Assembly: GCF_011046535.1 (NCBI RefSeq)
Contig: NZ_CP049257.1
Span: 4,340,001 to 4,404,000, forward strand
Reading direction: 5' to 3'
From: Nocardioides anomalus
GTDB lineage: Bacteria > Actinomycetota > Actinomycetes > Propionibacteriales > Nocardioidaceae
DNA length: 64,000 bases
Shown: positions 1 through 64,000 of the stretch, one piece after another
Layout: every line of letters begins with the position of its first letter
How positions within the stretch are numbered: the stretch's first letter is position 1
Made by a program: the position numbers and the translations under genes
The notes under the pieces: model-generated
The model's database searches: none
Told to the model about the DNA's origin: nothing
Seen by the model: the letters and a program-made list of their open reading frames with translations, nothing else

Positions 1-1033
<1,033 letters not shown>

Positions 1034-1056
1034 GCTCCGCAACCTACGCTCGCGGG

Positions 1057-2211
1057 ATGGGGCTGCACACGAGCCGGCGCGGGCTGCTGATCGGCGGCGC
1101 CGCGGTGTCGCTGGCGGCGTGCTCCTCGGAGTCCGACCCCGGCCCGACGAGCACGCCGAACCCCGCCCCGTCCCCCTCCACCGCGCCGGCGAGCAGCGCC
1201 CCGCCCACGCCCACGCCCACGCCGACCCCCACGGCCAGTGCCGCCCCGCGACCGCGCGTGGCCGGCGAGGTCGCCACCGGCCTGGCCGTGCCGTGGGGCG
1301 TCGCCTTCCTGCCCGACGGGTCCGCGCTCGTCGGCGAGCGCGACACCGGACGGCTGCTGCGGGTCACCGGGTCGGGCCTCGACACCGTGGCCACGCTCGA
1401 CGTGCGCAGCCGGCTCGACGAGGGCGGCGAGACCGGCCTCCTCGGCCTGGCCCTGCACCCGGACTTCGCGAGCAACCGGCTGGTCTACGCCTACCTCTCG
1501 ACCGACGACGACAACCGGGTCGTGCGCGCGACGTACGACGGTCGCCTCGGCACGCCCGAGCCGGTCCTCACCGGCATCGCGACGTCGACGCACCACAACG
1601 GCGGTGGGCTGGCCTTCGGTCCGGACGGGTGGCTCTACGTCAGCACCGGCGACGCCGAGGACACCGGCACGGCGCAGGACCGCGCGTCGCTCAACGGCAA
1701 GGTGCTGCGCGTCACCGACACCGGCGCGCCCGCGCCGGACAACCCCTTCGGCAACCGGACCTGGAGCCTCGGGCACCGCAACGTCGAGGGGCTGCGGTTC
1801 GACGACCAGGGCCGGCTGTGGGCCGCCGAGTTCGGCGACAAGGGTGCCGACGAGCTCAACCTGATCCGCCGCGGGAAGGACTACGGCTGGCCCGACGTCG
1901 AGGGCTCCGACGGCGCCGGCGGGTACGCCGACCCGGTCGCGCAGTGGCCGGTCGACCAGTGCTCGCCGAGCGGCGTCGCGGTGGCCGCCGGACGCGCCTG
2001 GCTGGGCGCGCTGCGGGGCGAGTGCCTGTGGTCGGTGGTCCTCGACGGCCCCGACGCCGGGCGCGCCGAGCGGCACCTGGACGGCCGCTACGGGCGGCTC
2101 CGGTCGGTGGTCGCCGCACCCGACGGCTCGCTCTGGGTGACGACCTCCAACCGCGACGGTCGCACCACTCCCCGGGAGGGGGACGACCGCATCCTCCGGG
2201 TGAGCCTCTGA
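1057..2211 (+). CDS. PQQ-dependent sugar dehydrogenase family lipoprotein
   Basis: A 384-residue exported protein. The N-terminus has paired arginines (SRRGLLIGG) followed by a lipobox ending LAAC, so it is probably a Tat-exported lipoprotein anchored through Cys22. A Pro/Thr/Ser-rich linker follows to about residue 65. The rest resembles the glucose/sorbosone dehydrogenase beta-propeller: [14 protein letters not shown] near the start of the domain, then [27 protein letters not shown] and GHRNVEGL. Family members oxidise sugars with PQQ, but many actinobacterial relatives have no proven substrate. The start at 1057 is chosen because it gives a clean signal sequence. It sits 23 bp from the divergent paaK start. 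Confidence 0.85.
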
Positions 2212-2263
2212 GATACGAAAGTCGGTGTCGACCGGTCGGCGACCGCCGGTAGCGTGAGGCCAC

Positions 2264-4384
2264 GTGTTCGGTGCTCTGGGTCGCCTCGCCTCTCGTCGTC
2301 CGTGGTTCGTCATCGCCGCCTGGGTGGTGATCTACGTCCTCGTCGTCGCGCTCGCCCCCAAGTTCGAGTCGACCCAGGACCAGGCGGATTTCCTGCCCCG
2401 CCACTACGAGTCGATCAAGGCCGCGGAGCTGCAGGCCGACGAGTTCCCGTCCGAGGACACCACCGGCGCGATCGTCGTCTTCGACCGCAAGGACGGGGAG
2501 AAGCTGAGCGAGGCCGACACCGCCGAGATCCAGCAGGTCGTCGACGGGCTCGACGGCAAGCTGGGCAAGGCCTTCACCGGCATCCAGGCCACGCCGCCGT
2601 CGGAGAACGGCCTGGTGCAGATCGCGGTGGTCGGGCTGTCCGACGACGTCACGGGCTACGACGACGCGTCGTTCGACTCGGTCGAGAAGCTGCGCGAGGA
2701 CCTGACGGACGCGGTCACCGGCGACCTGCAGTACGGCGTGACCGGGCAGGTCGCGCAGGGCTACGACCAGCAGGAGTCCGGCAACAACGCGCTGCTCATC
2801 GTGGGCGTGGCCACCGTCGTGCTCATCGTGCTGCTGCTCGCGATCATCTTCCGCAGCGTGCTGATCTGCCTGTTGCCGATCGTCACCGTCGGCGCGATCC
2901 TGACCCCGATCTCGATGGGGCTGATCGCCACCGCCAACAAGCTGTTCGACCTCAAGGCCAGCACCGACGTGGAGACGATCCTGGTCGTCGTCCTCTACGG
3001 CATCGGCACCGACTACCTGCTGTTCTTCCTGTTCCGCTACCGCGAGCGCCTGCGTGAGGGCGAGGAGAAGCGCGAGGCCGTGGCCCACGCCCTGGAGCGG
3101 GCCGGCGAGGCCATCGCCTCGGCCGGTGGCGCGGTCATCGTCGCCTTCATGGCGCTGATCCTGAGCTCGCTCGGCATCTTCCGCTCGCTCGGCCCGGCCC
3201 TGGCCATCGCCGTCGCGGTGACCCTGCTGGCCGCGCTCACGCTGATCCCCGCCCTGGCGACGCTGCTGGGCCGCGCGCTGTTCTGGCCGTCGAAGAAGTA
3301 CCTCGTCGAGCCCAAGTCCGCGCGCTTCGAGGCCGTCGGCCGTTCCCTGGGCCGGCACCCCGGCCGCTACGCCATCGCCTCCGGCGGCGTGCTCGCCCTG
3401 CTGGCCCTGGCCGCACTGACCTTCAACCCGACGTTCGACCTCGGCTCGAGCGGCACCTCCGACACCGCGGAGTCGGCCGTCGCCCTCAAGACCCTGGAGA
3501 AGGGCTACCCGGCCGGCGCCACCGACCCCACCGTCGTGCTGCTGCACTCGACCGACGACCAGCCGCTGGGCCAGGACGCGATGACCGAGTTCGGCACGGC
3601 GCTGAGCGCGGCGAAGGGCGTGGCCCAGGTCGGGCCGCCCACGCCGTCCAAGAGCGGCACGACGGCGTCGTACAGCGTGTTCCTGAACGGCGACCCGGCC
3701 TCAGACGCCTCGATCGCCGACGTCAAGGGCCCGATCCGCACCGCGGCGCACGACGCGGCGCCCGACGGCACCGAGGCCCTGGTCGGCGGGACCACGTCGA
3801 TCTTCGTGGACTTCCAGGCCGCGATGAACCGCGACTACTCGGTCGTGTTCCCGGTCGCCGCGCTCATCATCGCCGTCATCCTGGCCCTGCTGCTGCGGAG
3901 CCTGGTCGCGCCGTGGTACCTCATGGCCTCGGTCGGCCTCGGCTTCGGCGCCACCCTCGGCGCGACGTCCCTGGTCTTCCAGAACCTGCTGGGCGACTCC
4001 GGGCTGATCTTCCTGCTGCCGATCTACATCTACCTGTTCGTGGTCGCGCTCGGCACCGACTACAACATCTTGATGGTGGCCCGGCTGCGCGAGGAGGCCC
4101 GTGAGGGGCTCGACAGCCGCAACGCGGCCGCCGAGGCGGTCAAGCACGCCGGGCCGACCATCGCCGCCGCCGGCGTCATCCTGGCCGGCACCTTCGGCTC
4201 CCTGATGCTCGCCGGCAACAGCCTGCTGTCCTCGATGGGCTTCGCGCTGTCCTTCGGCATCATCGTCTCGGCCTTCGTCACCTCGATGTTCTTCACCCCG
4301 GCGCTCACCGCGCTCATCGGCCGCGCCGCCTGGTGGCCGGGGCACGGCGACGAGAAGCGGGAAGCGGCGCCCGCGGAGGTCTAG
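2264..4384 (+). CDS. MMPL family membrane transporter
   Basis: A 706-residue RND-type exporter of the MMPL family, which moves lipids or hydrophobic compounds across the actinobacterial membrane using the proton gradient. A first membrane helix at about residues 14-32 is followed by an external domain, then a block of about five helices (about 172-345). The pattern repeats in the second half with a helix near 365-385, an external domain to about 520 and a final helix block. Paired GTDYLLFFLFRYRE and GTDYNILMVARLRE segments are the conserved Asp-containing helices that carry protons in the family. GTG at 2264 is the start. The substrate cannot be read from the sequence, and neighbours give no lipid-synthesis context. 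Confidence 0.9.
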   Translation: MFGALGRLASRRPWFVIAAWVVIYVLVVALAPKFESTQDQADFLPRHYESIKAAELQADEFPSEDTTGAIVVFDRKDGEKLSEADTAEIQQVVDGLDGKLGKAFTGIQATPPSENGLVQIAVVGLSDDVTGYDDASFDSVEKLREDLTDAVTGDLQYGVTGQVAQGYDQQESGNNALLIVGVATVVLIVLLLAIIFRSVLICLLPIVTVGAILTPISMGLIATANKLFDLKASTDVETILVVVLYGIGTDYLLFFLFRYRERLREGEEKREAVAHALERAGEAIASAGGAVIVAFMALILSSLGIFRSLGPALAIAVAVTLLAALTLIPALATLLGRALFWPSKKYLVEPKSARFEAVGRSLGRHPGRYAIASGGVLALLALAALTFNPTFDLGSSGTSDTAESAVALKTLEKGYPAGATDPTVVLLHSTDDQPLGQDAMTEFGTALSAAKGVAQVGPPTPSKSGTTASYSVFLNGDPASDASIADVKGPIRTAAHDAAPDGTEALVGGTTSIFVDFQAAMNRDYSVVFPVAALIIAVILALLLRSLVAPWYLMASVGLGFGATLGATSLVFQNLLGDSGLIFLLPIYIYLFVVALGTDYNILMVARLREEAREGLDSRNAAAEAVKHAGPTIAAAGVILAGTFGSLMLAGNSLLSSMGFALSFGIIVSAFVTSMFFTPALTALIGRAAWWPGHGDEKREAAPAEV

Positions 4385-4577
4385 GGCCCGTCGCTCGGCG
4401 GCGAAGCCGCACCGGCACGTCGGGGTGGCCCGCGCGTGGCCCGAACGGGTCACGCGGAGCAGGTCCCGAGTCCACGACGATGGGCGGGCGGCGCGTCCCC
4501 CATCCCGAAGGGAGCCGAGGGTCGCCTGACGGGGCCGCGCCCGACCTGCCGTCCAGGCACCCCCGAGAGGAACACCC

Positions 4578-5267
4578 GTGAAGCGACCCACCCACCCACT
4601 GCCGCTGGTCGTCGTCGCGGTCGTCGCGCTCGTGCTCGGCTCCGTCGGCACCGCGAGCGCGTCCGGACTGACCAAGGGGGCGGTGAAGAAGATCGCCGCC
4701 TCGGTCGTCGAGAAGAAGGCGGGAAAGCTGTCCGTCGCCCACGCGGCGACGGCAGGCAGTGCTGACAGCGCCGCGAACGCCGGCGGTCTCGCCGGCCAGT
4801 CGCCGACGACCTACCTCAACCGGGCCGCCTCCTCGACCAAGCCGCCCGGTCCGCAGCCCCTGGCCGCGGGTTCCGCCACCGAGGTCCTCCCACCCGTCGC
4901 CCTCGTGCTGCCCGCCGGCGTCAACGCCGTCGCGGTGCACGCCGGCCTCGCGTACCTCAGCACGACGGCGACGTACACCAGCACGTGGTACGCCGTCGAC
5001 ACGGCGTGCAGCACGCTGAGCGGGTTCGGGTTCGACCACCGCATGCAGGGCGGCGCCAGCGCCACCGGCACCGGGAGCTCGCTCGACGTCCTGCAGCCGT
5101 TGGCGGCCGGGAGCTCCCACACGTTCCGACTGTGCGCGTTCTCCGAGGGGGCGTCCTACGTCTACAGCCCTCAGCTGCTCGTCGAGACCATCGCGCTCAA
5201 CGGCACGGGCGGGACGGGCTTCGCGGCCGCGGCGGGCTCGGGGAGCACCGCTCCGGTCGCGCGCTGA
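4578..5267 (+). CDS. Secreted protein of unknown function
   Basis: A 229-residue protein with a strong signal peptide (residues 1-28, ending ASAS), preceded by a GAGAGGAAC ribosome site and a GTG start. After the signal is a Lys/Ala-rich stretch and then an Ala-Gly-Ser-Asn segment ending in a GLAGQSPTTYLNR motif. The C-terminal 150 residues look beta-rich with two Cys residues in the middle. I do not recognise a catalytic motif. The Ala/Asn-rich linker followed by a beta domain suggests a surface or matrix protein. It stands alone between the MMPL gene and a convergent secreted protein gene. Confidence 0.7.
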   Translation: MKRPTHPLPLVVVAVVALVLGSVGTASASGLTKGAVKKIAASVVEKKAGKLSVAHAATAGSADSAANAGGLAGQSPTTYLNRAASSTKPPGPQPLAAGSATEVLPPVALVLPAGVNAVAVHAGLAYLSTTATYTSTWYAVDTACSTLSGFGFDHRMQGGASATGTGSSLDVLQPLAAGSSHTFRLCAFSEGASYVYSPQLLVETIALNGTGGTGFAAAAGSGSTAPVAR

Positions 5268-5288
5268 GGGCGCCTCCGGTGCGCGGGG

Positions 5289-6101
5289 TCAGCCCCGGCC
5301 GCGCAGACAGATCGTGGGCGGGTTCTTGGCCAGCTTGCGCAGCGGCAGCGTGGACATGGTCAGCGTGAGCCACTCGCTGGTGAGGTAGCGCGCCTTGCCG
5401 ATGCCCACGTCGGCCACGGTGCCGGCCTGCGCGCCGACGTACCGGTCGAGCCAGTAGTCCGCGCCGGCGCTGGCCAGGTAGCGGGCCAGGTGCCGCTCGT
5501 CGGGGCCGTTGGGGTCGTCCATGATCACCCGCGCCGAGTAGACCGCCACCACTCCGCCGACGTCGTGCGGGTCGATGGGCGCGCGGCCGCGGATGGAGTA
5601 GAGGTGGAAGTTCCAGCCGCCGCCCAGGGTCGCCGACACCGCGCCGCCCGGCTCGTCGCGCAGGTCGGCGGTCTTGCTGGCGTTGCCGGCGAAGTCCTCG
5701 ACGTAGTTGGCGCCGTTCACGCGCTTGGAGGCGTTCGCCGAGCGCCACCTGCCCGTGCGCCGGGACAGGATCCAGAGCCCGATGTCCTTGCACGAGACCC
5801 GCACGTTGCGCGCCGGGCTGCCGGCCGCGTCCTCGTAGACCTGGCCCCACGCGCTCACCGCGGTGAACCCGTGCCGCGCCGGGTGGTTGCCCACGCCGAC
5901 GCGGGGACCCTTGGCCCAGTTGTACGTCGAGGGCACGCCGTGCATGCGCCCGGCGTGCTGGCCGACCATGTCGTGCGCGAGGAGCCCCGCCACGTGGTCC
6001 AGGGGCGCGCAGTGCGCGGCCAGGGCCGGCTCCGGGAGGCCGAGCGCGGCCACCGGCGCCACCGCCGCGCCGCCCAACAGGGATCGTCTGCTCACGGACA
6101 C
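5289..6101 (-). CDS. Tat-exported protein of unknown function
   Basis: About 270 residues. The N-terminus carries SRRSLLGGAAV followed by a hydrophobic stretch and ALA, a Tat signal peptide. The mature part has Trp- and Tyr-rich segments (YNWAKGPRVGVGN, GGGWNFHLYSIRG) and two pairs of possible disulfide Cys residues, but no motif I can assign. GTG at 6101 is preferred; GTG at 6095 is also in frame and keeps the twin-arginine motif, and the open frame extends up to 6140. It is convergent with the 4578 gene and divergent from the HAD gene at 6187. Confidence 0.68.
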   Translation of the reverse strand: MSVSRRSLLGGAAVAPVAALGLPEPALAAHCAPLDHVAGLLAHDMVGQHAGRMHGVPSTYNWAKGPRVGVGNHPARHGFTAVSAWGQVYEDAAGSPARNVRVSCKDIGLWILSRRTGRWRSANASKRVNGANYVEDFAGNASKTADLRDEPGGAVSATLGGGWNFHLYSIRGRAPIDPHDVGGVVAVYSARVIMDDPNGPDERHLARYLASAGADYWLDRYVGAQAGTVADVGIGKARYLTSEWLTLTMSTLPLRKLAKNPPTICLRGRG

Positions 6102-6186
6102 GGTCCACGAACCTAGGACAGACGCCGTGGCGTCAGCCAACCCCGGTCACCGGTGGTCCGCACCGCCGGGTGGGCACCGTCACACC

Positions 6187-6810
6187 GTGCCCCGCTACGA
6201 CGCCGTCCTCTTCGACCTGCTCTCCGCCCTGCTCGACTCGTGGTCGCTCTGGGACGACGTGGCCGGCGACGAGGCGACGGGTCGACGGTGGCGGCACCGC
6301 TACCTGGCGATCACCTACGCCACCGGCGCCTACGTGCCGTACGAGGACCTGGTCGCCCGGGCGGCCGCGGACGAGGGCCTCGACCCGGGGCTCCCGGGCG
6401 AGCTGGTCCGGCGCTGGGACGAGCTCGCGCCCTGGCCCGAGGCGCCGGGCGTGGTGGCCGCCCTGGCCGAGCACGCCCGCGTCGGCGTGGTCACCAACTG
6501 CTCGGTGCCGCTGGGGCGGCGGGCGGCGGCCCGGGTGGGCGTGCCGTTCGACGTCGTGGTCACCGCGGAGGAGGCCGGCGCCTACAAGCCGCGCCCGACG
6601 GCGTACCTCCGGGCCGCGGACGAGCTCGGCCTGGCCCCGGACCGGGTGCTGTTCGTGGCCGGCTCCCGCTACGACCTGGCCGGCGCGGCAGGTGCCGGGC
6701 TGGACGTGTGGTGGCACAACCGGGTCGGTCTCGACGGCGACCCCGACCACCCGCCGGTGGCCGAGCACCCCACGCTGGACGTGCTGCCGGGGTTCCTCAC
6801 GAGTGGCTAG
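6187..6810 (+). CDS. HAD-like hydrolase with altered motif I
   Basis: A 207-residue cytoplasmic protein of the haloacid dehalogenase fold. The nucleophile Asp10 is in FDLLSALLD, motif II is VVTNCS, the motif III Lys is in GAYKPRPTAY, and motif IV is FVAGSRYDLAGAAGAG. Phosphatases of this family have Asp two residues after the nucleophile and L-2-haloacid dehalogenases have Tyr there; this protein has Leu12. It may therefore be a dehalogenase-like enzyme, a weak phosphatase or a non-catalytic relative. The GTG start at 6187 gives the conserved N-terminus; the frame remains open well upstream. The next gene follows after 9 bp. Confidence 0.78.
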   Translation: MPRYDAVLFDLLSALLDSWSLWDDVAGDEATGRRWRHRYLAITYATGAYVPYEDLVARAAADEGLDPGLPGELVRRWDELAPWPEAPGVVAALAEHARVGVVTNCSVPLGRRAAARVGVPFDVVVTAEEAGAYKPRPTAYLRAADELGLAPDRVLFVAGSRYDLAGAAGAGLDVWWHNRVGLDGDPDHPPVAEHPTLDVLPGFLTSG

Positions 6811-6819
6811 CGTGCCCCC

Positions 6820-7170
6820 GTGGCGTGCGCGATCGCGGACTTCGTGGAGCTGGTCCGCCAGCTCGACGACGTGGGGCAGCGCGACCGTGAGCACTGGTCG
6901 GCGTACACCACCGGCGGTCGGACCTTCGGCTACCTGTGGCCGCGGACCAGCACGGTCGGCCTCAAGCAGACCATCGCCGAGCAGGCGGCCCTCGTGGCCG
7001 AGCGGCCGGAGGTCTTCGAGGTGCAGTTCACCGGTGGCGGCTTCGGGTGGGTGGTGTGCCGCCTCGACGGGCTGGAGCGCGACGAGCTCGCCGAGCTGAC
7101 CTTCGAGGCCTGGCGGCTGACGGCGCCGGCCGCGCTGGTGGAGGCCCGCGCGGACCGGCTGCCGGTGTGA
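6820..7170 (+). CDS. MmcQ/YjbR family protein
   Basis: A 116-residue protein with a GTG start 9 bp after the HAD gene, so the two are probably co-transcribed. It resembles the small MmcQ/YjbR fold (a double-wing DNA-binding-like domain), with TFGYLWPRTSTVGLK in the middle and the closing WRLTAPAALVEAR typical of the family. The biochemical role of this family is not settled. No signal peptide or membrane segment is present. It converges on the 7175 gene with 4 bp between stops. Confidence 0.6.
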   Translation: MACAIADFVELVRQLDDVGQRDREHWSAYTTGGRTFGYLWPRTSTVGLKQTIAEQAALVAERPEVFEVQFTGGGFGWVVCRLDGLERDELAELTFEAWRLTAPAALVEARADRLPV

Positions 7171-7174
7171 GCCG

Positions 7175-7744
7175 CTAGTTGGAGCCCGTGGTGATCATCT
7201 GCTCCCAGTCGTCGGCGCTGACGCCGTCGGCGGTGAAGAAGGAGTACTGACCGATCCCCTCGTCGCGGGTCTGCACGAACAGCCCCTCCTTCCCGATCTC
7301 CGGGCTGGTGCCGACCCAGGCCTTGACCAGCCAGCCCGTGTCGGGCGCTCCGGTGAGGTCGACCGCACGGGCGTCGGCGGGCGGCCGGACCCCGAGGAAG
7401 AGCAGCTCGGCCGGCGACGGCGTGCCCTCGGCGTGCCGGTAGCTCAGGGTCATCCCGGCCAGCTCGAGGGTGTCGGTGACGAGGGCGGGCGCGGTGGGCG
7501 TGCCCGTCGGCGCAGCGCTGGCGCTGGGGCTGGTCACCGGTACGGCGGGCGCCGCGGAGCGCGTGCCGCCGTCGAGCTGCGGCAGCACCAGGACGGCGGC
7601 GGCCGCGGCGGCGACGGGTACGGCGGTCAGGGGCGCGGCCAGCGACCGGCGCGGGGCGGGCACGCGCCCGGCGTACCTCAGGTGGGCGGTCTCGTCCCTC
7701 ATCGCGGCGGACAGCTCGCGCAGCAGGTCGTCATCGGTGAGCAT
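7175..7744 (-). CDS. Membrane-anchored partner of the SigE-family sigma factor (possible anti-sigma)
   Basis: A 189-residue protein. The first 28 residues are a short cytoplasmic segment containing DDDLLRELSAAMRDE. One membrane helix follows at about residues 37-54, then a Ser/Ala/Pro/Thr linker and an external domain. Its start overlaps the end of the upstream sigma-factor gene by 14 bp, so the two are translationally linked. This layout (short cytoplasmic N-terminus, one helix, external sensor) is common for proteins encoded next to SigE-family sigma factors in actinobacteria. It lacks a zinc-finger anti-sigma motif, so an anti-sigma role is an inference from position only. Confidence 0.62.
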   Translation of the reverse strand: MLTDDDLLRELSAAMRDETAHLRYAGRVPAPRRSLAAPLTAVPVAAAAAAVLVLPQLDGGTRSAAPAVPVTSPSASAAPTGTPTAPALVTDTLELAGMTLSYRHAEGTPSPAELLFLGVRPPADARAVDLTGAPDTGWLVKAWVGTSPEIGKEGLFVQTRDEGIGQYSFFTADGVSADDWEQMITTGSN

Positions 7745-8237
7745 CGGCGTTCTCCTTCGGGGTGGTGAGCGCGACCCGCAGGGCGGCGAGGGCGCGCGAG
7801 GTCTGTGACTTGACGGTCCCGGTGCTGACCCCGAGGGTCCGCGCGGTCTCCTCGACCGACAGGTCGTCGAAGAAGCGCAGCACGAGCACCGCCCGCTGCC
7901 CCTCCGGCAGCCCGCGCGCGGCCCGGACCAGCAGGTCGCGGTCGAGCAGGGGCTCGGCGTCCGGGAGAGGCACGTCGAGGGTGAGCGGCGCCTCGGCGGG
8001 CCGGCGGCCCAGCAGGCGCCACCGGTCCTTGGCCAGGTTGGCCACGACGGTCCGGGCGTAGGCCTCGGGCGCGGACCGGGCCGTGCGCCACCGGCGAGCG
8101 GTCCGCAGCAGCGCGGTCTGGACCACGTCCTCGGCGTGCCCGGCGTCGCCGGTCAGGAGGTACGCCGTGCGCACCAGCCGGTCCGAGGACGCGGCCACGA
8201 AGGCCTCGAACTCACGCTTGTCCCGGCCGCTGATCAC
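7731..8237 (-). CDS. SigE-family ECF RNA polymerase sigma factor
   Basis: A 168-residue extracytoplasmic-function sigma factor of the actinobacterial SigE family. Region 2 runs from EFEAFVAASSDRLVRTAYLL through HAEDVVQTALLRTARRW. Region 4 contains LPEGQRAVLVLRFFDDLSVE and the helix-turn-helix VSTGTVKSQTSRALAALR. The start is GTG at 8237 with a GAGGAG ribosome site upstream. It directs RNA polymerase to a regulon that cannot be read from the window. The membrane protein overlapping its 3' end is the likely control partner. Confidence 0.88.
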   Translation of the reverse strand: MISGRDKREFEAFVAASSDRLVRTAYLLTGDAGHAEDVVQTALLRTARRWRTARSAPEAYARTVVANLAKDRWRLLGRRPAEAPLTLDVPLPDAEPLLDRDLLVRAARGLPEGQRAVLVLRFFDDLSVEETARTLGVSTGTVKSQTSRALAALRVALTTPKENADAHR

Positions 8238-8288
8238 GGTCTGCTCCTCGTCACAACCGTCTGAACGCCGACCGGAGCGGTCGGGTTG

Positions 8289-9113
8289 TCAGCGGTGAGC
8301 GGTTTCCCGCGACAGCGCGAGCGTGGTCGGCTGCTCGCCCGCGTCGTCCGCGGGGACCTTGGGCCGCACGATGCGGCTGGCCACCGCGAGCAGGGCCAGG
8401 GCGACGACGCCGTCCATCCAGTAGTGGTTGGCGGTCACGACGACCACCACGACGGTGAGGGCCAGGTGCAGGGTGGCGACCCAGGCCAGCCACTTGGGCC
8501 CGGTCCGGTGCAGGACGTAGGCGATGAGGGCCGCCCAGCCCACGTGGAGGCTCGGCATGGCCGCGAACTGGTTGGCCAGGTCGCCGCTCGCGCCGGCGTA
8601 GGCATCCGGGCCGAGGACGGCCATGGTGTCCACGAAGCCCCACTGCGGGAACATCCGCGGCGGTGCGAGGGGGTAGAGGATGTGCACCACGAGCGCGGCG
8701 CCGGTGAGCGCGATGACCAGGTTGCGCGCCCAGACGTACTCCCAGCGGGGGCGGAAGACGTAGCCCCAGACCAGGAACGCGATCATCGCCGGGAAGTGCA
8801 CCGAGACGTAGTAGACGTTAGCCGCGTGCAGCCAGGCGTCGGAGGGGACCAGGGCCTGCAGGTCGGCCTCGGAGGGCAGCCGCAGCACGTGCTCGAGGCG
8901 GTGCACGAACTCGGCGTGGTGGCGGGCGTCGACGACCTCGTCGCGGGCGAGCAGGCGACCGAGCCGGTAGAACTCGAAGAGCACCGCCACCAGCACCAGC
9001 TCGCGCAGCGCCGACAGCGCCGCGGGACCGACCCGGTCCACGGTGCGCGACAGGGCGCGGCCTGCCGTCCGGCGTACCGGGTTCGGCGCTTGGCCGGGGT
9101 GCACCATCGTCAT
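8289..9113 (-). CDS. PAP2 superfamily membrane phosphatase
   Basis: A 274-residue polytopic membrane protein. The PAP2 catalytic motifs are AMPSLHVGWA (His acid/base) and NHYWMDGVV (second His and Asp). Around these are about five membrane helices. This arrangement matches the inositolphosphotransferase/lipid phosphatase branch of PAP2 proteins. The ATG at 9113 is chosen because a strong GGAGGAGGT ribosome site lies 6 bp upstream; the frame continues to 9152. Upstream is a 250-bp region shared with the divergent phospholipase D gene. Confidence 0.8.
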   Translation of the reverse strand: MTMVHPGQAPNPVRRTAGRALSRTVDRVGPAALSALRELVLVAVLFEFYRLGRLLARDEVVDARHHAEFVHRLEHVLRLPSEADLQALVPSDAWLHAANVYYVSVHFPAMIAFLVWGYVFRPRWEYVWARNLVIALTGAALVVHILYPLAPPRMFPQWGFVDTMAVLGPDAYAGASGDLANQFAAMPSLHVGWAALIAYVLHRTGPKWLAWVATLHLALTVVVVVVTANHYWMDGVVALALLAVASRIVRPKVPADDAGEQPTTLALSRETAHR

Positions 9114-9363
9114 CAAGACACCTCCTCCCGCTGGTCTATCGGGTCCCAACACCGGAACGCCACTGGGTATGTCCCCAACTCGACCCTGATCTGACCGCTC
9201 CAGACCTCAGGGCTCATCGGGGGCACGCCGGGACCCTCTCGTCCCTGCCGATGAGGCAGTACCGCGAACCGCGTCGCACAATGCCAGCTGGGAGAGCGAA
9301 CCTCCGGCCCCGTCCGCGCGTCTTCGGTAGTGCGGAGGGAGTCTCCGGCAGATTGGGGTGCAC

Positions 9364-10887
9364 GTGAAGAAGGTCCCTGCCCTCGTGGCGACCGCCGTCT
9401 CGGCGGTGCTGGCACTGACGCTGGGCTCCGCGCCCGGCCACGCCGCCGACGGCGATGCGTCGTTCGACGGCCCGGCCGCCACCAGCGCGCCGACCAGTCC
9501 GTCCCCGCTGATCCTCAAGGGCGGCGGCAAGGGCGGGAAGGGCGGGAAGGGCGGCGGCCACCGCTACTCCGTCCCCGAGGGCGCCTACTTCAACAACCCC
9601 CGCGGCAACTGGACCGCGCGGCTGCGCATCGAGCGTCAGATCGTCCGCGCGATCGACAACACCCGCAAGGGCTCCTACATCCGCATCGCGCTCTACTCCT
9701 TCGACCGCATCCCGGTCGCCCAGCGGCTGATCGCGGCCCGCAACCGCGGCGTGCACGTGCAGCTGCTGCTCAACGACCACCAGGACACCCGCGCGATGAA
9801 GATGCTCCGCGCGCGCCTGGGCACCGATCGGGACAAGAAGGACTTCATCTACAAGTGCCACTCGGGCTGCCGCACCGACAACCGCAACCGGCTGCTGCAC
9901 TCGAAGTTCTACACGTTCACCAAGACCGGCAAGTCCAAGTACGCGCTGTTCTTCGGCTCGCACAACCTGACCATGAACGCCGCGCGACACCAGTGGAACG
10001 ACCTGTACCTCAGCGCCGGCCGCGAGGACCTCTTCAACCAGTACGTCGCGCTGTTCGACGACATGAAGAAGGACTACGAGGTCGCCCAGCCGCCGCTGCC
10101 GACGTTCTGCGGCGTCCCCGCCGACGGCGTGGCCTGCAACGACGCGGTCGACTTCGGCACCACCGTCACGTTCCCGCGCCTGGTCGGCCCGGTCAACGAC
10201 CCGATCGTGCAGATCCTGGACAAGGTCCAGTGCATCACCGTGCAGCCCGACGGCTCGCGCGTGCGCACCAAGCTGTCGGTCAACATGCACACCATCCGCG
10301 GGCGCCGCGGCAGCTACCTGGCCGACGCCTACCGCCGCAAGTTCGCCGAGGGCTGCGCGGCGCGCTTCAGCTTCGGCCTGGTGGGTGGCAAGACCAAGCC
10401 GCACCTGGGCGCCAAGACCATCCGCGGCCGGATGCCGCTGCGCGCCTCGAGCTTCGACTACCACCCGGACCAGGAGGTCAAGAACCCCGACGGGAAGCTC
10501 GACCTCACCCTGGACTACTACTCCCACCAGAAGATCCTGATCATCGACGGGAACTACGACGGGAACCCCCACGCAAAGGTCGTCTTCACCGGCTCCTCCA
10601 ACTGGGGCGCCCTCGGCTCGGTGAACGACGAGATCCTGGTCGGCATCCAGGGCAAGAGGGTCGTGCGGCAGTACCAGGCCAACTTCGACTTCATGTGGAA
10701 GCCGGGCAACTCCCGCAACGCCTACACCACGACGTACCTGCACTTCCGCGTGCCCGTCGTGCGCATGGGCCCGGACGGCGAGAAGGTCGTCACCTACCGG
10801 ACCGTGACCCGCAAGAGGGTCGTCATCGACCCGTCGCTGGTCTACCACGGCGCCGCCGCGGCCGGCCCGTACTGGGAAGACGACTAG
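9364..10887 (+). CDS. Secreted phospholipase D-like protein
   Basis: About 507 residues with a signal peptide (MKKVPALVATAVSA through GHAAD). A Gly/Lys-rich linker follows, then two PLD repeats. The first has LLHSKFYTF with GSHNLT downstream; the second has YYSHQKILII with GSSNWG downstream. These are the two HxK halves of the HKD active site, although the spacing to the acidic residue is not canonical. Cys pairs in the middle suggest disulfides. The enzyme would act outside the cell on phospholipids, nucleic acid or another phosphodiester. GTG at 9358 is an alternative start two codons earlier. Confidence 0.83.
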   Translation: MKKVPALVATAVSAVLALTLGSAPGHAADGDASFDGPAATSAPTSPSPLILKGGGKGGKGGKGGGHRYSVPEGAYFNNPRGNWTARLRIERQIVRAIDNTRKGSYIRIALYSFDRIPVAQRLIAARNRGVHVQLLLNDHQDTRAMKMLRARLGTDRDKKDFIYKCHSGCRTDNRNRLLHSKFYTFTKTGKSKYALFFGSHNLTMNAARHQWNDLYLSAGREDLFNQYVALFDDMKKDYEVAQPPLPTFCGVPADGVACNDAVDFGTTVTFPRLVGPVNDPIVQILDKVQCITVQPDGSRVRTKLSVNMHTIRGRRGSYLADAYRRKFAEGCAARFSFGLVGGKTKPHLGAKTIRGRMPLRASSFDYHPDQEVKNPDGKLDLTLDYYSHQKILIIDGNYDGNPHAKVVFTGSSNWGALGSVNDEILVGIQGKRVVRQYQANFDFMWKPGNSRNAYTTTYLHFRVPVVRMGPDGEKVVTYRTVTRKRVVIDPSLVYHGAAAAGPYWEDD

Positions 10888-10934
10888 CCGGACACGAGGA
10901 CGGGCGCACTTCCGCCGAGACCGGAAGCCGCTCC

Positions 10935-11006
10935 CCGTTCGTACCGCTCGCGACGGACCGTGTCGACGTGCACGGTCCGCCGCGAGCGGTGTGCCTCGAC
11001 GAACGG
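10935..11006. terminator. Long interrupted hairpin after the PLD gene
   Basis: The 20-base arms at 10943-10962 and 10971-10990 match at 19 positions around an 8-base loop. An outer 8-base pair (10935-10942 with 10999-11006) resumes after an 8-base bulge. There is no T-run, as is usual at this GC content. It lies 47 bp past the PLD stop and probably ends that transcript. With the hairpin at 11094-11124 it fills most of the 236-bp space between convergent genes. Confidence 0.6.
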
Positions 11007-11093
11007 GGGGGGCCGTTCGACGAGGCCGTTCGATCATCTCAGACCGTTGGCACATTTGTTACCCGCCACCGGCAACTTCTTGCGGTCCGCTGC

Positions 11094-11124
11094 GGCCGCT
11101 GTCTGCCCAGGGAGGACAGCGGCC
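11094..11124 (-). terminator. Hairpin at the end of the HTH-TPR regulator gene
   Basis: Perfect 10-base arms (11094-11103 and 11115-11124) around an 11-base loop. It touches the last base of the regulator's stop codon and is well placed to end that minus-strand transcript. Confidence 0.55.
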
Positions 11125-12494
11125 TACGCGTCGGTGCGGGCGCGCGACGGCGCGATCCCGCTGCAGGCGGCCGCGCGGCGGTAGGCGTCGAGCGCCTCGT
11201 GCACCGAGCCCGCCTCGTCCAGCGACGCGGCGAGCCGGAACCACAGCTCGGCGGCCGAGCGGTCCTGGGCCTGGGCCTCGAGCGCCTCGGCGGCGGCGGC
11301 GTGCTGTCGGGCCGCGTCGGCGTCGTCACCCGCGACTGCCGCGGCCTCACCCAGGAACAGCCGCACCTCCACGTCCAACCGCGCGACCCCCCGGGGGAGG
11401 TCCACCAGCACGGCCCGGCCGGCCTCGCGCGCGCCCTCGACGTCGCCGGAGAGCAGCTCGGCCCGCGCCAGGTGGAGGCGGTTCCGGCACAGGTCGACCT
11501 GGCTGGCGCTCGACCAGGACAGCATGGCCTCGGCCGCCTCGAGGTTGGTGCGGGCCTCCTCGACCTCCGGCGGGTCCAGGCGCAGCAGGAGGATGCCGAG
11601 CTCGGAGCGCAGGCGCGCGAGGTTGCGGTTGTCCTCGGCGTCCTCGAGCAGCCGCAGGGCCTTCGCGGCCAGGGGGACGGCCGCGGCCACCGCGCCGCGC
11701 TCGGACTCCACGATGCTCGCGTTCCAGTACGCCGACGCCTTGGCCACCGGCGTGCCCAGCTCCTCGGCCCGCTCGATCGCGCGCCGGCACAACCGGGCCG
11801 CGTGGGCCGCGTCGCCGCGCAGGAAGTGCGCCGCCGCCACCGTCACCGTGAGCTGCACGGCCTCGTCGGAGCCCTCCAGCCCCAGCCCCTGCAGCGCCTC
11901 GAGCTCCCGCTCGCCGGTCTCCACCGCGCGGCCGAGGTCTCCGCTCTCGCGGTAGCAGCGACTCAGCGCCACCGCCGCGCGCACCGAGTCGGCCGAGCGG
12001 TCGCCCACCTCGGCCCGGAAGTCCTCCAGGGCGATGATCGCCTCGTCGAGCCGCCCCGTCGCCTCCAGGGCGGTCGCGTGGGTGAGCCTGGCGCTCTGCA
12101 CCAGCCCGGTGTCCGCGACGGGGGTGGCCGCCAACGCCGCGAGGAGCTCCTCGAGCTGCAGCAGCGCGGCGTCCGGCGATCCGCCCCGCAGCGTCAGCTC
12201 CGCGTGGTCCAGCGCCACCTGCATCCGGGTCAGCGTGGGGTCCGGGGCACCGGTGAGCAGGGCCAGCGGTGAGGCGTTCAGCCGTTCGGCCAACCGGAGC
12301 AGCACGGAGAGGTCCGGGCGCCGCTGGCCGGACTCGATCCGCGACACGTAGCCGACGCTCGCCGCGCCGTCCGCCAGCTGGGTCTGGGTCAGTCCCGCCA
12401 GCAGGCGAGCCTGCTTGAGCCGTGCCCCCAGGGCAACCGGCTCGACGGTCGCCAACAGCTCAGCGAGGTCGTCCGGCACGCGCACATTGTGCAC
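11124..12494 (-). CDS. HTH-TPR transcriptional regulator, paralogue of the 15338 gene
   Basis: About 456 residues. An N-terminal XRE-type helix-turn-helix (LGARLKQARLLAGLTQTQLA through VSRIESGQRRPDLSVLLRLAERL, about residues 20-65) is followed by about 370 residues of helical repeats of TPR type. The repeats contain KASAYWNAS, which recurs in the 15338 protein as RASAYWNAS; the two align along their whole length. Proteins of this shape bind DNA at one end and a peptide or protein with the repeats. The GTG start at 12494 has an AGGGAG site just upstream; the frame extends to 12548. I found no secreted-peptide gene beside this copy. It lies about 100 bp downstream of tRNA-Arg on the same strand. 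Confidence 0.82.
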   Translation of the reverse strand: MHNVRVPDDLAELLATVEPVALGARLKQARLLAGLTQTQLADGAASVGYVSRIESGQRRPDLSVLLRLAERLNASPLALLTGAPDPTLTRMQVALDHAELTLRGGSPDAALLQLEELLAALAATPVADTGLVQSARLTHATALEATGRLDEAIIALEDFRAEVGDRSADSVRAAVALSRCYRESGDLGRAVETGERELEALQGLGLEGSDEAVQLTVTVAAAHFLRGDAAHAARLCRRAIERAEELGTPVAKASAYWNASIVESERGAVAAAVPLAAKALRLLEDAEDNRNLARLRSELGILLLRLDPPEVEEARTNLEAAEAMLSWSSASQVDLCRNRLHLARAELLSGDVEGAREAGRAVLVDLPRGVARLDVEVRLFLGEAAAVAGDDADAARQHAAAAEALEAQAQDRSAAELWFRLAASLDEAGSVHEALDAYRRAAACSGIAPSRARTDA

Positions 12495-12539
12495 GGGCTC
12501 CCTGTGGGGACGCTCGGCACGCTCGGCCCGGAGACGCAA

Positions 12540-12571
12540 CAGCCGCAACCGACCGAGGTCGACTGCGGCTG
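12540..12571 (-). terminator. Hairpin downstream of tRNA-Arg
   Basis: Perfect 8-base arms (12540-12547 and 12564-12571) with a 16-base loop, starting 23 bp beyond the 3' end of tRNA-Arg on the minus strand. It could end the tRNA transcript before the regulator gene. Confidence 0.4.
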
Positions 12572-12593
12572 GAGAACGGGTGGAGATGCTCTG

Positions 12594-12666
12594 CGCGCCC
12601 GTAGGGATTCGAACCCCAAACCTTCTGATCCGTAGTCAGATGCTCTATCCGTTGAGCTACGGGCGC
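12594..12666 (-). tRNA. tRNA-Arg (anticodon ACG)
   Basis: A 73-base cloverleaf on the minus strand. The 7-bp acceptor stem pairs the 5' GCGCCCG with the 3' CGGGCGC. The D arm GAGC, the anticodon arm TCTGA-loop-TCAGA with anticodon ACG (read as ICG), and the T arm with loop TTCGAAT are all present. No CCA is encoded. It reads CGN arginine codons, which are heavily used in this genome. Confidence 0.95.
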
Positions 12667-12805
12667 TCGTCCACGGCACTGTCGTACCGAGGGACTCGCA
12701 CGAGGATAGCCGAGCGTCCCGGCGGCTCCGAATCGTGCCTGCACCGCCCCGGCCGAACGGCCGTGGTGCCCGCTCGCCAGCCGCCGGACGAGGCGCCGGG
12801 AGCAG

Positions 12806-12821
12806 TGTGATCCAGGTCATG
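12806..12821 (+). promoter_or_regulatory. CRP/GlxR-like site upstream of pckG
   Basis: The sequence TGTGATCCAGGTCATG fits the CRP-family consensus TGTGA-N6-TCACA in the left half and three of five bases in the right. It is 117 bp before the pckG start. Control of a gluconeogenic gene by a CRP/GlxR-type regulator would be reasonable. This is a pattern match only. Confidence 0.4.
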
Positions 12822-12937
12822 GGGCTTGGACCGATCCAATATGTCCGGGCTCCGTACAGATGTAGCGTCCGAGGCCTCCGAGTCGCCGACAACGTTGCCG
12901 CGCGAGCCCTCCCACCGCGAACCGCACGAGGACACGA

Positions 12938-14776
12938 ATGACAGCCACGCAGGACGCACCGACGGACACGACGCTCACGAGCAGCGCCCCGACGACGCAC
13001 CAGGGGATCCTCGACTTCGTCGCCGAGGTCGCCGCGATGACCAAGCCGGCCCGCATCCAGTGGTGCACCGGCTCCGACGAGGAGTGGACCGAGCTCACCG
13101 ACGCGCTCGTCGCGACCGGGACCTTCACCCGGCTCAACCCGGAGCTCAAGCCGAACTCCTTCCACGCCGCCAGCGACCCGATCGACGTCGCGCGCGTGGA
13201 GGACCGGACCTACATCTGCTCGGTCGACGAGAAGGACTGCGGGCCCACCAACAACTGGATGGCCCCGGACGAGATGAAGGCCATCATGCGCAAGCTGTAC
13301 GACGGCTGCATGGCCGGGCGCACGATGTACGTCATCCCGTTCGTCATGGGTCACCTCGACGCCGAGAAGCCGATGTTCGGCATCGAGCTGACCGACTCGG
13401 CGTACGTCACCGCCTCGATGCGCGTCATGGCCCGGATGGGCTCGCAGGTGCTGGAGCGCATGACCGAGCTCGACGCCGACTTCGTGCCCTGCATCCACTC
13501 CGTCGGCCACCCGCTGGCCGAGGGCGAGGCGGACGTGTCGTGGCCGTGCAACGACACCAAGTACATCGTGCAGTTCCCCGAGGAGCGCGCGATCTGGTCC
13601 TTCGGCTCCGGCTACGGCGGCAACGCGCTGCTCGGCAAGAAGTGCTACGCCCTGCGCATCGCCAGCGTCATGGCCCGCGACGAGGGCTGGCTGGCCGAGC
13701 ACATGCTGATCCTCAAGCTGACCAGCCCGCAGGGGGTCACGAAGTACGTCGCGGCGGCGTTCCCCAGCGCCTGCGGCAAGACCAACCTCGCGATGCTCGA
13801 GCCGACCGTCCCCGGCTGGAAGGTCGAGACGCTCGGCGACGACATCGCCTGGATGAAGATCGGCGAGGACGGCCGGCTGTGGGCGGTCAACCCGGAGTAC
13901 GGCTTCTTCGGCGTCGCGCCCGGCACCAACGAGCACACCAACCCCAACGCCATGAAGACCATCAACAAGGGGAACTCGGTCTTCACCAACGTCGCGCTCA
14001 CCGAGGACGGCGACATCTGGTGGGAGGGCCTGGAGAACCAGCCGGCCCGCGCCACCTCCTGGAAGGGCGAGCCGTGGACGCCGGACAGCGACGAGCTGTC
14101 CAGCCACCCCAACAGCCGCTACTGCACCCCGATCAAGCAGTGCGACATCCTCGCGGCGGAGTACGACGACCCGCGCGGCGTCCCGATCGACGCGATCCTC
14201 TTCGGCGGTCGCCGCCGCGACACCGTCCCGCTGGTCTTCGAGGCCCGCGACTGGGCCCACGGCACCTTCCTCGGCGCGACGCTCTCCTCGGAGACCACCG
14301 CCGCCGCGGTCGGCCAGGTCGGCGTGGTGCGCCGCGACCCGATGGCGATGCTGCCGTTCATCGGCTACCACGCGGGCGACTACTTCAACCACTGGATCCA
14401 GATGGGCAAGGACAACGACGAGGCCAAGCTGCCCCGCATCTTCTACGTCAACTGGTTCCGCCGCGACGAGGACGGCGGCTTCCTGTGGCCGGGCTTCGGC
14501 GAGAACAGCCGGGTCCTGAAGTGGGTCGTCGAGCGCATCGACGGCCAGGCTGCCGCCGTGGAGACCCCGATCGGCCACGTGCCGGCCCCGGGCGCCCTCG
14601 ACGTCGACGGGCTCGACATGACCGAGGAGGCGCTCGCCGCCGCCTTGGCCGTGGACCCCGCGGAGTGGCGCGCGGAGCTGCCCGGCATCCAGGAGTGGTT
14701 CGAGAAGTTCGGCGACCAGCTGCCCACCGTGCTGTGGACCGAGCTCGACGGCCTCAAGGCGCGGCTCGACGCCTGA
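12938..14776 (+). CDS. pckG: Phosphoenolpyruvate carboxykinase (GTP)
   Basis: A 612-residue cytoplasmic enzyme that converts oxaloacetate and GTP to PEP, CO2 and GDP, the entry step of gluconeogenesis. Length is normal for the GTP class. Signatures are [13 protein letters not shown] (the GTP/PEPCK P-loop with reactive Cys), [20 protein letters not shown] (metal and nucleotide binding) and FFGVAPGTN. Tyr/Arg-rich substrate residues lie near the N-terminus. ATG at 12938 follows a GAGGAC ribosome site. The upstream 271 bp hold a CRP-like site and no gene; a hairpin terminator lies 18 bp downstream of the stop. Confidence 0.97.
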
Positions 14777-14794
14777 GCGCACCGACATGGAGAA

Positions 14795-14822
14795 GGCCCC
14801 CGACGCGAACGCGTCGGGGGCC
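14795..14822. terminator. Bidirectional terminator between pckG and the 6C RNA
   Basis: A perfect 12-bp GC-rich stem (14795-14806 with 14811-14822) and a 4-base loop GAAC. It follows pckG on the plus strand. On the minus strand it follows the 6C-type RNA and is succeeded by a TTCTCC run, so it may end both transcripts. Confidence 0.8.
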
Positions 14823-14826
14823 GACT

Positions 14827-14946
14827 CATGGGATCAGGATGTCCGGCGCCGGGGGTGCGTGTGGGGGGCTCCCGGCGCCAGGACACTTTCCTGACGAAGT
14901 CTCGCGCGTGGGGGGCCTGTGCACTGACAGGTCGCGCTGAGCCAAC
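14827..14946 (-). ncRNA. 6C-type small RNA
   Basis: On the minus strand this stretch forms two hairpins, each exposing a run of six cytosines. The first has outer 5-bp arms (14933-14937 with 14904-14908), an inner 5-bp hairpin (14927-14931 with 14916-14920) and C6 at 14910-14915. The second has 9-bp arms (14871-14879 with 14845-14853), an extra 4-bp base stem, and C6 in its loop at 14863-14868. This matches the actinobacterial 6C RNA motif (B11 in M. tuberculosis), a small RNA that targets G-rich mRNA sites through the C loops. A TATAGT -10 box lies at 14953-14958, so transcription should begin near 14946. End points are approximate. Confidence 0.82.
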
Positions 14947-14952
14947 ACGGGA

Positions 14953-14958
14953 ACTATA
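14953..14958 (-). promoter_or_regulatory. -10 box of the 6C-type RNA
   Basis: TATAGT on the minus strand, in an unusually AT-rich patch, sits about 7 bases before the first paired base region of the small RNA. No convincing -35 box is visible at the normal distance. Confidence 0.5.
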
Positions 14959-15016
14959 AGGCAAATCCTGGCAATCGCCAGCACTGGCCTGAACCAGTGT
15001 CCGGGCAGGCTGAAGG

Positions 15017-15040
15017 GGGCCGTGTCCCCCGAGACGGCCC
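15017..15040 (-). terminator. Hairpin downstream of the 42-residue peptide gene
   Basis: Seven-base arms (15017-15023 and 15034-15040) with a 10-base loop, 31 bp beyond the peptide gene's stop on the minus strand and followed by CTTC. It separates the peptide transcript from the 6C promoter. Confidence 0.45.
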
Positions 15041-15071
15041 GTCAGCCCCGTTGCTGTTCAGCTGTGGATGA

Positions 15072-15200
15072 TCAGCAGCACCAGCCGCTGCCACCGGTGC
15101 GGGCCGAGGCCACGCCGCCGGGGGCAGCCTGCGAGAGGCCGAAGACGCTGAGAACGGCGACCAGGGTGGCGACGGCGAGACGGGCGGGCTTGCGGTTCAT
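15072..15200 (-). CDS. Small secreted peptide (42 residues) with Trp-Cys-Cys tail
   Basis: An ATG at 15200, preceded by a GAGGGAG ribosome site at normal spacing, opens a 42-codon gene ending at TGA (15072-15074). The product has a basic N-terminus (MNRKPAR), a hydrophobic core (about residues 8-23) and small residues around SQAAPGGVASA, so it looks exported. The mature tail would be close to ARTGGSGWCC. It is divergent from the HTH-TPR regulator at 15338, with 137 bp and two palindromes between them. I do not recognise a family. A secreted signal peptide sensed by the regulator, or a small modified peptide, are the main possibilities. Confidence 0.7.
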   Translation of the reverse strand: MNRKPARLAVATLVAVLSVFGLSQAAPGGVASARTGGSGWCC

Positions 15201-15219
15201 GTTGTGCTCCCTCAGAGTT

Positions 15220-15238
15220 GTGTGGGTCCCTCCCACAC
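15220..15238. promoter_or_regulatory. Palindrome in the peptide/regulator divergent promoter
   Basis: GTGTGGG and CCCACAC arms of 7 bases around a 5-base spacer. It lies 20 bp upstream of the peptide start, downstream of a TTGACT (15244-15249, minus strand) that could be its -35 box. That is the expected place for a repressor site. Confidence 0.45.
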
Positions 15239-15267
15239 CGACGAGTCAAGAACAGGCAAGCGCCTCG

Positions 15268-15281
15268 CGCCAGTTCTGGCG
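15268..15281. promoter_or_regulatory. Second palindrome in the same divergent promoter
   Basis: CGCCAGTTCTGGCG is a 14-base dyad with 6-base arms. It sits between the two likely -35 elements of the divergent genes and could be an operator for the adjacent HTH-TPR protein. Confidence 0.4.
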
Positions 15282-15298
15282 TCACCAAATCGAGGGAA

Positions 15299-15330
15299 TT
15301 GACACGAATCAGCACATTTCAGGGCAAGAT
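15299..15330 (+). promoter_or_regulatory. Possible promoter of the HTH-TPR regulator
   Basis: A perfect -35 box TTGACA (15299-15304) is followed after 20 bases by CAAGAT (15325-15330). Transcription would begin at or next to the ATG at 15338, giving a leaderless or nearly leaderless mRNA. That would explain the lack of a well-spaced ribosome site. The spacer is longer than the usual 17. Confidence 0.4.
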
Positions 15331-15337
15331 GTGGTGT

Positions 15338-16729
15338 ATGGCTCCTGAGTTGGCTCACGCGCTGACCACCGTCGACCCCTCCCAGCTCGGGGCGCGGATC
15401 AAGGCCACGCGCGTGTCGCTCGGCCTGACCCAGGCCGAGCTGGCCGGCAAAGAGGCATCGATCGCCTTCCTGTCGCGCATCGAGACCGGCCAGCGACGCC
15501 CAGGTCCCGAGCTGCTCGGATCCCTCGCAGAGCGCCTCGGCGTGACGGTCGAGTTCCTGGTCATCGGTGAGGGCTGGGAGGACGCCCGGCGCCTCGAGCT
15601 CCAACTGGACCACGCGGAGCTCTCCCTGGTGGGCGGCGAGGCGGAGCAGGCTCTGCTCCAGGTGCGCGACGCCCTGACCTCCGTCTCGTTGGACAACGTT
15701 CCAGGCGGACGCAATCGCGCTCGCTACGTCGAGGCTGCTGCCCTCGACACCCTGGGCCAGCCCCAGGCCGCCCAGGCCATGCAGGCGCTGCTCGCGGACG
15801 TGAGCGATCCCGCCATCCGACTCAAGGCAGCGACCGCGCTGTGCCGCATCTGGCGTGAGCAGGGCCAGCTCGAGCGCGCCATCGCGTGTGCTCGAGGCGA
15901 GCTCGGCGACATGGCCGATGGTGTCCTCGCGAGCGAGGAGGGCGTCCGCCTAGCCGTGACCCTGGCCGCCGCTCTCTACATGTCCGGCCGAACCGCTGAG
16001 GCCGCTGAGCTGTGTGACCGTGCCATCGCCGAGTCCGAGCGGCTCAGCTCTCCCCTTGCGCGCGCGTCGGCGTACTGGAACGCCTCCACCATCCGCGCCA
16101 ACTCCGGCGACGTCGCCGAGGCGCTCACGCTCGCGAAACGAGCACTGCACCTGCTGGAGTCCACCGAGCGCGTGCGCGACCTCGGTCGACTCCGCACCCA
16201 GATGGTGTGGATCCAGCTGCAGACCGACGAGCCGCAGCTGGACGACGCCCGCGAGCAGCTCCGCCTGGCCGACACCGAGCTCGACTGGAGCGAGGCCGGC
16301 CCCGCGGACCGAGCGCGCAACCAGATCGTGCAGGCGAAGGCGATGCTCATGGCCGGAGAGGCCGAGGAATGCCGTGCGGTCGCCCAGGCCGTGCTCGCCA
16401 CGGCCGACGACGACCTCGTCATCATCCGGACCGAGGCGCTGACGCTCCTGGGCCAGGCCGCTTGGTCGCTCGACGACCGCGAGGGCGCCCAGGCGTCGTA
16501 CCGGCAGGCCATCATGCTGCTGACCGGCGCGGGTGCCGACCGCGAAGCGGCCCAGATGTGGTTCGAGCTCGGCACCCTGGCTGCGCAGGCCGGGCTGCTC
16601 GCGGAGTCGGCTGACGCCTTCCGTCGGGCCGCCGCCTCGACCGGCCTCAGCGCGCGCCTGCCTGTCGTGACCCAGCCGGCGACCAGCCCGCAGCAGACGC
16701 CGCACCACGCGCCCGCGGGGCGGTTCTGA
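15338..16729 (+). CDS. HTH-TPR transcriptional regulator beside the peptide gene
   Basis: A 463-residue protein. Residues about 15-65 form an XRE-type helix-turn-helix (LGARIKATRVSLGLTQAELA through LSRIETGQRRPGPELLGSLAERL). The remaining 390 residues are TPR-like helical repeats with RASAYWNAS and Trp-rich turns, ending in a Pro/Gln/His-rich tail. It is a full-length paralogue of the 11124-12494 protein. The layout, with a DNA-binding head, TPR body and an adjacent divergent gene for a tiny exported peptide, is that of RRNPP peptide-sensing regulators known mainly from Firmicutes. ATG at 15338 is chosen by alignment with the paralogue; ATG at 15329 is an alternative. The next regulator gene starts 9 bp after its stop. 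Confidence 0.84.
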   Translation: MAPELAHALTTVDPSQLGARIKATRVSLGLTQAELAGKEASIAFLSRIETGQRRPGPELLGSLAERLGVTVEFLVIGEGWEDARRLELQLDHAELSLVGGEAEQALLQVRDALTSVSLDNVPGGRNRARYVEAAALDTLGQPQAAQAMQALLADVSDPAIRLKAATALCRIWREQGQLERAIACARGELGDMADGVLASEEGVRLAVTLAAALYMSGRTAEAAELCDRAIAESERLSSPLARASAYWNASTIRANSGDVAEALTLAKRALHLLESTERVRDLGRLRTQMVWIQLQTDEPQLDDAREQLRLADTELDWSEAGPADRARNQIVQAKAMLMAGEAEECRAVAQAVLATADDDLVIIRTEALTLLGQAAWSLDDREGAQASYRQAIMLLTGAGADREAAQMWFELGTLAAQAGLLAESADAFRRAAASTGLSARLPVVTQPATSPQQTPHHAPAGRF

Positions 16730-16738
16730 CCGATCGCC

Positions 16739-17752
16739 GTGCCGGGCTACGGGGCTGAGGAGCGCGCGCTCTTCGAGGACGACGCCACCAAGCTCTACGA
16801 GGAGATCTGCCAGCGCGGCGGGGTGGCGGTCTCGGACTACCGGATCGCCGAGGGCGGCGAGCTGCGGGCGGCGTTCGACCTGCTGGTGGAGATGGGCCTC
16901 GTCGTCCACGACAGCGAGCAGGAGGCGTGGGTCCCGGAGGACCCGACGACGGTGCAGTCGCGGATCGTCTCGCCGCTGAGCCAGCAGGCGGCCAAGTTGC
17001 TGGCGGAGAGCTCGCAGTGGTCGTCGGCGTTCAGCCAGCTGACCCAGGCGTGGCGGCGGGCGCCGCAGTCGTCGTCGCGGGGACCGTTCACCTACCTGCG
17101 CGACAGCGCGATCGACTCCTTCCTGGAGCAGATCGTGGCCGAGTGCGAGGAGGAGACCCTCACCGCGCAGCCGCAGGCGGGGCGCGACCCGCGGTTCCTG
17201 GCCATGGCCGCGCTGCGCGACACCGAGATGCTCGAACGCGGGGTCAAGATGCGCACGCTCTACCAGCACAGCGCGCGGCGCAGCTCGGTCACACACAAGT
17301 ACGTCGCCGCGGTGACGTCGCGGGGCGCCGAGGTGCGCACGCTGGACGAGTTCTTCAACCGGATGATCGTCATCGACCGGCGGATCGCGGTGATCCCCAA
17401 CCAGGAGGACCTCTCGGTCGCCGTGGCGATCCGCGAGCCGGCCGTCGTGGCCTACCTCGTCGACGTCTTCGAGCGCTCCTGGGAGCGCGCGCGGGCCTTC
17501 ACCAACCGCGAGACCTCGCTGATGAAGGACATCGCCATCGAGCAGCGGTCGATGACCATGCGGATGCTCATCGAGGGCCACAGCGACCCGGTCAGCGCCA
17601 AGCGGCTCGGGGTGAGCCCGCGGACCTACGCGGGCTACGTGGCCGACCTCAAGGCGGAGTACGACGCCGCGACGCGCTTCCAGCTCGGCTACGTGATGGG
17701 CCGGATGGGGGTCAGCGGCCACGAGGAGCCGGACGACGAACCGGCGGAGTGA
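16739..17752 (+). CDS. TrmB/LuxR-like transcriptional regulator
   Basis: A 337-residue protein starting with GTG 9 bp after the HTH-TPR gene, so probably co-transcribed. The N-terminal 65 residues look like a TrmB-type winged helix (LYEEICQRGGVAVSDYRIA). The middle (about 150-255) resembles the PLD-like fold found in TrmB-type regulators (TLDEFFNRMIVIDRRIAVIP). The C-terminus is a LuxR-type helix-turn-helix (SAKRLGVSPRTYAGYVADL, about 288-306). This three-part form is typical of a large actinobacterial regulator group of mostly unknown ligand. It converges with a 48-residue secreted peptide gene 182 bp downstream. Confidence 0.8.
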   Translation: MPGYGAEERALFEDDATKLYEEICQRGGVAVSDYRIAEGGELRAAFDLLVEMGLVVHDSEQEAWVPEDPTTVQSRIVSPLSQQAAKLLAESSQWSSAFSQLTQAWRRAPQSSSRGPFTYLRDSAIDSFLEQIVAECEEETLTAQPQAGRDPRFLAMAALRDTEMLERGVKMRTLYQHSARRSSVTHKYVAAVTSRGAEVRTLDEFFNRMIVIDRRIAVIPNQEDLSVAVAIREPAVVAYLVDVFERSWERARAFTNRETSLMKDIAIEQRSMTMRMLIEGHSDPVSAKRLGVSPRTYAGYVADLKAEYDAATRFQLGYVMGRMGVSGHEEPDDEPAE

Positions 17753-17816
17753 GCGCGTGGCCCACCCCGCCGGTTCATCCGTGCCGCGGGAGTTCCGTGT
17801 GCACCCGCGGACATGT

Positions 17817-17852
17817 CACGAGGGCAGCGACCTGACGGTCACTGCCCTCGTG
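17817..17852. terminator. Terminator between the LuxR-like regulator and the second peptide gene
   Basis: Perfect 11-base arms (17817-17827 and 17842-17852), with a further inner pairing GACC/GGTC, make a long stem with a small loop. It is 64 bp past the regulator stop and may serve both convergent transcripts. Confidence 0.65.
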
Positions 17853-17855
17853 CCG

Positions 17856-17921
17856 TTGAGACGGGCCTGGGGGGTAGGCACTGGACCGGACAAGTGGGGG
17901 AAAGTCGGGTCCTCGTCTCAA
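17856..17921 (-). ncRNA. C-rich double hairpin, possible 6C-like RNA element
   Basis: An 8-base inverted repeat (TTGAGACG at 17856-17863 with CGTCTCAA at 17914-17921) encloses two smaller hairpins. On the minus strand one loop contains five cytosines (stem GGAC/GTCC) and the other contains six (stem GCCT/AGGC). It begins 13 bp after the second peptide gene's stop, so it could be the 3' end of that mRNA or a separate RNA. The likeness to the 6C RNA is structural; I see no separate promoter. On the plus strand it would instead expose G-runs. Confidence 0.35.
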
Positions 17922-17934
17922 ATCTGTGTGGGGG

Positions 17935-18081
17935 TCAGCGACCCCAGCTGGTGTCCTTGAAGAACGTCGACACCGTCGGCGAGTCGTCGGCGTGAGCCGG
18001 CACGGCGCTCGCCCCGATCAGTCCGGCCGAGACGGCGACGGCGCCGATCACGACGGCCACCCTGCGCACGAAAGTCTTCAT
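17935..18081 (-). CDS. Small secreted peptide (48 residues) with TSWGR tail
   Basis: ATG at 18081 opens a 48-codon gene ending at TGA (17935-17937). MKTFVRRVAVVIGAVAVSAG is followed by more hydrophobic residues and the signal-peptidase site AHA-DD, so the mature peptide would be DDSPTVSTFFKDTSWGR (17 residues). The ribosome site is weak (GTGGGG). The gene converges with the TrmB/LuxR-like regulator and is followed by the C-rich double hairpin at 17856-17921. Upstream is an AT-rich palindrome. I do not recognise a family. An exported signal or a ribosomally made modified peptide are both possible. Confidence 0.68.
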   Translation of the reverse strand: MKTFVRRVAVVIGAVAVSAGLIGASAVPAHADDSPTVSTFFKDTSWGR

Positions 18082-18368
18082 CGTCGTACCCCACTCTGCT
18101 GTTCCGAGGGCCCACGGAATGGCCCTGCTCAGGTAGTCTCCCCGGAGGTCGCCGAAGCGGGAGAGTCCGGCGTGCCTCATAAACCTGCATTGCAAAAACA
18201 TGCAGTTGGCGCGCGCTTGACCAGGCCGTCCTGTCGCCTTGCAGAACGTCGCTGAGGGCCGCACACGAGAACGTGGGGCCACCCCGAGACCGCCGAGACA
18301 CCCGTACCGAGTGCAGTGTGCACCACGGGACCGACGATGCCAAGCATGCCTGACGCCCGGCGCGGCGA
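18082..18368. other. Intergenic region upstream of the second peptide gene
   Basis: No gene is visible between the second peptide gene and the tRNA-Ser terminator. The region holds the peptide promoter, an AT-rich palindrome at 18185-18205 and a long leader of about 100 bases. Short open frames here have no ribosome site or signal sequence. Confidence 0.5.
18185..18205. promoter_or_regulatory. AT-rich palindrome upstream of the second peptide gene
   Basis: CTGCAT and ATGCAG arms flank a 9-base A-rich spacer, in one of the most AT-rich spots of the window. It is about 105 bp upstream of the peptide start, beside a TTTATGAG that could be a -10 box on the minus strand. It is a candidate operator for one of the neighbouring regulators. 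Confidence 0.4.
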
Positions 18369-18397
18369 CGGCTCCCACCCGGACCGGGTGGGAGCCG
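18369..18397 (-). terminator. Terminator of tRNA-Ser(GCT)
   Basis: A perfect 12-bp stem (18369-18380 with 18386-18397) and 5-base loop, 11 bp beyond the tRNA 3' end on the minus strand. No T-run follows. Confidence 0.7.
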
Positions 18398-18407
18398 TGG
18401 CGCTCGG

Positions 18408-18498
18408 CGGAGGCGGAGGGATTTGAACCCTCGATGGGGTTGTAGCCCCAAACCCGCTTAGCAGGCGGGCGCCATAGACCGGACTAGGCGACGCCTCC
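18408..18498 (-). tRNA. tRNA-Ser (anticodon GCT)
   Basis: A 91-base tRNA on the minus strand with the long variable arm of class II tRNAs (GGGGCTACAACCCC). Acceptor stem GGAGGCG/CGCCTCC pairs fully. The anticodon stem CCCGC/GCGGG encloses a loop with GCT, which reads AGC and AGT. The T loop is TTCAAAT. No CCA is encoded. Confidence 0.95.
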
Positions 18499-18543
18499 TC
18501 CGCGGAGCAGGCTACAAGGACCGCGCGGCGAGCGCCGAATCGA

Positions 18544-19026
18544 TCAGGAAGTGCCCTCGGTCGGCTGCCGGAACGGCCGCAGACCGTGACCGCGCTGCAG
18601 GCGCTCCTGCAGCTCGCGCACCAGCGCGTCGCGGTCCACGGCCAGCACCCCGACCGGGAGGGTGGTGGTCCGCCCGTCGCGCAGGCGCAGCTGCAGGCAG
18701 GCGACGTCGTGGCGGTACGTCGTGACGGCGTCCTCCACGGCGTTCCACCGAGCCGTGGCCACGCCGGCGCCCCGGACCAGGCGCACGCGGTAGCCGTCGT
18801 CGGTGCACCGCAGCACCCACGCCCTGGACCGCAGCCACCAGCCCGTCACGGCCACCGCCGCCACGCCCACGACCGCGAGCACGACGACGACCAGGAACGG
18901 CCAGCCGGCCAGGGCCACGACCGCCGTACCGACGAACAGCACCACGGCCACGACCACCAGGCCCAGCCCGACCAGGCGCGCGACGACCGCCGGCGCGAGG
19001 CGGTAGACGGTGGGCTCGGTGGGCAC
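18544..19026 (-). CDS. Small membrane protein with PH-like domain
   Basis: About 160 residues from GTG at 19026. Two membrane helices (about residues 13-33 and 35-56) form a hairpin, followed by a cytoplasmic domain of about 95 residues with WVLRCTDDGYRVRLVRG and RWNAVEDAV. That domain resembles the bacterial PH-like domain attached to paired helices. No enzyme motif is seen. The frame extends to 19440 but lacks a plausible start there. It is divergent from the 19127 gene, with a CRP-like palindrome at 19081-19096 between them. Confidence 0.65.
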   Translation of the reverse strand: MPTEPTVYRLAPAVVARLVGLGLVVVAVVLFVGTAVVALAGWPFLVVVVLAVVGVAAVAVTGWWLRSRAWVLRCTDDGYRVRLVRGAGVATARWNAVEDAVTTYRHDVACLQLRLRDGRTTTLPVGVLAVDRDALVRELQERLQRGHGLRPFRQPTEGTS

Positions 19027-19080
19027 CCGACGATTGAACAGGGCGACCCCACACCACCCGGACGCGGGGTTGTCCGACTG

Positions 19081-19096
19081 AGTGACCTGGGTCACA
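19081..19096. promoter_or_regulatory. CRP/GlxR-like palindrome
   Basis: AGTGACCTGGGTCACA has the GTGA-N6-TCAC core of CRP-family sites, with a perfect GTGAC/GTCAC dyad. It lies between divergent starts at 19026 and 19127, so it could control either gene. Pattern match only. Confidence 0.45.
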
Positions 19097-19126
19097 CTCG
19101 GGGGATCCCCGGCCGAGGAGGCCGCC

Positions 19127-19513
19127 GTGCCCGTGCCCGTCCCACCCGCGCTGCCCGCAGCGCTCCAGGCGCTGGACGCCGCCCTGGATGCCCCCCGCCG
19201 CCCCGGCGTCGCCCTCGGCAACTGGCGCTGGGTGGTGCGCCAGCGCATGGGCGCGGTGCGCGACGCGCTCGTGGGCGAGGCCGCCGGCTCCGACGACGGC
19301 TGGCTGGCCGCGCGCGGCGGCTCGGCCTTCCGCGAGCGCAACGCCCTGCTCGCCCGGCTCGGTGCCTTCGGCCCCGCGATCCTCGAGACCTCCGACGTCG
19401 AGGCCACCCGCGCCGAGCTCAAGCGGCTGCTGCTCGACATCCAGCGCCACGTCCAGCGCCTGCACGACCTGGCCTACGACGAGGTCGAGCTCGAGCTGGG
19501 CGGCTCGGAGTAG
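19127..19513 (+). CDS. Small Arg/Ala-rich protein of unknown function
   Basis: A 128-residue, largely helical cytoplasmic protein. GTG at 19127 is chosen because GAGGAG lies 6 bp upstream. It contains NWRWVVRQRMGAVRDAL near the N-terminus and a long helical C-terminus (RAELKRLLLDIQRHVQRL), with an acidic end. I do not recognise a family. tRNA-Ser(TGA) follows 53 bp downstream. Confidence 0.65.
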   Translation: MPVPVPPALPAALQALDAALDAPRRPGVALGNWRWVVRQRMGAVRDALVGEAAGSDDGWLAARGGSAFRERNALLARLGAFGPAILETSDVEATRAELKRLLLDIQRHVQRLHDLAYDEVELELGGSE

Positions 19514-19566
19514 CGGGAGCGTTCACGTCCTAGGCTGACCCCGGTGCCGTCGCTCGCGACGGCTCC

Positions 19567-19655
19567 GGAGGGGTGCCGGAGTGGCCGATCGGAACCGCCT
19601 TGAAAGCGGTCGCTGGCAGAGATGTCAGCCGCGGGTTCGAATCCCGCCCCCTCTG
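19567..19655 (+). tRNA. tRNA-Ser (anticodon TGA)
   Basis: An 89-base class II tRNA with a long variable arm. The acceptor stem GGAGGGG pairs with CCCCTCT, including one terminal G-U pair. The anticodon stem ACCGC/GCGGT encloses TGA, reading UCA and related codons. The T arm GCGGG-TTCGAAT-CCCGC is perfect. No CCA is encoded. Its 3' end is 4 bp from the stop of the convergent 19660 gene. Confidence 0.95.
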
Positions 19656-19659
19656 CTCC

Positions 19660-20583
19660 TCACCGCCTGCCCGCGAGGGCGGCGATCGCCTCGTCGATGA
19701 CTTGGCAGTCGGCGTCGGTGAGCGGACGGTCCCCCGTGCCGCGAGGCCCGCCGGAGAGCTCCTGGCAGTCGCCGGACGCCTCGGTGAGCGAGGCCAGCAG
19801 CTGGTGTCGCGCCTCCCCCGCGGTGGGCGGCTCCGGGTCCGGCGTGCTCTTCTGCGTGGCCGCGCACGCGCTGTCCTCCAGGTCCGGCCCGACGGCGCCG
19901 GCGGTCCGGGCCTCGGCACAGGCCTGGGCGACGCTGATCTTGTCGGTGCGCGGGCTCGACGCGGCGTCCGCGCCCAGGGCGAACACGACGAGCCCGACCA
20001 GGATCGCGACGTACGACGCCTGCGCCCAGCCCCCGGTCACGGCCCGCGTCGCGCGCCCCCGGACGACGGCGAGCTGCCCCCGCGCCAGGGCCTGCTCGAC
20101 CTCGAGCTTCACCTCGTCGGCGAGGGCCGTGCGGCGCTCGGCCTCCGAGGTCGAGGAGGCGCGCGAGGCCGACTGGCGCAGCGCGCGCTCCCGCTCCTCC
20201 AGACCGGGCAGCGACTCGTAGCCGAAGCGTCGTGCGGCGGCCACGAACACCCGCCTGACGTTCGCCCGGTCCTGCTCCGCGACGCCGTCGAGGCTGGAGT
20301 CGACCACGGCGGCGTCGCCCACCTGCATGAGCTGGGTGGCGATGAAGACGGCGCCGATCCCCGCGGCCAGCAGACCGAGGACGGCGGCGGCCGCGCCCAC
20401 CCAGGAGCCCCACGTGCTGAGCGGGAAGACGTCACCGATCCGCGTCAGCCCGACGGCCCCGGTCCCCACGGTGGCGAGAGCGGCCAGGCCCTTGCCGAAC
20501 AGGTCGACGCGGGAGCGGAGGGAGTCGGCGAGGGCCCGGACCTCCTCGGGTGAGCGGCCGCCGCTCGGCACTGTGTCAGTCAC
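19660..20583 (-). CDS. Membrane protein of unknown function, pair with coiled-coil protein
   Basis: A 307-residue protein from GTG at 20583, overlapping the end of the upstream coiled-coil gene by 8 bp. Predicted membrane segments lie near residues 28-43 (LFGKGLAALATVGTGAVG), 60-82 and about 190-207. A charged helical cytoplasmic region sits between the second and third. The C-terminal part after the last helix contains four Cys residues and may be external. No catalytic motif is visible. The overlap implies it works with the 20576 product. Confidence 0.65.
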   Translation of the reverse strand: MTDTVPSGGRSPEEVRALADSLRSRVDLFGKGLAALATVGTGAVGLTRIGDVFPLSTWGSWVGAAAAVLGLLAAGIGAVFIATQLMQVGDAAVVDSSLDGVAEQDRANVRRVFVAAARRFGYESLPGLEERERALRQSASRASSTSEAERRTALADEVKLEVEQALARGQLAVVRGRATRAVTGGWAQASYVAILVGLVVFALGADAASSPRTDKISVAQACAEARTAGAVGPDLEDSACAATQKSTPDPEPPTAGEARHQLLASLTEASGDCQELSGGPRGTGDRPLTDADCQVIDEAIAALAGRR

Positions 20584-21508
20584 CGGACGCCTGCCCGTCC
20601 TCGTCGGCGGTCTCCACGGCCGGGTCGACCGCGGGTCCGGTGAGAACACGCGGCGTGGCGACCTCGGTGAGCCCGGCCAGGTCCTCGCGCGACTCGACCT
20701 CCCGGGCGCGCCGGCCGAGCCGCCGCGTGCTCTCCGACAGCAGGTCGACCTCGTCCAGGAAGGACTCCGTGGTCCGGTTCACCCTGCTCGTGTCCCCGAA
20801 ACGACCTCGCGCCGTCTCCAGCGTCCTGGTGGCCAGCGACGCCAGCTGGGTGGACGGCGGCCGTCGCGACTCCGGGCCGTCGGCACCCCCTCCCGCGTCC
20901 TCCCGGTCCTCCTCCGCCCGCCCGCGTGCCGCGTCCAGCTTCGCGGCCAGGTCGGTCCGGTAGGCCCGCTCCGCCTCGTCGCCGGCGGCGACCGCGCGGG
21001 CCAGCTCCAGCTCGAGTCGCTTGCGGTCCCGGTCGATGGTGGCGATCGACTCCTGCAGCCTGGCCAGCGACTCGATCGCCCGCGCCGCCGCACCGAGCGA
21101 CTCGAGCGTCTCCGCGGGCAGTGCCGTCTTGCCCTGGGCGACGTGCTTGACGTCCTCCCGGGGCGCGAGCACCCGCGCGCGCACCACCAGGTCGGCGCAG
21201 CCGCGGTGCTGGTCGCGGGTGGCCTCGGCGAGGACGCGCCAGTCGGAGACCAGCTCGTCGAGCACCGTGGTGCGCGTCCCCGGCTCCGCAGTCGACGCCT
21301 TCGCGCTCCGCGCCTGGGCCAGACGCGTCGCACGCCGGTCGATCGCGGCAGCGATCGCCCAGGCCCGATCGGCCGCACGCTGGAGGTCCCGGGTGGCGAG
21401 CTCCCAGACGGTGCCGGCGACCGCCTCCCCGGAGCTCGGCGCCGGCGGCTCGGCCACCAGGTCCGCCAGCCACTTGAGCAGCTGCTCCGCCTCCGACGTC
21501 ACGCTCAT
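20576..21508 (-). CDS. Coiled-coil protein of unknown function
   Basis: A 310-residue soluble protein from ATG at 21508 with an AGGGAGG ribosome site. It is almost entirely helical with heptad-like stretches (LQESIATIDRDRKRLELELA) and an acidic, disordered C-terminus. There is no membrane segment or known domain. Its stop overlaps the GTG of the downstream membrane protein gene. The pair may form a membrane-associated scaffold, but nothing in the sequence proves this. Confidence 0.65.
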   Translation of the reverse strand: MSVTSEAEQLLKWLADLVAEPPAPSSGEAVAGTVWELATRDLQRAADRAWAIAAAIDRRATRLAQARSAKASTAEPGTRTTVLDELVSDWRVLAEATRDQHRGCADLVVRARVLAPREDVKHVAQGKTALPAETLESLGAAARAIESLARLQESIATIDRDRKRLELELARAVAAGDEAERAYRTDLAAKLDAARGRAEEDREDAGGGADGPESRRPPSTQLASLATRTLETARGRFGDTSRVNRTTESFLDEVDLLSESTRRLGRRAREVESREDLAGLTEVATPRVLTGPAVDPAVETADEDGQASGD

Positions 21509-21573
21509 GGCACCCTCCCTGGGTCCTGCGAACAGTGACAGGGGCGGGGACCGGGCGGTATGGCCCGATGTGG

Positions 21574-21811
21574 CTAGTCCGCCAGCACGATCTCCACGAG
21601 GACGTCGCCCTCCTGGACGACGTCGGCGGGGGGCGATCTTGACGGCGCGGACCGTGCCGGCGTCCTCGGCGATGACGGGGATCTCCATCTTCATCGACTC
21701 GAGGATGACGACGGTGTCGCCGGCGGCGACGGCGTCGCCGGGCTCGACCGAGACGGTGAGGACGTTGGCCACCATCTCGGCGACGATCTCCTGCACGCGC
21801 TCCCGGGCCAT
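21574..21811 (-). pseudogene. Biotin/lipoyl carrier domain protein, frameshifted
   Basis: ATG at 21811 starts a single-domain biotin carrier of about 78 residues. The biotinylation motif ESMKMEIPV is intact, as is the strand GTVRAVKIAP after it. A run of six G on the plus strand (21628-21633) then shifts the frame. Removing one base restores ADVVQEGDVLVEIVLAD and a stop at 21574-21576, the expected end of the domain. This is either a sequencing error in a homopolymer or a recent mutation. The family carries CO2 on biotin for acyl-CoA carboxylases. No carboxylase gene adjoins it here. Confidence 0.78.
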
Positions 21812-21820
21812 GAGGGCAAC

Positions 21821-22969
21821 CTAGAGCAGAGCGGCGGAGCGCGGGGGCTCGGGGCGCACGGCGCCCGCCTCCTCGAGGCGGCGGCCGCCCTGGCCGCGGG
21901 AGCCGGTGAGGTGCAGGTCGACACGGATGACGACGAAGCCGAGGACCAGGCCGACGACCAGGCCGTAGAGCACCGAGAGGCCGCACTCGAGCAGCGAGAT
22001 GGCCGGGTTGACCAGGGCGTTGGCGACAGGGGCGGTGGCCGCGACGCCGAAGGCGCAGAGCCACCAGCCCTGGCGACGGCGGGCCCGCATGTGGCAGCCC
22101 CAGGCGAGGGCGGGCACGCCGAGGACGGTCTCGATCGGGCGGGGGAAGGCGCCGAGGTGGTCGCGCGACCAGCGCACGCCGTCGAGCAGGTGGTCGACCA
22201 GGCCGGCGCTGCCGTAGCGGCGCAGCATCTCGGCGTACAGCAGGGTGACGGCGAGCACGACGGCGCCGATGGCCACCACGACCACGCCGCGGCGCCCGAG
22301 GCCGTGCAGGCCGGCGCCGAGGCGGTAGACCACGGCGAAGGCGCCCAGGATGGCCAGAGCTAGCGTGACGTACTCGAAGCGGACCACCGAGACGACCGGG
22401 TCGAAGCCGACCGTGGCCAGCGCGCCGATGCCGGCCACCAGCACGGCGACCGCGCACTCGCGGGCGGCGCGGACGAAGCGGACGGCCGGCGTGGTCAGCA
22501 TGACCGCGAGCACGGCGGAGACCACGCACGTCATCACCGCGGCCCCGGTGCGCAGGTGGTCGTTGTCGACCACCAGGACCGCGAGGCCGACCACGAGAGA
22601 GAGCACACCGAAGACGACGGGCCGGCCGCCGGTGCGGGCGGCCAGGGCCCAGGAGTACGCCGTGACGACGGCGACCGCGCCGACGCCGTCGAGCCACGAG
22701 GGGCCGACCGGGACCAGCGCGGCGACGAGCGCGGCCAGCCCGAGCCCGACGACGACCAGCCACACGCCGGCCAGGACCCGGCTCTGCACCGGCTCGTGGT
22801 CGGGGACCGTGACGGTCAGCTCGGGTGCGGCGGCCGCGGGCGGCCCGGCCACCACCTCCTCGTGCACCGGCTCCTCGACGTAGGCCGCCGGGGCGGGCGA
22901 GAGGACCGCCGGGCGCACTCCCACCCGCTCGTGGCGCGTCGCACGGCGACGAGGGGCGGTCCTGGGCAC
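21821..22969 (-). CDS. Polytopic membrane protein of unknown function
   Basis: A 382-residue protein. The first 60 residues are Arg/Pro/Ala-rich and cytoplasmic. About ten hydrophobic helices follow from residue 64 to 350, then a short basic tail (LTGSRGQGGRRLEEAG). It has no transporter or enzyme motif that I recognise. It lies between the biotin carrier gene (9 bp) and the nitrilase gene (11 bp), all on the minus strand, so it may share their transcript. Confidence 0.65.
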   Translation of the reverse strand: MPRTAPRRRATRHERVGVRPAVLSPAPAAYVEEPVHEEVVAGPPAAAAPELTVTVPDHEPVQSRVLAGVWLVVVGLGLAALVAALVPVGPSWLDGVGAVAVVTAYSWALAARTGGRPVVFGVLSLVVGLAVLVVDNDHLRTGAAVMTCVVSAVLAVMLTTPAVRFVRAARECAVAVLVAGIGALATVGFDPVVSVVRFEYVTLALAILGAFAVVYRLGAGLHGLGRRGVVVVAIGAVVLAVTLLYAEMLRRYGSAGLVDHLLDGVRWSRDHLGAFPRPIETVLGVPALAWGCHMRARRRQGWWLCAFGVAATAPVANALVNPAISLLECGLSVLYGLVVGLVLGFVVIRVDLHLTGSRGQGGRRLEEAGAVRPEPPRSAALL

Positions 22970-22980
22970 GACAGGACAGG

Positions 22981-23760
22981 TTACAGAGCCGTCGAAGGCA
23001 GCCGTCGGTTGGCGAGCGAGGGGTTGGTGCGCCGGGCCTGCTCGAGGACGGACGTGTCCAGCGTGGCCCGCAGCACCTCGGGGCCGTCGCCCGCCTCGGC
23101 CAGCACGTCGCCGAGCGGGTCGACGACCAGCGAGTGGCCGGTGTAGCGCGGACCGGGCTGAGCGGCCGCGACGACGTACACCGTGTTCTCGATGGCCCGG
23201 GCGCGCACCAGCGTGCGCCAGTGGTCGACCTTGCGCTCGCCGGCCACCCAGGCCGAGGGGGCGACGAGCACGTCGGCACCGCGGTCGACGAGCAGCCGGG
23301 CCAGCTCGGGGAAGCGCAGGTCGTAGCAGGTCATCAGCCCGACCCGGAACCCCGCCACGGTGACCAGGACCGGCGCCAACGGGCCCGCGCTGAGCGCGTC
23401 GGACTCGCGGTAGCCGAAGGAGTCGTAGAGGTGGATCTTGCGGTACGCCGCACGAGCCGCGCCGCGGACCAGCAGCGTGTTGTAGGGCCGCGTCGGGTGC
23501 TCGGAGCGCTCGAACATCCCGGCCACCACCGTGGTGTCCCGCTCGGCCGCGACCCGGGCCAGCTCGGCGCCGAAGGGACCGTCCGGCGCCTCGGCGTACG
23601 GCGACACGTCCGAGCCGGCCTGACCGAAGTCACGGGCGAACGCCTCGGGCAGCACGACCAGGTCGCTGCCGGCCGGGACCAGCGCGGCGAGCCGCTCGCG
23701 GTTGCCGGCCGGGTCCAGCCCGGACGCCTCCTGCACCACGGTCACCGACAGGCTGCTCAC
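22981..23760 (-). CDS. Carbon-nitrogen hydrolase (nitrilase superfamily)
   Basis: A 259-residue cytoplasmic amidase-like enzyme. The Glu-Lys-Cys triad is visible: Glu in LPEAFARDF (about residue 39), Lys in YRKIHLYD (about 107) and Cys in LMTCYDLRFPEL (about 140). The size and motifs place it near omega-amidase/Nit2-type enzymes, which hydrolyse amides of short dicarboxylic acids. The exact substrate is not readable. The GTG start at 23760 is chosen because it opens directly on the first beta strand. It is divergent from mobA. Confidence 0.85.
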   Translation of the reverse strand: MSSLSVTVVQEASGLDPAGNRERLAALVPAGSDLVVLPEAFARDFGQAGSDVSPYAEAPDGPFGAELARVAAERDTTVVAGMFERSEHPTRPYNTLLVRGAARAAYRKIHLYDSFGYRESDALSAGPLAPVLVTVAGFRVGLMTCYDLRFPELARLLVDRGADVLVAPSAWVAGERKVDHWRTLVRARAIENTVYVVAAAQPGPRYTGHSLVVDPLGDVLAEAGDGPEVLRATLDTSVLEQARRTNPSLANRRLPSTAL

Positions 23761-23794
23761 CCGCCCAGGGTGCCACCGGGGCGAGACTGGGGCC

Positions 23795-24346
23795 ATGCCC
23801 TTCACCGCGGTGGTGCTGGCCGGCGGCACCGCGGCCCGGCTCGGCGGGGCCGACAAGGCCTCGGTCGAGCGCCAGGGCCGCACCCTGCTGGTCTGGGCGC
23901 TGGACGCGGTGGCCGAGGCCGACGAGGTGGTCGTCGTCGGCGACCCGGTGCCGACCGGGCGACCGGTCACCTTCGTGCGCGAGGACCCGCCGTACGGCGG
24001 CCCGGTGGCCGCGCTGCTCACCGGCCGCGACGCACTGAGCGACGCGCGTGGACAGGTCGTGGTGCTGGCCTGCGACATGCCCTACGTCACCGCCGCGACC
24101 ACCGCCCGGCTCCGCGCCGCGGCGGCGGGCCGGGACGGCGCGGCCCTGGTCGGTCCGGACGGGCGCCGCCAGCTCGCGCTCGTGCTGGACGTGGGCCGCC
24201 TCGACGCGGTGCGGCCGACGCCGGAGGACCAGCACGGCCTGGCCCTGCACCGGCTCCTCGCGCCCCTCGACCTGGTCGAGGTCCCCGCCGAGGGCGAGGA
24301 GCACCGCGACGTCGACACCTGGGCCGACGTGCGGGACCTGGGCTGA
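23795..24346 (+). CDS. mobA: Molybdenum cofactor guanylyltransferase
   Basis: A 183-residue enzyme that joins GMP from GTP to molybdopterin, giving the MGD cofactor for DMSO-reductase-type enzymes. The nucleotidyltransferase motif LAGGTAARLGGADKA is at residues 8-22, followed by DPPYGGPVAALLTG and VLACDMPYV (metal-binding Asp). It is slightly short but complete. ATG at 23795 fits the conserved N-terminus. The next gene is a DUF6457 protein 48 bp downstream, which often accompanies mobA in actinobacteria. Confidence 0.85.
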   Translation: MPFTAVVLAGGTAARLGGADKASVERQGRTLLVWALDAVAEADEVVVVGDPVPTGRPVTFVREDPPYGGPVAALLTGRDALSDARGQVVVLACDMPYVTAATTARLRAAAAGRDGAALVGPDGRRQLALVLDVGRLDAVRPTPEDQHGLALHRLLAPLDLVEVPAEGEEHRDVDTWADVRDLG

Positions 24347-24394
24347 GCCCGTCCGACTCTTGCGGGTCGCGGCTCGCAGGGCGAGTCTGGAGCG

Positions 24395-24748
24395 GTGAAC
24401 CTCCACGACTGGATCGACGAGCTGAGTGACGTCCTCGAGCTCGAGGACGTGGAGGTCGACGAGGGGCTGCTCGCCGACCTGACCAAGACCGCCGCCACCA
24501 ACGTCGAGAAGCTGGCCGCGCCGGTCACGGCGTACCTCCTGGGCCTCGCGGTGGGCGACCGCCACGCCGACCCGGCCGAGGTCGAGCGGCTGGCCGCGCG
24601 CGCCCAGGCCCTGGCCGAGGGCTGGGACCGGCCCGCCGGCGCCCGCGACCCCGACGACGTCGACGACGACGTGCCGGACGACGCGACGGTGGACCACAGC
24701 GGCGAGGTGTACGACGACGACCGGGCCGGGGAGCTCGTCGACGACTGA
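24395..24748 (+). CDS. DUF6457 protein, likely partner in molybdenum cofactor work
   Basis: A 117-residue, strongly acidic protein from GTG at 24395. The N-terminal 80 residues (LHDWIDELSDVLEL through HADPAEVERLAARAQALAEGW) form a compact helical domain of the DUF6457 type. The C-terminal 35 residues are Asp-rich and probably disordered. In actinobacteria this family is found beside or fused to MobA, so a role in molybdenum cofactor maturation is inferred from position. Confidence 0.72.
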   Translation: MNLHDWIDELSDVLELEDVEVDEGLLADLTKTAATNVEKLAAPVTAYLLGLAVGDRHADPAEVERLAARAQALAEGWDRPAGARDPDDVDDDVPDDATVDHSGEVYDDDRAGELVDD

Positions 24749-24765
24749 CGTGCGAGGCTGGCGGC

Positions 24766-25743
24766 ATGCGCGCCGTCTTCGCCGACGGGGCCGGCGGCCC
24801 CGAGGTCCTCGTCGTCCGTGACCTGCCCGACCCGTCGCCGGGTCCGGGTGAGGTCGTCCTGGAGGTCGCGGCCGCCGGGCTGAACCGCGCCGACCTCCTC
24901 CAGCGCCAGGGCTTCTACCCGCCGCCGCCCGGCGCCTCCGACGTGCTCGGCATGGAGTGCTCCGGCACCGTCGCCGCCGTCGGCGAGGGCGTCGACGGCT
25001 GGTCGGTCGGCGACCAGGCGTGCGCGCTGCTGTCGGCGGGCGCCTACGCCACCCACGTCACCGTCCCGGCGGGCCAGCTGATGCCCGTACCGACTGGCGT
25101 CGGGCTGGTCGAGGCCGCCGCGCTGCCCGAGGTCGCGTGCACGGTCTGGTCCAACGTCTTCATGCTCGCCCACCTCGCCGCCGACGAGGTGCTCCTCGTG
25201 CACGGCGGCGCCGGCGGCATCGGCAGCTTCGCCATCCAGCTGGCCAGCGCGGCCGGGGCGCGGGTCCTCACCACCGCGGGCACCGCGGACAAGCGCGCCT
25301 TCTGCGAGTCCCTCGGCGCCGAGCGCGCGATCGATTACCACGACGAGGACTTCGTCGCGGTGGTCAAGGAGGTCACCGACGGCCGGGGCGCGGACGTCGT
25401 GCTCGACAACATGGGCGCGTCCTACCTCCAGCGCAACGTCGACGCCCTGGCCACCGAGGGCCGCCTCGTCGTCATCGGCATGCAGGGCGGCACCAAGGGC
25501 GAGATCGACCTCAGCACGCTGCTGCGCAAGCGCGGCGCGGTCCTGGCCACCACGCTGCGCGCCCGGCCGGCCGAGGAGAAGGCGGCGATCTGCGCCTCGG
25601 TCGTCGAGCACGTCTGGCCCCTCGTCGCCGACGGGGCGGTCCGGCCGATCGTGGAGGGCACCGTGCCGCTCGACGACGTACGTCGGGCGCACGAGCTGAT
25701 GGAGTCCGGCTCGCACACCGGGAAGATCCTGCTCACGGTGTGA
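24766..25743 (+). CDS. NADPH:quinone oxidoreductase, PIG3-like
   Basis: A 325-residue zinc-free medium-chain dehydrogenase that would reduce quinones with NADPH in the cytoplasm. Features are the N-terminal GLNRADLLQRQGFYPPPP segment of the PIG3 group, LGMECSGTVAAVG, the Rossmann motif VHGGAGGIGSFAIQLA (about residues 146-161) and the C-terminal SGSHTGKILL. Length is normal. ATG at 24766 is 17 bp after the preceding stop, so it may be read through from the mobA group. The bpa gene starts 26 bp downstream. Confidence 0.88.
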   Translation: MRAVFADGAGGPEVLVVRDLPDPSPGPGEVVLEVAAAGLNRADLLQRQGFYPPPPGASDVLGMECSGTVAAVGEGVDGWSVGDQACALLSAGAYATHVTVPAGQLMPVPTGVGLVEAAALPEVACTVWSNVFMLAHLAADEVLLVHGGAGGIGSFAIQLASAAGARVLTTAGTADKRAFCESLGAERAIDYHDEDFVAVVKEVTDGRGADVVLDNMGASYLQRNVDALATEGRLVVIGMQGGTKGEIDLSTLLRKRGAVLATTLRARPAEEKAAICASVVEHVWPLVADGAVRPIVEGTVPLDDVRRAHELMESGSHTGKILLTV

Positions 25744-25769
25744 GTGGGCCCGGTGGTTACCGTGGCGGC

Positions 25770-26411
25770 ATGACGGAGCAGGGCGACCAGCAGCCGGACC
25801 ACCAGCCCGACCAGCAGCCCGACGCGCCCGCCGAGGGCGAGCGCCAGGTCGTGGTCATCGGCCCCGACGGCCAGCCGATGGGCTCGGTGCCGGAGTCGGC
25901 CCTGCAGGCCGTGGCGGCCGCCGCGAACGGCCAGGACGGCGAGGACGGCGAGCGCGCGATCACCGACCTGGTCGAGCAGCCGGCCAAGGTGATGCGGATC
26001 GGCAGCATGATCCGCCAGCTCCTCGAGGAGGTGAAGGCCGCGCCCCTCGACGAGGCCAGCCGCAACCGGCTCAAGGAGATCCACCAGGCCTCGATCCGCG
26101 AGCTCGAGGCCGGGCTCGCGCCCGAGCTGGTCGAGGAGCTCGAGCGGCTGACCCTGCCGTTCTCCGACGACCAGACCCCCTCCGACGGCGAGCTCCGCAT
26201 CGCCCAGGCCCAGCTCGTGGGCTGGCTCGAGGGGCTCTTCCACGGCATCCAGACCGCGATCTACGCCCAGCAGATGGCGGCCAAGATGCAGTTCGAGCAG
26301 ATGCGCCGCGGGTTGCCCGCCGGCGCGAGCGGCATGCCGGGGCCGCAGGCCTCGCCCGGGCAGGGCGAGCCCGGCGCCCAGCCCGGCGACTCGGGCGGGA
26401 TGTACCTCTAG
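25770..26411 (+). CDS. bpa: Bacterial proteasome activator
   Basis: A 213-residue protein homologous to Bpa/PafE, the ring-shaped, ATP-independent activator of the actinobacterial 20S proteasome. The N-terminus is disordered (Gln/Asp/Pro-rich). The helical core runs about residues 60-180 (KVMRIGSMIRQLLEEVKAAPLD through AAKMQFEQMRRGLP), and a Gly/Pro-rich linker leads to the C-terminus. The extreme C-terminus is GMYL; M. tuberculosis PafE has GQYL, which inserts into pockets of the proteasome alpha ring to open the gate. The Tyr-Leu pair is kept and Gln is Met. ATG at 25770 is chosen. Confidence 0.88.
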   Translation: MTEQGDQQPDHQPDQQPDAPAEGERQVVVIGPDGQPMGSVPESALQAVAAAANGQDGEDGERAITDLVEQPAKVMRIGSMIRQLLEEVKAAPLDEASRNRLKEIHQASIRELEAGLAPELVEELERLTLPFSDDQTPSDGELRIAQAQLVGWLEGLFHGIQTAIYAQQMAAKMQFEQMRRGLPAGASGMPGPQASPGQGEPGAQPGDSGGMYL

Positions 26412-26420
26412 GGCCCGTCC

Positions 26421-27071
26421 CTAGCCGAGCCGGCGGCGGATGCCGCCGACGACGAGCAGGCCCAGCAGCCCGACGATGACCAGCGCGGCGCCCGGGGCGG
26501 CGGCCCGGCTCAGCGACTGCGGCGCCGAGGTGTCGACGGGCTCGAAGACGGCGTGCTCGGTGGGCGGGGCGATGGGCGGCTCGCCCTCGCCGAGGAGGTC
26601 GCCGACCTCGCCGAGGACCTTGTCGTTCTGCACCCGGGTGCCGCTGTCGCCGGCGGCCACCCAGGGCTCGCCGGTGCCGCTGACGAAGAACATGTACTCG
26701 CGGTCGACCTCGAGCGCTCCCAGGCTGCACGCGCCGCGCAGGCGGTCGGTCTGCACCTGCACGGTCTCGGTGCGGATGCCGCCGCGGTAGACCATGTCCA
26801 CGGTGATGGTCTGCAGGTAGACCGCTCCGGGTTGGCCGTCGGGCCGGGGCTGCTGGGTCTGGTCGCTGACCGTGCCGCTGAAGACCGCGGTGGCCTTCTT
26901 GGCGCTGTCCTCGACGGTGATCGGCGCGCAGGTCGGCGCCTGCTTGGCACGGTCCGCCGCGTGCGCCGGCGCGAGCGGCGCGAGGGCGAGGAGCGCCACC
27001 AGCACGACCCCGACCACCCGGCACAGGGCGGTCAGCGGGCGGCGGAGCACCCGTTCATCACAACAGATCAC
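26421..27071 (-). CDS. Secreted, C-terminally membrane-anchored protein
   Basis: Up to 216 residues. A signal peptide (cleavage near PAHAAD) leads to an external domain of about 130 residues with three Cys, including GACSLGALEVDREYMFFVSG, which resembles a small beta-barrel of the NTR/TIMP-like kind. A Pro-rich linker, one C-terminal membrane helix (about 193-210) and an IRRRLG tail follow. The GTG at 27071 overlaps the stop of the upstream HAD gene as GTGA; GTG at 27050 would give a more usual signal peptide. No enzyme motif is visible. Confidence 0.7.
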   Translation of the reverse strand: MICCDERVLRRPLTALCRVVGVVLVALLALAPLAPAHAADRAKQAPTCAPITVEDSAKKATAVFSGTVSDQTQQPRPDGQPGAVYLQTITVDMVYRGGIRTETVQVQTDRLRGACSLGALEVDREYMFFVSGTGEPWVAAGDSGTRVQNDKVLGEVGDLLGEGEPPIAPPTEHAVFEPVDTSAPQSLSRAAAPGAALVIVGLLGLLVVGGIRRRLG

Positions 27072-27859
27072 AGCGCGAAGATGCCAGCCAGGACGGACGC
27101 GACACCGTCCTCGTCGTTGCCCGGCGCGACCCGGTCGACGGCGGCCAGGACGCTCTCGTGGGCGTTGGCCATGGCGTACGGCGTGCCCGCCCAGGCCAGC
27201 ATCGGCAGGTCGTTGGGCATGTCACCGAAGGCCACGACCGCCTCCGCCGGGACGCCGAGCGAGTCGGCCAGCAGCGCGAGCGTGGTGGCCTTGGTGACCT
27301 CGTAGGCGCTGATCTCGAGCAGCGTCGTGGTGGAGGACCAGGTGATGGTGACCCGGTCACCGATCGCCTGCTCGGCGGCGTCCCAGAACTCCTGCGGGCC
27401 GAGCTCCTCGTGCCGCGCGAGCAGCTTGACGACCGGCGCGTCCGCGATCTCGGCCAGCGGCGCCCGGCGCACGTCCTCGGGCATGGGGTGCCGCTCCATG
27501 AACTCAGGCTCCAGCGCGATCCCGTCGAGGGTCTCGAGGGCGAAGACCGAGCCCGGTACGGCGGCGCGCAGGTCCGCGCACACCTCCAGCACGGTCGCGG
27601 GGTCGATCTCGCGGCGCAGCCGGGGCTCGTCGGCGGCGACGTCCCAGACCAGGGCGCCGTTGGAGACGATGGCCAGGCCGTGGTCGCCGACGTGCTCGAA
27701 GACCTCGCGCGCCCAGCGCAGGGGCCGGCCGGTGACGAACACGACCGGCACGCCGTGCGCCTCGACCGCCGCGAGGACCGACCGGGTGTGCCCGGAGATG
27801 CTGCCGTCGGAGCGGACCAGGGTGCCGTCGAGGTCGGTGGCGACCAGCCGGGGCGTCAC
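27068..27859 (-). CDS. Cof-type HAD phosphatase
   Basis: A 263-residue cytoplasmic phosphatase. Motif I is DLDGTLVRSDG (residues 8-18), motif II is VFVTGRP, the motif III Lys is in YEVTKATTLALLADSLG and motif IV is AFGDMPNDLPML. The large C2 cap between motifs II and III is typical of the Cof group, which acts on sugar phosphates and nucleotides. It overlaps both neighbours by 4 bp (GTGA). Its paralogue is two genes upstream at 28356. Confidence 0.87.
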   Translation of the reverse strand: MTPRLVATDLDGTLVRSDGSISGHTRSVLAAVEAHGVPVVFVTGRPLRWAREVFEHVGDHGLAIVSNGALVWDVAADEPRLRREIDPATVLEVCADLRAAVPGSVFALETLDGIALEPEFMERHPMPEDVRRAPLAEIADAPVVKLLARHEELGPQEFWDAAEQAIGDRVTITWSSTTTLLEISAYEVTKATTLALLADSLGVPAEAVVAFGDMPNDLPMLAWAGTPYAMANAHESVLAAVDRVAPGNDEDGVASVLAGIFAL

Positions 27860-28359
27860 GCCGGCGCGGGGGCGGGCCGGACCGCGCGCGGGCGGACCAT
27901 GACCAGCTCGCCGTCCTCTGTGCTGCCGCGCAGCTCGGTGAAGCCGCACTTGGCCAGCACCCGGATGCTCGCGGCGTTGCCGGGCAGCACGCTCGCGCGG
28001 AGCCGGGCGCCCTCGGCCTCGGCCGCCGCGACCATGGCGGTGAGCGCCTCGGTGGCGTAGCCCCGGCCGCGGGCGTCCTCGACCAGGCCGTAGCCGACCT
28101 CGACCTCGGGTGCCCCGTCGGCCGCCGGCTGCGGCGGGCCGAAGAAGCCGATGGACCCCACCGTCACGCCGTCGACGGTCACCGAGCGGCTCGACCACGG
28201 GTCGCCGTCGTGCCAGAGCGTGGCGGCGTCGCGGTCGTCCTCGCGCGGGAACTGCGGGTGCCAGCCCGGGAGGTGCGCACCGCCGCGGATGGCCTCGACG
28301 TCGGCCGCGCTCCACAGCGGCAGCCGCAGCCGGGCGGTGGCCAGCTCGGGCGCGATCAC
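27856..28359 (-). CDS. GNAT family N-acetyltransferase
   Basis: About 167 residues. The acetyl-CoA site is in VEDARGRGYATEALTAMVA (the R-G-R-G-Y pattern), followed by VLPGNAASIRVLAKCGF, which matches RimJ-like GNAT enzymes. The acceptor is unknown. GTG at 28359 is chosen because it overlaps the preceding stop as GTGA, like its neighbours; GTG at 28368 is also in frame. It sits between two Cof-type HAD genes. Confidence 0.83.
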   Translation of the reverse strand: MIAPELATARLRLPLWSAADVEAIRGGAHLPGWHPQFPREDDRDAATLWHDGDPWSSRSVTVDGVTVGSIGFFGPPQPAADGAPEVEVGYGLVEDARGRGYATEALTAMVAAAEAEGARLRASVLPGNAASIRVLAKCGFTELRGSTEDGELVMVRPRAVRPAPAPA

Positions 28360-29192
28360 GGGAACCACCGGGCGAGCTCGAGCGCGGCTCCGTCCTCGGC
28401 GACGGGCGCCGTGACGTCGTCGGCCGCGTCGATCACCTGCTGCACGGCCTGGCCCATGGCCACGCCCCGCCCGGCCCAGCGCAGCATCTCGATGTCGTTG
28501 CGGCCGTCGCCGATGGCGAGCACGTCCGAGGCGTCGACGCCGAGCCGGTCGGCCACGTGGGCCAGCCCGGACGCCTTGGACACCCCGCGCGGGGCGAGGT
28601 CGAGCCAGGCGGTCCAGCCGACGACGTACTCGGTCGGGTGCAGGCCCAGCTCGCGCGCGAGGGTGATGAAGTCCTCGGCGGTGGCCTCGGGGTCGCGGAT
28701 GATGACGCGGCTGACGGGCTCGGCCACGATGTCGGCGACGTCGGTGAGGATCATCTCGCCGGTGAGCTCGCCGACCGGGAAGTCCTTGCTCACGCGGTAG
28801 CCGACCCCGCGCTCCTCGACCGCCACCATCGCGCTCGGGCGCCGGTCGAGGACGGCCTGGACCGCGGGCGCGGCGTCGAAGGTCTCCTCGAGCACCACCT
28901 CGAGCGGCGGGTAGCGGAAGACCACGGCGCCGTTGCTGGCCACGATCCAGGCCCGCTCGGTCAGCTCGTGCAGGCCGAGGGTGTCGGCCATCGCGGTCAT
29001 GCCGTGCGGCGAGCGGCCGCTGGCCAGCACGATCTCGGCACCGGCCTCGCGCGCGCGGCGTACGGCGTCCGCGACCGCGGGCGAGACCTCCGGGTGCGGG
29101 GCGCCGGTGTCCTCGATCCAGGACAGCAGCGTCCCGTCGATGTCGAGCGCGACCAGGCGGGGGACCCAGCCGTCCGGTGCCGCCTCAGTCAT
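28356..29192 (-). CDS. Cof-type HAD phosphatase
   Basis: A 278-residue cytoplasmic phosphatase. Motif I is [11 protein letters not shown] (residues 15-25), motif II is VLASGRSP, the motif III Lys is in [16 protein letters not shown], and motif IV is [12 protein letters not shown]. It is a paralogue of the 27068 protein. The ATG at 29192 overlaps the end of serS by 8 bp, so translation is coupled to the synthetase. Substrate unknown. Confidence 0.87.
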
Positions 29193-30471
29193 GGAGGGGC
29201 TTCAGCACCTCGAGGCCGCCCATGAACGGGCGCAGGGCCTGAGGGACGGTGACCGAGCCGTCGGCGTTCTGATGGTTCTCCAGGATCGCGACGATCGCGC
29301 GGGTCGAGGCGCACAGGGTGCCGTTGAGGGTGGCCACCGGGCGGGTGCCGCCCTGGTCGGCCGGGAACCGGCCGCGGATGTCGAGCCGGCGGCTCTGGAA
29401 CTCGGTGCAGTTGGAGGTCGACGTGAGCTCGCCGTACCCGCCGCGGCTGGGGATCCAGGCCTCGCAGTCGAACTTGCGGGCCGCCGACAGCCCGAGGTCG
29501 CCCGCCGCGGTGTCGATGACGCGGTAGGAGAGCTCGAGCTTGTCCAGGAACTCCTTCTCCCAGGCCAGCAGCCGCTGGTGCTCGGCGTCGGAGTCCTCGA
29601 GCGTGGTGTAGACGAACATCTCGACCTTGTCGAACCAGTGCACCCGCCAGATGCCGCGGGTGTCGCGACCGTGCGAGCCGGCCTCCTTGCGGAAGCACGG
29701 GCTGAACGCCGCGTAGCGCAGCGGCAGCGCGCCGACGTCGAGGATCTCCTCGGAGTGGAAGGCCGCCATCGGCACCTCCGACGTGCCGACGAGGTAGAGG
29801 TCCTCGCCCTCGATCCGGTAGACGTCGTCGGCGGCCTGGCCCAGGAAGCCGGTGCCCTCCATGGCCCGGGGGCGCACCAGCGACGGCGCCGCGACCTGGA
29901 TGAACCCGGCCGCGCGGGCCTGCTCCATGGCCAGGTTGACCAGCGCCATCTCCAGCTGCGCGCCGACGCCGGTGAGGAAGTAGAAGCGCGAGCCGGACAC
30001 CTTGGCGCCGCGCTCGACGTCGATGGCGCCGAGCATCCGGCCCAGCTCGAGGTGGTCGCGCGGCTCGAAGCCCTCGGCGGCGAAGTCGCGCGGGGTGCCG
30101 ACGGTCTCGATGACCGTGTAGTCCTCCTCGCCCCCGGCCGGCGCGTCGTCGTGGGCCAGGTTGGGGATCGAGAGCATCGCGCCCTGCCAGGCGTCCTCGG
30201 CCTCGGCCTGGGCGGCCTCGGCCGCCTTGACCTCGGCGGCCAGGTCCTTGGTGCGGGCCAGCAGGGCCTGCTTCTCCTCGCCCTGGGCCTGCGGGATCTG
30301 CTTGCCCAGCGTCTTCTGCTCCCCGCGCTTGGCCTCGAAGGTCGCGATGGCCTGGCGGCGGCGCTGGTCGGCGGCCAGGGCCTCGTCGACCACCGCGTCG
30401 GACAGCCCGCGCTTGGCCTGGGCGGCACGCACGCGGTCGGGCTGGTCTCGCAGGATGCGGGGATCGATCAC
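29185..30471 (-). CDS. serS: Seryl-tRNA synthetase
   Basis: A 428-residue class II aminoacyl-tRNA synthetase that charges serine onto tRNA-Ser; two of its substrates are encoded at 18408 and 19567. The N-terminal coiled-coil arm (about residues 25-105) binds the long variable arm of tRNA-Ser. Catalytic motifs are [19 protein letters not shown] (motif 2) and [19 protein letters not shown] (motif 3). ATG at 30471; length normal. It heads a five-gene minus-strand unit. No T-box or other leader is seen in the 75 bp before the divergent 30547 gene. Confidence 0.97.
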
Positions 30472-30546
30472 GTCGGCAAGGCTAGTCGGGCGGTCCGGGG
30501 CACCTCACCCGAGATTGCACAGGAGGGGCCCCGTCATACTTCTGAC

Positions 30547-32127
30547 GTGCTGGACCGCCCCCGCCTCGTGCTCGCGAGCTGGGCCGGCGTCTGCTTCGTC
30601 CTGTTCGTGGTCGTCCTCGTCACCGTGGTCCAGGGCTGGGGCCCGGTGGCGACCTTCGACGAGCGCGGCAGCCCGGCCAGCGACTGGGCGGTGGACTCCA
30701 CCGGCTTCCGCGACGTCCTGCGAGTGGTCGAGGTCATCTTCGACACGGTGGGCCAGACGCTCATGGTCCTGCTCGTCACCGTGCTCATGCTCGCGCGCGG
30801 CCACCGCCGCGCGGCGGCGTACGTCATCGGCGTCACGCTGACGACCTTCGTCGTCACCCAGGTCCTCAAGGCGCTCGTCGGCCGCGCCCGTCCGGAGTGG
30901 CAGCTCGAGGACGCCCTGCTGTCGAGCAAGTCCTTCCCGTCCGGCCACGCGTCGTCGACCACCGCCCTCTGCGGCGTGCTGATCGTGCTGGTGGTGATGC
31001 TCGTCCGCCGCGGCAACGTGCGCCGGCTGCTGTACGTCCTCATCGGTCTCGTCGACGTGGCCGTCTGCCTGGACCGCGTGCTGCTCGGCCGGCACTTCCC
31101 CTCCGACGTGGTGGGCGGCTTCCTGCTCGGCACCGGCATGGTCCTGCTGGGGCTCGCCGTCTACAGCCCGCTCCCCCGCAGCCACGCCGAGCTGCTGCCC
31201 GACCTCACCGCGTCGCCGTACCCCACCTCGCGCCGGCTCTCGGTCATCCTCAACCCCTCCAAGGTCGAGGACGTCGAGTCCTTCCGCGCCATCGTCACCT
31301 CGATGGCCGCCGAGGCCGGCTGGTCGCCCGTGACCTGGCGCTACACCACCGTCGAGGACCCGGGCGCCGGCATGGCCGAGGCCTCCGCCATCGAGGGCGC
31401 CGACCTGGTCATGGTCTGCGGCGGCGACGGCACCGTGCGCGAGGTCTGCGCCGAGCTCGCCGGCACCGGCATCCCGATCGGGATCATCCCCGCCGGCACC
31501 GGCAACCTGCTGGCCCGCAACCTGGCGATCCCGCTCTTCCTCCGCGCCGCCATCGACGTCGCCCTCACCGGCCAGGACCGCGCCATCGACATGGTCCACG
31601 TCGAGGGCGACGGCATCGCCGACGACACCTACTTCATGGTCATGGCCGGCATGGGCTTCGACGCCGCGATCATGGAGGGCGTCAACGACGAGATCAAGGC
31701 CCGCGTCGGCTGGATCGCCTACGTCCTCTCGGCCCTGAAGTCCCTGATGTTCCCCGCCGCCAAGCTCGAGGTCTCCGTCGACGGCGCCGAGTTCACCACC
31801 CACCGCGCCCGCACCATCGTGGTCGGCAACGTCGGCTACCTCCAGGCCGGCATGCCGCTCCTGCCCGACGCCGCCATCGACGACGGCATGCTCGACGTGG
31901 TCCTCCTGCACCCGCGTCGCTTCCTGTCCTGGATCCCCCTGGCCTTCCGCGTCCTGGCCAAGCGCTCCCGCACCGACGAGCTGGTCAACCGCATGACCGG
32001 CCGCACGGTCGCCGTCCGGGCCTCGACCGACACCCCGCGACAGCTCGACGGCGACTCGATCGGAGCCGGTCGCGAGCTGCGCATGGAGTGCATCCACGGA
32101 CGGGTCCTCGTCCGGGTCCCGCGCTGA
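30547..32127 (+). CDS. Fused PAP2 phosphatase and diacylglycerol kinase-like enzyme
   Basis: A 526-residue fusion. The N-terminal half has about five membrane helices and the PAP2 motifs KALVGRARP, PSGHASS and GRHFPSDVVGG, the set that removes phosphate from lipid phosphates. From about residue 232 a cytoplasmic diacylglycerol/sphingosine kinase domain begins (SVILNPSKVED), with the nucleotide motif VCGGDGTVREV and PAGTGNLLARN. Joined domains could interconvert phosphatidate and diacylglycerol, or pass a prenol or lipid intermediate between them. GTG at 30547 gives the natural first helix; the frame is open far upstream over antisense serS. Confidence 0.87.
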   Translation: MLDRPRLVLASWAGVCFVLFVVVLVTVVQGWGPVATFDERGSPASDWAVDSTGFRDVLRVVEVIFDTVGQTLMVLLVTVLMLARGHRRAAAYVIGVTLTTFVVTQVLKALVGRARPEWQLEDALLSSKSFPSGHASSTTALCGVLIVLVVMLVRRGNVRRLLYVLIGLVDVAVCLDRVLLGRHFPSDVVGGFLLGTGMVLLGLAVYSPLPRSHAELLPDLTASPYPTSRRLSVILNPSKVEDVESFRAIVTSMAAEAGWSPVTWRYTTVEDPGAGMAEASAIEGADLVMVCGGDGTVREVCAELAGTGIPIGIIPAGTGNLLARNLAIPLFLRAAIDVALTGQDRAIDMVHVEGDGIADDTYFMVMAGMGFDAAIMEGVNDEIKARVGWIAYVLSALKSLMFPAAKLEVSVDGAEFTTHRARTIVVGNVGYLQAGMPLLPDAAIDDGMLDVVLLHPRRFLSWIPLAFRVLAKRSRTDELVNRMTGRTVAVRASTDTPRQLDGDSIGAGRELRMECIHGRVLVRVPR

Positions 32128-32231
32128 CCCTGGGGTCTCTCCTCGCACGGCCCTGTTGTGGGCTCGTCCGTCGCCATTTCTCGCTGCTCGGGTGATCAAT
32201 TGCGTAGCGGCCGCGCGCTCACCACCCCGAC

Positions 32232-32309
32232 TCCCGCTGTCAAGGGCGCTACGCGCCACTTCGTGGCGGACGGCGGCCTTCGGCGAGTGGTCCGTCCTTG
32301 ACAGCGGGA
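32232..32309. repeat. Inverted repeat 1 of the 32-kb gene-free region
   Basis: Perfect 14-base arms TCCCGCTGTCAAGG (32232-32245) and its complement (32296-32309) enclose 50 bases that fold into two smaller hairpins. It begins 105 bp after the stop of the PAP2/kinase gene and could end that transcript. Confidence 0.7.
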
Positions 32310-32405
32310 CCCGGTCGGGGCGGTAAGACGCGCTCAAGGGCGGGGCACGCCCCGCCCGCAGTGCGCGGCCGCCTCTGGCGGCCACGCTGCGGTCCGCCTG
32401 CACGC

Positions 32406-32481
32406 ACTTGTAACGCTCAGTTACGGGAACTGTCGACCCGTTGCAACGGGTCGGAAGATCCGACAACTGCGCGTTACAAGT
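32406..32481. repeat. Inverted repeat 2: 76-base near-palindrome without a loop
   Basis: The two 38-base halves meet at 32443/32444 and match at about 30 of 38 positions. The outer 11 bases (ACTTGTAACGC and complement) and the inner 16-base palindrome ACCCGTTGCAACGGGT are perfect. It is less GC-rich than its surroundings. It has no open frame and looks like a small mobile palindrome or a protein-binding or cruciform element. Confidence 0.75.
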
Positions 32482-32566
32482 TCTCGGCGGCGCCGGCCGC
32501 GGGAGCCCGCACCGCCCCCACCCACCCACGTGAGGGCGGAGGCGAGACGGTGCCGCCGCCAGACCA

Positions 32567-32749
32567 GGCCGCCTGTGGGCTGACCCGGCCACCGCCGGGC
32601 CGGGGTTCGCCGTCGAAGGCTGAATCCGCGGCGTGGGGCACGCATGCCCAACGCAAGAGGGCTGGGAGCAGTCGCGTGCAACACGGCGTCGGTTGCCTTC
32701 GGCGGCGAACACCGGATCCGGCGGTGGCCGGGTCAGTCCACAGGCGGCC
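32567..32749. repeat. Inverted repeat 3: long arms with 74-base centre
   Basis: The left arm (32567-32620) and right arm (32695-32749) are complementary over about 54 bases with few mismatches and one 1-base gap. The first 32 bases differ at only one position. The centre is about 74 bases. The conserved arms make both strands encode the same short nonsense peptide, which explains the mirrored open frames. Confidence 0.72.
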
Positions 32750-32873
32750 GGACCCGAGAGCCCGCACCACGAGACACAGCACCTAGACCTCGAACCAACT
32801 AGACCAGCGAAATCCGAAGAGCCCGCCGCAGCGAAGACCACTCGACATCACACTGAGACTGAAAGGCCTCACC

Positions 32874-33566
32874 ATGAACCTCAGCTCCCTCCGCCGTACC
32901 GGTGCCGCCGGTGCCGCCCTCGTCGCTCTCTCGATCGGCCTCGCCGCTTGTGGCGACGACTCCGACAGCAGCTCCGACACCACCGCTGGCGACACCAGCA
33001 GCGACACCAGCTCGTCGGCCGCCGCGTCGCCGAGCGAGGAGTCCAGCGCCGCTGCGCCGAGCTCCGACGCCGCCTCCGGCGACGCCGCCGCCCAGGTCTT
33101 CGGCCCCGCGTGTGACGCGGTCCCGGCCGACGGCAAGGGCTCGTTCAACGGGATGGTGACCGACCCGGTGGCCACCGCCGCGTCGAACAACCCGCTGCTC
33201 AAGACGCTGGTCTCCGCCGTGGGCGCGGCCGGCCTGGTCGACACGCTGAACTCGGCGCCGGCCCTCACGGTGTTCGCGCCGACCGACGACGCATTCGCCA
33301 AGATCCCGGAGAAGGACCTCAAGTCCGTGCTGGCCGACAAGGCCACGCTGACCGCGATCCTGACCCACCACGTGGTCGGCGAGCAGCTCGACCCGACCGC
33401 GGTCGTGGGCGACCACGACACCCTGAACGGTGACACCGTCTCCGTGACCGGTGACGCCGAGTCGGGCATGACCGTGGACGGCACCGCGAAGGTCCTGTGC
33501 GGGAACATCCCGACCGCCAACGCGACCGTGTACGTCATCGACTCGGTCCTGATGCCCACCAAGTGA
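32874..33566 (+). CDS. Fasciclin-domain lipoprotein (MPT83-like)
   Basis: A 230-residue lipoprotein. The signal ends in the lipobox LAAC (Cys25), then a 45-residue Ser/Asp/Ala-rich linker, then one fasciclin (FAS1) domain at about residues 95-229. FAS1 motifs are LTVFAPTDDAFAKIP and ILTHHVVGEQL, with the closing ANATVYVIDSVLMPT. Two Cys in the domain probably pair. It resembles MPT83/MPT70 of mycobacteria, surface proteins controlled by SigK. The sigK gene starts 24 bp downstream, so the lipoprotein probably shares the SigK-driven transcript. Confidence 0.88.
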   Translation: MNLSSLRRTGAAGAALVALSIGLAACGDDSDSSSDTTAGDTSSDTSSSAAASPSEESSAAAPSSDAASGDAAAQVFGPACDAVPADGKGSFNGMVTDPVATAASNNPLLKTLVSAVGAAGLVDTLNSAPALTVFAPTDDAFAKIPEKDLKSVLADKATLTAILTHHVVGEQLDPTAVVGDHDTLNGDTVSVTGDAESGMTVDGTAKVLCGNIPTANATVYVIDSVLMPTK

Positions 33567-33590
33567 CCTTCCACCAGGAAGACTGAGCAC

Positions 33591-34196
33591 GTGGACCAGC
33601 TCCGGCCGGTGCCCGACGGCGCCCCCTCGCAGGAGGGGGCGTCGTCGCCCGCACCTGATCTCGTGGACCTGCTCCGCGCCTGCGGGCGCGGGGACGAGTC
33701 CTCGTTCGCCCAGCTGTACGACGCCACCTCGAGCCGGGTCCTCGGCCTCGCGGTGCGCGTCGTGCGCGACCCGGCCCAGGCCGAGGAGGTCGCCCAGGAG
33801 GCGTTCCTGGAGATCTGGCGGATGTCGGGACGCTTCGACCCGGCCAAGGGCAGCCCGCTCGGGTGGCTGCTCACCATCGTCCACCGCAAGGCCGTCGACC
33901 GGGTCCGCTCGGCCGAGGCGTCCACGCGGCGCGACACGACGTACACCCAGCGCAACCAGCCGGTGGACCACGACGCCACGGCGGAGGCCGGCCTGGCCTC
34001 GCTGGAGGCCCAGCGGGTCCGCGGCGCGCTGAGCACACTGACCGACGTCCAGCGCGAGGCGCTGGAGCTGGCCTACTTCGGGGGCTACACGCACACCGAA
34101 GTGGCGAGCATGCTCGACCTTCCGGTAGGGACAGCGAAGACCCGCATCCGGGACGGACTCATCAGACTTCGAGACACCATGGGGGTGGGGGCATGA
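33591..34196 (+). CDS. sigK: ECF sigma factor SigK
   Basis: A 201-residue extracytoplasmic-function sigma factor. Region 2 contains FAQLYDATSSRVLGLAVRVV and QAEEVAQEAFLEIWRMSGRFD; region 4 contains LTDVQREALELAYFGGYTH and the helix-turn-helix LPVGTAKTRIRDGLIRLR. The family and the neighbours (fasciclin lipoprotein before, anti-sigma after, FAD/DUF1365/Cfa/DUF1295 genes beyond) identify it as SigK. Its stop overlaps the rskA start as ATGA. Confidence 0.9.
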   Translation: MDQLRPVPDGAPSQEGASSPAPDLVDLLRACGRGDESSFAQLYDATSSRVLGLAVRVVRDPAQAEEVAQEAFLEIWRMSGRFDPAKGSPLGWLLTIVHRKAVDRVRSAEASTRRDTTYTQRNQPVDHDATAEAGLASLEAQRVRGALSTLTDVQREALELAYFGGYTHTEVASMLDLPVGTAKTRIRDGLIRLRDTMGVGA

Positions 34197-34957
34197 GTGA
34201 CATTCATGCTCTCTCGGGCGCGTACGCCGTCCACGCGTTGGACGAGGACGAGCGCAGCGAGTTCGAGCGACACCTGGCCACGTGCGACACCTGTCGCGCC
34301 GAGGTCGACTCGCTCGCCGAGACCGCGGCGCTGTTCGCCGAGACCACGCTGGGCACGCCGCCGGCCTCGCTGCGCGAGCGTGTGCTCGCCGACATCAGCA
34401 CCGTGCGGCCCCTGCCGCCCGCCCTGCCCGAGCAGGCCAGGCACCGGGCGGACGACCGGACGGAGGGTCCGGCGGACGAGCCGGCCGCGACCGTGGTCGC
34501 CCTCGCGCCACGCCGGCGCCGGCGAGTCGCCAGCTTTCTGGCGGCCGCTGCGGCGGTCGCCGCGGTCGGGACCGGGATCGCGGTCACCCAGCTGAACGAC
34601 GACGCGCCGCAGGACACCTTCAGCGCGATCGCCCAGGCGCCGGACGCCCGGACGTTCACCACCGAGCTCGGCAACGGCGGCAGCGCGACGGTCGTGGTCT
34701 CCAAGCAGCGCAACGAGGCCTACATCGAGGCCAAGCGGATGCCGGCCGCGCCGTCCGGGAAGCAGTACGTCCTGTGGCTGCAGCACGACGGGACCATGAC
34801 CCAGGCCGGCGTGATGCCGGAGGGTGCGGACAGCAAGGTCAAGCTCAGCGGCGACGCGGCCACCGCGGACGGCGCGGCGGTGAGCATCGAGGACGCCGGC
34901 ACCGCGCCGACCCAGCCCAGCGACGACGTGGTCGCCGCGTTCTCCTTCGACGCCTAG
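34193..34957 (+). CDS. rskA: Anti-sigma-K factor RskA
   Basis: A 254-residue single-pass membrane protein. The cytoplasmic N-terminal domain has a zinc-type anti-sigma motif (His27, Cys31, Cys34 in HLATCDTC). A membrane helix lies at about residues 103-122 (FLAAAAAVAAVGTGIAV), and the external part is the RskA domain with YVLWLQHDGTMTQAGVMP. It holds SigK inactive until proteolysis. Translation is coupled to sigK by the ATGA overlap. The FAD enzyme follows after 9 bp. Confidence 0.9.
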   Translation: MSDIHALSGAYAVHALDEDERSEFERHLATCDTCRAEVDSLAETAALFAETTLGTPPASLRERVLADISTVRPLPPALPEQARHRADDRTEGPADEPAATVVALAPRRRRRVASFLAAAAAVAAVGTGIAVTQLNDDAPQDTFSAIAQAPDARTFTTELGNGGSATVVVSKQRNEAYIEAKRMPAAPSGKQYVLWLQHDGTMTQAGVMPEGADSKVKLSGDAATADGAAVSIEDAGTAPTQPSDDVVAAFSFDA

Positions 34958-34966
34958 GACCGACGC

Positions 34967-36949
34967 ATGACGCAGACCCCGCAGCGGATCGCGGTCGTCG
35001 GCTCCGGCGTGGCCGGGCTGACGGCGGCCTACGTCGCCTCGCGGACCGCGCACGTCACCCTGTTCGAGGCCGACGAGCGCCTCGGCGGCCACGCCGACAC
35101 CCACCTCGTGCGGGAGGGTGACCGGGAGCTGGCCATCGACACCGGCTTCATCGTGCACAACCCGCGCACCTACCCGGTGCTGCTGCGGCTCTTCGCCGAG
35201 CTGGGGATCCGCACGCAGGGCTCGGAGATGTCGATGTCGATCCGCGACGACGGCACCGGCCTGGAGTGGGCGGGCGCGCTCGGTCGCAAGGGCGTGTTCC
35301 CGACCCGGGCCAACCTCACCAACCCGCGCTACCTGCGGATGCTGGCCGAGGTCCCGCGCTTCCACCACCGTGCGCAGGCCCTGCTGGCCGACGACGGCCC
35401 GGAGCTGACCCTGCGTGAGTTCCTGCGCTCGGGCCGCTTCACGGCGTACTTCCGTCGCCACTTCATGGAGCCCCTCGTGGCCGCGGTGTGGTCCTGCGAC
35501 CCCGACGTGGCCCTGGACTACCCCGCGCGCTACCTGTTCACCTTCCTCGAGCACCACGGGATGCTCGGCGTCTTCGGCAGCCCGCAGTGGCGCACGGTGA
35601 CCGGCGGCTCCCAGCAGTACGTCGCCGCGGTGGCCGCGCGGATCCAGTCCGTCCGCACCGGAGCCAAGGTCACCTCGGTGCTCGAGACCGCCGACGGCGT
35701 GGTCGTGACCGACGGCAACGGCGTCGCCGAGACCTTCGACGCCCTGGTCATCGCCACCCACCCGGGCCAGGCCCTGGACATGCTGGCGGCCCCGACGCGG
35801 CTGCAGCACGACGTGCTGGCGGCCATGCCCTACTCGCACAACGTGGCGCTGCTGCACACCGACGCATCGGTCCTCCCGCGCTCGGAGAACGCCCGCGCGT
35901 CGTGGAACTTCGCGCGCCGCACCGAGGGTGCCGGCGAGGTGCTCGTCACCTACGACCTGACCCGGTTGCAGCGCCTGGACACCGACACCCGCTACCTGGT
36001 CACGCTCGGGGGCGAGGACCTCATCGACCCGGCCACGGTCCTGGACCGGATGGAGTACGAGCACCCGCTCTACAACCCCGCGTCGGTGGCCGCCCAGGCC
36101 CGGCTGCCCGAGATCGACACCGCACGGATCAGCTTCGCCGGCGCCTACCACGGCTGGGGCTTCCACGAGGACGGCGCGCGCTCCGGCCTGCGGGCCGTGG
36201 AGCGGCTCGGGCTCAGCTGGCCCGACGTGCTGCCGCACTCCCCCGCCGACGACGTGCCGACCGGCGTCTACGAGACGACCGTCCGCCACACCCGGCGCAC
36301 GCCGTGGAAGCGCTCCTTCGAGCACCGCTCGCACCTGTGGGTGGTCGACCTCGACGACCTGCCCGACCACGGCGTGCTGGCCCGGTTCGAGGCCCGCGAC
36401 CACTTGGGCGACCCGGACCTGGGCATCCGCGCCAACGTCGAGGCCTTCCTCGCCCGGCACGGCGTCGACCTCACCGGCGGCCGGGTGGTGATGGCCGCGC
36501 AGGCCCGTGCCTTCGGCTACTGCTTCAACCCGATCTCGGTGCACTGGTGCTGGGACGCGGCCGGCGCGCACGTCGCCACCGTGGTCGAGGTGCACAACAC
36601 CTACGGCGACCGGCACGCCTACCTGGTGCACCCCGACGCGCAGGGACGCGCGGAGACGGACAAGGCCATGTACGTCTCGCCGTTCCACGGCACCGACGGC
36701 ACCTACGACCTGGTCGTGCCCGTGCCGCACGACGACCGCGTGGACGTGGTCGTGAACCTGACCACCGACGACGGCGCGACCTTCCACGCCTCGCTCAGCG
36801 GCCGGCGCACCGGCGCCACCGTGCGTGATGCTGCCCCCGCCGCCCTCAAGGGCTCGCTGCTGATCCGGGCGCACGGCGTCCGGCTGTGGCTGCGACGCTT
36901 GCCCGTGCAGACCCGGCCCGCCCACCACCAGGAGGGAGTCGACGCATGA
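34967..36949 (+). CDS. FAD oxidoreductase fused to DUF1365
   Basis: A 660-residue fusion. Residues 1 to about 430 are an FAD-dependent amine-oxidase-like oxidoreductase: dinucleotide motif VVGSGVAGLTAAY (9-21), FEADERLGGHADT and GAYHGWGFHEDG near the C-terminal FAD contact. From residue 434 (VYETTVRHTRRTPWKRSF) to the end is a DUF1365 domain, with FGYCFNPISVHWCWD. In M. tuberculosis these are separate genes (Rv0449c and Rv0448c) in the SigK locus. Together with the methyltransferases downstream the protein probably modifies an unsaturated fatty acyl chain. ATGA overlap with the next gene. Confidence 0.87.
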   Translation: MTQTPQRIAVVGSGVAGLTAAYVASRTAHVTLFEADERLGGHADTHLVREGDRELAIDTGFIVHNPRTYPVLLRLFAELGIRTQGSEMSMSIRDDGTGLEWAGALGRKGVFPTRANLTNPRYLRMLAEVPRFHHRAQALLADDGPELTLREFLRSGRFTAYFRRHFMEPLVAAVWSCDPDVALDYPARYLFTFLEHHGMLGVFGSPQWRTVTGGSQQYVAAVAARIQSVRTGAKVTSVLETADGVVVTDGNGVAETFDALVIATHPGQALDMLAAPTRLQHDVLAAMPYSHNVALLHTDASVLPRSENARASWNFARRTEGAGEVLVTYDLTRLQRLDTDTRYLVTLGGEDLIDPATVLDRMEYEHPLYNPASVAAQARLPEIDTARISFAGAYHGWGFHEDGARSGLRAVERLGLSWPDVLPHSPADDVPTGVYETTVRHTRRTPWKRSFEHRSHLWVVDLDDLPDHGVLARFEARDHLGDPDLGIRANVEAFLARHGVDLTGGRVVMAAQARAFGYCFNPISVHWCWDAAGAHVATVVEVHNTYGDRHAYLVHPDAQGRAETDKAMYVSPFHGTDGTYDLVVPVPHDDRVDVVVNLTTDDGATFHASLSGRRTGATVRDAAPAALKGSLLIRAHGVRLWLRRLPVQTRPAHHQEGVDA

Positions 36950-38181
36950 CCGACCTGCAGCCCACCCGACGCCACCTCGACGCGAACCACTGGCCCGGCC
37001 TCGACGTGGTCCCCACCGGCCCGCGCGCCCGGGTGTCCGCCCGCATCGCGCGGACGCTGTTCCGCGGCGCGGTCCACCGCCTCCCGGTCACCGTCCACGT
37101 CGGCGACGCGACGTACGGTCGCGGCGGACCGGTCGCGGTCGTGCACCGCCCCGAGGAGTTCTTCGCGCGGCTCGGGCGCGACCAGCTCATCGGCTTCGGC
37201 GAGGCCTACCTCACCGGCGCCTGGGACGCCGAGGACCTCGGCGGCTTCCTCTCCGTCCTCGCCGCCGAGATGCCGCGCCTGGTGCCCGAACCGCTGCAGA
37301 AGCTGCGCGGGCTCGTGGTGCGCAAGCCGCCGGCCGAGCAGGTCAGCAGCCCGGAGAACTCCCAGCAGAACATCGCCCACCACTACGACCTGTCCAACGA
37401 GCTGTTCCAGCTGTTCCTGGACCGGACCCTCAGCTACTCCTCGGCGCTGTTCGAGGGCGACGAGCCGCTGGAGGAGGCCCAGGTCCGCAAGATCGAGCGG
37501 CTGCTCGACCAGGCCCGGGTCGGCGCCGGCACGCGCCTGCTCGAGATCGGCTCGGGCTGGGGCGAACTGGCCATCCGCGCCGCGCGCCGCGGCGCCACCG
37601 TCACCACCCTCACGCTCTCGGTCGAGCAGAAGGCGCTGGCCGACGAGCGGATCGCGGCCGCCGGCCTGAGCGACCGGATCTCGGTCGAGCTCCGCGACTA
37701 CCGCCACGCCCAGGGTGAGTACGACGCCGTCGTATCGGTGGAGATGGTCGAGGCCGTCGGCTGGCAGTACTGGACGACGTACTTCCAGACCATCGACCGG
37801 GTCCTCGCGCCGGGCGGCCGGGTGGCGATCCAGGCCATCACCATGCCGCACGACCGGATGCTCGCGACCCGCAACACCTACACGTGGATCAACAAGTACA
37901 TCTTCCCCGGCGGCTTCCTGCCCTCGGTGCGCGTCATCGACGAGATCACCCGCCAGCACACGACGCTGCGGATGGACGCGCCGTTCGCCATGGGCGCGTC
38001 GTACGCGCGGACGCTGCAGCGCTGGGACCAAGCCTTCCTGGCCGCCTCGGACCGGGTGCTGACGCTCGGCTTCGACGAGACCTTCCTGCGGATGTGGCAC
38101 TTCTACCTGGAGTACTCCCTGGCCGGCTTCGCCTCGGGCTACCTCGACGTGCACCAGCTGACCTTCGAGCGGGCGGCATGA
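36946..38181 (+). CDS. Cyclopropane-fatty-acyl-phospholipid synthase-type methyltransferase (1)
   Basis: A 411-residue SAM-dependent methyltransferase that adds a methylene or methyl group to the double bond of a phospholipid acyl chain. An N-terminal lipid-binding part (to about residue 130) precedes the catalytic domain: NIAHHYDLSNELFQLFLD, the SAM motif LLEIGSGWGELAI and the late motif RMWHFYLEYSLAGF. It is closest in context to UfaA1 (Rv0447c). It overlaps both neighbours by 4 bp. A divergent second copy follows at once. Confidence 0.88.
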   Translation: MTDLQPTRRHLDANHWPGLDVVPTGPRARVSARIARTLFRGAVHRLPVTVHVGDATYGRGGPVAVVHRPEEFFARLGRDQLIGFGEAYLTGAWDAEDLGGFLSVLAAEMPRLVPEPLQKLRGLVVRKPPAEQVSSPENSQQNIAHHYDLSNELFQLFLDRTLSYSSALFEGDEPLEEAQVRKIERLLDQARVGAGTRLLEIGSGWGELAIRAARRGATVTTLTLSVEQKALADERIAAAGLSDRISVELRDYRHAQGEYDAVVSVEMVEAVGWQYWTTYFQTIDRVLAPGGRVAIQAITMPHDRMLATRNTYTWINKYIFPGGFLPSVRVIDEITRQHTTLRMDAPFAMGASYARTLQRWDQAFLAASDRVLTLGFDETFLRMWHFYLEYSLAGFASGYLDVHQLTFERAA

Positions 38182-39437
38182 CCGCGCCGACGGGTGTCGC
38201 GCCGCTGCTGGAGGAGACGCTGCGGCCGTTCCTGCGCGGCGACCTGCCGGTGCGGCTCAAGGCCTGGGACGGCTCGACCGCCGGTCCCGACGACGCCCCG
38301 CTGGTCGTGCTCAACTCCCCCGACGCCGTGCGCCGGCTGCTGTGGCACCCGGGCGAGCTCGGCGCCGCGCAGGCCTACGTCACCGGTGAGCTCGACGTCC
38401 CCGGCGACCTGGACGAGGCGCTCACCCACGCCTTCGCGGTGGCCGCCCAGCGCGGCCTCTCCGGCGTGCGGCCCACGCCCTCGGCCCTGCTCCAGGCCGT
38501 GCGCACCGCGGTCGGCATCGGGGCGCTGGGCCGCCCGCCGGCCGCCCCGCGCTCGCAGGCCAGGCTCCGGGGCCGGCTGCACAGCCCGCTGCGCGACCGG
38601 AGCGCGATCTCGTTCCACTACGACCTGTCCAACGAGTTCTACTCGCTCATCCTCGAGCCGCAGATGGCCTACTCGTGCGGCTACCACCGCACGCCCGACG
38701 TACCCGTCGAGGAGGCGCAGACCGCCAAGCTCGACCTGGTCTGCCGCAAGCTCGGCCTCGAGCCCGGGATGACCCTGCTCGACGTCGGCTGCGGCTGGGG
38801 CTCGCTGTCGCTGCACGCGGCGGAGCACTTCGGCGCGCAGGTCACCGGCATCACCATCGCCGCGGAGCAGAAGCGCTTCATCGACCAGCGCATCCGCGAG
38901 CGGGGGCTCGGGGACCGCGTCTCCATCCAGCTGCGCGACTACCGCGACTCCGTCGGCCAGCACGACGCGGTGTCCTCGATCGAGATGGGCGAGCACGTCG
39001 GGCAGGACAACTACCCGACGTACGCCGCGGTCCTGCACCGCTCGGTCAAGCCGGGCGGCCGGGTCCTGGTGCAGCAGATGTCGCGGGCCGGCAAGTGGCC
39101 CGGCGGCGGGCCGTTCATCGAGAGCTTCATCGCGCCGGACATGTACATGCGCCCGGTCGGCGAGACCGTCGCGTTCTTCGAGCGCGCCGGGCTCGAGGTC
39201 CGCGACGTGCACGCCCTGCGCGAGCACTACGTGCTGACCGTGGCGGGGTGGCTGGAGAACTTCCACCGCAACCGCCCGCGCCTGGTCGACCTGGTCGGCG
39301 AGGAGGTCGTGCGCGTGTGGGAGCTCTACCTCGTCGGCGGCTCGATGGCCTTCCGTGACGGTCGGATGGGGGTCGACCAGCTGCTCATGGTCCGCCCGGG
39401 CGGCGCGCACACGCTGCCGCTGGAGCGCTCCTGGTGA
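38178..39437 (+). CDS. Cyclopropane-fatty-acyl-phospholipid synthase-type methyltransferase (2)
   Basis: A 419-residue paralogue of the preceding enzyme with clearly different sequence. The catalytic domain has ISFHYDLSNEFYSLILEP, the SAM motif LLDVGCGWGSLSL and ENFHRNRPRLVDLVGEEVVR near the C-terminus. The two copies probably act on different acyl intermediates or catalyse different steps. ATG at 38178 overlaps the upstream stop, and its own stop overlaps the DUF1295 gene as GTGA. Confidence 0.88.
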   Translation: MTAPTGVAPLLEETLRPFLRGDLPVRLKAWDGSTAGPDDAPLVVLNSPDAVRRLLWHPGELGAAQAYVTGELDVPGDLDEALTHAFAVAAQRGLSGVRPTPSALLQAVRTAVGIGALGRPPAAPRSQARLRGRLHSPLRDRSAISFHYDLSNEFYSLILEPQMAYSCGYHRTPDVPVEEAQTAKLDLVCRKLGLEPGMTLLDVGCGWGSLSLHAAEHFGAQVTGITIAAEQKRFIDQRIRERGLGDRVSIQLRDYRDSVGQHDAVSSIEMGEHVGQDNYPTYAAVLHRSVKPGGRVLVQQMSRAGKWPGGGPFIESFIAPDMYMRPVGETVAFFERAGLEVRDVHALREHYVLTVAGWLENFHRNRPRLVDLVGEEVVRVWELYLVGGSMAFRDGRMGVDQLLMVRPGGAHTLPLERSW

Positions 39438-40249
39438 GCGACGTCCTCGTCGCCCTCGTCGTCGGACTGCTCGCCGGCGCGGCCGGCATGACCGCGGCTG
39501 CCGTACGGGCCCAGCAGCTCGACAAGGTCGCAGTCGTCGACATCGCGTGGGGCGCCGGCTTCGTGCTCATCGCCCTGGCCTCGGCCGTCGTCGCCTCGCT
39601 GGTCGACGACGGCTCGCCGTGGCGGGCGTGGCTGGTCTTCGTGCTCGTCGCGCTGTGGGGCGGCCGGCTGGCCTGGCACGTGCGTCGCCGCGCCGTCGGC
39701 GAGCACGGGGGCAAGGAGGACCCGCGGTACGCAGAGATGCTCGGCGGGCCGCCGTCCGAGGTCGGCATGGGCATTGTCGTGCGCCGGGTCTTCCTCACCC
39801 AGGGCGTCGTGCAGTGGTTCGTGGCCGGCCCGGTCATGGTCGGCGCCGCCCTGCAGGCGGACTGGTGGCCGCTGGTCCCGGTCGGCGTCGTGGTGTGGGC
39901 GGTCGGGCTGTTCTTCGAGGCCGTCGGCGACCGCCAGCTCGCGGCGTACAAGGCGGAGCCCAAGGAGAGCCGTCCGCAGGTGATGGACCGCGGGCTGTGG
40001 CGCTACACGCGGCACCCCAACTACTTCGGCGACGCCTGCGTGTGGTGGGGACTGTGGCTGGTCGCCGGGCTCGGCTCCGGCTGGGTGGCCGGCCTGGTCA
40101 CCGTGCTGTGCCCGGCGGCGATGACGTTCTTCATCTACCAGGTCACCGGCGTGAAGCTGCTGGAGAAGACGATGATGCAGCGCCCCGGCTACCCGGCGTA
40201 CGCCGCCCGCACGTCGGCCTTCGTGCCGCTGCCGCCCCGCAGGGCCTAG
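39434..40249 (+). CDS. DUF1295 membrane protein (steroid-reductase-like fold)
   Basis: A 271-codon gene from GTG at 39434. The product has about six or seven membrane helices and the DUF1295 signature GLWRYTRHPNYFGDACVWWG near residue 195, ending with MQRPGYPAYAARTSAFVPL. The family is related to 5-alpha steroid reductases and isoprenylcysteine methyltransferases. In the SigK locus of mycobacteria the matching gene is Rv0446c. It is the last gene of the operon and overlaps the convergent 40246 gene by 4 bp at the stops. Confidence 0.87.
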   Translation: MSDVLVALVVGLLAGAAGMTAAAVRAQQLDKVAVVDIAWGAGFVLIALASAVVASLVDDGSPWRAWLVFVLVALWGGRLAWHVRRRAVGEHGGKEDPRYAEMLGGPPSEVGMGIVVRRVFLTQGVVQWFVAGPVMVGAALQADWWPLVPVGVVVWAVGLFFEAVGDRQLAAYKAEPKESRPQVMDRGLWRYTRHPNYFGDACVWWGLWLVAGLGSGWVAGLVTVLCPAAMTFFIYQVTGVKLLEKTMMQRPGYPAYAARTSAFVPLPPRRA

Positions 40250-40626
40250 GCCTCGCCGGCCTCGCCGGCCTCGCGGCGCTTCTGCTCCTCGTGGCGCTTG
40301 CGCTGCGCCTCGGCCCGGGCGCGGACCTGGGCCAGGAACTCCTCGTCCTTGGCCGGGTCCACCGCCGCGGCGCGGCCGGGGCGGTCGTACTCCGGGAAGG
40401 CCGGCTGCTCGCGGTCCCAGGCGCCCATCCGCCGGGTCTGGCCCTGCGGCCGGCCGAAGGCGTACCACGCGATGGTGCCGAGCACGGAGAAGAAGAACAC
40501 GATGAGCAGCCACGCGATCTTGTTCAGCGCCCGGACCGCGTTCTCGGGGGTCTGGGCCACGTCGATCAGCGTGAACACCCACACCGCGAACGCCACCACG
40601 CTGACGAGCAGCTCGAGCTTGATCAC
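40246..40626 (-). CDS. Small membrane protein with PLDc_N-type domain
   Basis: A 126-residue protein. Two N-terminal helices (about residues 4-21 and 37-58) carry the phospholipase D N-terminal domain pattern (LNKIAWLLIVFFFSVLG followed by WYAFGRP). The tail is charged and helical, rich in Arg/Glu/Lys. Such proteins resemble the membrane part of cardiolipin synthases but have no catalytic domain. ATG start; the gene ends in a 4-bp convergent overlap. Confidence 0.72.
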   Translation of the reverse strand: MIKLELLVSVVAFAVWVFTLIDVAQTPENAVRALNKIAWLLIVFFFSVLGTIAWYAFGRPQGQTRRMGAWDREQPAFPEYDRPGRAAAVDPAKDEEFLAQVRARAEAQRKRHEEQKRREAGEAGEA

Positions 40627-40721
40627 CGCCGCAGTGTGACCCCTGGGGGCCGCCGCTGTCTCTGGTCCGTGGGGGTGGTCCCGGTCACCGGGCGTTCACC
40701 TCACCTGCCTAGGCTCCTGCG

Positions 40722-41507
40722 GTGACCGACGCGGGGGACGCCGAGCTGGGCGAGGAGCTGGTCCGCCTGGCGTCGGCCGACAACTTCCGTGACGTGGCCG
40801 GCCCGGACACGGCGTACGTCGCCGCGGACGGGACACCGCTGCGCCGCGGGGTGGCCTACCGCTCCAACGAGCTGCAGCTGAGCGACGCCGACGCGACGAC
40901 CATCGCGGGGCTGGGCGTCACCGACATCTACGACCTGCGGACGGCGCACGAGGTCGAGGAGCACCCGGACGTGGAGGTGGCCGGGGCGACGTGGCACCAC
41001 CTCGAGGTCGGCGGCATCCCGATGCTCGAGCTCGAGCACCTCTCGACGCGAGAGGCGGCCGACGAGGTGATGCGGTCGGTCTACCGGAGCTTCGTGGAGT
41101 CGCCCGAGGCGCGCGCGGCGTTCGCGCAGCTCCTGCGGCACGTGGCCGAGGAGCGCGCGGGCGCGACGCTGTTCCACTGTGCGGCCGGCAAGGACCGCAC
41201 GGGGTGGGGCGCGGCGCTGCTGCTGCACGTGGCCGGGGTCGCCGACGAGGTGGTCCTCGAGGACTACCTGTTGACCAACACCTTCTCCAGCGCCACCCGC
41301 GAGAAGTACCTCGGGCTGGTCCGCGAGCACCTCGGCGCGGACAAGGTCGAGGTCTACGAGGTCGCCATGCTGGTGAGCGAGGGCTTCCTGCAGGAGGCCC
41401 TCGACGCCGTCGCCGCGTCGTACGGCGACCTGGCGGGCTACCTGCGCGACGGGCTGGGGCTCGAGGAGGAGACGCTGGCGCGGTTGCGCGCCAGACTGCG
41501 GGCATGA
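40722..41507 (+). CDS. Tyrosine-protein phosphatase, PtpB-like
   Basis: A 261-residue cytoplasmic or exported protein phosphatase without a visible signal peptide. The catalytic P-loop [10 protein letters not shown] is at residues 152-161 (Cys153, Arg159). The N-terminal NFRDVAG (21-27) and [10 protein letters not shown] are typical of the MptpB-like triple-specificity family, which acts on phosphotyrosine and phosphoinositides. GTG at 40722 is the start. Its stop overlaps the following glycosyltransferase gene as ATGA. Confidence 0.85.
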
Positions 41508-42959
41508 GCCCCGACCGCCCGGCGTACGCCTGGCGTGCGGTCGGTGTCGTCGTCGCCGTCCAAGCGGTGGTGCTGCTCGCGATGGCGCCGTTCTACGGCC
41601 CGCACCGCGACGAGCTCTACTTCGTGGCCGCGGGCCGGCGGCTCGCGTGGGGCTACCCGGACCAGCCGTCCTTCACCCCGCTCCTGGCCCGCCTGGCCAC
41701 CGAGGTCGCGCCGCACTCGCCGGTCGTGCTGCGGCTGCCGTCGCTGCTGGCCGTGGTCGGCCTGGTGCTCCCTCGCGGTGCAGTACGCGCGGCTGCTCGG
41801 CGCCGCCCGCCGCGGCCAGGTGCTGACCGCGGCCGTGGTCGCGAGCAGCGTGGTGGTGATGGCGCTCGGCCACCGGCTGAGCACGGCCACCTTCGACACG
41901 CTGGCGTGGACCGCGGTCCTGGTGCTCGTCACCCAGGCGCTGGTCGACGACCGGCCGCGGCTGTGGCTGGTCGCCGGCGTGGTGGCGGGCGTGGGGCTGA
42001 ACAACAAGCACGCCGTGGTCTTCCTGCTGTTCGGGGTGCTGGTCGCACTGGCCCTCGACCCGATCCACCGGCCGGTGCTGCGGACCCGCTGGCCGTGGCT
42101 GGCCGGGCTCGTCGCCGCGGTCATGTGGGTGCCCAACCTGGTGTGGCAGGCCCAGCACGGCTGGCCGGTGCTCGACCTGTCCGCGGACATCGCCGACGAG
42201 TACGGCGGCGTCGGCGGTCGGGTGCAGCTCGTGGTCCAGGCGGTGCTGATCTTCAGCCCGCTCATGTTCCTGGTCTGGGCGCGCGGGCTCGGCGCGCTGC
42301 TGCGCGACGCGCGCTGGCGGGCGGTCCGGCTCCCGGCGTACGTCTTCGTGGTCGTGCTCGTGGTCTTCCTGGTCACCGGCGGCAAGGCCTACTACCTGGC
42401 CGGCGCGATCGTGCCGCTGCTCGCGGCCGGGTGCACCTGGGTCGCCGAGCGCTGGCCCAGCCACGCCGACGAGCTCGGCTTCGTGCTCGCGCTCTCCGCC
42501 GTCGTGGCCTGGCCCGCGCTGGTTCCGGTCCTCCCCGCGGCGACGTACGCCGGCTCGTTCTACCCCTCGATCGACGACGACCAGCCCGAGACGATCGGCT
42601 GGCCGACGTACGCCGCACAGGTGCGCGACGTGGTCCGCGACCTGCCCGACGCGGCGGTGGTGTTCACCGGCAACTACGGGGAGGGCGGGGCCTTCGAGTG
42701 GTACGGGGTGGGCGCGCCCGTCTACTCGGGTCACAACGGCTGGCGCGACTGGGGACCCCCACCGGACGGCGCGGCCCCGGTCGTGGTGGTCGGCTTCGAC
42801 CCGGACGACGCGGACTTCACCGGGTGCGAGCAGCGCACCACCCTGCACAACCGCTACGGCCTGGACAACGAGGAGGAGGGCCTGCCGGTGTGGGTGTGCG
42901 ACGGACCGGCCGGCTCGTGGTCCTCAGTCTGGGCGCGGCTGGTGCACTACGACGCCTGA
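41504..42959 (+). pseudogene. GT39-like membrane glycosyltransferase, frameshifted
   Basis: ATG at 41504 starts a large membrane glycosyltransferase of the ArnT/PMT kind. The first 89 residues (with [21 protein letters not shown], including the catalytic-type acidic residue near the first loop) are in one frame. The rest continues one base out from about 41773. Removing one C from the CCC at 41770-41772 joins the halves as [13 protein letters not shown]. The full product would be about 484 residues with eleven or so helices and an external C-terminal domain. Such enzymes move sugars from polyprenyl phosphate. Either a sequencing error or a recent mutation. Confidence 0.82.
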
Positions 42960-43291
42960 TTCCTGGCGACGGCCACGCGGACCAGCGCCTGGAACGCCTC
43001 GGCGTCGAGCTCGTCGCCCTCGTGCAGGTCGACCGCACGGCGGGTGCCGGCGTCGAGGCTGGCGTTGAAGATCCCGGCCGGGTCGTCGAGCGAGGCGCCC
43101 TGGGCGAAGGTGAGCTTCACCTTGTCCTTGTAGGTCTCCAGCGTGCAGACGATCCCGTCGCGGGAGAAGGTCGGGACGCCGTCGGGGTTGGTGGGCTTCC
43201 TCCACTTGGCCTCCTCCTCGATCTCGGGGTCGGCCTGCAGGATCAGCTCGCGGGCCCGCTGGGCCGTGGCAGTGCGCCAGTCGTCGCTCAT
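42947..43291 (-). CDS. DUF1801 family protein
   Basis: A 114-residue cytoplasmic protein with the YdhG/DUF1801 fold pattern: [22 protein letters not shown] near the N-terminus and [19 protein letters not shown] in the middle. The function of the family is not established. ATG at 43291 overlaps the stop of the YihY-type gene by 4 bp, and its end overlaps the convergent glycosyltransferase gene by 13 bp. Confidence 0.72.
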
Positions 43292-44316
43292 GGTCCCTTC
43301 TTACCGCGTGGACCGGGGTCGTCGACGACGAGGAGCTCTCCGGTCTGCGGATCCTCGAAGCTGACCTCGACGATCTCGGCCGACTTGTGCATCTGGGCGC
43401 GCACGTAGCTGGCGTACGCGCGGCGGTCGGCCTCGGTCAGGTCGGAGCGGTCCACGAAGAGCGAGGCGAGCGAGCGCGGCCAGAGCCGACGGGCGAGGAC
43501 GGTGTTGACCTCCATGCCCAGCACGCCGACGAACGCCGCCACGTAGATGACGCCGATGAGGCCGAGCACCAGCCCGAACACGCCGCTCATGCCCGCGGTC
43601 TCCCGCAGCACGCGGGTCGTGTAGACCGTGCCGACGTACTGCAGGCCCTGCCACAGCACCGCGACCGTGAACGCCCCCGGCGCCGCCCGTCCCAGGTGGT
43701 GCCGACGGGCCGCGGCCAGCCGGAACACCGCCGTGAGCACCAACCCGATGAGCAGCACCGTGAGCAGCCGGACCGCCCAGCGCAGCGTGGTGTCCAACCG
43801 CGGGCCGAACACCTCGGTCTCGCTGCCGATCGTGGACACCGTGGTGATGGCCAGCACCGAGGCGCCGGCGATGACCAGGAGTCCGAGGCTCTTGAGCCGC
43901 AGCCGGACCAGGTTGGGGCGCCGGTTGCGCGGCACCGACCACGTGGTGTTGAGCGCGTTCTGCAGCGCCTGGCCCAGGCCGAGCGAGCCGTACGTCGCCG
44001 CGAGGATCCCGACCACGGTGCTGGTCGTCGAGCCCTGGAGCCGCTCGGGCCGCCCGAGCTCGTCGCCGATGATCGGGAAGGTCCCGAGCGCGGAGTCGAT
44101 GACCCGCTTCTGCAGCTCCGCGTCGCCCTGGAGGAAGAAGCCGAAGATGGTCACCGCGAGCAGCAGCAGCGGGAAGATCGCGAGCAGGGCGTAGAAGCTG
44201 ATGATGGCCGCGAGGTAGGGCCCCTGGTCGTCGAAGAACTTGTAGAAGGTGGCCACGGGGAAGCCGAGCACCGACCGCTTGCGCTGCGCGCGATCGAGTG
44301 CGCCGACGAACCCCAC
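43288..44316 (-). CDS. YihY/BrkB family inner membrane protein
   Basis: A 342-residue membrane protein with about six helices between residues 35 and 285. Family features are [18 protein letters not shown] in the first helix, [19 protein letters not shown], and the closing [17 protein letters not shown]. The charged C-terminal 60 residues are cytoplasmic. These proteins were once called ribonuclease BN and later a virulence factor family; their real role is unclear and may be transport. ATG at 44316. Confidence 0.86.
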
Positions 44317-44375
44317 GGCGATGACGCTACCGAGCGTTCCGCGACGACACGGCGGCGACGCCCTAGTCTCCTGCC

Positions 44376-44954
44376 ATGCCCCGTGTCCCGGGCGCCGTCG
44401 CGCTCGCCGCCCTGCTCCTCGGCGTCGCCGGGCCCGCCTCCGCGACCACCACGGTCGCCGGCCGGGACCCGGCCCGCGACGTGCTGAGCCGAGGGGTGAC
44501 CGACGACGGCAAGCCGCATCACCCGGAGCCGGCGCAGCGGGTCGGCGACATCGTCCGGCTCACCGCGACGTACGGCTCTGAGCTGGTCGTCACCACCAAG
44601 GTGCGCCAGCTGTCCTCGCGCGACGACCAGGACTTCAGCTGGTTGCTCAGGACCTCGGAGGACCGCTTCACCTGGTTCGCGGACTACACCCTCCCGGCCG
44701 GGCGCGACCGCGGCATCTTCGTGCTCATCGACCCCGTCGCCAACGAGCCCGACTGCGGCAGCGTGCGCCTGGACCGCGCGGCCCGCACCGTCACCCTCAT
44801 CATCCCCGCCGACTGCCTCGGGTCACCGGCGTGGGTGCGGGTCGCCCACGGCGTGCGCGTCTACAGCCCCACCAAGGAGTACGCCGACGACGCCCAGCGC
44901 GCCGGGGACGTGCGCAACAGCGGCTGGCGGTTCGGACCGGAGCTGGGTGCGTAG
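44376..44954 (+). CDS. Secreted protein of unknown function
   Basis: A 192-residue protein with a signal peptide (cleavage near ASATTT, residue 24). The mature part appears beta-rich (DIVRLTATYGSELVVTTKVRQL, RTVTLIIPADCLGSPAWVRVAHGVRVY) with two Cys that could pair. This pattern recurs in small exported actinobacterial proteins of unknown role. It lies between the divergent YihY gene and the ABC-F gene, 31 bp downstream. Confidence 0.68.
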   Translation: MPRVPGAVALAALLLGVAGPASATTTVAGRDPARDVLSRGVTDDGKPHHPEPAQRVGDIVRLTATYGSELVVTTKVRQLSSRDDQDFSWLLRTSEDRFTWFADYTLPAGRDRGIFVLIDPVANEPDCGSVRLDRAARTVTLIIPADCLGSPAWVRVAHGVRVYSPTKEYADDAQRAGDVRNSGWRFGPELGA

Positions 44955-44985
44955 GTAGGCCGGGGCCCGGACCTACGATCGCCCG

Positions 44986-46613
<1,628 letters not shown>

Positions 46614-46620
<7 letters not shown>

Positions 46621-47774
46621 CTCTTGGGCAGACCCAGGGAGTGCATGGCCACGAAGTTGAGGATCATCTCCCGGCTGACCGGGGCGATCCGGCCGGCGCG
46701 GGTGGCCACCAGGAGGCCGGCCATGCCGTACTCCTGGGTGATCCCGTTGCCGCCGTGGGTCTGCACCGCGGTGTCGGCGGCGTGGCACGCGGCCTCCGCG
46801 GCGGCGTACTTGGCCATGTTGGCCGCCTCGCCCGACGCCAGGTCGTCGCCCGCGTCGTAGAGGGCGGCGGCCTTCTGGGTCATCAGCCGGGCCAGCTCGG
46901 TCTCGATGTGGCACTGGGCGAGCGGGTGCGCGATGGCCTGGTGCGAGCCGATCGGGCCCTGGAAGACCGTGCGCTCCTTGGCGTACGCCGAGGCCTTCTC
47001 GATGGCGAAACGGGCCAGGCCGGTGGAGAACGACGCGGCCATGATCCGCTCGGGGTTGAGGCCGGCGAACAGCTGCACGAGGCCGCCGTCCTCGTCGCCG
47101 ACGATCGCGTCGGCCGGGAGCCGCACGTCGTCGATGAAGACCTGGAACTGCAGCTCGGGGCTGACGATCTCCATGGGGATCGACTGGTACTCGAAACCGG
47201 CCGCGTCGGTCGGCACCACGAAGAGCACCGGCTTGACCTTGCCCGTCCTGGCGTCCTCGGCGCGGGCGACCACCAGCACGTTCTCGGCCTCGTCCACGCC
47301 GGAGATCCAGACCTTGCGGCCGTTGAGGACCCACTCGTCGCCGTCCCTGCGGGCGGTCGTGGTGATGTTGTGGGTGTTGGTCCCCGCGTCGGGCTCGGTG
47401 ATGGCGAAGGCCATGGTCCCGGTGCCGTCGCAGATGCCCGGCAGCCAGCGCCGCTTCTGCTCGTCGGTGCCGTAGCGGTTGATGATCGTCCCGCAGATCG
47501 CCGGGCTCACGACCATGAGCAGCAGCGGGCAGCCCTGCGCGGCCAGCTCCTCGCAGACCGCGGCGATGTCGCCGATGCCGCCCCCGCCCCCGCCGTACTC
47601 CTCGGGGATGTTGATGCCCAGGTAGCCGAACTTGCCGATCTCCAGCCACAGCTCGGTGGTCTTCTCGCCCGAGCGCGCCTTGTCGGTGAACCACTCGCGG
47701 CCGAACTTCGCCGCCAGCTTCGCCACCTCCCGCCGCAGCGTCTGGCGCTCCTCGGTCTCGCTGAACTCGCTCAC
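46614..47774 (-). CDS. Acyl-CoA dehydrogenase (last gene of the acyl-CoA operon)
   Basis: A 386-residue FAD-dependent dehydrogenase that forms the alpha-beta double bond of an acyl-CoA. Typical segments are IPEEYGGGGGGIGD, MAFAITEPDAGTNTHNI, VLNGRKVWISG and QTHGGNGITQEYGM, the last near the region that holds the catalytic Glu in many family members. The GTG at 47774 overlaps the stop of the carboxylase alpha gene. It is the ninth and last gene of the tetR-led operon. Confidence 0.9.
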
Positions 47775-49674
47775 TGTTCCTCCACCACTGCCAGGACCTC
47801 TCCGGCGGCGACCTGCGCACCGGGTCGTACGTCGAGCTGGGTCACCGTGCCCGCGCCGGGCGCGCGCACGGTGTGCTGCATCTTCATGGCCTCGAGGACC
47901 AGGACGGGCTGGCCGGCCTCGACCTCCTCGCCCTGCTGCACGTGGACGGCCACGACCGTCCCGGGCATCGGCGCCAGCAGGCTGCCGGTCGCCACCGCGT
48001 CGGCCGGGTCGACGAACCGCGGCTTGCGCGTCAGCGTCACGTGGCCGCCGGGCCAGTCGACGTCGACGCTCAGCCCGCTCGGCCCGCTCACCGTCACGGC
48101 GTACGTCGTGCGCACGCCGTCGTGCTCGAGGGTCACGCTGGTCGGGCTGGCCGCGACCGCCCCGCCCGGCCACCACGTCACGTCGCCGGACTCGAACGAC
48201 GTGAGCTGCGGCTGGCTCGGCACGTTGCGCCAGGCCACCGGGATGCCGCGCTGGACGGTCCGCTCGGCCCTGGCCCGCTCGGCCAGCGCGTGCGCCGCGG
48301 CCTCCATGGCCCGGCTCGGGTCGGTCTCGGGCAGCTCGATCTCGGCCAGCAGCGCGGTGCTGACCTCGCCGGCCAGGAACCGCTGGTCGCGCAGCACGGC
48401 GACCAGCTGGTCGCGGTTGGTGCGCACGCCGTGGATCCGGGCGCGCTCGAGGACCCCCGCCAGCTTGCGTGCGGCCAGCTCACGCGTCGGCGCGTGCGCC
48501 ACGACCTTGGCCAGCATCGCGTCGTAGTGCGTCGAGACCGTGCTCCCCGACTCGTAGCCCGCGTCGACCCGCACGCCGTCGGGCACCTCGAATAGCGTCA
48601 GCAAGCCGCTCTGCGGCGCGTAGTCCGCCGCCGGGTCCTCGGCGTACAGGCGGACCTCGATGGCGTGTCCGCCAACCGCGCAATCGTTAACCGGTTGTCG
48701 TACCTCTGAGCGTGAATCTGTGCCAACCACCCAACCGTTGACCGGTGGGCGTTCCCCAGGGGACCCACCAGCCTCAGCAGCCTCGAGCTGCAGGGCGACC
48801 AGGTCGATGCCGTGGACGGCCTCGGTGACGGGGTGCTCGACCTGGAGGCGGGTGTTCATCTCCAGGAAGAAGAAGCGCTCGGTGTCGGGGTCGTAGAGGA
48901 ACTCCACGGTCCCGGCGCCGCGGTAGTCGATGGCCTCGGCGGCCTTGCGGGCGGCCTCGTGCAGCGCGGCGCGGACGTCGTCGGACAGGCCGGGGGCCGG
49001 GGCCTCCTCGACCACCTTCTGGTGGCGGCGCTGGAGCGAGCAGTCGCGGTCGCCGTAGACGGTGGTGCCGACGACCTGGACCTCGACGTGACGGCCGCGC
49101 TCGACGTACGGCTCGACGAAGACCGTGCCGTCGCCGAACGCCGAGAGGGCCTCGGCCTCGGCGGCGGCGATCTCGGCGTCGAGCACGTCCAGCGAGCGGA
49201 CCACGCGCATGCCGCGGCCGCCGCCGCCGGCCGAGGCCTTGACCAGCAGCGGCAGGTCGGCCTCGGTCGGCTCCTCCGGGGCCTCGAGCGTGGGTACGCC
49301 GGCCCCGCGCATCAGCCGCTTGGCCTCGATCTTGGAGCCCATGGCCTCGATCGACTCCGGCGCCGGGCCGACCCAGGTGAGGCCGGCGGCCTCGACCGCA
49401 TGGGCGAAGGCGGCGTTCTCGGACAGGAAGCCGTAGCCGGGGTGGACCGCGTCCGCGCCGGCCGCGCGGGCGGCGGCCAGGACCGCGTCGGCGTCGAGGT
49501 AGGTCTCGGCGGGAGTGTTCCCCGGGAGGCGTACGGCGAGGTCGGCCTCGCGGACGTACGGCAGCCCCGCGTCGGCGTCGGAGTGGACCGCGACGGTGGC
49601 GATGCCGAGCGAGCGGCAGGTGCGGAAGACGCGGCTGGCGATCTCGGCGCGGTTGGCCACGAGCAGGCGGTCGA

Positions 49675-49678
<4 letters not shown>
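47771..49678 (-). CDS. Acyl-CoA carboxylase alpha subunit (biotin carboxylase and carrier)
   Basis: A 635-residue subunit that carboxylates biotin with ATP and bicarbonate. Biotin carboxylase features are LVANRAEIASRVFRTCRSLG, VHPGYGFLSENAAFA, KASAGGGGRGMRVV and FLEMNTRLQVEHPVTE. The C-terminal carrier has the biotinylation motif EAMKMQ. Between LQL and GHAIEVRLYAEDP there are 38 residues where about 18 are usual: an in-frame insert with atypical codons and a repeated PVN motif. It pairs with the beta subunit upstream, probably on a 3-methylcrotonyl- or geranyl-CoA-like substrate. GTG start at 49678 in a GTGA overlap. Confidence 0.92.
48672..48745. repeat. Direct repeat pair inside the carboxylase alpha gene
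   Basis: Two 23-base copies (48672-48694 and 48723-48745) match at 19 positions and begin 51 bases apart, so they stay in frame (17 codons). They encode PVNGWVVG and PVNDCAVG. The stretch is much less GC-rich than the gene and coincides with the extra 20 or so residues in the protein. Confidence 0.75.
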
Positions 49679-51251
<1,573 letters not shown>

Positions 51252-51255
<4 letters not shown>

Positions 51256-51713
51256 TGCTCGAGCACCGCCTTCATCCGCTCCAGCGTGGTGCGCATGCCC
51301 TTCTCGTTGGTCTTGCCGCGCGCCCAGCCGAGCAGCGTCCAGTAGATCCGCATGGGCAGTCCGGCCTCGAGCCGGAAGTACTCCGTGACCTTCGTGCCCG
51401 AGCCGTCCGGCTCGAGCCGGTAGCCCCAGTTGTTGACCGTGATCTCCTTGGTGCCGACCGAGAACTCGAAGAGCCGCTCGGGCTCGCACCGGGTGACCCG
51501 GCAGGCCGACCAGTACGTCGGGCCGATGCCGTTGCGCTTCACGTGGCCCTTGAAGGTCGCCCCGACCTCGGGGCCGGTCGAGCCGCGGGTCCACCGGGCC
51601 TCGAAGGTCTCCGGCGAGAACTCGCCGATGCGGGTGACGTCGCTGACCAGCGCCCACACCTGCGCCGGCGGCGCGTCGACGTGGACGCTGACCTCGCCTC
51701 CCATCGCGGTCAT
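51252..51713 (-). CDS. SRPBCC family protein
   Basis: A 153-residue START-like protein. It opens with VSVHVDAPPAQVWALVSDVTRIGEFSPET, the usual SRPBCC/polyketide-cyclase N-terminus, and ends in the long closing helix (KGMRTTLERMKAVLEQ). The fold holds hydrophobic ligands in a deep pocket. Within this operon it may bind the lipophilic substrate or an intermediate. ATGA overlap with the preceding dehydrogenase gene and GTGA with the next. Confidence 0.82.
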
Positions 51714-52840
51714 GACGCGTACCCCAGCAGCCTCGCGGCGAGATCGGTCAGCACTTCGGTCGCTCCTCCTCCGATGGGCAGGATCCGGGCGTCGCGGTAG
51801 TGCCGCTCGACCTCGGTCCCGTGCATGTAGCCGGTGCCGCCGTGCAGCTGCACCGCGCGGTCGCACACGTAGGTCGCGGCGTCGCACGCCGTCTGCTTGG
51901 CCAGGCAGGCCTCGGCGATGACGTCCTCGCCGGCCACGTGCCGGCGGGCCACCTCGCGGGTGTAGCTGCGGGCCACCTCGACCTGCCGGCGCATCTCGAC
52001 CAGCTGGTGGCGCACCACCTGGTTGGCCAGCAGCGGCTTGCCGAAGGTCTGGCGCTCGCGGCAGTACGCGGCGGTCAGCTCCAGCGAGCGCGCGGCGATG
52101 CCGTAGGCGTGCACCGCCAGCGCGATCCGCTCGGTCACGAACTGCTCGGCGATCTGGTAGAAGCCGGTGTTCTCGACGCCGACCAGGTTCTCCACCGGGA
52201 CGCGCACGTCGACGTAGGACAGCTCGGCGGTGTCCGAGCAGTGCCACCCCATCTTGCGCAGGGACCGGTCCACGGTGAAGCCGGGCGTGCCGCGGTCGAC
52301 CACCAGCAGGCTCACGCCCGCGTGGCCGGCCTCCCCGGTGCGGACCGCGGTGGTCACGAAGTCGGCGCGGACCCCGCTGGTGATGAAGGTCTTGGCCCCG
52401 TTGACCACGTAGTGGTCGCCGTCGCGCACGGCGGTGGTGCGGATGCCCGCCACGTCCGAGCCGCCGCCGGGCTCGGTGATGGCGAGACTGCCGATCGTCC
52501 GGCCTCGTAGCGTTGGCGAAACGTATCGTTCCAGAAGCAAATGGTTCCGGAACGAAACGATGTGCGGAAGCGCGATGCCGCTGGTGAACAACCCGGCCAT
52601 CAGACCGCTCGAGGCGCCGGCGGCGAACATCGCCTCCTGGAGCTCGAGGGTGTCGAGCAGGGTGCCGCCGCTGCCGCCGACCTCCTCGGGGAAGCCGACG
52701 CCGAGGAGGCCCTGCTCGCCCGCGGTGGCGTGCAGCTCGCGCGGGATGGTGCCGGCGTCCTCCCAGTCCTGCAGGTGCGGGAGCACCTCGCGACGGACGA
52801 ACTCCGTGCCCAGCTCGCGGATCGCGGCCCCGTCGCTCAC
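51710..52840 (-). CDS. Acyl-CoA dehydrogenase (citronellyl-CoA dehydrogenase-like)
   Basis: A 376-residue acyl-CoA dehydrogenase. Motifs are FPEEVGGSGG, GSLAITEPGGGSDVAGI, GAKTFITSG and QLHGGTGYMHGTEVERHYRD, the last being typical of the branched/terpenoid-acyl group that includes AtuD. Around residues 90-115 (IVSFRNHLLLERYVSPTLRG) the protein length is normal, but the DNA has rare codons (CAT, TTG, CTT, CGA, GTT, CCA, CTA) and an inverted repeat. GTG at 52840 overlaps the preceding stop. Confidence 0.9.
   Translation of the reverse strand: MSDGAAIRELGTEFVRREVLPHLQDWEDAGTIPRELHATAGEQGLLGVGFPEEVGGSGGTLLDTLELQEAMFAAGASSGLMAGLFTSGIALPHIVSFRNHLLLERYVSPTLRGRTIGSLAITEPGGGSDVAGIRTTAVRDGDHYVVNGAKTFITSGVRADFVTTAVRTGEAGHAGVSLLVVDRGTPGFTVDRSLRKMGWHCSDTAELSYVDVRVPVENLVGVENTGFYQIAEQFVTERIALAVHAYGIAARSLELTAAYCRERQTFGKPLLANQVVRHQLVEMRRQVEVARSYTREVARRHVAGEDVIAEACLAKQTACDAATYVCDRAVQLHGGTGYMHGTEVERHYRDARILPIGGGATEVLTDLAARLLGYAS
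52522..52559. repeat. Inverted repeat in an atypical patch of the acyl-CoA dehydrogenase gene
   Basis: Eleven-base arms (52522-52532 and 52549-52559) match at 10 positions, around a 16-base spacer. The perfect palindrome GTTCCGGAAC (52544-52553) lies across the spacer and right arm. The surrounding 70 bases are far lower in GC than the rest of the gene. Confidence 0.65.
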
Positions 52841-53163
52841 GCCAGCTCCTCGGGTACGGCGAGTCGGGCGCGGACCTGCTCGCCGAGCCCCTTGGCCTGG
52901 GGGTCGAGGCGGGTCGAGGCGGCCACGCCCTGGCCGAGCAGTCCGTGGAGGACGACGTTGACGCCGCCGAGGTTGGGCAGCGCGAAGACCTCGACCTCGA
53001 GGCTGGCGGCGTCGGGGACGAGCTCGCGGACCCGGTCGGGCGTGAGGTGGCCGAGCAGCCAGGCGACGCGCGCGTCGTAGGCGGGCGAGCCGTCGTGGGC
53101 GACCCACAGCCCGAGGTTGGCGTCGCCGCCCTTGTCGCCGGAGCGGGCGTGCACGAAGCTCAT
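52837..53163 (-). CDS. AtuA-type small domain protein
   Basis: A 108-residue protein matching the small C-terminal domain that accompanies AtuA proteins (MSFVHARSGDKGGDANLGLW at the N-terminus, VEVFALPNLGGVNVVLHGLLG in the middle). In some organisms this domain is fused to the AtuA body; here it is a separate gene directly after it, joined by ATGA. It should form a complex with the 53160 product. Confidence 0.83.
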   Translation of the reverse strand: MSFVHARSGDKGGDANLGLWVAHDGSPAYDARVAWLLGHLTPDRVRELVPDAASLEVEVFALPNLGGVNVVLHGLLGQGVAASTRLDPQAKGLGEQVRARLAVPEELA

Positions 53164-54425
53164 GCGACCTCCTCGCGGCGGCCGTCGGCGTGGACCACGG
53201 TGTGGTGCACGCGGTCGCGGTCGACGTACGCCGGGCGGTAGACGCCGTACGGCGAGCCGGGCTGCGGCGGAGTGGTCATGGTGAAGCCGGGGTAGGAGGC
53301 GAGGGCCAGCTCGACGGCGGGGCCGGTGAAGGCCCGACCGACCGGGTCGGCCTGCGGGTCCAGGACGGTGCAGCGCAGCAGCGTGGTCTCGCCGGGCAGC
53401 GTCGACCAGTGCACCTCCTGCGCGGTGAGCCGCGGCTCGAGCTGGGCGCGGACCCAGGCGGCCTTCTCGCCCTGGTCGGGGCCGGTGAGCACGAACTCGA
53501 GCTGGTTGCGGAAGCCGCCCAGCTCGTTGACGCACACCTTGAGCTGCTCGGGCGGCGCCTCGCCCCGCGTGCCGGTGACGGCGACCCGGTCCTCGCCCTG
53601 CTGGCTCAGCTCGACGGTGTCGAGGCGGACGGTGACGTCGGGGCCGAGGTAGCGCTCGGACTGCACCTCGTAGAGCAGCTGTGCGGTGACGGTGTCGACG
53701 GTGACCGCGCCACCGGTGCCGGGGTGCTTGGTGATGACGCTCGAGCCGTCGGCCGCGACCTCGGCGATCGGGAAGCCGAGCGGCCGGTCGCGGTGCGGCA
53801 GCGAGAGGAAGCCGGAGAAATTGCCGCCGGTGGCCTGGGCGCCGCACTCGATGACGTGGCCCGCGACGACGGCGCCGGCGAGCTCGTCGTACTGCGTGGC
53901 GCTCCAGCCGTGGTGGGCGAGGGCGGGCCCGACGACGAGGCTGGCGTCGGTCACCCGCCCGGTGACGACCACGTCGGCGCCCTCGCGCAGGGCGACCGCG
54001 ATGCCGGAGGCGCCGAGGTAGGCGTTGGCCGTGAGCGCGCCGTCGTAGAGGGCCAGAGGACGCAGGTCGTCGCCCTCGACGTGCGCGATCTGCGGGTCGA
54101 GCCCGAGGCCACGGGCCACCTCGCGCAGCCTGTCGGCCAGGCCGGCGGGGTTGAGGCCACCGGCGTTGCTGACGATCCGCACGCCGCGCTCGAGGGCGAG
54201 GCCGAGGCAGTCCTCGACCTGGCGCACGAAGGTGCGGGCGTAGCCGAGGCTCGGGTCCTTCATGGTGTCGCGCCCGAGGATGAGCATGGTGAGCTCGGCG
54301 AGGTAGTCGCCGGTGAGGACGTCGAGGCGGTCCTCGCCACCGGCTCCCTCCAGCTGCTCGCGCATCGCGCTGAGCCGGTCGCCGTAGAAGCCCGAGCAGT
54401 TGCCGATCCGCAGACTGCCGCTCAC
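53160..54425 (-). CDS. AtuA family protein (DUF1446)
   Basis: A 421-residue protein of the acyclic-terpene-utilisation AtuA family. It starts with LRIGNCSGFYGDRLSAMREQ and contains DYLAELTMLILGR, IVSNAGGLNPAGLADRL, ANAYLGASGIAVALREGADVV and VVAGHVIECGAQATGGNFSG, all conserved in the family. In Pseudomonas AtuA belongs to the citronellol/geraniol pathway; its precise reaction is unclear and it may act with its small partner as a hydratase or lyase. GTGA overlap upstream, ATGA downstream. Confidence 0.87.
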   Translation of the reverse strand: MSGSLRIGNCSGFYGDRLSAMREQLEGAGGEDRLDVLTGDYLAELTMLILGRDTMKDPSLGYARTFVRQVEDCLGLALERGVRIVSNAGGLNPAGLADRLREVARGLGLDPQIAHVEGDDLRPLALYDGALTANAYLGASGIAVALREGADVVVTGRVTDASLVVGPALAHHGWSATQYDELAGAVVAGHVIECGAQATGGNFSGFLSLPHRDRPLGFPIAEVAADGSSVITKHPGTGGAVTVDTVTAQLLYEVQSERYLGPDVTVRLDTVELSQQGEDRVAVTGTRGEAPPEQLKVCVNELGGFRNQLEFVLTGPDQGEKAAWVRAQLEPRLTAQEVHWSTLPGETTLLRCTVLDPQADPVGRAFTGPAVELALASYPGFTMTTPPQPGSPYGVYRPAYVDRDRVHHTVVHADGRREEVA

Positions 54426-55225
54426 GCCGGGGTCCGTCCCGGTCCGGGCGGGCCGGCGAAGGCCTGCGCGATGGTCAGCCAGTGCTCGGCGGCGGCGCCG
54501 GTGGCCTCGAGGTCGGTGTCGGCGCGGTGGACGCGCTGGGTGACGAGCAGGCAGAAGTCGTACGCCGAGCCGGTGACCCGCTGGGCGGCGTCCTGCGGCC
54601 CCCAGGTCCAGGTCGCACCGCTGGGCGCGGTCAGCTCGACGCGGAACTCCTCGGCCGGCGGCGGCTCCTGGTGGACGGAGTGGGCGAAGTCGCGGGTGCG
54701 GACGCCGAGGTGCGCTACGTGCTTGATCCGGTCGGTGGGCGCGGGCCGGTCGCCGGCGGCGTCGTGGACGTCGAGCGCGTGCGCCCACGTCTCCATGAAG
54801 CGGGCGGTGGCCATGCTGGCCGCGGACATGGGCGGCCCGAACCACGGCATCTTCTGCCCGGCCGGCAGCGCGAGCAGCGCGGCGCGGAGGGCCCGGCCGC
54901 TCTCGGCCCAGCGCGACAGGACCTCCTCGCGCTCGAGGGCGGCGACGTCGAAGGCGCCCTGGTCGACGTACCCGAGGGGGTCCTCGACCGCGGCCAGCAC
55001 GATGTCGTCCCAGGACTGCTCCTGCTCCGGGCCCTCGTGGCTGCTGGCGGCGACGACCGCCACCTCGTCGGTCCAGAGCAGGTGCGCGACCTGGGTGGCC
55101 ACCGTCCAGTCAGGAGCGGGGGTGGGGGTGGTCCAGCCGTCGGGGCCGAGCCGCTCGACCGTCGCGCGGAGGTCGTCGGTCTCGGCCCGCAGGTCGTCGA
55201 GCAGGCTGGTCAGCAGGTCGCTCAT
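54422..55225 (-). CDS. TIGR03084/mycothiol-dependent maleylpyruvate isomerase-like protein
   Basis: A 267-residue DinB-like four-helix protein. The N-terminus (LLDDLRAETDDLRATVERLG through PDWTVATQVAHLLWTDEVA) carries the His-containing metal-site pattern of the mycothiol-dependent isomerase N-terminal domain. The TIGR03084 C-terminal domain follows (ETWAHALDVHDAAG, later HLGVRTRDFAHSVH). It may use mycothiol or act as a small-molecule transferase. It lies between tetR and atuA with 4-bp overlaps on both sides. Confidence 0.82.
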   Translation of the reverse strand: MSDLLTSLLDDLRAETDDLRATVERLGPDGWTTPTPAPDWTVATQVAHLLWTDEVAVVAASSHEGPEQEQSWDDIVLAAVEDPLGYVDQGAFDVAALEREEVLSRWAESGRALRAALLALPAGQKMPWFGPPMSAASMATARFMETWAHALDVHDAAGDRPAPTDRIKHVAHLGVRTRDFAHSVHQEPPPAEEFRVELTAPSGATWTWGPQDAAQRVTGSAYDFCLLVTQRVHRADTDLEATGAAAEHWLTIAQAFAGPPGPGRTPA

Positions 55226-55851
55226 GCGCGCTCCGGGGTGAGGGTCAGGGTCGCGTCGAGGGTCGCTGCCCACTGGTCGAGGATGCGGGTGCGGCGCCGG
55301 CGGTCGTCGGTGATGGTGTCGGCCAGCCCGAGGCCGCGGACCAGGTCGAGGGTCGCCTGCACGAGCTCGCGGACACCGGGCACGGACTCGTCGGCGCCGA
55401 GCAGCTCGACGGTCATCCGGTGCGTCTCGCGGCCGACCTCGCGCTCGAGCCGCTGGACCTCGGCCAGCAGCTGCGGGTCGGTGCGCGCGGCCACCCACAG
55501 CTCGAGCGCCGCGGTGAAGACCGGGCTGGTGAAGTGGTCGCCCAGGACGCGGAGGACCTTGCGGGTGCGGCCGCGGCCGCGCGGGAGGGCCTGCGCCGCA
55601 CGCCGCAGCTCCGCGCCACGCGCCTCGGTCACGTGCTGCACCGCGGCCACGACCAGGTCCTGCTTGGTCGGGAAGTGGTGCAGCTGCGCGCCCCGGCTGA
55701 CCCCGGCGCGCTCGCTGACCAGAGTGGTCGACGTGCCGGCGTACCCCCGCTCGACGAGCAGCTCGACGGTCGCGTCCAGGAGCCGCCCGCGCATGACGCG
55801 GCTGCGCTCCTCCTGCGGGACCCGCGTGGTCGCCGCCGCCTGACCTGCCAT
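55222..55851 (-). CDS. TetR family regulator of the acyl-CoA operon
   Basis: A 209-residue repressor. The DNA-binding domain (about residues 20-68) has LLDATVELLVERGYAGTSTT and the helix-turn-helix LVSERAGVSRGAQLHHFPTK. The C-terminal helical domain would bind an acyl-CoA or pathway intermediate. It is the first gene of the operon it probably controls: a 24-base palindrome lies 24 bp upstream of its ATG. Its stop overlaps the next gene as ATGA. Confidence 0.9.
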   Translation of the reverse strand: MAGQAAATTRVPQEERSRVMRGRLLDATVELLVERGYAGTSTTLVSERAGVSRGAQLHHFPTKQDLVVAAVQHVTEARGAELRRAAQALPRGRGRTRKVLRVLGDHFTSPVFTAALELWVAARTDPQLLAEVQRLEREVGRETHRMTVELLGADESVPGVRELVQATLDLVRGLGLADTITDDRRRRTRILDQWAATLDATLTLTPERA

Positions 55852-55874
55852 CCCGGCCAGGATGGCGGCTCAGC

Positions 55875-55898
55875 AACAAACAGTCAAGACTGATTGTT
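55875..55898. promoter_or_regulatory. TetR operator of the acyl-CoA operon
   Basis: AACAAACAGTC and GACTGATTGTT arms (10 of 11 bases match) with a 2-base centre. It is the most AT-rich spot around and fills the 48-bp gap between the TIG-repeat gene's stop and tetR. Size, symmetry and position fit autoregulation by TetR. Confidence 0.75.
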
Positions 55899-55899
55899 T

Positions 55900-58800
55900 C
55901 TAGAGCAACAGGTACGCGAAAGCGTCGGCCGGCGTGCTCGACCCGACCGGCGTCGTGACGGCCACGGCCGCCGCACCGCGACCCCGCAGCGTGATCACCC
56001 TGCCGCCGGCGATCGGCCCCTGGGCCGGCGTCACGGCGACGCGCTCCGGCGGGTCGAGGTAGGAGTACGCCGACGCGGCGGTCGCCGTCCCGCAGTCGGT
56101 GGCCACCGAGACGTCGACGGTCCCGGCCGGGTGGGCCGGCGTGGTCACCGTGGCCGAGGTGGCGGTGACGCTGTCCGCCGGGACCTCCACGCCGTCGAAG
56201 GCCACGGTCAGGCCGGGCCGGAAGCCGGTGCCGGTCAGGGTCACGACGGTGCCGCCCGCGCTCGAGCCCTGGGCGGGCGCCACCGAGGTGAGGGTGGGCG
56301 CGTCGAGGTAGGAGTACGCCGCGGCGGCGATCGCCGTGCCGCCCACCGTCGTGACCACGACGTCCGCCGGGCCGGCGACGTGCGGCGGGACCCTCACGGT
56401 GGCCTGCGTCGCCGTCGGCGGGCCGACCAGCGGGGCCGGCTGGCCGCCGATGCTGACGCTCAGCTCCGGCCGGAACCCGGTGCCGGTCAGGGTCACCGTG
56501 CCGTGGCCGGTCACCGGACCCTCCGCCGGGCTGACCGCACCGAGGGTGGGCGCGGGGGCGTACTCGTAGCCGCCGGCCAGGGTGCCGGTCCCGCCGGCCG
56601 TGCTCGCGGTGACGTCGACCATTCCGGCTGCGTGCGCGGGGGCGCTCACCGTCGCCTGCGTCGCCGTCGGCGTGCCGATCACCGTGGCCGGCTGACCGCC
56701 GAAGGTCACCGCGAGGTCGGCGCGGAAGCCGGTCCCGGTGAGGACCACCGCCTGGCCGCCGGTCACCGGCCCCGCCGCCGGGGCAGCGGACGTGAGCGTG
56801 GGGGCGGCGACGAACGTGTAGCCCGCGCTCAGGGTCGCGGTGCCGCCCGGCGTCGTCACGGTGACGTCGACCGGCCCGGCCGGGTGCGCCGGGGTGGTGA
56901 CCGTGACGGTGGTCGAGGTGGGTGTGCCGACCATCGTCGCCGGAGTGCCGCCGAGGCTGACCACCATCCCGGGCCGGAAGCCGGTGCCGCTCAGCGTGAT
57001 GCCCTGGCCGCCGCCGGCCGGGCCCTCGTCGGGCGTGAGCGCGTCGAGGTCGGGCGCGGCGACGTACTCGTAGCCGCCGGGCAGCGAGCCGGCCCCGCCC
57101 GCGGTGGCCACGAAGACGTCGGCCACGCCCGCGGGGTGGGCCGGCGTCGTGACCGTCGCGGACGTGCCGTCGTCCGCGGCGCCGACCAGGGTGGCCGCGG
57201 TGCCGCCGAACCGCACGGTCATGCCCGGACGGAGGCCGCTGCCGGTGAGGATCACCGCGGTGCCGCCGCCGGTGGGACCGGCCCCCGGGGTGACGGCGGA
57301 GAGGGTGGGCGTCGCCAGGTAGGTGTACGCCGCCGCGAGGCTCGCGCTGCCGCCCGCGGTCGCGACCACGACGTTCACCGAGCCCGGCGCGTGCGCCGGC
57401 GTGGTCACCGTGGCGCTCGTCGCGCTGACCGCTCCGACCTCGGCGGCGCGGCCGCCGAAGCTCACGGTCAGGCCCGGGGTGAAGCCGGAGCCCGAGAGCG
57501 TCACGGTGGCGCCGCCGCCGGCCGGGCCCTCGGTCGGGCTGAGCGCCGTGAGGGTCGGGCCGACGACGTAGGTGTAGGCGGCGGAGAGCGAGGCGGACCC
57601 GCCCGGGGTGGTCACGGCGACGTCGACCGGGCCCGGGTCGTGCGCGGGCGTGGTGACGGTCGCGGTCGTGCCCGTGACCGCGGTGACCGTGGCCGGCGCG
57701 CCGCCGAGGGTCACGGTCATGCCCGCGCGGAAGCCGGTGCCGCTCAGCCGGACCGCCGCGCCGCCGGTGGCGGGCCCGGTGTCGGGCTCGACTGCGGTCA
57801 GGGTCGGGGCGGCCACGTAGGTGTACGCCCCGGCCAGGGCGGCGGACCCGCCGGGGGTCGTGACGACGACCGCGACCGGACCGGGCGCGTGGGCCGGGGT
57901 GGTCACCGTGGCCGTGGTCGCCGTGACGGCAGCGACGGTGGCGGACGTCTCGCCGAAGGTCACGGTCATCCCCGGCCGGAAGCCGGAGCCGGTGAGGGCG
58001 ACGCTCGTGCCCCCGGCGCTGGGGCCGAGGTCGGGCACGACCGAGGCCAGCGTCGGCGCGGCGACGTAGGTGAAGGCGCTCGCCAGGACGTCGGAGCCGC
58101 CCTCGGTGCCGACGGTGACGTCGACCGGGCCGGCGACGGTGCTCGGCGGCAGCTCGGCGGTGAGCTCGGTGCCGGCCAGGTTCGCCGAGACCGCCAGCGA
58201 CGGCTTGGCGCCGAAGACGACGAGGGTGTCGCCGGTGAAGCCGGTGCCCGTGAGGGTCACCGCGGTCCCGCCGGCGGTCGGGCCGGCCGCCGGCTGGACG
58301 CCGACCAGATCGGGCCCACCGACGTAGCGGTAGCCGCTCGGCAGGCTCGCCGTGCCGCCGACACCACTGACCGCGACCTCGACGAAGCCGGGGGCGTGCG
58401 GCGGCGCGTGGACCACCAGCGACCGTCCGTCGGCGGCCGCGTGGGTCTCGGTGGCCGGCACACCGCCGAAGCTCACCGCCAGGTCGGAGGTCAGCCCCGA
58501 GCCGAACACCGTGGCGGTCGCGCCGGCCACCGGGCCGGACGACGGGCTCACGTGGTCGAGCGTCGGCCGGGCGACGTAGCTGAAGCGGTCCTCGAGGACC
58601 GCGGTGCCGTGCGGCGTGGTCACGGTGACGTTGACCGGGCCGGGGGGCCGCGCCGGTGTGGTCGCGGTGATGCGCGAGTCGGAGAGCACGCGGTACGACG
58701 TGGCGGCCGTGCCGCCGAAGCGCACCGCACTGGCGCCGTCGAGCGACGTACCGCTCAAGGTCACCGTCGTGCCACCGGCCGTCGGACCGGCACCCGGGCT

Positions 58801-59262
58801 CACCGAGGCGAGCGCGGTGGCCGGCGGGGGCGGCGGCGGGGGCGGGGGCGTCGGTGGGGCCAGGTAGGTGACCTCGGCCTGGCCCGTCGCCTTGGACGAC
58901 CCGTGGTCGGTGACGACGCGCACGCGCACCGGCCCGGCCGCGTGCGCCGGGGCGTCGGCGGTGAGCTTGCGCGGTGACACGACCCGCACGCCGGTGGCCC
59001 GGCCCTCCCCGATCAGCACCCGCTTGACGCCGGTGAACCCCGTGCCCTTGAGCACGACCGTGAAGCCGCCGCGCGTGGGACCGGATGCGGGCGTGACCCG
59101 CTGGACCACCGGCTTCGCCTGCTCCGCGGTCCGCTCCGCCGGCAGCGGCGCCGAGGCGACGACGACAGCGGCCCGGCCCGGCCCGGCGACCGGGACGCCG
59201 GCCAGCGCGGGGGCCGGCACGAGGGCGAGCGCGACCACCACCGCGCTCCCCGACCGCCTCAC
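55900..59262 (-). CDS. Large secreted TIG/IPT-repeat protein
   Basis: A 1120-residue protein from GTG at 59262. A signal-like N-terminus (VVVALALVPAPALA) is followed by twelve full IPT/TIG immunoglobulin-like repeats of about 80-85 residues and a partial thirteenth. Each opens with a variant of LxxVxPxxGPxxGGT and contains GTGFRPGMTVxFGG. A run of ten prolines separates repeats one and two. There is no sortase motif, transmembrane anchor or catalytic domain, so it may be secreted or loosely surface-bound. The last repeat is truncated at AFAYLLL. Confidence 0.87.
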   Translation of the reverse strand: MRRSGSAVVVALALVPAPALAGVPVAGPGRAAVVVASAPLPAERTAEQAKPVVQRVTPASGPTRGGFTVVLKGTGFTGVKRVLIGEGRATGVRVVSPRKLTADAPAHAAGPVRVRVVTDHGSSKATGQAEVTYLAPPTPPPPPPPPPATALASVSPGAGPTAGGTTVTLSGTSLDGASAVRFGGTAATSYRVLSDSRITATTPARPPGPVNVTVTTPHGTAVLEDRFSYVARPTLDHVSPSSGPVAGATATVFGSGLTSDLAVSFGGVPATETHAAADGRSLVVHAPPHAPGFVEVAVSGVGGTASLPSGYRYVGGPDLVGVQPAAGPTAGGTAVTLTGTGFTGDTLVVFGAKPSLAVSANLAGTELTAELPPSTVAGPVDVTVGTEGGSDVLASAFTYVAAPTLASVVPDLGPSAGGTSVALTGSGFRPGMTVTFGETSATVAAVTATTATVTTPAHAPGPVAVVVTTPGGSAALAGAYTYVAAPTLTAVEPDTGPATGGAAVRLSGTGFRAGMTVTLGGAPATVTAVTGTTATVTTPAHDPGPVDVAVTTPGGSASLSAAYTYVVGPTLTALSPTEGPAGGGATVTLSGSGFTPGLTVSFGGRAAEVGAVSATSATVTTPAHAPGSVNVVVATAGGSASLAAAYTYLATPTLSAVTPGAGPTGGGTAVILTGSGLRPGMTVRFGGTAATLVGAADDGTSATVTTPAHPAGVADVFVATAGGAGSLPGGYEYVAAPDLDALTPDEGPAGGGQGITLSGTGFRPGMVVSLGGTPATMVGTPTSTTVTVTTPAHPAGPVDVTVTTPGGTATLSAGYTFVAAPTLTSAAPAAGPVTGGQAVVLTGTGFRADLAVTFGGQPATVIGTPTATQATVSAPAHAAGMVDVTASTAGGTGTLAGGYEYAPAPTLGAVSPAEGPVTGHGTVTLTGTGFRPELSVSIGGQPAPLVGPPTATQATVRVPPHVAGPADVVVTTVGGTAIAAAAYSYLDAPTLTSVAPAQGSSAGGTVVTLTGTGFRPGLTVAFDGVEVPADSVTATSATVTTPAHPAGTVDVSVATDCGTATAASAYSYLDPPERVAVTPAQGPIAGGRVITLRGRGAAAVAVTTPVGSSTPADAFAYLLL

Positions 59263-59315
59263 TCCCCGAGGCTAAGCAGCCGGGAGCCCCGGCGCGGGCG
59301 CTTTGCCCAGATCCG

Positions 59316-59987
59316 TCAGGACCGGTCGGACAGCAGCAGCCGCATCGTCGTGGCGTCGGCGTAGCGGAAGATGTCGGTGTTCTTGGTCGGCGAGGTGCCA
59401 CCCGCGGCGACGACGTTGATGTGGGTGACGCCGGCCGCGTGCGGCGGCGAGGTGACCTGCAGCGAGGTCGGCGAGGTCACCGTGACGTCGGTGCCGGGCA
59501 CACCGGCGAAGGTCACCGAGGTCACGGCGTTGAAGCCGGTGCCGGTCACCGTCACGCGGGTGCCGCCGGCGGTCGGGCCGGTGGTCGGGCTGATCGCGGC
59601 GACCTGCGGGCGGACGACGGCGAAGGTGTAGCGGGCCAGCGACGACTTCGCGGACTTGCCGGCCTTGGTCACGACCCGGACGTCGACCAGCCCGGCGGCG
59701 TGCGGCGGCGAGACGACCGTGAGCTGCTTGTCGGAGGCCACCTTGAGCGAGGTGCCGGCCGAGCCGCCGAACAGCACCTTCTTGGCGGTCTTGAGGTGCT
59801 TGCCCCTGAGGGTGACCACGGTGCCGCCGTCGGTCGAGCCGTTCTTGGGGTCGACCTGGGTGACCACCGGCTTCTTGAGCTTGGCGCCGGCCGCGTCCGA
59901 GCCGGGCGCGGCACCGACCAGGGCGACCAGCGCCGAGATCAACGCGATGAGCACTGCCAGGGCCGTCGGCCGCATCCGTCCACGCAC
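59316..59987 (-). CDS. Secreted protein with two TIG/IPT repeats
   Basis: A 223-residue protein. The signal peptide (LAVLIALISALVALVGAAP) leads to two TIG repeats: VTQVDPKNGSTDGGTVVTL (about residue 42) and AAISPTTGPTAGGTRVTVTG (about 129). A short tail ends in LLLSDRS. It is a small relative of the 55900 protein and lies 53 bp upstream of it on the same strand. GTG start at 59987. Confidence 0.82.
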   Translation of the reverse strand: MRGRMRPTALAVLIALISALVALVGAAPGSDAAGAKLKKPVVTQVDPKNGSTDGGTVVTLRGKHLKTAKKVLFGGSAGTSLKVASDKQLTVVSPPHAAGLVDVRVVTKAGKSAKSSLARYTFAVVRPQVAAISPTTGPTAGGTRVTVTGTGFNAVTSVTFAGVPGTDVTVTSPTSLQVTSPPHAAGVTHINVVAAGGTSPTKNTDIFRYADATTMRLLLSDRS

Positions 59988-60026
59988 GCGCGGACCGTAC
60001 CTCGCCGAGGCGGCGCGCGGAGGCCT

Positions 60027-60404
60027 TCAGCCCGAGTCGACCAGCCGCTGGACCTCCGGGGCCCAGTGGCCGGCGTACCGCGCCTGGAGCTGGGGGATGC
60101 GCCAGTCGGTGCCCTCGACCATCTGGCGGCAGCGGTACGACGGGCAGTGGCAGCGCAGGAACCAGTCCGGGTCGGCGGTGCTCATCGCGTAGTCCACGAC
60201 GAGCTCCTCGCCCGCCGCGACGTCACGCAGGGCGACCAGGGCGTCGCCCGCCCAGCCGAGATTGGGGTCGCACGCGTGGTTGACCGGCCCGGTCTCGTGC
60301 ACCGGCGCCTCCGGTCGCAGGACGACCGTGCCCGCGGGCAGCGACTCGACCGCGAACAGGCCGCGCCCGGCGATCGGCGAGGAGTCGACGCGGAGCTCGG
60401 GCAC
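60027..60404 (-). CDS. Stand-alone SET-domain protein
   Basis: A 125-residue protein that is little more than a SET domain. Features are SPIAGRGLFAVESLPAGTVV at the start, the active-site-type motif NHACDPNLGW, ALRDVAAGEELVVDYA and a post-SET-like Cys cluster (CHCPSYRCRQMV). SET proteins transfer methyl groups from SAM to lysine. A bacterial target could be a ribosomal or nucleoid protein; nothing here identifies it. GTG at 60404. The FtsX-type permease gene ends 3 bp upstream on the same strand, so it is probably in that transcript. Confidence 0.82.
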   Translation of the reverse strand: MPELRVDSSPIAGRGLFAVESLPAGTVVLRPEAPVHETGPVNHACDPNLGWAGDALVALRDVAAGEELVVDYAMSTADPDWFLRCHCPSYRCRQMVEGTDWRIPQLQARYAGHWAPEVQRLVDSG

Positions 60405-60407
60405 CCC

Positions 60408-63014
60408 TCAATCCAAGCGCGCCACCAGCGGCAGCCGCGACCGGGCCGCGATCCCGACCACCAGCGCGGTCACGGCGGGCAGGAGCACGACCAGCCCGAA
60501 CACCATCAGCCAGGGGACGTCGAGGTACGGCCCGCTCGGGCCGTCGTTGTAGTTCGCCGTGGTCAGCGGCCGGCTCACCGCCACGCCGGGGATGAAGCCG
60601 ACCGCGGCCCCGAGCACGGCCCCGACGACCCCCACCACGACGGCGTACGCCGCGGCGACGGCCCGGCGGGTGCGAGGCGAGGCGCCGATGGCGGCCAGGG
60701 TGGCCAGGTCCGGGCGCGCGTCGGAGAGCGCCAGGAAGGTGGCGGTCAGCGTGCCGCCGAGCATGAGGACACCGCCCAGCAGGACCAGCACGATCTGGAT
60801 GATGACGGTGGCGTCGTCGGCCTGGTAGCCGCGCTCGACGTACATCGAGGCGTACTGCGCGACGGCGGTCAGACCCTCGTCGACCGCCTTCTCCTGGTCC
60901 TCGCTCACCGAGACGCCGGTGACGGCCAGGGAGACGGTGCGCGGCTCGGTCTGCAGCTGGTCGGCCACCGCGGTCGGCACCACCGCGGCCGGGCCGGGCC
61001 AGGTGCCGTCGACGGTCACGAACGTCGCGTCGGCCTGGGCGCGGCGCACCCCCTGGTCCTCACCCGTCGTCGGGTCGAAGCGGTGGGTCACCAGCGCGAC
61101 CGGGCCGTCGGGACGACGGCTGTTCGCGAAGGCGACCACCTCGCCCGCCGCGAGGGCGGCCCGGGCCCGGCGGGCGTCGGCGGCCGAGACCCCCAGGAGG
61201 CCCAGCGGGAGGTCGTCGTCGGAGACCATGATGTTGGCGCCGACGGCGCCTCCCGAGCTGCTGACCAGCGGCTCGTCGCCGTCGAGCACCTCGGTGTAGG
61301 AGTCCTCGTCGGTCAGTCCCCGCTGCGCGGTGATGGTCGCCCCGGGCAGGGTGCGCTGCACGATCGCGCGCAGGGAGTCCCACGAGGTGTCGGGGTCGGC
61401 GCCCGAGACCATCGCGACACCGCGGGGCAGCGAGGGCTGGTAGGTCGCCTGGTTCTCGGCCGCGTCGGAGCTCATGCCGATCCCCAGGGCCACCACGCCG
61501 GCCACCGTCGCCGCCACGGCGGAGACCGCGGGGACGGTCCGGGTGCGGTGCCGGTCGGCGTCGCGCACGGCGTAGCGCAGCGCGAGCGGGAGCCGGCCCG
61601 ACAGCCGGGCCAGCCCGGCCAGCACCACCGGGACCAGCAGCACCATGCCGAGCACGGCCGGGATGGCGCTGGCCGCGATGAGCAGCTCGCCGCCCGAGCT
61701 CCGGGTCGCGCCGGCGACGGAGCCGGCGATCCCGGCACCGAGGAGCACCAGGCCGAGCAGCGGCGAGCGCAGCGACGGCGGCCGGTCGCCGCGGCGACCG
61801 GCCAGGACGGCGACGACGTCCTGGCGGGAGGCGAGGTACGCCGGCACCGCGGCGGCGAGGACGGCGCTCAGCAGACCGAACGCGGCGACCCCGAGCAGGT
61901 GCAGCCACGACACCTGGAACGGTCCGAACCACTCCACCGACCGGGCCTGGAACAGCGGCTGGGCCAGCCGGGCCACGCCGATCCCGAGCACCACGCCGAT
62001 GGCCGCGCCGACACCACCCAGCACCACGGCCCCGGCGACGACGACGCGCCGCGCCTGGGGTGGCGTGCCGCCGGTGGCGGCGAGCAGGGCCAGCGACCGC
62101 TGCTGCTTGCGCGCGCTCACCGCGAACGCCGGCCCGGCCAGCAGCACGACCTCGATGAGGGCCATCACCACGACCAGCCCGATGACCGCGAGGGACGAGT
62201 CGTCGCTCGAGCCGGGCTGGAGGCCCGGCGGCCACTGCGACGACGGCGGCGGGTGCTCGATCACCGAGCGCGACGCGACGAGGGCGCCGATGGCGTTGAG
62301 CTGGCGGACGGTGGCCCAGGAGACCGCGCCGCCGTCGACCAGCCAGGTGGTCGCGCCCTCGGTCTGCACCCCGAGGGTGTCGAGGGGTCCGGCCGCCACC
62401 GGGAAGCCGCGCACCGTCGCGGACTCCGCCACGCCGACGATGGTCGGCGCCGCCGGGGCGCCGTCCGCGGTGAGGTCGAGGCGGTCGCCGACGTCGTACC
62501 CCTCGTCGAGGAGCGCCTGATTGACCACCACCTCGCCGGCGGCGCGCGGCAGCCGGCCCGAGGTGAGCCGGAAGAGGCCGTCGGTGACCGGGTCGGACAG
62601 GTCGGTCTCCACGGCCTGGGCGTCGGTGCGGCCGTCGTCGGTGGCGATCTGGACCTGGCCCTGGCGCAGGTCGAGCAGGCGGGCACCGTCGAGCAGCGAG
62701 GCGACCTGGTCGGCGTCCGGCGCCGGGCTCTCGCCGTCGCCCTGGAGGTTGGGGAAGCCGTCCTCGGGGTCGGGCCGCTGCTGGACGTCCTGGATCCCGT
62801 CGGTCACGGTGACCAGCGCCTGCGCGGAGCCGAGCCGCCGGTCGAGCGACTCCGGGCCGCTCACCGACGAGGTCGAGATGAGCACGTCGGCGGCGGTCAC
62901 CGCCAGGACCGGCAGCGCGATCATGAGCAGCACCAGCGCCGAGCGGGCGCGGTGGCGTACGGCGTCGCGACGGGCAAGCCGGAGCGGCAGCCGCCACGCG
63001 GAGAGGGACCTCAC
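60408..63014 (-). CDS. FtsX-type ABC transporter permease
   Basis: An 868-residue permease. After an N-terminal helix (about residues 27-46) there is an external domain to about 265, then three helices (about 270-400) with the first FtsX core. A second helix, external domain and the final three-helix FtsX core follow near the C-terminus (GGVLMLGGTLTATFLALSD). Two FtsX cores in one chain mark an exporter or mechanotransmission ABC system rather than an importer. GTG at 63014 overlaps the ATPase stop as GTGA. Confidence 0.88.
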   Translation of the reverse strand: MRSLSAWRLPLRLARRDAVRHRARSALVLLMIALPVLAVTAADVLISTSSVSGPESLDRRLGSAQALVTVTDGIQDVQQRPDPEDGFPNLQGDGESPAPDADQVASLLDGARLLDLRQGQVQIATDDGRTDAQAVETDLSDPVTDGLFRLTSGRLPRAAGEVVVNQALLDEGYDVGDRLDLTADGAPAAPTIVGVAESATVRGFPVAAGPLDTLGVQTEGATTWLVDGGAVSWATVRQLNAIGALVASRSVIEHPPPSSQWPPGLQPGSSDDSSLAVIGLVVVMALIEVVLLAGPAFAVSARKQQRSLALLAATGGTPPQARRVVVAGAVVLGGVGAAIGVVLGIGVARLAQPLFQARSVEWFGPFQVSWLHLLGVAAFGLLSAVLAAAVPAYLASRQDVVAVLAGRRGDRPPSLRSPLLGLVLLGAGIAGSVAGATRSSGGELLIAASAIPAVLGMVLLVPVVLAGLARLSGRLPLALRYAVRDADRHRTRTVPAVSAVAATVAGVVALGIGMSSDAAENQATYQPSLPRGVAMVSGADPDTSWDSLRAIVQRTLPGATITAQRGLTDEDSYTEVLDGDEPLVSSSGGAVGANIMVSDDDLPLGLLGVSAADARRARAALAAGEVVAFANSRRPDGPVALVTHRFDPTTGEDQGVRRAQADATFVTVDGTWPGPAAVVPTAVADQLQTEPRTVSLAVTGVSVSEDQEKAVDEGLTAVAQYASMYVERGYQADDATVIIQIVLVLLGGVLMLGGTLTATFLALSDARPDLATLAAIGASPRTRRAVAAAYAVVVGVVGAVLGAAVGFIPGVAVSRPLTTANYNDGPSGPYLDVPWLMVFGLVVLLPAVTALVVGIAARSRLPLVARLD

Positions 63015-63733
63015 CGGTCCGCGCCGGCGTCGACCAGGGACTCGACCCGGTCGGTGCCGGTCTCGTCGACCACCACGCCGTCGCGCAGGAACACCACCCG
63101 GTCGGCCCAGGCCGCGTGCCGGGCCTCGTGGGTGACGAGCACGCCGGCCGCGCCCGCGTCGCAGCGCGAGCGGAGCAGGCGCAGGATCTCCTCGCCGGTC
63201 TCGGTGTCGAGGGCGCCGGTGGGCTCGTCGGCCAGCACGAGCCGCCGCTCCCCCACCACCGCGCGGGCGATCGCGACCCGCTGCTGCTGGCCGCCGGACA
63301 TGTGGTCGGGGAACCGGTCGGCCAGGTCGGGGATCCCGACCTCCTCCAGTGCCTCCCGGGCCAGGGCCCGCGCGGACCGGCCGCTGCGGCCGTCGAGCTC
63401 CAGCGGCAGCGCGACGTTCTCGACGGCGGTCAGGGCCGGGATGAGGTTGAAGTCCTGGAAGACGTAGCCGATCGACGTGCGCCGCAGCCGGGCGCGTCCG
63501 CGCGCGCCGAGCTCGACCAGGTCCTGGTCCTCGACGCGCACCGACCCGGTCGTCGGCGTGTCCAGGCCGCCCGCCAGCGTGAGCAGCGTCGACTTGCCCG
63601 AGCCCGACGGCCCCATGACCGCGACGAGCTCGCCGGCGTGGGCGGCGAAGGTGACGCCGCGCAGGGCCTGCACCGCCGTCTCGCCCTCGCCGTGGACCCG
63701 GGTGACGGTGTCGAGCCGGAGCACCGCGCTCAT
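63011..63733 (-). CDS. ABC transporter ATP-binding protein (LolD/MacB type)
   Basis: A 240-residue ATPase for the FtsX-type permease. Walker A is GPSGSGKSTLL, the Q-loop is in YVFQDFNLIPALTAVENVALP, the signature is MSGGQQQRVAIARA and Walker B is LVLADEPTGALD. These are typical of LolD/MacB/FtsE-like ATPases. The ATG at 63733 overlaps the PadR gene's stop as ATGA. Confidence 0.92.
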   Translation of the reverse strand: MSAVLRLDTVTRVHGEGETAVQALRGVTFAAHAGELVAVMGPSGSGKSTLLTLAGGLDTPTTGSVRVEDQDLVELGARGRARLRRTSIGYVFQDFNLIPALTAVENVALPLELDGRSGRSARALAREALEEVGIPDLADRFPDHMSGGQQQRVAIARAVVGERRLVLADEPTGALDTETGEEILRLLRSRCDAGAAGVLVTHEARHAAWADRVVFLRDGVVVDETGTDRVESLVDAGADR

Positions 63734-64000
63734 CGGGTGGCCTCCTTCGCGCCGGTCGTGGCGGTCGTGCTCGCGGTGGGCGCGTCGGCGCGCTCGAGCT
63801 GGGCGCGCCGCAGCCGGGCCTCGCAGTGGTCGAGCCAGCGCACCTCGGCCTCCGCCGCGAAGACCAGCGAGTCGAGGACCAGGCTCCACGCCATGTCCGC
63901 GGGGTCGGCGAGGTCGGTCGGCCGGGCCCGCTTGAGCCGGGTGTAGTCCTGCAGTGCCGACATCGTCGCGCTGCGCTGCTGCTGGATCACGCCGCCCACG
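63730..64000 (-). CDS. PadR-family regulator, C-terminal part only
   Basis: The last 89 or so residues of a gene running off the right edge. The segment LVLDSLVFAAEAEVRWLDHCEARL resembles the C-terminal helical dimerisation domain of PadR regulators; the winged helix is outside the window. It overlaps the ABC ATPase start by 4 bp, and PadR genes often sit in front of FtsX-type exporters they repress. The assignment rests on the tail and the context. Confidence 0.6.
   Translation of the reverse strand, partial: VGGVIQQQRSATMSALQDYTRLKRARPTDLADPADMAWSLVLDSLVFAAEAEVRWLDHCEARLRRAQLERADAPTASTTATTGAKEATR

Follow-up and report, generated by a model that had tools for sequence, protein, structure and literature searches.

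The window analysed here, a 64,000-nucleotide stretch of the Nocardioides anomalus genome, contains a small reverse-strand gene and a divergent gene for an HTH-TPR regulator (Table 1). The 42-aa product of the small gene, MNRKPARLAVATLVAVLSVFGLSQAAPGGVASARTGGSGWCC, has a basic N-terminus followed by a hydrophobic segment, and its short tail is polar. The original prediction described a 42-codon gene with a strong ribosome site, a signal-like N-terminus, and an ARTGGSGWCC tail, separated by 137 bp from a divergent HTH-TPR regulator, and both genes were found as described, the latter with matches to HTH_3/HTH_31 and TPR models. As judged from charge, hydrophobicity, and an A-x-A pattern, the regulator is adjoined by a small propeptide gene with a Sec-type signal, the arrangement of RRNPP(A) systems. 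The next gene beyond the end of the propeptide gene is a convergent PEPCK gene, and a terminator scan of the region found 2 candidates (0.3 expected). The peptides searched against Pfam and NCBIfam matched no model above its cut-off.

Table 1 Features of the peptide-regulator locus in window coordinates.
Feature	Position	Strand	Basis
Terminator-like hairpin 3' of the propeptide gene	14968..14981	-	Terminator scan
Propeptide gene, 42 aa, tail ...ARTGGSGWCC	15072..15200	-	ORF list/translation; conserved family
Final six codons (GSGWCC) with the stop; putative core of the mature signal	15072..15092	-	Inferred from tail conservation
Shine-Dalgarno sequence GAGGGAG, 6 nt ahead of the propeptide ATG	15207..15213	-	Read from sequence
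Outer palindrome/hairpin in the propeptide mRNA 5' leader, arms 15220-15226/15232-15238	15220..15238	-	Palindrome scan
Inner palindrome CGCCAG-TT-CTGGCG, arms 15268-15273/15276-15281	15268..15281	.	Palindrome scan
TTGACA box	15299..15304	+	Read from sequence
GGCAAGATGTG box beside the regulator start, candidate operator half-site	15323..15333	.	Letter-for-letter identical in N. halotolerans
HTH-TPR regulator, 463 aa, proposed intracellular peptide receptor	15338..16729	+	Pfam, structure model, Foldseek
Helix-turn-helix domain, residues 16-74	15383..15559	+	Pfam HTH_3/HTH_31
TPR superhelix, residues 78-436	15569..16645	+	AF2 model; aligns with NprR and Rap TPR domains

The 463-aa regulator scores above the cut-offs of Pfam HTH_3, HTH_31, TPR_2, and TPR_8, and its AF2 model has a pLDDT of 90.6; the predicted combination of an N-terminal HTH with a TPR peptide-binding domain is that of RRNPP(A) receptors. 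When the model was searched with Foldseek, the PlcR-PapR7-DNA complex ranked first, and apo ComR appeared among the matches below PlcR. The TPR part matches NprR and Rap, as well as unrelated TPR proteins, and VIA-align paired the model with 344 of the 355 residues of an NprR chain. At the sequence level, the PlcR profile was matched at E 2.4e-16, with designed TPR proteins scoring above PlcR, and NprR, which is matched by fold, was absent among the best 60 sequence matches. The NCBIfam AimR model NF038310 gave 22.6 bits, below its cut-off of 70.

A paralogous HTH-TPR regulator (~40% identical) lies at 11124-12548 on the reverse strand of the window; no candidate peptide was found beside it, and it is possibly an orphan receptor. 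A 337-codon ORF (16739-17752, +) that begins 9 bases past the regulator stop and had no match in a Pfam search may be co-transcribed with the regulator.

The two palindromes and the TTGACA box that had been predicted in the gap are all present. Comparison with N. halotolerans used the rows of two relatives, counted as one because they are identical where they overlap. In this comparison, the outer palindrome is kept in position but changed in its letters, the inner palindrome is not kept, and TTGAC of the TTGACA box is kept. A scan of the region for sigma-70-type promoters found none, despite the TTGACA.

Ahead of propeptide genes of the Nocardioides clade, TTGACA..AT occurs in 18 of 67 thinned sequences (0.2 expected) and TTTGCCA in 21 (1.8 expected), both motifs having been picked from the same sequences in which they were counted. 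TTTGCCA is also found upstream of regulators in convergent loci (11/58, compared with 1.1 expected), and outside the Nocardioides clade motif enrichment is weak or absent (for example, TTTGACA in 0/32). RNA hairpins just ahead of the ribosome site reach z < -1.5 in 33 of 99 propeptide leaders versus 8 of 99 control stretches. Strong hairpins at this place are seen, for example, in loci L039, L049, L033, and L012; that of the window is not significant alone (z 0.18).

Across the 5.12 Mb genome, TGGTGYTGYTRR matches 42 places and the reversed control pattern 56; therefore, the DNA motif itself is not enriched. Eleven of the 42 places read W-C-C-stop in any frame, and only two of these close a signal-like ORF, namely the propeptide gene of the window and G000:C1:4713022, both of which adjoin a regulator of the same family. 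Eight of the remaining nine close no ORF, and the ninth ends a non-hydrophobic ORF of 20 residues. Six database relatives are at least 67% identical to the window peptide over its whole length, and all end in WCC.

CC-tailed peptides beside related regulators

Relatives of the regulator were gathered, irrespective of their neighbours, from the genus (98 genomes), the class (394 genomes), and named contigs (36 loci). At E <= 0.001, at least 80 of the 98 genus genomes have a regulator match, in many cases to the HTH alone, and every match listed down to E 1e-13 was examined. At E <= 1e-25, a match was found in 94 of the 394 class genomes, in a census that leaves out 12 places (fragments, contig-edge pieces, and second copies in some genomes). 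This yielded 194 regulator ORFs in 210 loci, or 192 without two double entries (L074 = L039 and L077 = L052).

We looked within 500 bp of each regulator for ORFs of 25-110 aa with a hydrophobic start that end in CC plus 0-3 residues. Such an exported-type CC mini-ORF adjoins 114 of the 194 regulators. A conserved small ORF beside orthologues of the regulator, the test set beforehand, is present at 113 of 192 loci when double entries are removed, versus 0-2 of 194 in 20 dinucleotide shuffles of the same flanks; random places of the window gave 0/559. After thinning of entries that share an exact 60-residue stretch, the count is 98/164 (50/67 in the genus sample). In a stricter tally by the last two residues, CC accounts for 101 cases and the next commonest tail for 8. 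Most of the peptides are encoded downstream of the regulator, so that a scan restricted to the upstream side recovered few of them; the relaxed scan corrected this shortfall.

Among 120 distinct peptides, the median length is 41.5 residues, and 114 end exactly in CC, all having been selected for CC near the end. An [AVSG]-x-A site, a lenient pattern, lies past the hydrophobic core in 113 of these 114, with W (50), Y (13), and F (11) among the residues at position -3. The conserved C-terminal tail comprises at least CC and commonly an aromatic residue. The signal peptide expected beside orthologues does recur, together with a CC tail, but the expected GW-type ending is not general, and the double Cys, which had been called unusual, is within this family the hallmark of most peptides found.

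Of 124 gene copies, a count that includes L039/L074 twice, only one runs codirectionally with the regulator; the other 123 are encoded on the opposite strand, 77 of them downstream in convergent orientation and 46 upstream in divergent orientation. In 23 non-overlapping gene pairs, with some loci represented by different copies, differences number 147, 97, and 239 by codon position and dN/dS is 0.41, as expected of a translated frame under selection. In the f21 family, single regulators (L159, L161, L163, and L166) are flanked by two different CC-tailed exported ORFs, one on each side.

Plasmid matches of the regulator are to Streptomyces plasmids in 20 of 25 records. Among the five that were opened, a CC peptide is present in L218 and L222 and was not found in L219, L220, and L221. 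Plasmid pADI95-16a of Streptomyces sp. ADI95-16 encodes WP_123083198.1, a 71-aa protein annotated only as hypothetical, which ends in KDIPLCC and is codirectional with and downstream of the regulator. In Nonomuraea gerenzanensis, the peptide ends in ...GDAGCC. An origin in mobile elements was considered and set aside: one phage-labelled record, the unannotated faecal scaffold MT836207.1 (L223, 'Bacteriophage sp.'), may be a bacterial contig. The regulator at its edge is 42% identical; the upstream side showed no CC peptide, and the downstream side is cut off.

Regulator tree and cysteine-free tails

On a FastTree tree of 187 full-length regulators, one pair of which is identical, the type of neighbouring peptide is clustered, with 29 changes compared with 85.5 in shuffles, near-copies contributing to the difference. 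The deep joins of the tree are unsure because several branches are long. In the clade of six that includes the window regulator, five have a divergent CC peptide (L008, L009, L010, L040, and L055), and manual inspection of the sixth locus, L123 of N. flavescens, revealed no candidate peptide. The enclosing clade comprises 87 rows, 73 with a CC peptide.

Sister groups have, at the same place, exported peptides free of cysteine, cases that within the class were recognised by eye without a control of their own. In family f18, the peptides carry FGWNHPG, YGWGWPG, SIGWVYPG, SPWQWPI, and GPWGYPI. Divergent exported ORFs of family f4 contain GNWPDPM in tandem (three copies in the 77-aa L120 and two in the 75-aa L197), and exported ORFs beside regulators of family f20 contain DISWP three times (L117, genome G472) or DIGWP twice (L213, genome G263). 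By sequence, the f20 ORFs resemble multi-pheromone precursors; Phr precursors with several pheromone copies in tandem are on record in the consulted portion of PMC11343458.

Beyond the class, a divergent exported ORF, in most cases of 28-33 codons, accompanies 13 of 22 additional regulators; 20 shuffles gave 0-1 of 22, and random stretches of the window 4 of 600. Twelve of the 13 have W or F/Y-P within the last eight residues, a pattern chosen after viewing them. The tails include GFPWPK, GYPWPK, ANWPHH, AGWPKH, APWPHCC, and APWPPCC. A link between the W-P and CC forms is provided by APWPHCC and by the PDWPGMCC tails of family f21. In L224-L248, from other classes of the phylum, the minimal precursors would comprise a signal sequence and about 5-6 further residues, given the cleavage presumed. 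Labelling of 209 full-length regulators (the L039/L074 double included) gave 119 CC, 19 W-P, 9 other exported, and 62 none; on inspection, three of the 19 W-P labels (L066_3545, L156, and L175) proved to be spurious ORFs, and L175 has a better exported ORF.

Interpretation and relation to known systems

The recurrence of this pairing in many actinobacteria suggests an undescribed peptide communication system like that of Bacillus and its relatives. The RRNPP-like architecture originally proposed for the pair is supported by the PlcR/NprR/Rap-like fold of the regulator, the coding conservation of the peptide gene, and the recurrence of the small ORF. On the strength of sequence and structure models, we consider it likely that the pair constitutes a self-contained RRNPP-like peptide-pheromone/receptor module, spread through Actinomycetota, that works like the RRNPP(A) systems of Bacillota. 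We infer that the C-terminal peptide is sensed by the TPR domain. After export of the propeptide, cleavage behind the A-x-A-type site would release, in most cases, 13-26 residues, which additional trimming may shorten to a small C-terminal form, here about GSGWCC. This form would be taken back up, possibly through an oligopeptide ABC transporter, and would bind the concave face of the TPR domain, altering the action of the HTH on the divergent promoter region, the propeptide gene included. SBP_bac_5 solute-binding proteins have seven matches in the genome and are not specific to the pair. The tails vary by lineage (WCC, YCC/FCC/MCC, W-P, NWPDPM, and DISWP), as expected for private signals.

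Effectors are common among small exported peptides encoded next to regulators, and the peptide could be a bacteriocin-like or surface-active product that the HTH-TPR protein merely regulates in answer to another ligand. A predicted mature length of mostly 13-26 residues is compatible with this explanation, which we nevertheless regard as unlikely: no recurrent immunity, modification, or export gene was seen near the loci, in the minimal precursors from other classes, no more than about 5-6 residues would remain past the presumed signal cleavage, and tandem repeats of short tails fit pheromone precursors. In the survey of neighbouring ORFs of at least 110 aa from 37 sources (36 named loci and the window), which picks ORFs by length and can miss small or misframed genes, no family besides the regulator and its antisense frames occurred in more than seven; conserved neighbours as targets of the regulator were accordingly discarded. 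Somewhat less probable is a redox or metal module, in which the exported vicinal Cys pair would bind metal or form a disulfide and the regulator would sense thiol or metal stress. The near-invariant CC end of the peptides, selected though they were for CC near the end, agrees with such a role, as does receptor C226, which is commoner in CC pairs; yet peptides of sister receptors at the same place are Cys-free (FGWNHPG, SPWQWPI, GNWPDPM, and DISWP), and no receptor Cys is common to all CC pairs. A disulfide partner within the receptor was also sought, and no Cys column fits.

A short ORF that closes with consecutive Cys codons also recalls the polycysteine short ORFs of mycobacteria, which Canestrari reportedly described in 2020 as Cys-responsive attenuators. 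We consider a Cys-responsive leader peptide very improbable here, and gene order contradicts it: attenuator ORFs of this kind are leaderless, co-directional, and upstream of the gene they control, whereas the propeptide gene is Shine-Dalgarno-led, has a conserved export-type N-terminus, and is followed by a terminator-like hairpin and the convergent PEPCK gene. Moreover, 77 of the 124 copies are convergent to the regulator, and Cys-free versions exist. GC-rich genomes are rich in spurious ORFs, and 12 kb here hold 96 ORFs of at least 30 aa; even so, the probability of a chance ORF is negligible, this explanation being refuted by the shuffles (0-2/194 versus 114/194), the dN/dS of 0.41, and the genome-wide specificity, since only two of 11 W-C-C-stop sites close signal-bearing ORFs and both lie beside regulators.

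Beyond the peptide-pheromone/receptor module itself, we speculate, with considerable doubt, that Actinomycetota possess their own phylum-wide pheromone language read by HTH-TPR receptors, in which a W-P-x-C-C-like signal split into W/Y/F-C-C and W-P dialects. The CC signal may be redox-gated, its vicinal Cys being ring-closed (an unusual ring) or paired outside the cell and recognition being confined to one state, either the reduced or the oxidised; if so, the receptor would report population density and redox state together. The double-cysteine end is a chemical question in its own right. The conserved peptide-receptor pair spans Nocardioides, a Streptomyces plasmid, Nonomuraea, and many further actinobacterial families. 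It would open the behaviour of the main antibiotic-producing phylum to simple synthetic peptides, with the tails as directly orderable test molecules.

The excerpts consulted of PMC10075063, PMC13220807, PMC12700828, and PMC9765709 treat the intracellular sensing of re-imported peptides as a trait of Bacillota (Firmicutes). In these excerpts, the RRNPP_detector screen covers 7,974 Firmicutes and 47,982 viral genomes and names no actinobacterial systems (PMC10075063), a 2025 structural phylogeny speaks of Bacillota and contains neither 'actinobacter' nor 'actinomycet' words (PMC12700828), a 2022 RRNPPA paper has no word starting with 'actino' (PMC9765709), and a 2026 FEMS review draws its RRNPP examples from Firmicutes (PMC13220807). 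The signals named there for Actinobacteria are gamma-butyrolactones and other small molecules (PMC10075063, PMC13220807). The corresponding part of a 2016 review of actinobacterial quorum sensing mentions cyclic or modified peptides generally and does not use 'RRNPP' (PMC4748050). Among titles and abstract starts of the open-licence PMC literature, no actinobacterial RRNPP system was found; subscription papers and preprints, which lie outside this scope, may hold a prior description. The actinobacterial pair follows the same search logic as the RRNPP_detector candidates, a TPR receptor beside a small exported propeptide, as far as the accessible text of that study describes them (PMC10075063).

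The pair most resembles NprR-NprX and PlcR-PapR of the Bacillus cereus group in having an HTH followed by a TPR superhelix, a likeness of profile strength for PlcR (E 2.4e-16) and of fold for NprR. In both systems, the signal is the C-terminal end of a small exported propeptide encoded by an adjacent gene. The actinobacterial pair differs in belonging to another phylum, in its propeptide gene lying usually on the opposite strand, and in its CC or W-P tail. Rap of the Rap-Phr systems lacks an HTH, unlike the window regulator, and from AimR-AimP the pair is set apart by the AimR cut-off, which the regulator does not reach, and by the locus, where no phage context was seen. In Rgg-SHP and ComR-ComS of streptococci, an XRE HTH-TPR receptor lies beside a very small precursor, the same arrangement as in the window; the tails and export route of SHP and ComS differ from those of the CC and W-P peptides.
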